Assembly (NCBI GenBank): GCA_021158265.1
Contig: JAGGUY010000037.1
Coordinates: 1 to 38,234, forward strand
Origin: Thermoprotei archaeon
GTDB lineage: Archaea; Thermoproteota; Thermoprotei_A; EX4484-217-1
Direction of reading: 5' to 3'
DNA length: 38,234 bases
Shown here in pieces: positions 1 through 38,234 of this stretch (position 1 is the first letter of the stretch; each line of letters opens with the position of its first letter). The translations under genes were made by a program, and so were the position numbers. The notes below the pieces were generated by a model. It searched no databases, had not been told where the DNA came from, and worked only from the letters and a program-made list of their open reading frames with translations.

Positions 1-2
1 AC

Positions 3-98
3 TTTAAAGTTGAGGGTAAAGTAGATAATCCAGTAGATGTTGAGAGAGTTAGAAAGCTTATGGAGAAAGTTAGGAGGTTAAGAGAGAGTTCACTATGA
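3..98 (+). CDS. C-terminal fragment of an upstream gene, truncated by the window edge; function unknown
   Basis: Open frame ...FKVEGKVDNPVDVERVRKLMEKVRRLRESSL*; its TGA overlaps the ATG of the next gene (ATGA). Confidence 0.6.
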   Translation, partial: FKVEGKVDNPVDVERVRKLMEKVRRLRESSL

Positions 99-748
99 AG
101 AGTTCGCTAATAATATTGTCTGGAGGATTAGGTAGGAGGGTAAATTTTCAATTTAAACCTTTCCTAAAAGTATGTGGCAAACCACTCATAAAATTGGTTC
201 TTGAAAGACTGTTTAGTGAAGAGTTATTTGAAGAGGTAATAGTTGTAGTTAAAAACGATAAACAGAAAGCCATGCTGGAAGAGGCTTTAAGACATTTTAA
301 AGTAAGAATTGTTGAAGATGAGAAGAGGTTTGAAGACGGTCCTTTAGTCGCTATTTATACCGGTGCGAAACATGCTAGAATGGAGTATGTGTTTATAGTA
401 GCTGTTGATTATCCATTAATGACTGCCGACGTTGCCAAGAAGATGTTGTTAAAGCTTAAAGAATGCGATGCCGTAATACCTGAATGGCCGAATGGTTTCA
501 TAGAACCTTTGGTTTCAGCATATAGGAGAGAAAAGCTTGTTAAAGCATCTTATAAAGCATTATTGTTGGGTATGCGTAAAGCAAGAGCACCGCTAGAGTT
601 TCTAGAGAGACCCTGTTTAGTTAGCGTATTTAGCCTGTCTAAGAATCCAGAAATTGTCTTTACAAACGTAAATACTTTAGAGGATCTGTTAAAAGCAGAA
701 AAACTGTGTAGTATCCTGTCAGACAGGGTTCTTAACATCATCCCTTGA
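95..748 (+). CDS. MobA-like nucleotidyltransferase (molybdenum cofactor / adenosylcobinamide-P guanylyltransferase-like)
   Basis: N-terminal LSGGLGRRV..KPFLKVCGKPLI and AVDYPLMT, typical of the MobA-like NTP transferase fold. Confidence 0.8.
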   Translation: MKSSLIILSGGLGRRVNFQFKPFLKVCGKPLIKLVLERLFSEELFEEVIVVVKNDKQKAMLEEALRHFKVRIVEDEKRFEDGPLVAIYTGAKHARMEYVFIVAVDYPLMTADVAKKMLLKLKECDAVIPEWPNGFIEPLVSAYRREKLVKASYKALLLGMRKARAPLEFLERPCLVSVFSLSKNPEIVFTNVNTLEDLLKAEKLCSILSDRVLNIIP

Positions 749-783
749 CGGTTCATATGTGGTAGAGCATCATCATGTTCTAG
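715..783 (-). ncRNA. Candidate C/D box sRNA, antisense to the 3' end of the MobA-like gene
   Basis: Minus strand: C box ATGATGA (770-776), C' ATGATGT (735-741), exactly 12 nt (TAAGAACCCTGT), D box CTGA (719-722); degenerate D' ATGA (753-756); strong TATA element TATAAATA about 33 nt upstream of the C box with no minus-strand gene to serve. Confidence 0.6.
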
Positions 784-916
784 TAGATATTGTAACTTCC
801 GCTGAATATTTATACTACGCTTTTCTCTATATGCTCCGTAATTTGTTGGCTAAGTTTAAATTTCACCACTTATAACACCTTTATAGGGCTTTTACGGCGT
901 TAATGGTGATTAGACT

Positions 917-2113
917 ATGAAGCTGTATGTTGCTTCGGAGGAGGAAATTCTTTCAGGAAAAGCAACTGATGTTTACTTTGTACGAACAGAGAATATTTTG
1001 CGTAAAAAGGGGCTGGACAGTGTTAAGGTTAGAATGGAGTTTCACGTATATAGTTTACCTGAAGGTTACGAATGGGCTATATTTACAGGTTTAGAGGAAG
1101 TGCTAAAGGTTCTTGAAGGAAAACCTGTGGATGTTTGGGCATTACCTGAGGGTACATTGTTTAAACCCTTTGAACCATTAATGATTATTGAGGGTAATTA
1201 CGCAGATTTTGCTGTTTTCGAAACAACAATCCTAGGTATTTTAAGACACTACACAAGTATTTCAACAGCTACGGCGCGAGTTAAAAGACTTGCTAGAGAC
1301 AGAACAGTTCTATTCTTTGGTTTGAGAGTTCTTCATCCAGCAATACAGCCCATGGCGGACAGAGCGGCATATATTGGTGGTGCTGATGGTGTTTCCGGTG
1401 TTTTAAGCGAGAAATACATTAATGTAAAACCTAAGGGTACAATGCCTCACGCTCTTATCATAGTTTTTGGTAGTCAAACTGAAGCTTGGAAGGCATTTGA
1501 CGAAGTAGTTGAAAAGGAGGTTCCGAGAATAGCTCTTGTTGACACATTCTATGATGAACGAGAAGAAGCATTAATGGCAGCTAAGCTTCTAAAAGAGAAA
1601 CTCTATGCTGTAAGACTAGATACTCCAAGTAGTAGAAGAGGCGATATGCTAAAAATTGTTAAGGAAGTCAGATGGACACTTGACATTAACGGCTTCTCAC
1701 ATGTTAAAATATTTGTAAGCGGAGGAATAAATGAGAAATCGATAGTTAAACTTAGAGATTATGTTGATGGTTTTGGTGTTGGTACGTCTATAGCCTTTCC
1801 TAAATCAATAGATATTAGTGCGGACATAGTTGAAGTATTCATCAACGATAAATGGGTGCCTAGAGCTAAAAGAGGAAAATTACCCGGAGCTAAACAGCTT
1901 TACGTATGTCCAAACCACATTAATGAGAGAGTAGTAGGTCTCTTAAGCCGTAATGAAAAACATACATGTAAACTATGTTATTCGCAAATGAAACCCATGT
2001 TGGTAAAATATATTGAAAACGGTAAAATATTGCGTAAGCTGCCATCAGCTGACGAAATAAGAAACTATGTTTTAAATCAGATATTCAAATTACCGGAGCC
2101 AAGCATTAATTAA
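917..2113 (+). CDS. Nicotinate phosphoribosyltransferase (archaeal type)
   Basis: Full-length similarity pattern to archaeal NAPRTase: [68 protein letters not shown]-terminal Cys cluster. Confidence 0.85.
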
Positions 2114-2751
2114 CTTTCCTCCTCGGTTGAGACAATACATAAGTACGTTTTTCTATAAAATGTCGGCTTAGAAATAACCTCTATACCCTTATAATCAATG
2201 TTGTATAGTCTAAGAGGATACTTTGTTGGGCTAATGCCGTTTTTTACGAGTTCTTCACGCATAATATTTATGAGTATTTGTACTGCATCCTTTAACTTCT
2301 TCGTTCTACTTGAAAGCTCATCTGCATGTTCATCGTAGTACTTGTAAATTTGCTTTAGAGAATACCAGTTAAGAAAGAACATGGAATATACTAGACCAAT
2401 GCCTATAAATAACGATGCTAGTGTTAATTCGCTTCTACCAAAAATTAATGCAATTACCGTTCCGATGATTATTATTACGATACCTGTGTTTGTTAATGTT
2501 CTAGTCCATCTAAGTAGCTTATAGTGTCTAAAGACCCTACCATCTTTCATAGGGTACCTTATTAGAGACTGAATGATCCTTTTAATGTACCTCCATTTTA
2601 TTGGTAAATCAATCGTTATATTGTAATATGCTTTTTCCATCATTGAAAGAGAAACTCCCCTACCTCTCCGAAAACCATCTAATGCTTCTATTAGTAAGAC
2701 TAAGTTCTTTAAATTATTCTTTACTTCAACTGTGACCTTCTTTTTATCCAT
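2110..2751 (-). CDS. Hypothetical membrane protein (two TM segments)
   Basis: ORF with two hydrophobic segments ([33 protein letters not shown]); convergent with the NAPRT gene. Confidence 0.65.
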
Positions 2752-2773
2752 TTAATTAGAACCCCGTTTTATT

Positions 2774-3223
2774 CTAACATTTTCTTGTCTCTATAAACAG
2801 TTTTAGCTTATTCTTAAGTTCTTCACTAAGACAGTTATCTATGAAGAGTGTTAGTAATGCTATTTTTTCTGCTGTTTCCTTAGAAAGATCATGCTCTATA
2901 TTGCATGCATCTGTACTGGCTTTATCCTCGGGAATACCTAGGATATCGTGTAGTAAATGTTTAAGCACAATCCATCTATCGTAAAGTTCCTTAGCTACTT
3001 TTTCACCCTCACGTGTTAAATCTACGAATCCATATCTTTCATAATATACTAGCCCTAGTTTTGAAAGTCTCTTCATAGCATCTGTTACGCTTGGCATTGT
3101 AACTTTAAGTTCAGCTGCGATATCTTTTACCCTAATTACCTTCTTTCCTTGCTCCACTTTTAGCCTATATATTGATTTAAGGTACTCCTGAAGTGTTCGC
3201 GTAAGATATTGTGCTTTATTCAT
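2774..3223 (-). CDS. DtxR/MntR family metal-dependent transcriptional regulator
   Basis: YLKSIYRL...VKDIAAELKVTMPSVTDAMKRLSKLGLVYYERYGFVDLTREGEKVAKEL plus C-D-NIEHDLSKET metal-binding motif. Confidence 0.9.
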   Translation of the reverse strand: MNKAQYLTRTLQEYLKSIYRLKVEQGKKVIRVKDIAAELKVTMPSVTDAMKRLSKLGLVYYERYGFVDLTREGEKVAKELYDRWIVLKHLLHDILGIPEDKASTDACNIEHDLSKETAEKIALLTLFIDNCLSEELKNKLKLFIETRKC

Positions 3224-3307
3224 TACATATGTTCCCCTTGACTTGTTACTTTAATATCTAGCAGATCACAGATATAAATTTAACATTTTTAGACTTGCTT
3301 AACAATA

Positions 3308-3598
3308 TTAAATGTTTCTATATTTTGGGGTTTCTCTAATTAAAATCTTGATTTCGGGATCTATTGTTTTTATGGCGCTTACTATTTCATATAGTTTTTC
3401 TTTTGATTTTTCTCCTGAAATTTCTTTATTATAGTTTATTACGCATGTGTTTTCTAAAGGGAAAATATATATTGAGCAGAGGATTTTTCCCTCACTCATT
3501 ATAAGGTACTCATAAGCATGTAGTCTTACGTAATATCCTCTTTCCCTTAACATTATGGCAAGTTCTTCTCTTTTCTCCCTTCTTTCAAAAATGTGCAA
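3308..3598 (-). CDS. Hypothetical protein
   Basis: Intact 96-aa ORF in the operon-like minus-strand run. Confidence 0.5.
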   Translation of the reverse strand: MHIFERREKREELAIMLRERGYYVRLHAYEYLIMSEGKILCSIYIFPLENTCVINYNKEISGEKSKEKLYEIVSAIKTIDPEIKILIRETPKYRNI

Positions 3599-3601
3599 AC
3601 A

Positions 3602-4237
3602 TTATTCACCAATAACTTCTTCAATTTCCTCTATACTTACTGGACCTAACCTAATTATTTTGAAAGGCTTAACAGTTACGTCGACGATAGTTGAAGGTAT
3701 CTTCTTAGGTGATAGACCAGCATCAAGAATAAGTCCTACTTTGCTTTCTAACATTTTCTTTGCTTCACCAGCTGTCTTTGCCGCTTTAAACCCTGAGATA
3801 TTAGCGCTAGTACCTACTATTGCTCCACCTAGGGATTCAGCAAGTTTTAGAGCTACATTATGATTAGGCATACGTAAAGCTATTTTGTCTTGTCCTCCTA
3901 AAGCTAGGCTTGCAATTCCCATTTTTCTTCTAACCACTATTGTCAATGATCCTGGCCAGAATTTTCTAGCTAATTTTAGGGCTCTTTCGTCAAAAACACC
4001 TAGCTTTAATGCAGTATTAATATCAGATACTAGTATCGGAAGAGGCTTATTGAATTCTCTACCTTTAATCTCGTAAACCTTTAACACCGACATTTCATTA
4101 AATGGATTAGCACCTAAACCGTAAACAGTATCCGTTGGAAACACTATTACCTCTCCGAATTTGAGCATAGAAGAAGCTATTGTTAAGATGCTGTTCTCAG
4201 GTTTTTCAGGATCAATCCTTAATACTATTGTACCCAA
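3602..4237 (-). CDS. Sua5/YciO/YrdC-family L-threonylcarbamoyladenylate synthase
   Basis: VIVFPTDTVYGLGANPFN, KPLPILVSD, PGSLTIVV, ALRMPNHNVALKLAESLGGAIVGTSANISG; TTG start. Confidence 0.93.
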   Translation of the reverse strand: MGTIVLRIDPEKPENSILTIASSMLKFGEVIVFPTDTVYGLGANPFNEMSVLKVYEIKGREFNKPLPILVSDINTALKLGVFDERALKLARKFWPGSLTIVVRRKMGIASLALGGQDKIALRMPNHNVALKLAESLGGAIVGTSANISGFKAAKTAGEAKKMLESKVGLILDAGLSPKKIPSTIVDVTVKPFKIIRLGPVSIEEIEEVIGE

Positions 4238-4289
4238 TGTTCATCACCACAAGATTATTCGCAAAAACCATATGGTTTAATCGTAAGAA

Positions 4290-4390
4290 CACATCATCGC
4301 CCATGCAAGGGCTCATCCCTTGTAAGCTTCATCAACCTCCAAATTTGCGGAGTCGAGCGCCGCGCGGCATAAACTTATATGTCTCCCGAG
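4290..4390. other. GC-rich structured intergenic segment (possible ncRNA or leader)
   Basis: Perfect hairpin CAAGGG-CTCAT-CCCTTG, 10-nt palindrome GCCGCGCGGC and CTCC..GGAG in an otherwise AT-rich intergenic region between divergent genes. Confidence 0.35.
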
Positions 4391-4409
4391 GCTTAAATGT
4401 TAAACGCAT

Positions 4410-4474
4410 AAGAATGTGATGAGTACTTCCCAGGCTGATGAAGTGATGACGGATCAACAGTCTGAAATTTCTTA
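4410..4474 (+). ncRNA. C/D box sRNA (dual guide)
   Basis: C GTGATGA (4416-4422), 12 nt GTACTTCCCAGG, D' CTGA (4435-4438), 4-nt spacer, C' GTGATGA (4443-4449), 12 nt CGGATCAACAGT, D CTGA (4462-4465); flanked by complementary TAAGAA / TTCTTA. Confidence 0.93.
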
Positions 4475-4478
4475 TGGA

Positions 4479-5618
4479 ATGTTTAGCAAGAAATACTACA
4501 TAATGACTCCTGGTCCTACAGAAGTTCCGCGAGAAATTCTTGAAACTATAGTTTCAGATGAAGCATTGCTTCCAGATTACCAGGAAATATACGATATTGA
4601 TGTTAAGCTTGTTAAGAAACTCCTGAATAACGATGGAGAAGTAGTTATTATGGGCGGCGGGGCTACAGTGGGTTTAGAAGCACTAATATCGACATTTATT
4701 AGTGAGAATTCGAAAGTTTTAGTGCTTTCAGCGGGCTATTTTGGAGAGATATTAGCTAAGCTCATTGAAATGTATCATGGTAAAGTTTATGTTATAAGGG
4801 AGAGACAAGGTAGAATCCCGAGTATTGAAGCTATAGAGAGGTATCTTTCCAAAAATAATGTAGACTATGTGGTATTTGCGCATTGCGAAACATCTGCCGG
4901 AACAATTTTCAATATTGAAGAGATAGCTGAGGTGGTTAAGGAGAATTCTAACGCAAAAATTATCGTTGATGCTGTTTCAACAGCAGGGGCTATACCAATA
5001 AATGTTAATAGCAGTAAAAAGGGAGTAGATGCTGCAGTTTTTGGTGTTCAAAAAGCACTAAACATGCCACCAGGTTTAGCGGTAATAAGTTTAAGTAGAA
5101 ATATTGTTGAAGAAATGGAGAATTTAAAACCCAAAGGCTATTATTTAAACCTTAAGTTATGGCTGAATTTCTGGAAGACCGCAGGAAGACTGCCATCTAC
5201 ACCACCTATAAACCTACTTTACGGTCTAAGGAAGTCCTTAGAGAGAATATTTACTGAAGGAATAGAGAACGTTTATAGAAGGCACATGCTAGTCTCTAGA
5301 AAGCTGAGGAGAGCATTGAGGAAAATGGGCTTAAAGATAGTTGCTGAATCTGATGATATCGCTTCACCTACAGTCACTGTAGTTTACATGCCTAATAGTA
5401 TTAAAAGCGAGATTATTGTTAGAGAGTTATGGGAGAAATACGGTATTCTCGTAGCTAAAGCTTTAGGTGATATTTCAGATAAAGCGATTAGGATAGGTCA
5501 TATGGGAATTACAGCTACACTTGATAACATATTTGCTGTAATATATGCCTTATCAAAGGTTTTAATGAGCAAGGGAGTTAGCATAAATTTAGAAGAAGTT
5601 TTATCGTTACTCACTTGA
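4479..5618 (+). CDS. Class V aminotransferase (alanine-glyoxylate / serine-pyruvate type); start probably 4479 rather than 4416
   Basis: MTPGPTEVP, GGGATVGLEALI, HCETSAGTIFNIEEIAE, VDAVSTAGAIP, FGVQKALNMPPGLA; the in-frame extension to 4416 is occupied by the C/D box sRNA. Confidence 0.88.
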   Translation: MFSKKYYIMTPGPTEVPREILETIVSDEALLPDYQEIYDIDVKLVKKLLNNDGEVVIMGGGATVGLEALISTFISENSKVLVLSAGYFGEILAKLIEMYHGKVYVIRERQGRIPSIEAIERYLSKNNVDYVVFAHCETSAGTIFNIEEIAEVVKENSNAKIIVDAVSTAGAIPINVNSSKKGVDAAVFGVQKALNMPPGLAVISLSRNIVEEMENLKPKGYYLNLKLWLNFWKTAGRLPSTPPINLLYGLRKSLERIFTEGIENVYRRHMLVSRKLRRALRKMGLKIVAESDDIASPTVTVVYMPNSIKSEIIVRELWEKYGILVAKALGDISDKAIRIGHMGITATLDNIFAVIYALSKVLMSKGVSINLEEVLSLLT

Positions 5619-6263
5619 TTTCTTTACATATTTAAGGGGGTTTTTCAGAAGGTTTAGTATGAAGCTTCTCCAGCCTTTACTAACTATTTCCTCAATTATC
5701 ATTTCCCAATTAACCTTCACTATCAAAAACATAAGTATTAGTGTAGCAACTATTGCTACAATAGAAGCTATTGTAGATGACTCACCAACCAAGAACCTTA
5801 TTGTTTCCCCAAATAACAGAGCCATATAGGTTATTATTGCTTTCCCTATTGCTGCTGCGACGAAGAATTTAAATGGACTATAACCCATCGCGCCGAGAGG
5901 AATGTAAAGAACATCGTCTGGAAGAGGTGTTGCGGCAAAAATCAGAACAGCTATGAAAACGCTTTTGCCTGCAAGCTTCATGAAGAGCTTCATACTCTTC
6001 TTATCTGTTTCCGGAAGTATTTTCCTTGTAGCTGATCCTATAAGTAAAACAATTACTTTACCTAAGGCGGCACCTATACCTCCTAGGATAGCTATCTCTA
6101 TCATGCCTAAAGTTTCGGTAACTGTTGTTCCATAGTGGACTATAAGTACTAAGTAGGGTATTGTGGAGTAGGGTATTACGTTGCCAAGGAAGGAGACTAA
6201 GAATATTCCGATAGGTCCATAGATATAGATTAGTCTTTCCATATTCTCTAAAAACACTAGCAA
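5607..6263 (-). CDS. VTT/DedA-type (small multidrug export-like) membrane protein
   Basis: Multi-TM; FLVSFLGNVIPYSTIPYLVLI and ATPLPDDVLYIPLGAMGYSPFKFFVAAAIGKAI. Confidence 0.75.
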   Translation of the reverse strand: MLVFLENMERLIYIYGPIGIFLVSFLGNVIPYSTIPYLVLIVHYGTTVTETLGMIEIAILGGIGAALGKVIVLLIGSATRKILPETDKKSMKLFMKLAGKSVFIAVLIFAATPLPDDVLYIPLGAMGYSPFKFFVAAAIGKAIITYMALLFGETIRFLVGESSTIASIVAIVATLILMFLIVKVNWEMIIEEIVSKGWRSFILNLLKNPLKYVKKSSE

Positions 6264-6351
6264 TTGCCCTCTAAGTGTTTTGGCTAAAACGTTTTGGCCA
6301 TGAAGTTTAGATTATGAGATGAGCTTATAAACATTTTGTCTATAAAAGGTA

Positions 6352-6425
6352 AAAATAGATGATGATTTTTCGGGGAGTAAGACCGAAAGATGGAATGATG
6401 GATGCGGTTACCCGGCTGAATAACT
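6352..6425 (+). ncRNA. C/D box sRNA candidate
   Basis: C box ATGATGA (6359-6365), D'-like CCGA (6383-6386), C' ATGATGG (6395-6401), D box CTGA (6416-6419); GC-rich guides in an AT-rich intergenic region; TATA-like CTTATAAA about 32 nt upstream of the C box. Confidence 0.75.
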
Positions 6426-6426
6426 T

Positions 6427-7122
6427 CTAAATTGGCTTTTCACTTAAAAGCTTCTCTGCTTCTTCTACATCCTTATGTGTGTCTATACTCTTCCATAGTA
6501 CGTTATCAAAGGCTGCAGCCTTGAGTAAGCCTTCTTTAGCTAATTTTGGAAACGTCGTTTTCTCAATGTCTCCTCTCTCTGGTAGGTATTCAAATATTTT
6601 CGGTGTTAGGCAGTATACTCCGGCGTTTATCCAGTATTCCTGTAGTATTGGTTTCTCTATGAAGCTCAGTATTTTACCTGTTCCTTCATCAAATCTTATT
6701 ATTCCATAGGGTGATCTTAGAGGGACAACAGCTATTACTCCAACAGTTTTTTCATCTAAAGCTTCGCTAAGCTTTTTCAGATCAAGATTAGTTATTATGT
6801 CTCCATTTAAAACGTAAAAGTATTTTTCATTGCTTAGCAGATGCGCTGCGTTCTTTAGCCCGCCTGCTGTACCTAAGGGTTCGTCTTCAACTACATATCC
6901 TACTTTTATTCCGAATCTTTTTCCACTACCTATTTCCTCAATAATTCTCTCTTTAAGATAGCCTATCGCCAATATTACTTCACTAACCCCGTTTTTCTTA
7001 AGCCAGTCAAATTGCCAAGCTAAAATGGGTTTACCTTTAATTTCTATAAGTGGCTTAGGTTTTTCCTGAGTCAGTGGTCTTAATCTTTTCCCATAACCTC
7101 CGGCTAATATTAAAGCTTTCAT
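6427..7122 (-). CDS. Sugar-phosphate nucleotidyltransferase (mannose-1-phosphate guanylyltransferase-like)
   Basis: MKALILAGGYGKRLRPLTQEKPKPLIEIKGKPIL; EDEPLGTAGGLKNA; VLNGDII. Confidence 0.92.
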   Translation of the reverse strand: MKALILAGGYGKRLRPLTQEKPKPLIEIKGKPILAWQFDWLKKNGVSEVILAIGYLKERIIEEIGSGKRFGIKVGYVVEDEPLGTAGGLKNAAHLLSNEKYFYVLNGDIITNLDLKKLSEALDEKTVGVIAVVPLRSPYGIIRFDEGTGKILSFIEKPILQEYWINAGVYCLTPKIFEYLPERGDIEKTTFPKLAKEGLLKAAAFDNVLWKSIDTHKDVEEAEKLLSEKPI

Positions 7123-7250
7123 AAAATTTCACCTCAGTTTCCTCACTAGAGTACTGAGTAATATATTTACGGTTATAGACAAAAAACTAGTGGTAAAAAA
7201 TATTTCAGCTAATTTTACTTATGAAATGGAAATTTAGAATGAGGAACAGT

Positions 7251-8411
7251 TTACTGTTTTTTCTTTGCTGCTTCCTTTGCTTTCTTCTTAGCTAACCATT
7301 CCTGATACCATTTAGCTTCTTTCTGTTGCGCTTTAACTTCCTCCTCTAATCCATAGAATTTCTTTATGAATTTCCATGCTGACCTCTTCTTCCTCATGTC
7401 AAAGTTTATTATTTTGGTCCATCTATCTTCAGGTAATGGTTGCTGTTCGATGTATCCACGTTCTACAGCTGCTTTCCATAACTCCTTTCCTTTATCGTTC
7501 ATTATTAATACGGCATTCCATCCTTGCAGGCCCAATGCCCCCACGTTTATGTCAGCATAGTAGGATATGAATTCTGGGCAGTGCTTACATGCCGGTATTA
7601 GGTATTTTGCTGCATCCTTAAGTGAATACTCAACCACCTTTCCGTCTTTCAGGTAGAAGAAGAACTTTGCTTTAATATTCTGTTTTACTACATCTTCAGG
7701 CTTAAGTCCGGCTGAAGCCATCATTTCCAGCATTTTGCTCCATTGCCAGTTTTCGGAGCAGAAAATGCTTATAGTGTACTTGATCTTATCAACGAATTTT
7801 CTGAGCCCAACTTCTCTTGCCCTATGAATAGCTCTTATTTGGCATGGAAGACCTACTGTTAATACCTTCTGAAGCTCCGGATGTGTGAATGCTAATGTTT
7901 CTAGGAGATTATTTACTGGACTGTAAACATATTTGCTACCAGCAGCTTTAATTACGTCCTCAGGTGTTTTAGCAATTATAGGTACTGGTCTCCATTTTTC
8001 ATCTCTTGCCACCAGAAATGCTGCATCAATTAGTCCTTCTTCTAAAGCGGCGATTATGAGTGTTGATGTTACTCCTCCATCCTGCATTACTGGGTGTAGT
8101 TTTTCAATCTTTGTTCTTGCCAAATACTTCTCCATGGGATTAGGTAGCTCAACAAACATTTGTTTATCCATTGCTACATGAGGGCAGACCATGGAACAGA
8201 GGTTGCAGTATATGCAGAGATCCTCGTTTATTACTGGTGTGTCTGGTTCGTCAAACTTGTAGCTTAAAGCCTTAGTTGGACATACAGCAGTGCATGACCC
8301 ACAGTATGAGCATAAGTCATTATTTATTATTTCGAAAACGTTTACAGGAATTATTCTGCTAAATGGTCCCTTGTATGTTACAAACTTTATTTTAGGATGC
8401 TCTAGTGCCAT
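7251..8411 (-). CDS. FrhB-like coenzyme F420 hydrogenase/dehydrogenase beta subunit with N-terminal 2x[4Fe-4S] ferredoxin domain
   Basis: CSYCGSCTAVCP..CIYCNLCSMVCP; MQDGGVTSTLIIAALEEGLIDAA; GLPCQIRAIHRAR; SIFCSENWQW. Confidence 0.88.
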   Translation of the reverse strand: MALEHPKIKFVTYKGPFSRIIPVNVFEIINNDLCSYCGSCTAVCPTKALSYKFDEPDTPVINEDLCIYCNLCSMVCPHVAMDKQMFVELPNPMEKYLARTKIEKLHPVMQDGGVTSTLIIAALEEGLIDAAFLVARDEKWRPVPIIAKTPEDVIKAAGSKYVYSPVNNLLETLAFTHPELQKVLTVGLPCQIRAIHRAREVGLRKFVDKIKYTISIFCSENWQWSKMLEMMASAGLKPEDVVKQNIKAKFFFYLKDGKVVEYSLKDAAKYLIPACKHCPEFISYYADINVGALGLQGWNAVLIMNDKGKELWKAAVERGYIEQQPLPEDRWTKIINFDMRKKRSAWKFIKKFYGLEEEVKAQQKEAKWYQEWLAKKKAKEAAKKKQ

Positions 8412-8527
8412 AACATCAACATCCCCATATTAATGGTTAATACTCGTGAACTTTTAATGTGAAGGTATTAATAATGTTTTCCCATAGAGAAATCTAAAAA
8501 CACTAGATAGGAACAATAAAAAATACA

Positions 8528-9280
8528 TTATTCTTGTCTACTGCTTTTCTTCTGTTGTAGTGAAAGTATTTTCTGAAGAACCCTTGAAGGAACCTTAAAT
8601 ACTTCAGAAGCGATAATGTAAATATATCTATCGCTTGGCATGTTCTTTTGAGAGTTTATTCTAACAGCTATTGCATGCTTTAAAGCCTCTTTAGCTACCC
8701 TATTTTTAATCTCCCTTTTAGCTATGGATTCAGCTAATTTAAAAGCAATGTAGAATCTCTTATAATTACGGATGGTATCTTCAAATTCCGGGTATTCCTT
8801 AATTATTTTCTCAAGGAACTTGGAAAACGCGGTTTCCTCCATAAATCCTAGTATTACTCCTGTAAAAGGCACTCTCAATATTTTTATTAGGTCTTCCTTA
8901 GTTATAGATCCTAACGTTTGTTTAAGGCTTAAATCCTCATTTTTCATAAGTTTAGTTACAAGCTCGTCAATCTTTGCTTCTAATGCTAAAGGTCCGTTGA
9001 ATATTTCTGGACACTCATCAATCAATCCTAAACCGTACTTTCCAACAAAATATAGGCTTGAAAGTTCTTTTTCAAAAATATCTGGCGGCCTTTGCTTTCC
9101 ACGTAGTGGCTCTATTTTCCTTCTAGAATATTCGGCAAAAACAAGGTCTGCTAATTCCTCTCTTGTCCAATCTCTCCTATTTGACGATGCTATTTCGCTC
9201 CATACCTTTATTAATGCCTCTATTCTGGTTTTATAAGGTTTTATCCCTATACTTACCACCCGCTTTGCTACGAAATTCAT
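8528..9280 (-). CDS. Conserved archaeal protein, possibly DUF2192 family
   Basis: Helical soluble protein; family assignment from recollection only. Confidence 0.5.
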   Translation of the reverse strand: MNFVAKRVVSIGIKPYKTRIEALIKVWSEIASSNRRDWTREELADLVFAEYSRRKIEPLRGKQRPPDIFEKELSSLYFVGKYGLGLIDECPEIFNGPLALEAKIDELVTKLMKNEDLSLKQTLGSITKEDLIKILRVPFTGVILGFMEETAFSKFLEKIIKEYPEFEDTIRNYKRFYIAFKLAESIAKREIKNRVAKEALKHAIAVRINSQKNMPSDRYIYIIASEVFKVPSRVLQKILSLQQKKSSRQE

Positions 9281-9397
9281 GATTCAACGATGCCATTATC
9301 GAATTCGGGATTATAACCAGATTTTAACGTACCTAACGATTAGATGAAACTAACCCATTTAAATACTTTTAGTGAGTTAAAATTTACGGTGTACAGT

Positions 9398-10774
9398 ATG
9401 AAGCAAGCGAAAATAATAGCAACCATAGGACCTGCATCAATGAATTTAGATACTATAACTAAGCTTGTTCGTGAAGGTGTAGATGCCTTCCGCTTCAACT
9501 TCTCCCATGGAACATATGAGGAAAAGGATAAGGCAATAGAGAACGTAAGATTTGTTGAAGAAAAATTCGACATAGAAATACCGCTAATAGCTGATCTTAC
9601 GGGTCCAACTATAAGATTAGGTGAGATAGAGGAGACGTATCTAAGGAAAGGCGATGTAGTATATATTGTTAATTCATATAAGGGAGATTCTAAAAGCAAG
9701 CACATACCCTTACCTGACAAGAGAACTTATAATCAAATAGAGGAAGGAGATGAAATACTGTTAGATGACGGTAAAATAACGTTACTTGTTGATGAAGTAC
9801 TTGCTGATAAAATTAAGTGCTTAGTTCTTAACGATGGAATAATAAAGTCTAGAAGAACGTTTGCGATTAAAGGTAAGGAAGTAAGCGGGCCCGCACTAAC
9901 TCAAAAGGACATTAATGATGTAAAATATGCTGTTTCTAAAGGTTTCGACTATGTAGCTCTATCCTTTGTTAGATCGGTAGGTGATATTGAGAGGTTAAGG
10001 AAGCTTCTAAGGGAACTTGGAGAGGAGGATATGAAAATTATTGCGAAAATAGAGACGAGAAGTGCTGTTGAAAAAATAGATGAAATAATTAGTGAAGCTG
10101 ACGCGGTTCTTGTCGCTAGAGGGGATTTGGGGATGTACTTTAAACTTGTTGAAATACCTAAAATACAAGAACTTATAATTAAGAAAGCATTAGCTTACGG
10201 TAAACCATCAATTGTTGCAACACAACTTCTAGAGTCAATGGTTAATAACCCTATACCTACGCGTAGCGAAGTAGTTGACATTATGAAGGCTGTCGAGCAA
10301 GGAGCTGACGCACTAATGCTCTCAAACGAGACAGCTATAGGAAAATATCCTGTAGAATCCGTTAGGTGGTTAAGGAAGATTATAGAAGCATCACCTCCAT
10401 GTGAAAGGGTTATCGAAGGAGTTAATGAAACAATTTATGACAAATTTGCTAAAGGAATAGTTTTACTTGCAGAATCGTTAGGTGCGAAAATAGTTGCCTT
10501 TACACGCTCTGGAGCAACAGCTAGAAGACTTTCAAGGTATAGGCCAAGGGTTCCCGTATACACAGTCACTAATGATAAAAGAGTTTCCAGACAGCTAAAG
10601 ATTCTTAGAGGAATAAGTTCATGCTACTTAGAAGATGCATCACCAGAAAACTTCTGGGAAAAAGCAAGTAAAATACTTGAGGATAAGGGAGAATTATCAT
10701 CAGGTGACATAGTAATAGCCATTAGGGGTATGAGGAAAGAAGCAACAGATCTTGTGAGAATAGAGAAATTATAG
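9398..10774 (+). CDS. pyk: Pyruvate kinase
   Basis: MKQAKIIATIGPAS, FRFNFSHGTYEEK, IAKIETRSAVEKIDEII, VARGDLGMYF, ATQLLESM, MLSNETAIGKYPVE; the listed 9344 start is an N-terminal overextension. Confidence 0.95.
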   Translation: MKQAKIIATIGPASMNLDTITKLVREGVDAFRFNFSHGTYEEKDKAIENVRFVEEKFDIEIPLIADLTGPTIRLGEIEETYLRKGDVVYIVNSYKGDSKSKHIPLPDKRTYNQIEEGDEILLDDGKITLLVDEVLADKIKCLVLNDGIIKSRRTFAIKGKEVSGPALTQKDINDVKYAVSKGFDYVALSFVRSVGDIERLRKLLRELGEEDMKIIAKIETRSAVEKIDEIISEADAVLVARGDLGMYFKLVEIPKIQELIIKKALAYGKPSIVATQLLESMVNNPIPTRSEVVDIMKAVEQGADALMLSNETAIGKYPVESVRWLRKIIEASPPCERVIEGVNETIYDKFAKGIVLLAESLGAKIVAFTRSGATARRLSRYRPRVPVYTVTNDKRVSRQLKILRGISSCYLEDASPENFWEKASKILEDKGELSSGDIVIAIRGMRKEATDLVRIEKL

Positions 10775-13700
10775 GTTAACAAATTCTTCATTAAATGTAG
10801 GGTATGTTACACCCTTCCTTCTAGCTTCGTAAACAACCTTCATCGTTTCATCATAAAACTCTCTTAATACATCTACGTAGTTTGTCTTTCCTAATTCTAC
10901 TTCGTCTATTTTCTCCTGTAAAATCTTGGTTCTGTTTTCATTTACGAGATCGCTAAAGTTTGCTGAGAGAAACTCGTAAATTCTTTTACCCCTCGATGTA
11001 GCTACAAGCTTTCCCTTACCTACCTCTAAAACATATCCTCTACGCCTTAGATTTTGAAGAATTTTAGCATAGGTTGAAGGCCTACCTATACCTTTCTTCT
11101 TCATCAAATCTACTACGTCACTGTATGAGTATAGTGGATATTCTGGAATAAGCCTTAAGCTTAAATCTTCAATATAGTATTCTCCTTCACTTATTTTTGA
11201 AGCTTCTTCGAGAATACGGAATTTAGCTAAGACTGTGAATCCCTCGAATAATACTTTAGTGGTGAACGTAAATTCTCTTTCAAGATCTCTAAAGACAAGT
11301 TTTAATGAGATCTTCTCAACCTTAGCCGGAGCCATTTGGCTTATCATGAATCTCTTGAAGATTAAGTCGTATAGTCTAAGGTCATCTTGTCTTATAGGTA
11401 CGGCTAATCTGAGAACGCCTGCTGCTCTAAGAGATTTTATTTGACGTGAATCTAAGGGTCTTGTCGGTCTAATACATTCATGCGCACCTGGTTTCTCCCA
11501 CTTCCTGGGTTTAAAATATTCTTCACCATAAACTCTTGTTATGAAGTCTTTAGCTATAGATATTCCAACGTTACTTACTGTTGTACTGTCGGTTCTATGG
11601 TATGTTATTAGTCCTGCTTCGAAGAGTCTCTGTGCAGAATCCATTATTGCGGGAGCTGAAAGTCTTAGTACACGTGATGCTTCTGATAACATCGAGTCTG
11701 TTGTGTATGGTGGTGGTGGATTTACTTCAACAACTTCTTTTTTAACATTTGTTATGGTGATTTTTCCTTCCTTAAGTATTTGCTCAGCTGTTCCTCTGGG
11801 AGCTTTGAATATTAGCGTTAGGTTTAGCCCTTTAAGTTTGAGCATTATAAGTTCGGCTTTTTTCTTATTCTTCTCTGTCCTATCAACAATCCATCCTAAT
11901 ACTGGTGTTTGCACTCTTCCTGCTGACAAGTAGTTTATTCCGAACTCCTTCCATAGGATAGGGCTTAAGCTGAAACCTATCCATCTATCTTCGATTCGCC
12001 TAACAATTTGTGCTTTAACAAGGTCTTCATTTATTGTAGTTAGATTGTTAAGAGCTTCTCTTAAACCCCTTCTTGTGACTTCGTGAAATCTAACTCTCCA
12101 AATGTTTTTGTTAAGAGGTTTCAAAAGTAATGTTATATCCCAAGCTATTTTTTCACCTTCACTGTCGGGATCGGTTCCGACAAGTATTTCATCGACTTGT
12201 GAAGCTAATTGTCTTAAAGCGTTTATTATGGGTCTACTCTCTATGAATACTTTCCCTCCACAGTATGGGCATGATTCTTCCTCTTCTGGAACATCTCTAC
12301 CGCATCTAATGCATCTTTTTATAGGCTTATATGTAGGTACGAAGTATCCGTTCGCGATTTTTACTCCGAATATTCCAAAGTCTTTTACCAAATCAAGCAC
12401 ATGACCGCCGGTTGCGGTAATTATCATTAGCCTATTCTCAGTTATTACCTCATATGTTTGGAGGGTACCTATTGTTTTTCTTGTAGGTTTACCGAACATT
12501 CTCGAGATTGTTCTTGCCTTATTCGGTGATTCAACAATGAATAAAGTGGTTTTCATGAGCTCATGTTCTTTAGGCCTATATTTGCCCTCAATAGCTAATC
12601 TAACCTTCCTACGATCATCATCTATTTCCTTCAATATTTTCTCTAGATTTACTTCATCTAACTTATAGAACTGAACAGTTTCTAGAAGCCATTTAAGATC
12701 CTTTAAGAGGGAGTTGAAGGCTTTTTCTTCATCAATAACTATTACGCTTAAACCCTTAGTTAAACCGCCAACATAAAGCCTACTTGTTCTTCCGCTTGCT
12801 TGAATGTATGCTGTTGCATCAGGTATTATGAAGAAGTATTCTCCCTCTTTACCGCCGAAAGTTATTGTTGGGCTTTTCCTTAGTTTCTCAAGAACTTCTT
12901 CATCTTTCAGAACCGTTAGGAGGAAATCAAGCGTTTCCTTAGCTACTCTTCTAACGAACTCAGGATATCCTTCAAGCGTTTCGTTTTCTGCAAGAGCTTT
13001 CCTTACCTGTTCAAGAACATCTCGTGTTGCTGTCCTTACCCTAATGAGTCCTCCGAGAACCCTATCAAACATTCTAGGGTACTTATCGTATACCACATCT
13101 TTTATTTCATTCAAAAGTATGAGCCATCTACTTGGTTGAAACTCATCAACGCTAATTCTTATTCTAAACTTAGGGACTCCAGCAAAGACAGCATACCTTA
13201 CTCTTTCAGGTAAGTCTATACCTCTTGTTAGCGGACTTCTATATGATGCTATACCTACAAGAACATCTATATCTCCAGCAACATATTTTTCGAAAACCCT
13301 CTTTCTAGCTCCAAGATATGCTTCAGCATTTACTCCTCTTTCTTTCAAGTACTCTGTAAGCTTCTTAACGTATTCAGCACCCTTGTCCATAGGTACATAA
13401 ATTAGTCCTCCTCCACCCAGTTTCGCAACTATATTGGCAACTTCTTCTTCTATGGAGAAAGAGGGTTTAACATAAGTGTCAACAATGTTCCTTCCAACTT
13501 CAACTTTTCCTCCAACTGTAAATCCGAATAGCGAGCTGAGCAACCTTACTCTCTTAGTCCTTCTAGCTGTTTGTGTAGCTCCACTAACTACTATTTGGCC
13601 CTTTACGTTCTCCCTTACCTTTCTCTTCAACTCTGAAGCCTTTCTGAGGAGCTCTCTTGCCTCTTCAGGACTATCTCTTGAAAGCTTTCTTGCCGTACTC

Positions 13701-14422
13701 TCCATTTTCTGAGCTTCTTCAATAAGCGCTATTTCCTCGGGAGAAACACCTAGCATTTTAAGTACTACATCAACACTTTTACTCCTTCTTAAGAAACTAT
13801 CTACATCGTCTATGAATGCTACGTCTATTTTTTGCTGTAGTTCCTCACGTTTCATTAGGCTTATTGGTGTTGTAATTATTATTGAAGCTTCATCCATTGA
13901 TGCTAATTCCATTTGTTTCTGCTTTTCACTCAATAAGCTGTGGTATGCTGCAACTTTAACACTGTCCAATTCTAGCTTGGAGCGTATCTCAATCACTTTA
14001 TTTTGAACTTGATGTACGAGTAGGCTTGTAGGTAGAAGTATAAGAGCTCTTTTTCCATAGTTTGCTGAAGCGTAAAGCCCAAATATTATTTGGGCTGTAG
14101 TTTTACCGCTTCCCGTTGGAGCAACCATGGCGAAGCTTTCGCCATTAAGAAATCTGCGAGCCCATAATCTTTGCAAACCCCACATTTTAGATCCTATTGC
14201 TTTAACGAATAATTTGTTGATTTCGTTAACGTGTTCTTCAACATCCCATACCTTTACAAGAAAACCTTTAATTACAGGGTATTTTAATTCTGGATTAGGT
14301 AGACATTTTTCGCAAGGTAAACTCTTTTCTAACCTTTCCGAAGTAATATCGCTACCGCAGTTCGGACATAGCCCCTTAAATATCGCTGGTATCATGTATT
14401 CACACTCTAACTTCCCTTTCAC
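10769..14422 (-). CDS. rgy: Reverse gyrase
   Basis: N-terminal zinc finger CPNCG..CEKC, helicase Walker A APTGSGKTT, topoisomerase IA domain (ESPNKARTISRMFG; GTDPDSEGEKIAWD; LITYHRTDSTTVS), second Zn ribbon CIRCG..CPYCG; 1217 aa. Confidence 0.98.
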   Translation of the reverse strand: MKGKLECEYMIPAIFKGLCPNCGSDITSERLEKSLPCEKCLPNPELKYPVIKGFLVKVWDVEEHVNEINKLFVKAIGSKMWGLQRLWARRFLNGESFAMVAPTGSGKTTAQIIFGLYASANYGKRALILLPTSLLVHQVQNKVIEIRSKLELDSVKVAAYHSLLSEKQKQMELASMDEASIIITTPISLMKREELQQKIDVAFIDDVDSFLRRSKSVDVVLKMLGVSPEEIALIEEAQKMESTARKLSRDSPEEARELLRKASELKRKVRENVKGQIVVSGATQTARRTKRVRLLSSLFGFTVGGKVEVGRNIVDTYVKPSFSIEEEVANIVAKLGGGGLIYVPMDKGAEYVKKLTEYLKERGVNAEAYLGARKRVFEKYVAGDIDVLVGIASYRSPLTRGIDLPERVRYAVFAGVPKFRIRISVDEFQPSRWLILLNEIKDVVYDKYPRMFDRVLGGLIRVRTATRDVLEQVRKALAENETLEGYPEFVRRVAKETLDFLLTVLKDEEVLEKLRKSPTITFGGKEGEYFFIIPDATAYIQASGRTSRLYVGGLTKGLSVIVIDEEKAFNSLLKDLKWLLETVQFYKLDEVNLEKILKEIDDDRRKVRLAIEGKYRPKEHELMKTTLFIVESPNKARTISRMFGKPTRKTIGTLQTYEVITENRLMIITATGGHVLDLVKDFGIFGVKIANGYFVPTYKPIKRCIRCGRDVPEEEESCPYCGGKVFIESRPIINALRQLASQVDEILVGTDPDSEGEKIAWDITLLLKPLNKNIWRVRFHEVTRRGLREALNNLTTINEDLVKAQIVRRIEDRWIGFSLSPILWKEFGINYLSAGRVQTPVLGWIVDRTEKNKKKAELIMLKLKGLNLTLIFKAPRGTAEQILKEGKITITNVKKEVVEVNPPPPYTTDSMLSEASRVLRLSAPAIMDSAQRLFEAGLITYHRTDSTTVSNVGISIAKDFITRVYGEEYFKPRKWEKPGAHECIRPTRPLDSRQIKSLRAAGVLRLAVPIRQDDLRLYDLIFKRFMISQMAPAKVEKISLKLVFRDLEREFTFTTKVLFEGFTVLAKFRILEEASKISEGEYYIEDLSLRLIPEYPLYSYSDVVDLMKKKGIGRPSTYAKILQNLRRRGYVLEVGKGKLVATSRGKRIYEFLSANFSDLVNENRTKILQEKIDEVELGKTNYVDVLREFYDETMKVVYEARRKGVTYPTFNEEFVNL

Positions 14423-14467
14423 TCAATAAGGTTAGCTTCTCTTTGAATCTTAAAAATGTTTATGCCG

Positions 14468-15496
14468 CTATGGAAGAGCGATTGCCGGTATCGAAAGCCT
14501 TTTTCTTATTTCTTTAGCTAAAATATGCGCTGAACCTTCTCTTGAAGCATCGGTAACTACGACTTTGGGTTTAGATTCCTCAACATACTCTAGAAGTTGC
14601 TCGAAGTCTGCATGATCGCTTAAAGCAACAATGTATGTTTTATTGTTTAGCCTTCTTAGGGGTTCTTTAAATTCCCATCCTGTCAAAATAATACTTAAAG
14701 AGGACACTCTATGATAGTAGTTTCTCTTAGGAGAGTTTATGTGCGCAAAATACACGTACCATTTGCTTCTCATTATTTCCTCCGCCTCCAATGTTTTATC
14801 GTAATATAAGCCTTCAACGTTTAATCCATGCTTAATTGCCGCAAGAGTTACATCATAGACTTTTCTTGGAGCTATGAATGGAGCATCTATACCTCCTGAT
14901 CTAAGTATCTCCATGGCCTCCTGAAGCTTTCCATGATACCCGAAAACATATACTGGGCCATGCGGTAAACCCGATTTTACTAAGTCTATAAATAAGCTTT
15001 CAACTTCATACTTAAACGGTCTAACATGTTCAGGATTACCGTAGGTTGCCTCTATTACTAATAGGTCAGAATCAAGTATGGGTGTTGAAGGAAGTTTGAA
15101 ATCTCCCGTGTACACTAAACGTGAACCATCATTATCGACTGCGAGAACTTGCGCGGCGCCTACAATGTGTTTTGCTTTATGAAGGGAGAGTGTTAAATCA
15201 CCTATCTTAAATTCTTGGTTATAGTTTAATGTGAACGTCTTCTCTTTAGGTATTCTATATCCTAATGCTGTGAGTATGTCGTAGGTAGCTTTTGTCATGG
15301 CTATGAGAGGATTCTTACGAATACTATCCCGTAGCCCATATAGGTGGTCTTTATGGGCATGCGTAACGATACGTACAAGGGATTCACTATAGAAACCATC
15401 TATTGAAACTATGTCTTTAAACACGATAGCATGTTCATGTGTTATCTTAACTTTAGACAGTAGCTCATTTACAACTTTACTCAACGTTATAGTCAA
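14468..15496 (-). CDS. MBL-fold exonuclease / mRNA 3'-end processing-like protein (COG1236-type)
   Basis: VTHAHKDHLYGL, KAKHIVGAAQVL, VYTGDF, VALSDHADFEQLLEYVEESKPKVVV. Confidence 0.8.
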   Translation of the reverse strand: MTITLSKVVNELLSKVKITHEHAIVFKDIVSIDGFYSESLVRIVTHAHKDHLYGLRDSIRKNPLIAMTKATYDILTALGYRIPKEKTFTLNYNQEFKIGDLTLSLHKAKHIVGAAQVLAVDNDGSRLVYTGDFKLPSTPILDSDLLVIEATYGNPEHVRPFKYEVESLFIDLVKSGLPHGPVYVFGYHGKLQEAMEILRSGGIDAPFIAPRKVYDVTLAAIKHGLNVEGLYYDKTLEAEEIMRSKWYVYFAHINSPKRNYYHRVSSLSIILTGWEFKEPLRRLNNKTYIVALSDHADFEQLLEYVEESKPKVVVTDASREGSAHILAKEIRKRLSIPAIALP

Positions 15497-15592
15497 TAAT
15501 ATCCCTCATAGTATCATTTGTAACACTCTAACAAGGTGTTTTTTGAAGCCAAATTTATCTATTTTCCTTTAAGGCAATAGTTAGAAGTGGTT

Positions 15593-15635
15593 GCCCGTGC
15601 TTTATCTTTTGGGTGTTTTGGTGGTTTGCACGGGC
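15593..15635 (-). repeat. 8-bp perfect inverted repeat GCCCGTGC/GCACGGGC downstream of the tnpB relic (possible reRNA/right-end hairpin remnant)
   Basis: Arms 15593-15600 and 15628-15635 with a 27-nt loop, just 3' of the relic's stop codon. Confidence 0.6.
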
Positions 15636-15659
15636 TCCCCCTTCATAGGGTTCGGGGCT

Positions 15660-15887
15660 TCATCTCCATCGGGGGGCGTTCAGGGTTCCCACGGAACCAC
15701 GAAGCCCCACATCTTGAGTGAACAAGTTTAAACCTCTTAAGGCCAAGTTCCATGAAGCAACAATATCCCTTGTAATGATGTGTTCGCTTGGTAGCATTAC
15801 CCACCTATAATTAATGAACACAAGTCCTCCTCCTATTGGCGATGTTTTGGACGTGTTTCTAGGGTCTACACAGCCGTAGCAAGGTTT
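15660..15887 (-). pseudogene. C-terminal relic of a TnpB (IS200/IS605-type OrfB), different lineage from the intact copy
   Basis: Minus strand reads PCYGCVDPRNTSKTSPIGGGLVFINYRWVMLPSEHIITRDIVASWNLALRGLNLFTQDVGLRGSVGTLNAPRWR*; contains the RuvC-III TRDxxASWNLALRG motif; N-terminal part missing. Confidence 0.85.
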
Positions 15888-15926
15888 ATATGTTTGTATA
15901 TGTTTTTATATATTCTTCATGGGCTG
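15885..15926 (-). repeat. Copy 1 of a conserved ~42-nt element-end motif (inverted relative to 17343-17385)
   Basis: Minus: CAGCCCATGAAGAATATATAAAAACATATACAAACATATAAA; near-identical to the 3' end of the intact tnpB element. Confidence 0.75.
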
Positions 15927-16072
15927 TCTTCTTCGTGGAGTAGTAGTATTTTTACCTTCTTCCCGTGCAGCTTGGCTATTTTCTCTCTGTATTGTTTTGG
16001 TGGGTATATGTAGTAGCGGTTGCCCATCCTGATTACCCTCGCCTCAAACAAGAGGATGACCACGTATACCAC
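15917..16072 (-). CDS. Short basic TnpB-associated protein (about 51 aa, GTG start) of unknown function
   Basis: VVYVVVILLFEARVIRMGNRYYIYPPKQYREKIAKLHGKKVKILLLHEEDSP*; a homologous fragment occurs at 17365-17472. Confidence 0.55.
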   Translation of the reverse strand: MVYVVILLFEARVIRMGNRYYIYPPKQYREKIAKLHGKKVKILLLHEEDSP

Positions 16073-16133
16073 CCATACTAGTTTATGGATGCAAATATTT
16101 ATAAATCTTCATGCAGATAATCATTAATGGTGA

Positions 16134-17384
16134 ATGCCTCCGATGAGGGGGTGCACCACTTGTAATGCATGGGTGGTTCTCCGAGGATGCAAGATGCTGA
16201 CCCTAAAAGCAAGAGGAGTACTAGTAGACGGCTCTCTTTGGGAGCTAAGAGAAGAACTATACCTTACACGAAGAGCAATACAATATGTCATAGATGCATT
16301 ATGGGAACTAGACAAACTACCGAGCATTAACCAAGCACACCAGATATTCTATAAGATGTTGAGAAAACAAGGGTTCCGTGCACACCAGTGCAAGCAGGCG
16401 TACAAGTACGCTCTAGGAATAGTCAGGTCAGCTAAGAAGAATAAAGGGAGAAAACCAGTACTAAGGAAGCTGTCAGCACGTCTAGACAAATATGATGCGG
16501 TAGTTGATTTAGAGAACCAAGTGGTAGTCATAAAGCTAAGAAACAAAACATTCAAGATAAAGTTACTACACCGTAGGAACTACATAAGGAAGTTCATGGG
16601 AAGGAAATGGTACGAGGTAATCATAAGCATTGATAGGCAGGGAAGGATATGGGTCTCTATACCCTTTAGATGGATATACGAACCATACAGTCCTAAGAGA
16701 TTGATTTCCCTTGACATTAACCTGAAGAAGGTGGTGGTCTACGACGGTAGGAGTGTTAAGAGGATCGATACTAGGTTTGTTGAAGCGTTGTATCTGAAGA
16801 TTCACGCTGAGAGGGTTCAGAAGAAGTATTCTAGAATGTGGAGGCACAATAAGAGGATACTCAATAGGATAAGAGGTCTTCATAGACGCTCAAGAAACAT
16901 AGTAATTGACTGGTCTCGTAAATTTGCTAAATACTTTGTCTTTAAAGCGAAGAGAACAGGAAGTGCTATAGTATTAGAGGACTTAGAGAAACTATGGTTT
17001 AATGTTTCACAAAAGTCTTCTACCCTAGCTAATAGGTTGTCAAGGTTCGCTTACTGTAAGTTACAACTAGCAATAGTAACTAAAGCGATAGAGTATAACA
17101 TACCAGTAATCTACGTGGACCCTAGAGGAACATCTACACTATGTCCTAAGTGTGGGGCAAAGCTATCATATACTCATAGACTAGCTATATGTGGGAACTG
17201 CGGATTCATAGCTGATAGAGATACGGTAGGTACTATGAACGTACACCTTCGAGGTTTAAGGGGTATGTGGGGAAGCCTTGGGTCTCCCCTGAACGCTCCC
17301 GCAATGAACGATGAAACCCGAGGGAGCGGGAGAACCATAGATGAGCCGATGACAGTTCATATAAAATCATATACAAGCATATAA
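16134..17384 (+). mobile_element. tnpB: TnpB (IS200/IS605 OrfB-type RNA-guided nuclease) element without tnpA; tnpB start may be ATG at about 16194
   Basis: Intact RuvC triad (LISLDINLKK; IVLEDLEKL; ADRDTVGTMNV) and zinc ribbon CPKCG..CGNCG; N-terminal ALWELDKLPSINQAHQIFYKMLRKQGFRAH typical of crenarchaeal TnpB. Confidence 0.95.
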
Positions 17385-17385
17385 A
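17230..17385 (+). ncRNA. Predicted reRNA (omega RNA) scaffold overlapping the tnpB 3' end; the guide would start at about 17386
   Basis: GC-rich tail with CTCCCGC...GCGGGAG stem, ending in the conserved right-end motif AGCCGATGACAGTTCATATAAAATCATATACAAGCATATAAA. Confidence 0.5.
17343..17385 (+). repeat. Copy 2 of the ~42-nt element-end motif (right end of the tnpB element)
   Basis: GAGCCGATGACAGTTCATATAAAATCATATACAAGCATATAAA, aligned to 15885-15926 (-). Confidence 0.75.
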
Positions 17386-17472
17386 GAGGAGAACCCGAAG
17401 GAGTACCAGGAGAAGTTAAAGAAACACCATGGAAAGAAGGTAAAAGTAATCGTAATCATAGAACCAGAATAG
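17365..17472 (+). pseudogene. 5'-truncated copy of the short TnpB-associated ORF
   Basis: YKEENPKEYQEKLKKHHGKKVKVIVIIEPE*, homologous to YPPKQYREKIAKLHGKKVKILLL of 15917-16072; begins at the element right end. Confidence 0.7.
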
Positions 17473-17616
17473 AGGTTCTTATAATATTTAGAAGTTTTAC
17501 ATAATTACTAAAACACTCTAAGTATGCAAATAACCGAATAGTCTTTAAGAAGGGAAGTAATAATGCTAATAAATCCTTAGCCTTAAAAGTTACAATTGAA
17601 GCTAAAGTAGGCAAGG

Positions 17617-19053
17617 GTGTGTTTAGTGAAGTTAAAGGTAACTAATACGTTAACTGGTAAGAAGGAGTATTTTGAACCATTAATTCCAGGTTTTGTAAGA
17701 ATGTATGTCTGTGGACCGACACCATATGATCATACTCATATAGGGCATGCTAGAACATACATAGTATTTGACCTTGTAAGGAGATATCTGGAATATTTGG
17801 GGTATACTGTGTTTCATGTTATGAACATTACAGACATTGACGATAAAATTATCAGAAGGGCTAAGGAGCTAGGTGTTGATTGGAGGGATGTTCCCGAAAA
17901 ATACACTAGAGAATTCATTGATGTTCTTGTGAAGCTTAATATTAAAATGCCTCACGTGATGCCTAAGGTTACTGAACATATAGATGACATTATAGAGTTT
18001 ATTCAGGATTTAATACGTAAGGGTTATGCTTACGAAAGTCATGGGAGCGTGTATTTTGAGGTAGATAAGTTTCCGGAGTATGGTAAGCTTTCTAAAAGAA
18101 GAGTTAGTGAGGAATGGAGGCAGGAGGAGGAGTTTCTTAGGGAGAAAAAGAAACCTTACGATTTCGCATTATGGAAGAAAGCTAAACCAGGTGAACCTTG
18201 GTGGAATAGTCCTTGGGGTCCTGGAAGACCCGGATGGCATATTGAATGCTCCGTTATGAGCAGTAAGTACTTAGGACCTCAATTCGATATCCATGGTGGA
18301 GGTCAAGACCTAATATTTCCGCATCATGAAAACGAAATTGCCCAGAGTGAAGCAAGATTCGGAATTACACCTTGGGTTAAGTACTGGCTTCACGTAGGGT
18401 ATTTGACGATTAAAGGCGAAAAAATGAGTAAAAGCTTAGGAAACATTATTCCCGTATATGAGGTGCTGGAAAAGTATAAACCTGAAGTTCTTAGACTATA
18501 CCTTCTAAGCTCATACTATAGAAGTCCCATGGACTTCACATGGGAGGGTTTAGAACATACAAAAACGTTGTTTAATAGGTTAGTAAAAGTTGTTGATGGT
18601 TCTAAGAAAATACTGTTAGATGAGAAACCGCCGCATAAGTTAAGCTCCACCATTAGGGCTCATGTGAATAAAATTGTTAAACTTAAAAGGATGTTCTTTG
18701 AAAGTTTAAGTGACGATTTTAACATGGCGAAGGCTATGCCGTACCTTCATGAGCTAATAAGTTTCAGTATGAAGAAACTAGATAGTGAGCCCTCATACGC
18801 TTTAGCACTTACAATATATTCCGCACTTAAGGAGTTAAACGAAGTTCTCGGGGTTTTAGACAAATACTTCTATGGGGCAAAAGAAGTTGAAGAGAAATTA
18901 AGAAGAATTGTTGAGGCAGTAGTCTCTGTAAGGCATGAGTTTAGAATGAAGAAGCAATACGATGTTTCAGACAAGATCAGGGATGCACTAGCTAAAGTAG
19001 GCGTTAAGCTCTATGATTTTAAAGATAGAACAACATGGGTTATAGAGTACTAG
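17617..19053 (+). CDS. cysS: Cysteinyl-tRNA synthetase
   Basis: YVCGPTPYDHTHIGHARTYIVFD; GWHIECSVMSSKYLG; FDIHGGGQDLIFPHHENEIAQSEA; KMSKSLGN. Confidence 0.97.
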   Translation: MCLVKLKVTNTLTGKKEYFEPLIPGFVRMYVCGPTPYDHTHIGHARTYIVFDLVRRYLEYLGYTVFHVMNITDIDDKIIRRAKELGVDWRDVPEKYTREFIDVLVKLNIKMPHVMPKVTEHIDDIIEFIQDLIRKGYAYESHGSVYFEVDKFPEYGKLSKRRVSEEWRQEEEFLREKKKPYDFALWKKAKPGEPWWNSPWGPGRPGWHIECSVMSSKYLGPQFDIHGGGQDLIFPHHENEIAQSEARFGITPWVKYWLHVGYLTIKGEKMSKSLGNIIPVYEVLEKYKPEVLRLYLLSSYYRSPMDFTWEGLEHTKTLFNRLVKVVDGSKKILLDEKPPHKLSSTIRAHVNKIVKLKRMFFESLSDDFNMAKAMPYLHELISFSMKKLDSEPSYALALTIYSALKELNEVLGVLDKYFYGAKEVEEKLRRIVEAVVSVRHEFRMKKQYDVSDKIRDALAKVGVKLYDFKDRTTWVIEY

Positions 19054-19092
19054 AAACTAAACCTTAATATTCTGAATAAAACCTAGCAGTCC

Positions 19093-20055
19093 ATGAGGAT
19101 TACGGATATGATTGTTTTTCTAAGTGGAGGTACGGGTACGCCAAAGCTTATCGAAGGATTTCGCCACATAGTAAGTGATGAGGAAATAACGGTAATAGTC
19201 AACACATCCGACGACATATACTGGAACGGTCTCTATATATCACCGGATCTAGATACCATAGTTTATCTTTTCGCAGGCTTTTTAGATACTGAGAAATATT
19301 GGGGGATAAAAAACGACACTTTCAACTTTCTCGAGCAAGCGAAAATTTATGGTTTAGAGAAAACATGGTTTAACATTGGCGATAGAGATCTTGCGATGCA
19401 CGTTTTAAGAACATACCTTATGAATAAAGGTTTAACGTTAACCGAAGTTACTAAGTACATTAGTAGAAGACTAGGGATTAAGGCCCGTATTTACCCTATG
19501 TGTAATGAACATGTAGAAGCATTTGTAGAGTTACTTGATGGGAAAGTGCTGAATATTCAAGAATACCTGGTTAAACATAGGTTCGAACCCGAGGTTAAGA
19601 GAGTTTTCTTTAGAGGACTTGAGAGAGCTAAGGCTGAAGAAGAAGCTCTAAAAGCTATTCTGAGCTCTGAATTAATAATCATAGGTCCGAGCAATCCTAT
19701 TAACAGCATAGGACCCATACTTAAAGTTAAGGGTGTTAAGGAGGCTCTAAAGGAAGCAAAAGCACCTATAGTTGCTGTATCACCAATTATCTCAAATAAG
19801 CCTGTTTCTGGTCCCGCAGATAAATTCATGAAAGCTTATGGGCTCGACCCTTCACCCTTAGGGATAGCGGAGTTTTATAAGGGAATAATTGATGGATTAG
19901 TAATAGATGTCGCTGATGAAGCGTTAAGGTTAGTTATTGAGAAGAAATTTAAAATAAGAGTTCATGTGGCAAAAACAATTATGGAGTCCTTAAATGATAA
20001 GGTAGCGCTTGCCAGAGAAATCATGGAGTTTGCAAGGACATTAGGAGAAGAATGA
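19093..20055 (+). CDS. cofD: CofD, 2-phospho-L-lactate transferase (F420 biosynthesis)
   Basis: LSGGTGTPKLIEGFRHIV, NTSDDIYWNGLYISPDLDT, GPSNPINSIGPIL, PVSGPADKFM. Confidence 0.95.
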   Translation: MRITDMIVFLSGGTGTPKLIEGFRHIVSDEEITVIVNTSDDIYWNGLYISPDLDTIVYLFAGFLDTEKYWGIKNDTFNFLEQAKIYGLEKTWFNIGDRDLAMHVLRTYLMNKGLTLTEVTKYISRRLGIKARIYPMCNEHVEAFVELLDGKVLNIQEYLVKHRFEPEVKRVFFRGLERAKAEEEALKAILSSELIIIGPSNPINSIGPILKVKGVKEALKEAKAPIVAVSPIISNKPVSGPADKFMKAYGLDPSPLGIAEFYKGIIDGLVIDVADEALRLVIEKKFKIRVHVAKTIMESLNDKVALAREIMEFARTLGEE

Positions 20056-20699
20056 AAATGAGAATTGCTGCGATAATTCCTGTTAAGAATCCTTCAACAG
20101 CTAAATTAAGACTTTCAAAGGTTCTTACGCAGGATTTAAGAGAGAAACTTACTCTCGAAATGCTTAAGGACATTATTGTTTCTATTACCTCATGTAAGCT
20201 CATAAATTACATAGTTATTGTTACCCCCGGAGAAAAAGCGAGTATTGTGAAAGAATATGGTAAGAACATTTTCCTAATAAGGGATGAGGGTAAAGGCCAA
20301 ATAAATGCTGTAATGAAGGGAATAGACTTTGCACAGAAAACTCTTCAAGCAAACATAGTTGTTATTCTAGTTGCTGATGCACCATTAATAGGTCCATGGG
20401 ATCTTTATGAAATAGTTAGGAAAGGATATGTTTGGAATAGTGTTGTTCTAGCTCCTTCTGATGATGGAGGAACGAATGTAATTCTTCAGAACCCACCTAA
20501 AAACATACCTTTAAGATATGGTAGAAGTAGCTTTAAAAAACACTTAAGTGAGTGTGAAAAAAGAAAGCTTAAATGCCTAGTTTATTCATCAGAAAGTATA
20601 TCACTTGATATTGATGCACCTAGCGATTTAGAGAGACTTAAACAATCAGGTAAAGGAACATACACATATTCGTTCATAAGAGAGGTGTTTAAGAATTAA
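20052..20699 (+). CDS. cofC: CofC, 2-phospho-L-lactate guanylyltransferase (F420 biosynthesis)
   Basis: IIPVKNPSTAKLRLS, VADAPLIGPWDL, APSDDGGTNVIL; overlaps the cofD stop. Confidence 0.92.
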   Translation: MKMRIAAIIPVKNPSTAKLRLSKVLTQDLREKLTLEMLKDIIVSITSCKLINYIVIVTPGEKASIVKEYGKNIFLIRDEGKGQINAVMKGIDFAQKTLQANIVVILVADAPLIGPWDLYEIVRKGYVWNSVVLAPSDDGGTNVILQNPPKNIPLRYGRSSFKKHLSECEKRKLKCLVYSSESISLDIDAPSDLERLKQSGKGTYTYSFIREVFKN

Positions 20700-21747
20700 T
20701 TTAGAAAACGAGTTCTTTATTGAAGGAGATTTTATCGAAGACATATACGGCATAATATTCGATGTTAAAGGGTATGAGCATCCACCAGAAAGAGTTGTAG
20801 CTTATCCTAGATATGTTCCTTCACCCTCTGGAAATAGATGTAGAAACGGGGAGTGCTATGAGAAAATATATGATCTAAACATTAGGTATGACTTCTTAAA
20901 GAGTAGGCTTAAGGAATACCTTGTCTATGACGATGTTTTTGACACGTATGTAAGTGAAGTCCCCTTGAAAAACATCGTTAAACACTATATTCCATCAAAA
21001 TACTTAAGGAATCTATTGAAACATAGAGATTCCCTTAAAGGTTTAAAGAGAAAAGCCCTAGACTTTGCCCTAACTATAGCTAACGAATCAAATGTGGATA
21101 CCAGAAATCTAGGTATAAGTGGTTCGTTGCTTGTAAATCTACATAGGGAGAATAGTGATATTGACTTAATAGTTTATGGTACCGACGAATCTAAAAAGGT
21201 GGCTGACGCTCTCACCAAGCTTTTTTCTAAAGGTGTTCTAAGAAAACACACTATTGAAGAATATAGGAGATTATTTGAGTTTAGGAAAGCATATAAAGTT
21301 ATGGATTTCGAAACCTTCGTCAAACATGAAAGAAGAAAGATTTTCCAAGGATTCTTTGCGGATAGAGAGTTCTTCATAAGATTCGTTGAGAAACCTCAGG
21401 AAACCCATAGGTATGGTGAATTTAAGTATAAAAACATGGGAGAAGTTACTATTAAGGCTAAGGTCGTAGATGATTCAGAGTCTATATTTACACCAGTTAG
21501 CTATAAAATCGAGGTGATTAAAGTTATAGATTCAAGTAAGCTTAAAGGTAAGAATATGGATTTTAATAAAATACGTGAAGTGGTTTCGTTTAGAGGAAGA
21601 TTTTGCCAGCAAGTTTTCTCAGGGGAAATAGCTATAGTTAGAGGTAAGTTGGAGTGCGTGTTTCATCATGGTGAATTTAGTCATTATAGAATAATTGTTG
21701 GAGGTTCATATAATGACTTTATCATATCGGAAAGTCTTCTTAGATAG
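20695..21747 (+). CDS. Predicted nucleotidyltransferase (COG2413-like), paralog of the next gene; probable non-canonical ATT start (the called ORF at 20965 is truncated)
   Basis: In-frame upstream segment INLENEFFIEGDFIEDIYGIIFDVKGYEHPPERVVAYPRYVP matches the paralog's N-terminus; NTase motif GISGSLLVNLHRENSDIDLIVYG; SD GAGGTG 7 nt before ATT. Confidence 0.75.
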   Translation: MNLENEFFIEGDFIEDIYGIIFDVKGYEHPPERVVAYPRYVPSPSGNRCRNGECYEKIYDLNIRYDFLKSRLKEYLVYDDVFDTYVSEVPLKNIVKHYIPSKYLRNLLKHRDSLKGLKRKALDFALTIANESNVDTRNLGISGSLLVNLHRENSDIDLIVYGTDESKKVADALTKLFSKGVLRKHTIEEYRRLFEFRKAYKVMDFETFVKHERRKIFQGFFADREFFIRFVEKPQETHRYGEFKYKNMGEVTIKAKVVDDSESIFTPVSYKIEVIKVIDSSKLKGKNMDFNKIREVVSFRGRFCQQVFSGEIAIVRGKLECVFHHGEFSHYRIIVGGSYNDFIISESLLR

Positions 21748-22792
21748 GGACTTCGTCGAAGATAAGAACGGTTATCTTTACTGTGTTGTAGGGTATGTGC
21801 ATCCACCTGATAGAGTACTAGCGTATTTGAAATATGTACCTACACGAAGTCTAGACACTATATGGTTTAAAGGTAGAGTAGGTTACAATAGAGTACTTAA
21901 GTACTATAGTAGCGTTGCTGTGACGGAATCATTTAAAATATTAAAGAAGGTTAAGCCTCATTACATATATTACGATAACGTATTTAACATAACATTCATA
22001 GGTGTTCCAATTAGCGAAATAAGGAAACACTATATTCCTGAAGAAAGACTCAAGGAAATTATTGAGAGTGGAGGGAAGGACGAGCTAGAACAAGACCTTA
22101 TAGAGCTTGTAAAATATCTTTCCGAGACAACAAATGTTAAAATTCAGTCCTTCGGAATTTCAGGATCTATCCTCACAAGTATTCATCATCCTAAGTATTC
22201 GGATATTGATTTAACAGTTTATGGTATTGCGAACTCATGGACTCTCATCAAAGTATTAAGAGAAGCTGATGGAAAAGATAAGATAAAATTACCGGAAGAT
22301 AACGTTATTAGAGAATGGGCCCTAGAGGTCTCTAAACATCATCCACTAACTCCAAAGGAAGCTTACTTAATGTATGTTGAAAAGAAAATGAGACTAGTTT
22401 TCAAAGAATCCAGGGTTTTCTCAATTCATCCAATACTTCTACCTGAGGAGGTAAACGAAAAATACGGTGATAAGATATACGTACCCAAAGATCTCATAAA
22501 AATAAAGGGGAAGGTAATAGATAATAGGTTATCGATTTTCCTACCTGGGAAGTACATTGTTGATGATGTAAGTGTTCTTAAGGGTAAGAGAGAATATTCT
22601 GAAATAGAGGAAGTTGTGACTTTTGAGGGTCTATACTCAGGAATATTGGATGTAGATGAGGAATTTATTGCGTATGGCAAAGTTGAAGAGGTTCATGATA
22701 GAATTAAAGGAAGGAAATATTTGAGACTAGTCATAGGTTCTGCTGAAGCAAAAGGTAAAGACTACATTAAACCATTAAGGTGGCTTAGGTGA
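21713..22792 (+). CDS. Predicted nucleotidyltransferase (COG2413-like), second paralog
   Basis: GISGSILTSIHHPKYSDIDLTVYG; N-terminal VVGYVHPPDRVLAYLKYVP shared with the upstream gene; SD GGAGGT before ATG 21713. Confidence 0.82.
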   Translation: MTLSYRKVFLDRDFVEDKNGYLYCVVGYVHPPDRVLAYLKYVPTRSLDTIWFKGRVGYNRVLKYYSSVAVTESFKILKKVKPHYIYYDNVFNITFIGVPISEIRKHYIPEERLKEIIESGGKDELEQDLIELVKYLSETTNVKIQSFGISGSILTSIHHPKYSDIDLTVYGIANSWTLIKVLREADGKDKIKLPEDNVIREWALEVSKHHPLTPKEAYLMYVEKKMRLVFKESRVFSIHPILLPEEVNEKYGDKIYVPKDLIKIKGKVIDNRLSIFLPGKYIVDDVSVLKGKREYSEIEEVVTFEGLYSGILDVDEEFIAYGKVEEVHDRIKGRKYLRLVIGSAEAKGKDYIKPLRWLR

Positions 22793-22801
22793 TAGGAGGT
22801 T

Positions 22802-23569
22802 ATGGCTAAAGAAATAGTGCTTATAGGGCTGGAGACATTACCGGAAATAAGGGAAGGTGATGATATAGGTAAGTTAATTGTTGAGGCATGCGCTAGAGAG
22901 GGAGTCAAGATAAGTGATGGCGATATAATCGTGGTTACACATAAAATTGTTTCAAAAGCTGAAGGTAGAATAGTCAGCCTTAAGGATATTGTTCCCTCGG
23001 AGAAAGCACGTGAAATCGCAGCAATTGTGGGAAAAGACCCAAGATTTGTTGAACTAGTACTCAGAGAGTCGAAACGTATTATTAAGGCTACAAGAGAGGG
23101 CCACTTAATTGTTGAAACACATCATGGAATAGTCTGTGCTAATGCTGGAATAGATGCTACAAACATCGCTGGTACAGAGGAAATAGTGGCTTTACTCCCT
23201 AAGGATCCTGACATGTCAGCTAAGAAAATAAGAAATAGGATAAAGGAGCTTACGGGAAAGAACGTTGCAGTCATAATAACAGATACCTATGGTAGACCGC
23301 TAAGAAATGGTATGATAAACATGGCAATAGGGCTTTCAGGCATTAACCCTTTCAGAGACTATAGAGGAAAAGACGATACCTTTGGGTATAAATTTAAAGT
23401 AACGGTCATTGCTGTAGCTGACGAAATAGCATGTGCTGCAGAACTTCTTACAGGTCAAGGCAAGGAGAGAATTCCTGTTGTTATAATTAAAGGGTATAGA
23501 TACGAAAGAAACGAGAAAGCATCTGCTAAAGAATTAAATATGCCGGAGGAAAAATGGCTTTTCAAATAG
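22802..23569 (+). CDS. cofE: CofE, coenzyme F420-0:L-glutamate ligase
   Basis: GDIIVVTHKIVSKAEGR, HHGIVCANAGIDATNI, LLPKDPDMSA, VIITDTYGRPLRNGMINMAIGLSGI. Confidence 0.96.
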   Translation: MAKEIVLIGLETLPEIREGDDIGKLIVEACAREGVKISDGDIIVVTHKIVSKAEGRIVSLKDIVPSEKAREIAAIVGKDPRFVELVLRESKRIIKATREGHLIVETHHGIVCANAGIDATNIAGTEEIVALLPKDPDMSAKKIRNRIKELTGKNVAVIITDTYGRPLRNGMINMAIGLSGINPFRDYRGKDDTFGYKFKVTVIAVADEIACAAELLTGQGKERIPVVIIKGYRYERNEKASAKELNMPEEKWLFK

Positions 23570-24803
23570 GTACTATTCCCTTCTCCTCTAGAAGTTCGTC
23601 AACGAATTCTCTTAATTTTCTAATACCCTCAATTATTCTTTCCTTCTTTATTGTAAATGCGAATCTAACGTATTTAAACCATCTACTATTTGATGAAAAA
23701 GCTGATCCTGGCAGTATCACTACTCCCTTCGTGTAGAGCAATTTTAACACGAATTCTTCAGTACTTATTCCAGCTTCATTAACTATTCTTTCAAAACTTG
23801 GAAACATGTAAAATGTCCCCTTAGGTACAATAACTTTTACGCCTGGAACCTTTCTCAATTCTCTAACCAGAATGTCTCTTCTTTCTCTAAACTCATTAAT
23901 CATCTTATTAACTTCGTCTTTGGGTCCTCTTAAAGCTTCAACGGTAGCTTTCTGCGCTATACTTGTAGGATTAGAGGTTGTATTTACTGCGAAATCCTTA
24001 AGCTTCTCTATAACCTTCCTATGAGCTATAAGCCACCCTATTCTCCAACCGGTCATACTGAACGTTTTACTTGCACCATTGACATAAAGTACAAAGTCTC
24101 TCCATTCAGTATCCTGCAATGCGCTCTTAAACTTACCTTCATATATGAAGTGATCATAGATTTCATCAGCTAAAACTATAATTCTTTTCCTCTTAGCTAA
24201 CTCAAGTATTCCCTCAAGTTCTTTCTCTTCGATAAGCCCCCCGGTTGGATTATGAGGGTTATTTATAATGATCATTTTAGTATTTGGTGTAACGTATTTT
24301 TCAAGTTCTTCTGCCGATAGAGAATATCCCTTTTCAGGGTCTAGGGGGACATGTACTGGTTTACCACCAGCAAATTTGACGAGTTCCTCGTAAACAGGGT
24401 ATGCGGGATCCGGTATTATTACTTCATCCCCTCCTTTAATATATGCTAAAATAGAGAATGCTATTGCTCCTTTCGCACCTACAGTTACACCTACTTCTTC
24501 ATGTTTCACGTCTGTTCCATATCTCTCATTTGTGTAATCGGCTATCGCTTCTCTGAGCTCATCTATTCCTATAGCTGCGGTATAGCCTGTAAATCCCTCG
24601 TCAAGAGCTTTCTTAGCTGCCTCTTTGATGTTCTCTGGTGTGTCGAAATCCGGTTGTCCTATGCCAAAGGAAATAACATCTTTGCCTTCTTTTTCAACTA
24701 TTTTTGCTAGCACCAGGTAGTCGAATGCTGCTTCAGGTTTCATTTCCAATATTTTTCTTCTAAGGTTAAGTACTGGTGGTTTAGTAGGCATAATATGGAG
24801 CAC
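23562..24803 (-). CDS. Class I/II aminotransferase (aspartate aminotransferase-like)
   Basis: ISFGIGQPDFDTPENI, NNPHNPTGG, ADEIYDHFIY, GASKTFSMTGWRIGW. Confidence 0.93.
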   Translation of the reverse strand: MLHIMPTKPPVLNLRRKILEMKPEAAFDYLVLAKIVEKEGKDVISFGIGQPDFDTPENIKEAAKKALDEGFTGYTAAIGIDELREAIADYTNERYGTDVKHEEVGVTVGAKGAIAFSILAYIKGGDEVIIPDPAYPVYEELVKFAGGKPVHVPLDPEKGYSLSAEELEKYVTPNTKMIIINNPHNPTGGLIEEKELEGILELAKRKRIIVLADEIYDHFIYEGKFKSALQDTEWRDFVLYVNGASKTFSMTGWRIGWLIAHRKVIEKLKDFAVNTTSNPTSIAQKATVEALRGPKDEVNKMINEFRERRDILVRELRKVPGVKVIVPKGTFYMFPSFERIVNEAGISTEEFVLKLLYTKGVVILPGSAFSSNSRWFKYVRFAFTIKKERIIEGIRKLREFVDELLEEKGIVPI

Positions 24804-24923
24804 CTAGAAGTGTGGGGTTATGTAGAATATTAAAGCTTGTTCTTTGTAAACTACAGAAATATATAGGTGCTACGAATAAACTACATAAGGGTATTGAATT
24901 TCGAAGTAATAGGTGGAAATACT

Positions 24924-25970
24924 TTGTCGGCACGCAAGAAAAGAGAATTTGGTGAAATACGGAAAATTCAGGTAACTGGTGGTTCAACATATATTGTTTC
25001 GCTTCCAAAACACTGGGTAATAAATGCTGGTCTTAAACCTGGAGACTCAGTTGTTGTCTACGCGCAAAACGATAATACATTACTATTGATGCCTCTTAAA
25101 GAAGCCTCGAGAAAGAAGGATGTTGTTTTAACCATTAAGAGCAAAGACTGGTCAATAGGTAGAGCAATTAGAATGCTTGTAGCAGCGTATGTTTCGGGAG
25201 GAGACATAATAAAGCTTGTTGTTAAAGACGGTGTCGCACCAATAGAGGACAAGAAGGTTCTAAGAGATTTCATTAGGAGATATCTTGTTGGCGCTGAAGT
25301 GGTAGAGGATCTACCAGAGGGCCTCGTTATACAAGTCATAGTTAATGTTGAAGAACTTAAAGTAATCCATATTCTGCAGAGAATGCATAAGCTAGTGTGG
25401 AGCATGCTTAAGGACACAATAACGGCATTCATGAACTTAGATAAGGACTTAGCAAGAGACGTCATAATAAGAGATGACGAAATAGATAGGTTCTACTTCC
25501 TATTCATAAGGCAGCTAAACCTTTCACTACAAGATAGAAGAGTAATGCTTGATGTAGGATTGGAGCAATCAGCTGACGCTATAAATCTATCAATGATAGC
25601 TAGGAATATTGAGAAAATAGCTGACCATGCAGCATACATCGCTGATAAAACAATCAAGCTAGCTAAGAAACCCTATGAGCCATTAAAATCTAAAATAGAG
25701 CAATTATCAAGAGCAATAATAGAGATTTTCAATGAAGCAATGAATGCCTTTTATAGTATGAACGATAGCATGGCGTTAAGTGCCATAGAAAGGGCAGCAA
25801 AAACAATTAAACTTGAAGAAGACTTAGAAAATGTAATGTTAAGCTTAGATGTTTGCGATAGAGATACACCAACACTAAGAATGATTGTTGAATGTTTAAA
25901 GAGTATGCTAAGTGAAACTGCAGATATCGCGGAGCATACGATGGACATGATAGCTGTTAGGAAAAGCTAA
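24924..25970 (+). CDS. AbrB-PhoU fusion, phosphate uptake regulator-like
   Basis: AbrB-type REFGEIRKIQVTGGSTYIVSLPKHWVINAGLKPGDSVVV followed by PhoU-type helical repeats; TTG start with SD AGGTGG. Confidence 0.85.
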   Translation: MSARKKREFGEIRKIQVTGGSTYIVSLPKHWVINAGLKPGDSVVVYAQNDNTLLLMPLKEASRKKDVVLTIKSKDWSIGRAIRMLVAAYVSGGDIIKLVVKDGVAPIEDKKVLRDFIRRYLVGAEVVEDLPEGLVIQVIVNVEELKVIHILQRMHKLVWSMLKDTITAFMNLDKDLARDVIIRDDEIDRFYFLFIRQLNLSLQDRRVMLDVGLEQSADAINLSMIARNIEKIADHAAYIADKTIKLAKKPYEPLKSKIEQLSRAIIEIFNEAMNAFYSMNDSMALSAIERAAKTIKLEEDLENVMLSLDVCDRDTPTLRMIVECLKSMLSETADIAEHTMDMIAVRKS

Positions 25971-26043
25971 AAACAAAAATTTAAAATTTATTTTGATTTA
26001 ATTAAGGAAACTTAGCAGTAAAAATAGCTAAAGAGCAGAATTT

Positions 26044-26556
26044 CTACTTAAGCTTATAACCAATCTTCCTCAGAAACTCTCTTCTCTCCTTAATTTTCTC
26101 TTCATCCTCTATACCAACAGGTTTAAACCCATCAACTACTCCTAAAAGCCCTCTACCTTGATCAGTTTCGATAACTACTGCTTGAATAGGATTAGCTGTA
26201 GCCGCAAAAATCCTTGTAACCTCCGGAACATTCTTTATAGCGTTTAAGACGTTTATTGGCCAACCCCCTCTAAGGTAAATTACGAAAACATGGCCAGCCC
26301 CTATTTTCAAGCATGTTTCAGCCGCAAGTTTCCTTAATTCCTCATCATTTCCTTCATGTCTGACAAGCCTATCGCCGCTTGCTTCACAAAATCCAAGCCC
26401 AAACTTTATTGAGGGACAACTATTAACTATTGTCTCGTAAATGTCCTCTGTCGTCTTTATGAAATGGCTTTGACCTATGATAACGTTTGTCCCTTCAGGA
26501 ATAGGTATTTGAATTATTTCTATTTTAAATTTCTCGGACAAAATACGAGCACCCAA
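26044..26556 (-). CDS. Adenosine-specific kinase family protein
   Basis: [68 protein letters not shown]. Confidence 0.9.
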
Positions 26557-26643
26557 GGTTATTTTAGTTGTAGAAAATTCATAAATATAACTTATCTGTT
26601 AAGAATAATAATGCTTAACTAGAAACGTGATAGTGATTTTAAA

Positions 26644-28017
26644 ATGCAAGCATGTATTGAAATATATGAGGCATTAGCGAATTCAGACCAGTTACAACTA
26701 TTAATTAAGATTATCCTTAGCTTCTTCGTTGGAGCATTAATAGGCTTAGAGAGGGAGAAAGCTAGAAGTTCCCTGCTTAAGGAGGAAGGTGAAGCCGGCA
26801 TTCCTCCAGGAGTTCGGAGTTTCGGTTTCATAAGCATGCTTGGAAGTTTTGTTATAACGATTCCACCGATGGTTAGTGTATTGGGATATGAAGAATTCAA
26901 GATAGTCTCTATTTTACTAGCGTTTTTCGCCGTAACGTTAATACTCCTCTACGAAATATACAGACTATTCGTAATCAAGGATAGTGGTGTTACAACCCCT
27001 ATAGCTTTAATGCTTAGTTTTACACTGGGCTTGCTAATAGGTTTAGGTAGATTTATCGAGGCTATTGCAGCTTCAGTATTCATAACCTTCATGTTAGCTA
27101 TAAAGCTTAGGATAGAAGCCCTAATAAAGTTCATAACCTATGAAGAATTTCTATCAGCACTTGAAATAGGAATAATAGTCTTCCTTTTTGGACCATTTTT
27201 CGTAAAAGACGTTTACGACCCAATATTTCATGTGATAAACTTTAAAACGCTTTACGTGTTTTTCGTTGTAATTCTAATATTCTCGTATATGGGGTATTTC
27301 CTAGTGAAAATTAAAGGTCCGCAAGCTATTCAGTACTTCTCTTTCTTTGGCGGTCTCGTTAATAGTGAAGCAGCTGTTGTAAGTATTGTGCGACTCGTAA
27401 ATTCCATGAACCTTCATGAAAATATTGCTGTAGGAAACATTATAACGGCAACGACAGCAATGGTGTTTAGAAATATTGTGCTGACACTAATAATGGTTTT
27501 AATGACAATAGGTGCTGGAAGCGCAAGCATTCATGCATTTATGGTTTTTGTCGCCTCATATATGGCTTCAGCATTAGCTGGGTACTTTCTGATTAAACTC
27601 TCAATAGTTTCAGTAGCTATAGAACCCGGTAAATTTAAGGTGCTGACGCTCGAAAAACCTATAAGCTACTCTATTGCCCTTAAAGCTCTCCTTGTTTTCG
27701 TAGCTATGCTTATAGCAACAACATATATTACATTAAGCTTCGGCGAACTTGGGGTACTTTTCTCATCTATTTTCGGAGGACTTGTTAGCGCTGAAGCACT
27801 AATATTCACTGTGTTTTCTCTCGTATCTGTAGGTAAAATAACAATAAACACTGCTCTTGCATCCGCTCTTCTTGCTACGGGATCAGCAATACTTAACAAA
27901 CTACTTTTCGCCCATGCAGCCGGAGCTAAAAAAGTAATTCTTAAGAAAATAATCTGGCAGCTCCTAATCATAGCATTACCCGTAGAGTTAGCTGGGGCCT
28001 ACATAGCTGTAATGTAG
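26644..28017 (+). CDS. MgtC/SapB family membrane protein with DUF4010-type C-terminal half
   Basis: FFVGALIGLEREKARS...GVRSFGFISMLGSF; multiple TM; repeated SFFGGLVNSEAA / IFGGLVSAEAL. Confidence 0.87.
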   Translation: MQACIEIYEALANSDQLQLLIKIILSFFVGALIGLEREKARSSLLKEEGEAGIPPGVRSFGFISMLGSFVITIPPMVSVLGYEEFKIVSILLAFFAVTLILLYEIYRLFVIKDSGVTTPIALMLSFTLGLLIGLGRFIEAIAASVFITFMLAIKLRIEALIKFITYEEFLSALEIGIIVFLFGPFFVKDVYDPIFHVINFKTLYVFFVVILIFSYMGYFLVKIKGPQAIQYFSFFGGLVNSEAAVVSIVRLVNSMNLHENIAVGNIITATTAMVFRNIVLTLIMVLMTIGAGSASIHAFMVFVASYMASALAGYFLIKLSIVSVAIEPGKFKVLTLEKPISYSIALKALLVFVAMLIATTYITLSFGELGVLFSSIFGGLVSAEALIFTVFSLVSVGKITINTALASALLATGSAILNKLLFAHAAGAKKVILKKIIWQLLIIALPVELAGAYIAVM

Positions 28018-28061
28018 TGGAGTAACCCTTAAATACTATGATGAGAAGGGTAGAGCAAGAA

Positions 28062-28086
28062 AGCCAGCAAGAAATTCTTGCTGGCT
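28062..28086 (+). promoter_or_regulatory. Perfect 11-bp stem / 3-nt loop hairpin in the SSB 5' leader (or a terminator of the upstream gene)
   Basis: AGCCAGCAAGA-AAT-TCTTGCTGGCT, downstream of a TATA-like CTTAAATA and upstream of the SSB start. Confidence 0.6.
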
Positions 28087-28114
28087 AAACACGGTTAAAA
28101 TAGAGAGGAAAAAT

Positions 28115-28537
28115 TTGTCTAAAAAAGAAGTTAAAATAAAAGATCTAAAACCCGGAATGGACAATATAGATCTTAAAGTACGGGTTCTAGAGGCATATAA
28201 GCCAAAAATTATTCAGACAAGAAAGGGTTCAAGAATAATTTCTGAAGCAATTGTAGGTGACGATACGGGAAGAACGAAAATGACGCTATGGGGTAAAAAG
28301 GCGGGAACTGTTGAAGAAGGAGATGCTTTGGAAATAAAGAATGCCTTTGTAACAGTCTTTAAGGGACAAGCTCAACTTAACGTAGGTAAGCAAGGGGAAA
28401 TAGTGAAAATAGAGGATAATGAAGTAGTTTCTAAAGAAGAAGTACCCGAAAATGTACCTAAAGTTGAAGGAGGCTATAGAAGAACATTTTCTCCTAGGAG
28501 AAAAGGTCCTTATAGGAATAAACGCAGAGGTTACTAA
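28115..28537 (+). CDS. ssb: Single-stranded DNA-binding protein (OB fold, crenarchaeal SSB-like)
   Basis: IKDLKPGMDNIDLKVRVLE..., VGDDTGRTKMTLWGKKAGTVEEGDALEIKNAFVTVFKGQAQLNVGKQGEI; basic C-tail; TTG start. Confidence 0.88.
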   Translation: MSKKEVKIKDLKPGMDNIDLKVRVLEAYKPKIIQTRKGSRIISEAIVGDDTGRTKMTLWGKKAGTVEEGDALEIKNAFVTVFKGQAQLNVGKQGEIVKIEDNEVVSKEEVPENVPKVEGGYRRTFSPRRKGPYRNKRRGY

Positions 28538-28538
28538 A

Positions 28539-28817
28539 ATGCAAAGTGAGAATATAGGGGAGGAAAAGTTCGTAAGAAATGGCACTGCCGTGGGGAAGAG
28601 CGAAGAAGGATATATTGTATCATTAGATGAGGAACACGCCTACTCCTTAAACCCAGCAGCATTCTACGTATGGCTTCTCTGTGATGGAGAATTAACTGTG
28701 AATGAGATCATAGATAAAATAGCTAAATCAACGGGTCTTGTACGAAGCGAACTTGAAGAACCTGTGAAACTTATCATAAATGAGCTTGTAAAAGCAAGTT
28801 TACTGAAAAAGGCTTAA
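28539..28817 (+). CDS. PqqD-like (RiPP recognition element-type) small protein
   Basis: GYIVSLDEEHAYSLNPAAFYVWLLCDGELTVNEIIDKIAKSTGL...PVKLIINELVKASLL; likely start ATG 28539. Confidence 0.75.
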   Translation: MQSENIGEEKFVRNGTAVGKSEEGYIVSLDEEHAYSLNPAAFYVWLLCDGELTVNEIIDKIAKSTGLVRSELEEPVKLIINELVKASLLKKA

Positions 28818-28914
28818 GATGAAAACTAATAGCCTAATATTGAAATAACTTTTATTTTTTCGAAGTCAATATTATAATGTTTAAATACTTTGATTTCTTA
28901 GTTAAAGAAATAGT

Positions 28915-29577
28915 GTGAATGGCGAGATGCAGGCTGAAATAGCTTTCAGACTAGGTATACCTGCTTTAGATGAGAGAATAGGAACTATTAAATCAGGATA
29001 CCTTATTCTCATAGAGGGAGGCGTTGAAACTTACCCTTATCTCTTGCTACATAGGATAGGCTTTACTATTGCAAGAGACTACGGCTTAAAAATAACATAT
29101 ATTGTGATGTTTGATGATTATGAAGAATATTATGAAGCATCTGTTAACGTAGGTTTAGACATAAGGACGTTGAGATACAGGAAACTTTGGAAATATGTTA
29201 GAGTAGATTCATTCGAATCTGTCATTAAACAGGTTTTAGACGAGAGTGAAAAGACTGTAATTTTAGTTGATGCTACATCAGCTAAAATAAGGTTTGGTCA
29301 TAAAGAACTTGCGTTCTTAAAGAACTCTCTAAGAAACAATAATTTAGCTTTACTTCTAGCTATAACACCTGAGCTCCTCGACAAAGAGGAAGTAGCAGCT
29401 GCGGAAAAAATAGCAAATATAGTGTTAAGACTTCATTTCAAAATAGTGTCTGATGAGCCTAGATATATTATGGAGCTTATAAAACATAAAACAATGCCTA
29501 AAAATGCGGTGATATTAACGTACAGTATAGGGGCTTTAGGTGTGAGAATAGAAAGACTTCAGAAAATACCCTCCTAG
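28915..29577 (+). CDS. KaiC/FlaH-like RecA-superfamily protein with degenerate Walker A
   Basis: GIPALDERIGTIKSGYLILIEGGVETYPYLLLHRIGF: KaiC-type start but no GK[ST]; Walker B-like TVILVDATS; upstream of the secretion ATPase. Confidence 0.65.
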   Translation: MNGEMQAEIAFRLGIPALDERIGTIKSGYLILIEGGVETYPYLLLHRIGFTIARDYGLKITYIVMFDDYEEYYEASVNVGLDIRTLRYRKLWKYVRVDSFESVIKQVLDESEKTVILVDATSAKIRFGHKELAFLKNSLRNNNLALLLAITPELLDKEEVAAAEKIANIVLRLHFKIVSDEPRYIMELIKHKTMPKNAVILTYSIGALGVRIERLQKIPS

Positions 29578-29667
29578 AATATTAAGGCCAATAAAATTTT
29601 AAACATATTATCTAACATAGATAGTTTATGTGAATATGTCAAAAATAGTGTATAGTAGGAGGAAGCA

Positions 29668-31275
29668 ATGGGGATAATAGATAGGGTATTTAGGAAAAAT
29701 AATAACAATAACACGGTGACTGTAGAGAAGAAACCATCCATTTCAACTCACGCATTGGTTTCGGAACAAAAGACTATTACTAAGGAAAGAGTCATAGTAA
29801 AGAATATTTATGCAGTCAATCCTCCATATGCTTATATCATGATCTTCACAGATAAAAAAGGCATATTAAGATACCATGTTCTTGAACCTTTCCTAACAAT
29901 TGAAGAAAAGGATATATTAAAGGATCTTAAGGAGCTCATACTTGAAGAAGTAAGAATACCTATAGGTGTTCTTAAAAACTATGAAGAAGCTAAGAAATCT
30001 CTTAGCCAAACAATAGATTCCTTAGTTAAGAGTTATCGAATACGTCTTACAAAACAGTCACTTAATAAGATAAAATATTACATAATAAGGGACTTGATAG
30101 GTTATGGTGAAATAGACCCCATTTATAGAGACCCCTATGTTGAAGACATAGTTTGTGATGGCTACAATATTCCAGTGTATGTGTATCATAGAGATTTCGA
30201 ATGGATGCCTACAAACGTGGTTTTCAAAGATCCTGACGAATTAGAAAGCTTTATTAGAAGATTAGCTTTTCGTGCAGGACAAAGCATAACATATGCTCGA
30301 CCCATAGTTGAAGGACCGTTACCTCCTGAAGGGTTTAGAGCTCATTTAACATTAAAGGAGGTCTCTAGAAGAGGAAGCACATTTACAATTAGAAAGTATA
30401 GTGCAGAACCATATACCATTGTTAACCTACTTAAATTTAACACCTTAAATACGGACATAGCTGCCTACTTATGGCTACTTCTAGATAATGTTATGAGCTT
30501 AATGGTCTTAGGCCAAATGGCCTCCGGAAAAACAACGCTACTTAACGCCATAGCTATGATGATTAGACCTGAAGCAAAAATCGTCACAATAGAGGAAACC
30601 CCTGAAATAAGACTGGCCCATGAAAACTGGGTTCCCATGACAGTAAGGCCAAGCTTTGAACCTGGAGTTCAGGATATCACACTTTTCGAACTTCTGAAGA
30701 GCGCGTTAAGGCAAAGACCCGAATACATAATCGTTGGAGAAATTAGAGGGAGAGAGGCATACACTTTCTTCCAAGCTATGGCTGTAGGTCATGGAGGATT
30801 AACTACAATACATGGTGAAAGCGTCCAAGCAGTTATTTCAAGACTAGAGAATGAGCCCATGAATATTCCTAGAATACTCATACCACTCATTAAAACCTTC
30901 ATCCACATGGGCAGAGTTAGAGTGAGAGGCGAAGGAGAACTTAGAAGGAGAGTTCTCAGGGTAGTTGAAACCGTAGGTATAGAAACAACAACGAAAGAAA
31001 TAATACTTAACGAAGTATATACATGGGACCCATTAACTGACTCGTGGAAGTTCTCTGGAAGAAGCTTTGCTTTCGAACATATAGCTACAAACAGAGGAAT
31101 ACCATTAAGTGACGTTTACAATGATTTTGAACGTAGAAAGGTAGTGTTAGAATGGATGAAAATAACTAATAAGACAACATTTTCAGAAGTAGCTGAAGTA
31201 ATAAGAAGTTACTACAGAGATCCTGAGGAAGTTTATAGAGAAGCAGAATCTGTCGTTAGAAGGAGGGTGCTTTAG
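29668..31275 (+). CDS. Type II/IV secretion (archaellum/pilus) ATPase, FlaI/GspE/TadA-like
   Basis: LVLGQMASGKTTLLNAIAMMI, IVTIEETPEIRLAHENWVPM, LRQRPEYIIVGEIRGREAYTFFQAMAVGHGGLTTIHGES. Confidence 0.95.
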   Translation: MGIIDRVFRKNNNNNTVTVEKKPSISTHALVSEQKTITKERVIVKNIYAVNPPYAYIMIFTDKKGILRYHVLEPFLTIEEKDILKDLKELILEEVRIPIGVLKNYEEAKKSLSQTIDSLVKSYRIRLTKQSLNKIKYYIIRDLIGYGEIDPIYRDPYVEDIVCDGYNIPVYVYHRDFEWMPTNVVFKDPDELESFIRRLAFRAGQSITYARPIVEGPLPPEGFRAHLTLKEVSRRGSTFTIRKYSAEPYTIVNLLKFNTLNTDIAAYLWLLLDNVMSLMVLGQMASGKTTLLNAIAMMIRPEAKIVTIEETPEIRLAHENWVPMTVRPSFEPGVQDITLFELLKSALRQRPEYIIVGEIRGREAYTFFQAMAVGHGGLTTIHGESVQAVISRLENEPMNIPRILIPLIKTFIHMGRVRVRGEGELRRRVLRVVETVGIETTTKEIILNEVYTWDPLTDSWKFSGRSFAFEHIATNRGIPLSDVYNDFERRKVVLEWMKITNKTTFSEVAEVIRSYYRDPEEVYREAESVVRRRVL

Positions 31276-31277
31276 AC

Positions 31278-32162
31278 GTGGGGATCTCCCATTTCGCATA
31301 TAGCATTCTCAGAAACACTTTCATTTTCAAAGGATTTTTTAAATATCTTTCATGGCTTGAGCCGTATCTTGTGTATTCAGGCATTCAAATGCCACTTAGA
31401 AGATATGTAGCGCTAATTTCATTTATAACAATCTCGGTATTCATAGTGTCAATGCCTTTATTTGTAATTGTTCATTTTATTTTCTTAAAATACAACTTAA
31501 CATTTTCAATTATAGCTTCCTTAATACTTTCATTCATATTAACCATAATTACCCTTTCATTAATGATATATTTTCCAGTGTTTAAAGCGAAAAGTAGGCT
31601 TGAAGCTCTTGAGGCAAGGCTTCCATACATAATTTCGTACATGACTGTTCTATCTTATGCTGGAAGGAATCTTGAAAGTATTCTTGCTAAATTAGCTGAG
31701 AAAGGCGAGCTATTTGGAATGAAGGAGGATGCAACACGTATGCTAAGGAAGATATCTATTCTGGGTATGGATACTGCAAGAATGCTTTTAGAGGAAGCAA
31801 AGAACACCCCATCAATAATATGCTCTTCTCTTCTTGAAAGCTTAGCTGGAATTGTTGAAACAGGTAAAGGGTTAAGTGAATTTTTAGAGCAAGAGCTAAC
31901 TAATGTTTTAAGGGCAAGAGAAGCTAAAATGCGTGAGGTACTTAACTCTCTTTCTGTATTCATGGAGCTTTTCGTTAGCCTCGTAGTTGTTATGCCGTTA
32001 GTTTTAACAATAATGCTTTCAATAATGGCTACTCTTGGAGGCCGAGGGTTACCTATAAATCCCATGCAATTGCTGTTCCTAATACACTTCATAATAACCC
32101 CTACTTTAGCTATAATAATAGTGATAATGATTGACTCGTTAATATCGAAGATTTCAGCATAG
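31278..32162 (+). CDS. T2SSF/TadC-type platform membrane protein 1
   Basis: LEARLPYIISYMTVLSYAGRNLESIL...GILGMD-like TadC core, C-terminal TM helices. Confidence 0.85.
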   Translation: MGISHFAYSILRNTFIFKGFFKYLSWLEPYLVYSGIQMPLRRYVALISFITISVFIVSMPLFVIVHFIFLKYNLTFSIIASLILSFILTIITLSLMIYFPVFKAKSRLEALEARLPYIISYMTVLSYAGRNLESILAKLAEKGELFGMKEDATRMLRKISILGMDTARMLLEEAKNTPSIICSSLLESLAGIVETGKGLSEFLEQELTNVLRAREAKMREVLNSLSVFMELFVSLVVVMPLVLTIMLSIMATLGGRGLPINPMQLLFLIHFIITPTLAIIIVIMIDSLISKISA

Positions 32163-32179
32163 CGGAGGTTAAAGGCGTA

Positions 32180-33127
32180 ATGAAAAGAAAGATGAGAAGG
32201 AAAATAAAAACTAGGCAAACAACAAAAGAGCTAATAATTTTGCTTGGATCATCAATTACCTCGCTTATTTTACTCTTCTTAGCGCTATTTGTCTTCAAAG
32301 TTTTAAAAAACATAAAGACACTAATAATGCCAGGACCGGTACCTATAATCCTACCCTACAATGTGGGCTTCATAAATTTAATGGTGCTTTTCATACTTAC
32401 CCTCATAACACCATATGCTGTATACAAGTACATGCTCTTTAGGAGGAAGAAACGTGTTGAAATGCTAATGCCCATACTACTGTACGATTTAGCAGGACTT
32501 GTTAGAGCAGGACATACTGTACCCAAGGCGTTAGAGATAGAGTTAGAGAAAGACCTGGGACCACTTAACGAGCTCTTAGAGAAAGCTCTCATAAGAATAA
32601 CTTTAGGAGATGATGTTTCACGAGCTTTAAGCGAAACATTCAAAGACCAAACGATAGTTACTAGGAGGTTTATTGAAACCATAGCTGAAGCTCATGAAAG
32701 TGGAGGTAGAGCAGCACAAGTATTAATGGAAGCTTCAATGCATGCATCAAGACTTCAAGCTTTCGAAGAGGAGAGAAAACGTAACATGAAGGTTTATGTT
32801 TCAATAATCTATGCTGCAATATTAATTTTCCTTGTTTCTTCAGCCTTTCTCTTATTCTTTAATGCTGCTCTCTATGAAGAAGCTGCTCGTAAAGGGGCTA
32901 TGGGCACCTTCATAACTCTCTTTCTTAGACCTGACCAACTTAAGGGAATACTTTATTATGCAACAATATTCATAACTATTCCTTCAAGCATAGCTATCGG
33001 GAAGATAAGGTCCGGCTATGCTGTTGAAGGGTTAATACATATGGCTATATTATTGACTATAGTTATGGTGTTCTACACGTTTGTAGACTATATGGTTCAA
33101 TTAATGCTTAAAACTATGATTTTTTAG
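32180..33127 (+). CDS. T2SSF/TadC-type platform membrane protein 2
   Basis: MLMPILLYDLAGLVRAGHTVPKALEIEL...RRFIETIAEAHESGGRAAQVLMEAS; TM helices. Confidence 0.85.
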   Translation: MKRKMRRKIKTRQTTKELIILLGSSITSLILLFLALFVFKVLKNIKTLIMPGPVPIILPYNVGFINLMVLFILTLITPYAVYKYMLFRRKKRVEMLMPILLYDLAGLVRAGHTVPKALEIELEKDLGPLNELLEKALIRITLGDDVSRALSETFKDQTIVTRRFIETIAEAHESGGRAAQVLMEASMHASRLQAFEEERKRNMKVYVSIIYAAILIFLVSSAFLLFFNAALYEEAARKGAMGTFITLFLRPDQLKGILYYATIFITIPSSIAIGKIRSGYAVEGLIHMAILLTIVMVFYTFVDYMVQLMLKTMIF

Positions 33128-34136
33128 ATCGTATTTTAGAGGCAATATTTCTTACGACATTCAGAACGTTATTTATTATCTCTTCTATGCTTCCGCCATG
33201 AACCAAGTTTATTCCTTGGCTTGAAGCTACCCTTATAACATTCTCTGAAATTTTGTTGGAAACATAAACATATTGTATCCCTGGGAAGTCCATGTACTTA
33301 GCTATGTGTGCTAATAAATCAGTAACTTGTGTTTCATCGCCGGATGAAGGTCTATAGTCTATGCTGATTATTGGGGTTCCGTTACTCTTAATTACTATGT
33401 CAAATCTATGATTTACTCCAGAAATACCTTTTAATTCAACATTCGTTTCAGTTTCAAATCCTGCTTTTCTTAAAGCTACAAACATGAGTTTTCTTACAAG
33501 ATCTCCCGATGTAATAAGTTCTGTGCCTTTATCTGTTATTTTGAACATATATACTGGCTTATAGTTGGCTGTTAGAATATCGAATGTAGTATTGCAGTTT
33601 CTACATATGAATTCGATTTTAGGCCTATCTGCTCTACGTCCACAATCTAAACATTCAAATATTTCACCTAAAATTCTATAGTCTACATCGAGTTCTCTTA
33701 GTCTGATTCCACAATTAGGGCAAACAAGCATTTCCTTGCCTTTCTCAAATACTCTTTTAAACCTTATTTCGGTATCCACATAACCACACGTTATGTGCTG
33801 TATTATGCTTGTTCTAACCATGTTTATTGAGTTGCATGATGGACATTTATACCTTGTTCCGACATGTATGCTACCACATTTGGGGCATTCAATAACTCTA
33901 TCAACTATTTCTCTTTCAATAAATTTTAGGTCTATAAGTTTCTCTATTTTCTCTGACCACTCGGGAAAGTTTTTTAGCTCGGGATATTCAATGCCTTTCT
34001 CAAGATGTATTATGGGTTTTATTTCTCTCCTATTAACCATAATCTCTAGTATTCTAAGCAGAACAGGGTCTTCGAGAAGCTTCTCAGCAAGAGCAGTTAT
34101 GTCTATGGTCTCTTTTGCTTCAACAGCTTCGGACAA
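33114..34136 (-). CDS. TackOD1-type zinc-ribbon protein with a C-terminal PD-(D/E)XK-like (possibly inactive) domain
   Basis: CPKCGSIHVGTRYKCPSCNSINMVRTSIIQHITCGYVDTE...CPNCGIRLRELDVDYRILGEIFECLDCGRR...CRNCN; C-terminal GVNHRFDIVIKSNGTPIISIDYR. Confidence 0.75.
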   Translation of the reverse strand: MSEAVEAKETIDITALAEKLLEDPVLLRILEIMVNRREIKPIIHLEKGIEYPELKNFPEWSEKIEKLIDLKFIEREIVDRVIECPKCGSIHVGTRYKCPSCNSINMVRTSIIQHITCGYVDTEIRFKRVFEKGKEMLVCPNCGIRLRELDVDYRILGEIFECLDCGRRADRPKIEFICRNCNTTFDILTANYKPVYMFKITDKGTELITSGDLVRKLMFVALRKAGFETETNVELKGISGVNHRFDIVIKSNGTPIISIDYRPSSGDETQVTDLLAHIAKYMDFPGIQYVYVSNKISENVIRVASSQGINLVHGGSIEEIINNVLNVVRNIASKIRSKKS

Positions 34137-34246
34137 GTGTTAGCACCTTTATTTTTTAGCACTTGCTTTTCGGTAAATGCCGTGTTTCTTTAGTATCTAA
34201 ACTTTTTAATAAAATTGTTCCCAACGAGAACTATGCTTCAAGTAGG

Positions 34247-34703
34247 TTAATAGTTTCTCGCTCTATGCTTATATGTTTTGTCGAAACCTATTATGTGTAT
34301 AACTGTGTAACCTTGTTTTACAAGAGTATCTGATATGAATCTTCTATGGCATTTGAACCAGAGCTTTTCAGAACACATTATTGCAACATTGTGCTTACTG
34401 CTGTTAATAATTCTTTTTAACTTCTCTATGCCCTTTACATATTCCTCTGTGTTCATGTAGTGCTTGTATCCACCACTTCTAAACCCTCCTAATTCCTTAC
34501 CAAGCCAAATATATGAGATACCTTCCATTAGGAGGGTTTTGGATAGGTTGTTTCTTTCGAAGTGAGGGTATTTTTTACTTGTAGGAAATCTTCTAACATC
34601 AATTACTGTGCCTATATTGTAATGTTTAAGTAATCTAATGAATTCATCTATACTTCTATTAGAGTGTCCTACTGTATAAACGATCTTTACATGTACTCAC
34701 CAT
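34247..34703 (-). pseudogene. DUF488 family protein with apparent +1 frameshift near its start
   Basis: Minus reading KIVYTVGHSNRSIDEFIRLLKHYNIGTVIDVRRFPTSKKYPHFERNNLSKTLLMEGISYIWLGKELGG...CSEKLWFKCHRRFISDTL is DUF488; no ATG/GTG/TTG in frame; removing one A of AAA (34686-34688) restores MVSTCKIVYTVGHS from ATG 34701-34703. Confidence 0.8.
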
Positions 34704-34779
34704 AATGTTTTATTATTTTCTGAGGATATTAATGATTTTTGAGGCTAAATGTTCTCTATTTCATGAGGAAGTATGGGTC

Positions 34780-35265
34780 ATGGTGAAATCTAAAGGAAAA
34801 TTTACTATTAGAAAAGCTACGATTAACGATATAGATAAGGTTATCTACATAAATAGGGTTTCTCTTCCTGAAAATTACACTAGGTATTTCTTTGTAGAAC
34901 ACCTTAACAAGTGGTCTAACGCATTTTATGTTGCAGAGGTTGACGGAGAAGTTGTAGGTTACGTTATGTCACGTGTTGAGCTGGGATGGGGTATTACGAA
35001 GCTTGGACTTGTGAAGAAAGGGCATATTGTCTCTCTGGCTGTTCTCGAGAAGTATAGGCGTAAAGGCATAGGAACAGCTCTTATGAAAGCTGCCTTAGAG
35101 GGGTTAAAAAACTATGGTGTTAAGGAAGTATATCTTGAAGTTAGGGTTTCAAACACACCAGCAATAAGGCTTTATGAGAAACTCGGCTTTGTTAAGAAGA
35201 GAATAATTCCCTCATACTACTTAGACGGAGAAGATGCATACCTTATGGTTAAACCTATTCAGTAA
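34780..35265 (+). CDS. GNAT N-acetyltransferase (RimI/Ard1-like)
   Basis: IRKATINDIDKVIYINRVSLPENYTRYFFVEHL, IVSLAVLEKYRRKGIGTALMKAALEGL, LEVRVSNTPAIRLYEKLGF. Confidence 0.92.
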   Translation: MVKSKGKFTIRKATINDIDKVIYINRVSLPENYTRYFFVEHLNKWSNAFYVAEVDGEVVGYVMSRVELGWGITKLGLVKKGHIVSLAVLEKYRRKGIGTALMKAALEGLKNYGVKEVYLEVRVSNTPAIRLYEKLGFVKKRIIPSYYLDGEDAYLMVKPIQ

Positions 35266-35334
35266 TGCAAAGAACCCTAGATTTTTTAAACGAAACTTTG
35301 GAAAATAGACTTCTACGAAGAGGGAGGTACTGCT

Positions 35335-36066
35335 ATGTCCGAATCGAAATATGTTCTAGTAAGAATAAAAAGAGGCTTAATCAATGGACTTAAGGCAAAA
35401 TACTATGTTTTAGCTGCTGAAAAACCTGTTGAAGAACAATTCACAAACGAAAACCTTAGATTGGAGAGAATAGATCCACAAATAAATTTTGTATGGTGGG
35501 ATAAGCCTGCTCCAGAAATTCCGGCAGACTTCTTTGGTGTAGAATGGGAAGGCTTTCTTAGAGTAACTCAGGGAGGCCTCTACAGATTCTACCTACTCAC
35601 AGACGATGGCGCTAAACTATGGCTTAATGACGAATTAATAATTGATGCTTGGAAAGATCAAGCACCTACGGTCTACCATAGCGACCTATTAGGGCTAGGT
35701 GCAGGCTACCATAAGATCTTTGTTAGATTTTACAATAAATTCGCTTTCGGGGAGATAATTCTGGGATGGATAAGGCCTGATGGTGTAGCTGAAATTATTC
35801 CTCAAGAAAACTATGCTATTCCATCAGATACTAAAATAGTTGTTGAAGGAGTTACTGAAGGGTATCGTGTAGAATTTTGGAGCGGAGGTAAAATACTTGA
35901 AGCAGTAGCTAATAAGAAGAACAAGGCGATCCTAGATGCAACTAAGCTTGTGAAACCACAGGATGGATACTTTAAAATACTTACGCCTGATGGAAAACAT
36001 GTTTTCGAAAGCCCGGTTATAAGGGATGTATGGGGAGGAGATGTTTTCCAGCTAGGCGAAGGCTAG
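35335..36066 (+). CDS. PA14-domain protein without a recognisable signal peptide
   Basis: GLKAKYYV...FFGVEWEGFLRVTQGGLYRFYLLTDDGAKLWLNDELIIDAW....LGAGYHKIFVRFYNKFAFGEIILGW. Confidence 0.8.
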   Translation: MSESKYVLVRIKRGLINGLKAKYYVLAAEKPVEEQFTNENLRLERIDPQINFVWWDKPAPEIPADFFGVEWEGFLRVTQGGLYRFYLLTDDGAKLWLNDELIIDAWKDQAPTVYHSDLLGLGAGYHKIFVRFYNKFAFGEIILGWIRPDGVAEIIPQENYAIPSDTKIVVEGVTEGYRVEFWSGGKILEAVANKKNKAILDATKLVKPQDGYFKILTPDGKHVFESPVIRDVWGGDVFQLGEG

Positions 36067-36122
36067 CACAGAATTTAAATCCACCTCATCTATGCTTTTA
36101 AATTTCCAGACTTAACTAGTGG

Positions 36123-36458
36123 GTGTTTAGGAAAGTGAAAGGTAGGGATGCTATCGAAGTTAAGAAAACGTTGGGAATAATAATTTCTGATTCTAAATTG
36201 ACAGTTCTAGGCTTCAGTATAAGTGAGGCTTTCGAATATGTGGAGAAAATTTGGGAGAAATTAAAGAAGGAAATACCGGAAAGCCTGTGGAATAAGATTA
36301 CTGTTGAAGTTTCCGGCATAAGCAATTTAGGAAATAAAATGTCATTTAAGTGGAGCGTAACAATAGACACTAATGGTGAAAACGAGGTTTTCGAAGATTT
36401 ACTCCTAATGCTTACTGAAAATAACTTCTTCGTTAAAGGCGATATAGAAATAATATAG
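36123..36458 (+). CDS. Hypothetical protein
   Basis: 111-aa ORF with GTG start, no recognised domain. Confidence 0.55.
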   Translation: MFRKVKGRDAIEVKKTLGIIISDSKLTVLGFSISEAFEYVEKIWEKLKKEIPESLWNKITVEVSGISNLGNKMSFKWSVTIDTNGENEVFEDLLLMLTENNFFVKGDIEII

Positions 36459-36541
36459 GGTTACAGTGTTTTACAACACAAGGTTTAAGTTTAAAAGCAG
36501 TATAGAGCTTTTCTTGAAGAAATATCGAGGTATATTAAACT

Positions 36542-38005
36542 ATGGTTATTACAAGCATACTTAAGCTTAAGTGGGGCTTTATAAGGGATCCAATTTATAA
36601 TTACATACCTTTCATAAAGGAAGTTGAAGGCAGAATTATAGATACACCATATGTTCAAAGACTTAGAAGAATACATCAACTCCAAATTGCTCACTACATA
36701 TATCCTGGAGCTGACCATAAAAGGTTTCAGCATAGCTTGGGCGTAATGCACTTAGCTGGATTATTTAGTGAACACTTACTTTCAACTGCTGTAGCGCTTG
36801 AGGGAGAAAATGTTCTTGAAGGTTTTTCCCTTCAGGAATTAATTGAAGCCTCTAGAATTGCAGGATTACTCCACGATGTAGGGCATGGGCCTTACAGTCA
36901 CTCTTTTGAAGACTCTGTTCTTTTGAAAAGTGATGTTCTCAAAAAGGAGGGGTTAAACGATCATGAAAAAGTAGGTGTTGCACTAATAAAATACACTGAT
37001 CTAGGAAGTTTAATAGATAAAATAGGTAAAGAATACGGGTTCGATAATCTTTATGATTTAGTATTAAAGCTTCTAGAACATTACAATCCAACATATCCTA
37101 ACATTATTAAATTACTTCAGAAGGTTGTCAAGAACTGGATTTACCCCGCAGACATTATGGACTTCCTCATTAGAGATAGTTATTATGCTGGAACTAAGGA
37201 GTATGGCACAATAGACTACTATAGGCTGATATTCTACAGTTATCCATATAAGGACCTAATAGTTCTTGATGAGAAAAACATTAACACGCTAAGAAGTTTT
37301 CTGCAAAGTAGGCAGTACATGTTTGAAACAGTTTACTTACATCCTATTTGTAGATCATTTGAACATACAATACAGTTAATGTTAAGCCATGCTAAGGAGG
37401 CTCTCGATTTAGAAGGTCGTGTACTAAGTATTAAGGAAGGTAAGCCTGAACGCTACTTAGAGCTTGATGATTACTCCATACTATATATGATAAGGTCTTT
37501 AAACAATAATTCTGAAGATGTAAAGAAAGCTAAGCAGTATGCTGAAGACATAATTAATCGTAGAAAAAGATGGAAACCTGTAGGTAAACCCTATGAGATA
37601 TCTTTACCTGCACATAATGCTCCATTCTTCTATAAGTTTGGAGACCCAGCTATTGCTGCTAAGGAAATAATGAGGGTTCTTAGAGAACACTTAATAGATA
37701 GGGGATTTAAAGAATTCGTAGACGACTTCTGGATAGACCACAACATGAGGAGGACATTACCTGCTCTACCATATCCTCTACATTTCATTCATTTAGCGAG
37801 AAAACTAGAGGGAACAATAAAAATTGTTGATGGTATACCACTATCTAAAATTCTTGAGGATGCAGGTCTTCAACCTAAAATTACCTACACAGTCTATGGG
37901 CCCATAAACATTTTGAAAGATTTTGAGAAAAGAAAGGCTTTGGAAGAGATAATTCATAACGTCTTTATCGAAGTCTTCGGTACTACACCGGGAGTAACTA
38001 TGTAG
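36542..38005 (+). CDS. HD-domain phosphohydrolase (dGTPase/SAMHD1-like)
   Basis: RLRRIHQLQIAHYIYPGADHKRFQHSLGVMHLAG, IAGLLHDVGHGPYSHSFED, YPADIMDFLIRDSYYAGT. Confidence 0.93.
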   Translation: MVITSILKLKWGFIRDPIYNYIPFIKEVEGRIIDTPYVQRLRRIHQLQIAHYIYPGADHKRFQHSLGVMHLAGLFSEHLLSTAVALEGENVLEGFSLQELIEASRIAGLLHDVGHGPYSHSFEDSVLLKSDVLKKEGLNDHEKVGVALIKYTDLGSLIDKIGKEYGFDNLYDLVLKLLEHYNPTYPNIIKLLQKVVKNWIYPADIMDFLIRDSYYAGTKEYGTIDYYRLIFYSYPYKDLIVLDEKNINTLRSFLQSRQYMFETVYLHPICRSFEHTIQLMLSHAKEALDLEGRVLSIKEGKPERYLELDDYSILYMIRSLNNNSEDVKKAKQYAEDIINRRKRWKPVGKPYEISLPAHNAPFFYKFGDPAIAAKEIMRVLREHLIDRGFKEFVDDFWIDHNMRRTLPALPYPLHFIHLARKLEGTIKIVDGIPLSKILEDAGLQPKITYTVYGPINILKDFEKRKALEEIIHNVFIEVFGTTPGVTM

Positions 38006-38019
38006 AAAAAATCTAGTGT

Positions 38020-38196
38020 TTAGACAACTATTCTAACTTTTTTTGACTTAGCTCTTCTGATTTTCTCTCGTTCCTCACGTAGCAATTCCATAAGGGCTTT
38101 TCTTATAACTTCGCTACGAGTTTCTCCTCTAAGCTCAGCATATTGGTCTATAAGCTCCAATAGTTCCTCCTCTATTTTAAAAGTAACTACTCTCAT
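38020..38196 (-). CDS. CopG-like ribbon-helix-helix DNA-binding protein (58 aa, not in the supplied ORF track)
   Basis: [58 protein letters not shown]; classic RHH pattern; GGCGGGG just upstream of ATG. Confidence 0.85.
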
Positions 38197-38234
38197 CGAA
38201 CCCCGCCTCCGTATTACTGATTGTATCGAGAGAA

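Follow-up and report, generated by a model that had tools for sequence, protein, structure and literature searches.

Archaeal guide RNAs direct chemical marking of ribosomal RNA. Their C/D box members carry guides of 10–12 nt in the literature (PMC7994747), and dual guides directed to distant but spatially close sites have been described, conserved predicted sites being most concentrated in helices 3, 18 and 27 (PMC4644070). According to the review PMC7994747, which cites Tripp et al. (2017), the majority of archaeal C/D sRNA genes overlap the end of a neighbouring ORF, 25% at the 3′ end and 7% at the 5′ end; six archaea underlie the latter figure, and start codons were found inside sRNAs. The review also summarises evidence that an sRNA can mature from a longer transcript with no more than its internal k-turn and k-loop, the sRNP protecting its own RNA while the remaining transcript is trimmed, and that 5′ overlap lowers the output of the downstream gene (PMC7994747).

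The locus considered here resembles these systems closely. In the window, by which we mean the whole analysed stretch of 38,234 nt, positions 4416–4465 (+) read GTGATGA-12 nt-CTGA-4 nt-GTGATGA-12 nt-CTGA, or in full GTGATGA-GTACTTCCCAGG-CTGA-TGAA-GTGATGA-CGGATCAACAGT-CTGA (Table 1), so that the exact boxes, 12-nt guides and spacing given by an earlier, sequence-only reading hold letter for letter. Boxes C, D′, C′ and D all occur in order and all are exact, and two 12-nt guides with a 4-nt D′–C′ spacer agree with the ~10–12 nt guides and short spacer expected of a dual-guide sRNA. The archaeal dual-guide sR genes (PMC4644070) share the four boxes, the 12-nt guides, the short spacer and the presence of two 16S guides. 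In all likelihood 4416–4465 is a dual-guide C/D box sRNA, as its sequence, its complementarity to rRNA and its conservation indicate, and we assign a probability of about 0.9 to the reading in which it is a genuine sRNA gene in the 5′ leader of an aminotransferase of this Desulfurococcales-like Thermoproteota metagenome-assembled genome (MAG), operating through the mechanism proposed below.

Table 1. Features of the sRNA–aminotransferase locus in window coordinates; G001 is the related MAG described in the text, and methylation targets follow E. coli numbering
Feature	Position	Strand	Remarks
Putative BRE/TATA ATAAACTTATATG	4369–4381	+	TATA core 4375–4380; predicted transcript start ~4401
5′ flank TAAGAA	4409–4414	+	Possible weak terminal stem with 4469–4474
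Box C GTGATGA	4416–4422	+	Exact RUGAUGA consensus; also longest-ORF start; TGATGA kept in G001
D′ guide GTACTTCCCAGG	4423–4434	+	Predicted methylation target 16S G886
Box D′ CTGA	4435–4438	+	Exact consensus; degenerate CTAG in G001
D′–C′ spacer TGAA (4 nt)	4439–4442	+	Read directly
Box C′ GTGATGA	4443–4449	+	Exact consensus; GTGAGGA in G001
D guide CGGATCAACAGT	4450–4461	+	Predicted methylation target 16S U13
Box D CTGA	4462–4465	+	Exact consensus
3′ flank TTCTTA	4469–4474	+	Possible weak stem partner of 4409–4414
Class V PLP-dependent aminotransferase	4479–5618	+	379 aa from likely true start ATG 4479

When the whole assembly was scanned, the strict layout gave a single exact match in the 886,618-base genome and none in 50 dinucleotide shuffles of it, while a looser scan returned eight candidate layouts, against none in the reversed sequence. 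A covariance-model search, proposed as a check by the sequence-only reading, had a divided outcome. No Rfam family reached its gathering score over the sRNA stretch, but at relaxed thresholds the best models were archaeal C/D sRNAs (sR7, E = 0.0003; snoPyro_CD and sR9, ~0.004), which align end to end over 4412–4468 and all remain below gathering. The box architecture is that of sR7 (RF01310) and sR9 (RF01312); the guides differ, and the scores of 26.4 and 24.8 bits fall under the gathering values of 37 and 36. The flanking complementarity that had also been claimed stands only in part. The box C/D sequences fit a k-turn, and TAAGAA and TTCTTA do form a 6-bp complementarity; three bases separate this from box D, however, so it is not a canonical closing stem for the k-turn, the fold of the sRNA stretch shows no clear gain over shuffles (z = −1.42), and the pairing is not conserved in the DNA alignment with G001. 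A second C/D candidate was seen elsewhere in the window MAG (contig C17, L048:15041–15090, +), 14 bases ahead of a 496-residue ORF, with guides that score 10.3 and 10.6 against the 16S of G001.

No 16S or 23S gene was found in the window MAG (~60% complete), and guide targets were therefore read from the 16S of two relatives, G001 and G003. The D′ guide pairs at 12 of 12 positions (11 Watson–Crick, one G:U) with the 16S sequence CCUGGGGAGUAC of both, the stretch opposite the guide being CCTGGGGAGTAC in each, and its fifth nucleotide is paired in the two genomes. In E. coli the same string occupies 16S positions 882–893 and the base opposite the fifth guide nucleotide is G886, a position in helix 27. 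That helix lies inside the methylation hotspot reported for the sR genes (PMC4644070). Only 2 of 1500 background 12-mers ahead of CTGA in this genome scored as well as the D′ guide, and G886-type guides with flanking boxes were found in 26 of 197 genomes of the class (28 matches, against 2 for a reversed control pattern).

The D guide forms eight consecutive Watson–Crick pairs with the 16S 5′ end CCGGUUGAUCC, the target position included, and its mismatches lie 1 and 3 nt from box D; in the background guide test this pairing was not significant alone. The target is numbered U13 by hand anchoring on TTGATC. The U13-type guide of G001 pairs at all 12 positions, and about 50 matches in genomes of the class (counted by eye from a list, with a loose pattern that itself yields many control matches too) have guides of the GATCAACC type arranged in the same C′-guide-D layout of 23 nt. 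On 23S neither guide matches as convincingly as on 16S. Within 16S, U13 is near helix 27, both being located around the central pseudoknot. The D′ guide passes the one-mismatch/two-G:U scan rule of PMC4644070, though its G:U interrupts the Watson–Crick run, whereas the D guide with its eight pairs falls short of the nine-pair Watson–Crick rule given there. The guide match would rise if the species' own 16S had CCUGGGAAGUAC or an altered 5′ end. What sets the locus apart from the sR genes is the joint presence of a D′ guide for G886 and a D guide for U13; among the relatives examined this pairing did not occur, and each guide had other partners. As for the 16S genes themselves, those of G003 (L055) and G001 (L056) are 1948 and 2196 bases long, whereas the model has 1478 positions; the excess suggests insertions or introns, and the G001 sequence diverges immediately behind GGCTGAAA, close to the G886 target.

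Conservation was assessed upstream of the gene between the window and G001 (record JAPDJU010000005.1, a Thermoproteota MAG of the same family); in a further family member, G002, only a single base of contig precedes the ATG. G001 contains a positional ortholog, ATGATGA-ACGCTTTTCAAC-CTAG-AA-GTGAGGA-GGGATCAACTGG-CTGA, directly before the same aminotransferase. Gene order is shared (tsaC / sRNA / aminotransferase / VTT / NTP-transferase), with tsaC divergent upstream and the VTT and nucleotidyltransferase genes downstream of the aminotransferase in G001. The DNA alignment shows that the TATA block, box C, box C′, the D guide and box D are kept, while the D′ guide and box D′ are not conserved and the D′–C′ spacer of G001 has a 2-nt deletion. 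Since boxes and D guide are kept while the spacer carries an indel and the D′ guide has diverged, conservation acts at the level of RNA rather than of codons, which answers the boxes-versus-codons comparison that the sequence-only reading had put forward; the guide families found across the class agree with this.

No C/D elements were found with the C/D pattern near distant homologues of the aminotransferase (L005–L031). In four other genomes, a U13-guide sRNA stands 6–11 bases before a different small gene (MAYTWEPKWE...), a gene also seen downstream in a fifth genome, so the gene partner is not fixed. Judging from these positions, the leader placement of the U13-guide sRNA is recurrent while the partner gene changes. 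The small gene (loci L148, L149, L150, L167 and L169) encodes 93–95 aa where the full frame was read; its product has C..C..H..H-like residues, and the one protein tested had no Pfam match.

The putative BRE/TATA lies inside a nearly invariant block, GCGCGGCATAAAYTTATATGT, shared by the window and G001. Its counterpart in G001 is ATAAATTTATATG, and the gap to box C is 34 nt in the window and 29 nt in G001; in both genomes transcription would be predicted to start ~10–15 bases ahead of box C. The core is near-palindromic, so this TATA could also serve the divergent gene, and its direction is inferred. From a second TATA-like element at 4392–4399, transcription would be predicted to start within box C, near 4422; this element might be a promoter for the mRNA only.

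The mechanism that we propose would begin at one promoter at ~4369–4381, giving a single transcript from near 4401 that carries both sRNA and mRNA. L7Ae, Nop5 and fibrillarin would assemble on box C/D and C′/D′, and the resulting sRNP would shield ~4410–4470 while the flanks are trimmed. The sRNP would then methylate 16S G886 in helix 27 and probably also U13, which is close to the central pseudoknot, and the aminotransferase would be translated from ~ATG 4479 on the remaining or unprocessed transcript. L7Ae genes were found in the window MAG and in G001; a fibrillarin gene was found in G001 and not in the ~60% complete window MAG. A bolder version of this proposal would make sRNP assembly on the leader a switch that commits the nascent transcript either to a 16S guide RNA or to a translatable aminotransferase mRNA, and thereby ties the capacity for rRNA methylation to a metabolic gene. 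Release of the sRNA would in that case leave a nearly leaderless mRNA, and the sRNA–aminotransferase linkage would be one that two or more genera of the family have retained. We consider such a switch quite improbable. If processing does control the mRNA, ribosome modification and gene expression would be linked in a way open to testing.

A different view takes the C/D elements mainly as a leader k-turn that binds L7Ae and so regulates aminotransferase translation, whether or not they also act as guides. In S. acidocaldarius, L7Ae binds mRNA k-turns in leaders or near start codons and reduces the expression of reporters (PMC5539422), and the C/D k-turn near the start codon is alike here; the position before the same aminotransferase is moreover kept in G001. 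The window element differs from those mRNA k-turns in having two rRNA guides and a full box C′/D′. A k-turn alone would leave the two 12-nt guides, box D′/C′ and the conserved 16S complementarity unexplained, and the U13-guide sRNA precedes an unrelated gene in other genomes. We thus hold this view to be unlikely as the main explanation; regulation through L7Ae is possible, and would not be needed to explain the sequence.

The start of the protein bears on whether the same letters are also translated. The gene product matches Pfam Aminotran_5 (E = 6.8e-26), scores under every NCBIfam equivalog cut-off, and is matched by aminotransferase profiles only from residue 24 or later. That the longest ORF starts at GTG 4416 and that the conserved protein can start at ATG 4479 had both been noted before, correctly. 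In G001 the box D TGA stops the frame, leaving the aminotransferase no start except downstream of it, so the conserved protein starts past the sRNA, near ATG 4479. The three family proteins (window, G001 and G002) share an M/V-F...YIMTPGPT start at this position. The 21-residue extension to GTG 4416, including MSTSQADEVMTDQQSEISYG, is probably an accidental open frame, as the sequence-only reading had suspected in calling the N-terminus an artefact.

Dual use, in which one sequence would serve both as sRNA and as an N-terminus translated from GTG 4416 or ATG 4419, could draw on the open window frame from 4416, on box C standing 63 nt from the start codon in the same frame in both window and G001, and on the start near 4422 predicted by the second TATA-like element. 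It conflicts with the G001 stop, with the 2-nt indel and the keeping of boxes and D guide rather than codons, with the start of the G001 and G002 proteins near the ATG 4479 equivalent, with the late onset of the profile matches and with the lack of any Shine–Dalgarno-like sequence before 4416, and we find it very hard to sustain. Before ATG 4479, too, no Shine–Dalgarno-like site was found by eye. Of the two options originally offered, the sRNA in the mRNA leader is thus favoured and dual coding disfavoured. Chance resemblance within coding or leader sequence, for which one might invoke the TGA/ATG-like words in C and D boxes that are common near gene ends, is exceedingly improbable and largely refuted by the empty shuffles, the strong D′ complementarity and the positional ortholog in G001.

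With the sRNA gene in the leader as the preferred reading, the likely start codon lies 13 nt past box D, which places the sRNA in the leader. Compared with the 5′-ORF-overlapping C/D sRNAs (Tripp et al. 2017, as covered in the review PMC7994747), the present sRNA likewise extends over the start of a called ORF, but the overlap is probably only apparent, the real start being placed past the sRNA by G001. The earlier description of the gene architecture as unusual was overstated, given that PMC7994747 reports ~7% of archaeal C/D sRNA genes as overlapping an ORF 5′ end; this kind of arrangement is uncommon, but is already known from archaea. To the cases in which a protein-coding transcript bears a guide RNA at its 5′ end, the locus adds a clear one, whose sRNA has a positional ortholog in a second genus and guides directed to helix 27 and to the 5′ end of 16S. 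The annotation of the aminotransferase gene receives a small correction, and the case is a warning that gene callers which take the longest ORF may, in archaea, make a false protein N-terminus out of a C/D sRNA.

Between tsaC and the sRNA, a 17-base block (GCTCATCCCTTGTAAGC in plus-strand letters; window 4311–4327, minus strand) is identical in G001. It falls there in a possible 31-codon frame, MERLTRDELEAMMYCARLL..., recognized by eye, and this frame looks broken in the window. A weak match to sR38 (13.1 bits) covers the block in the window only.
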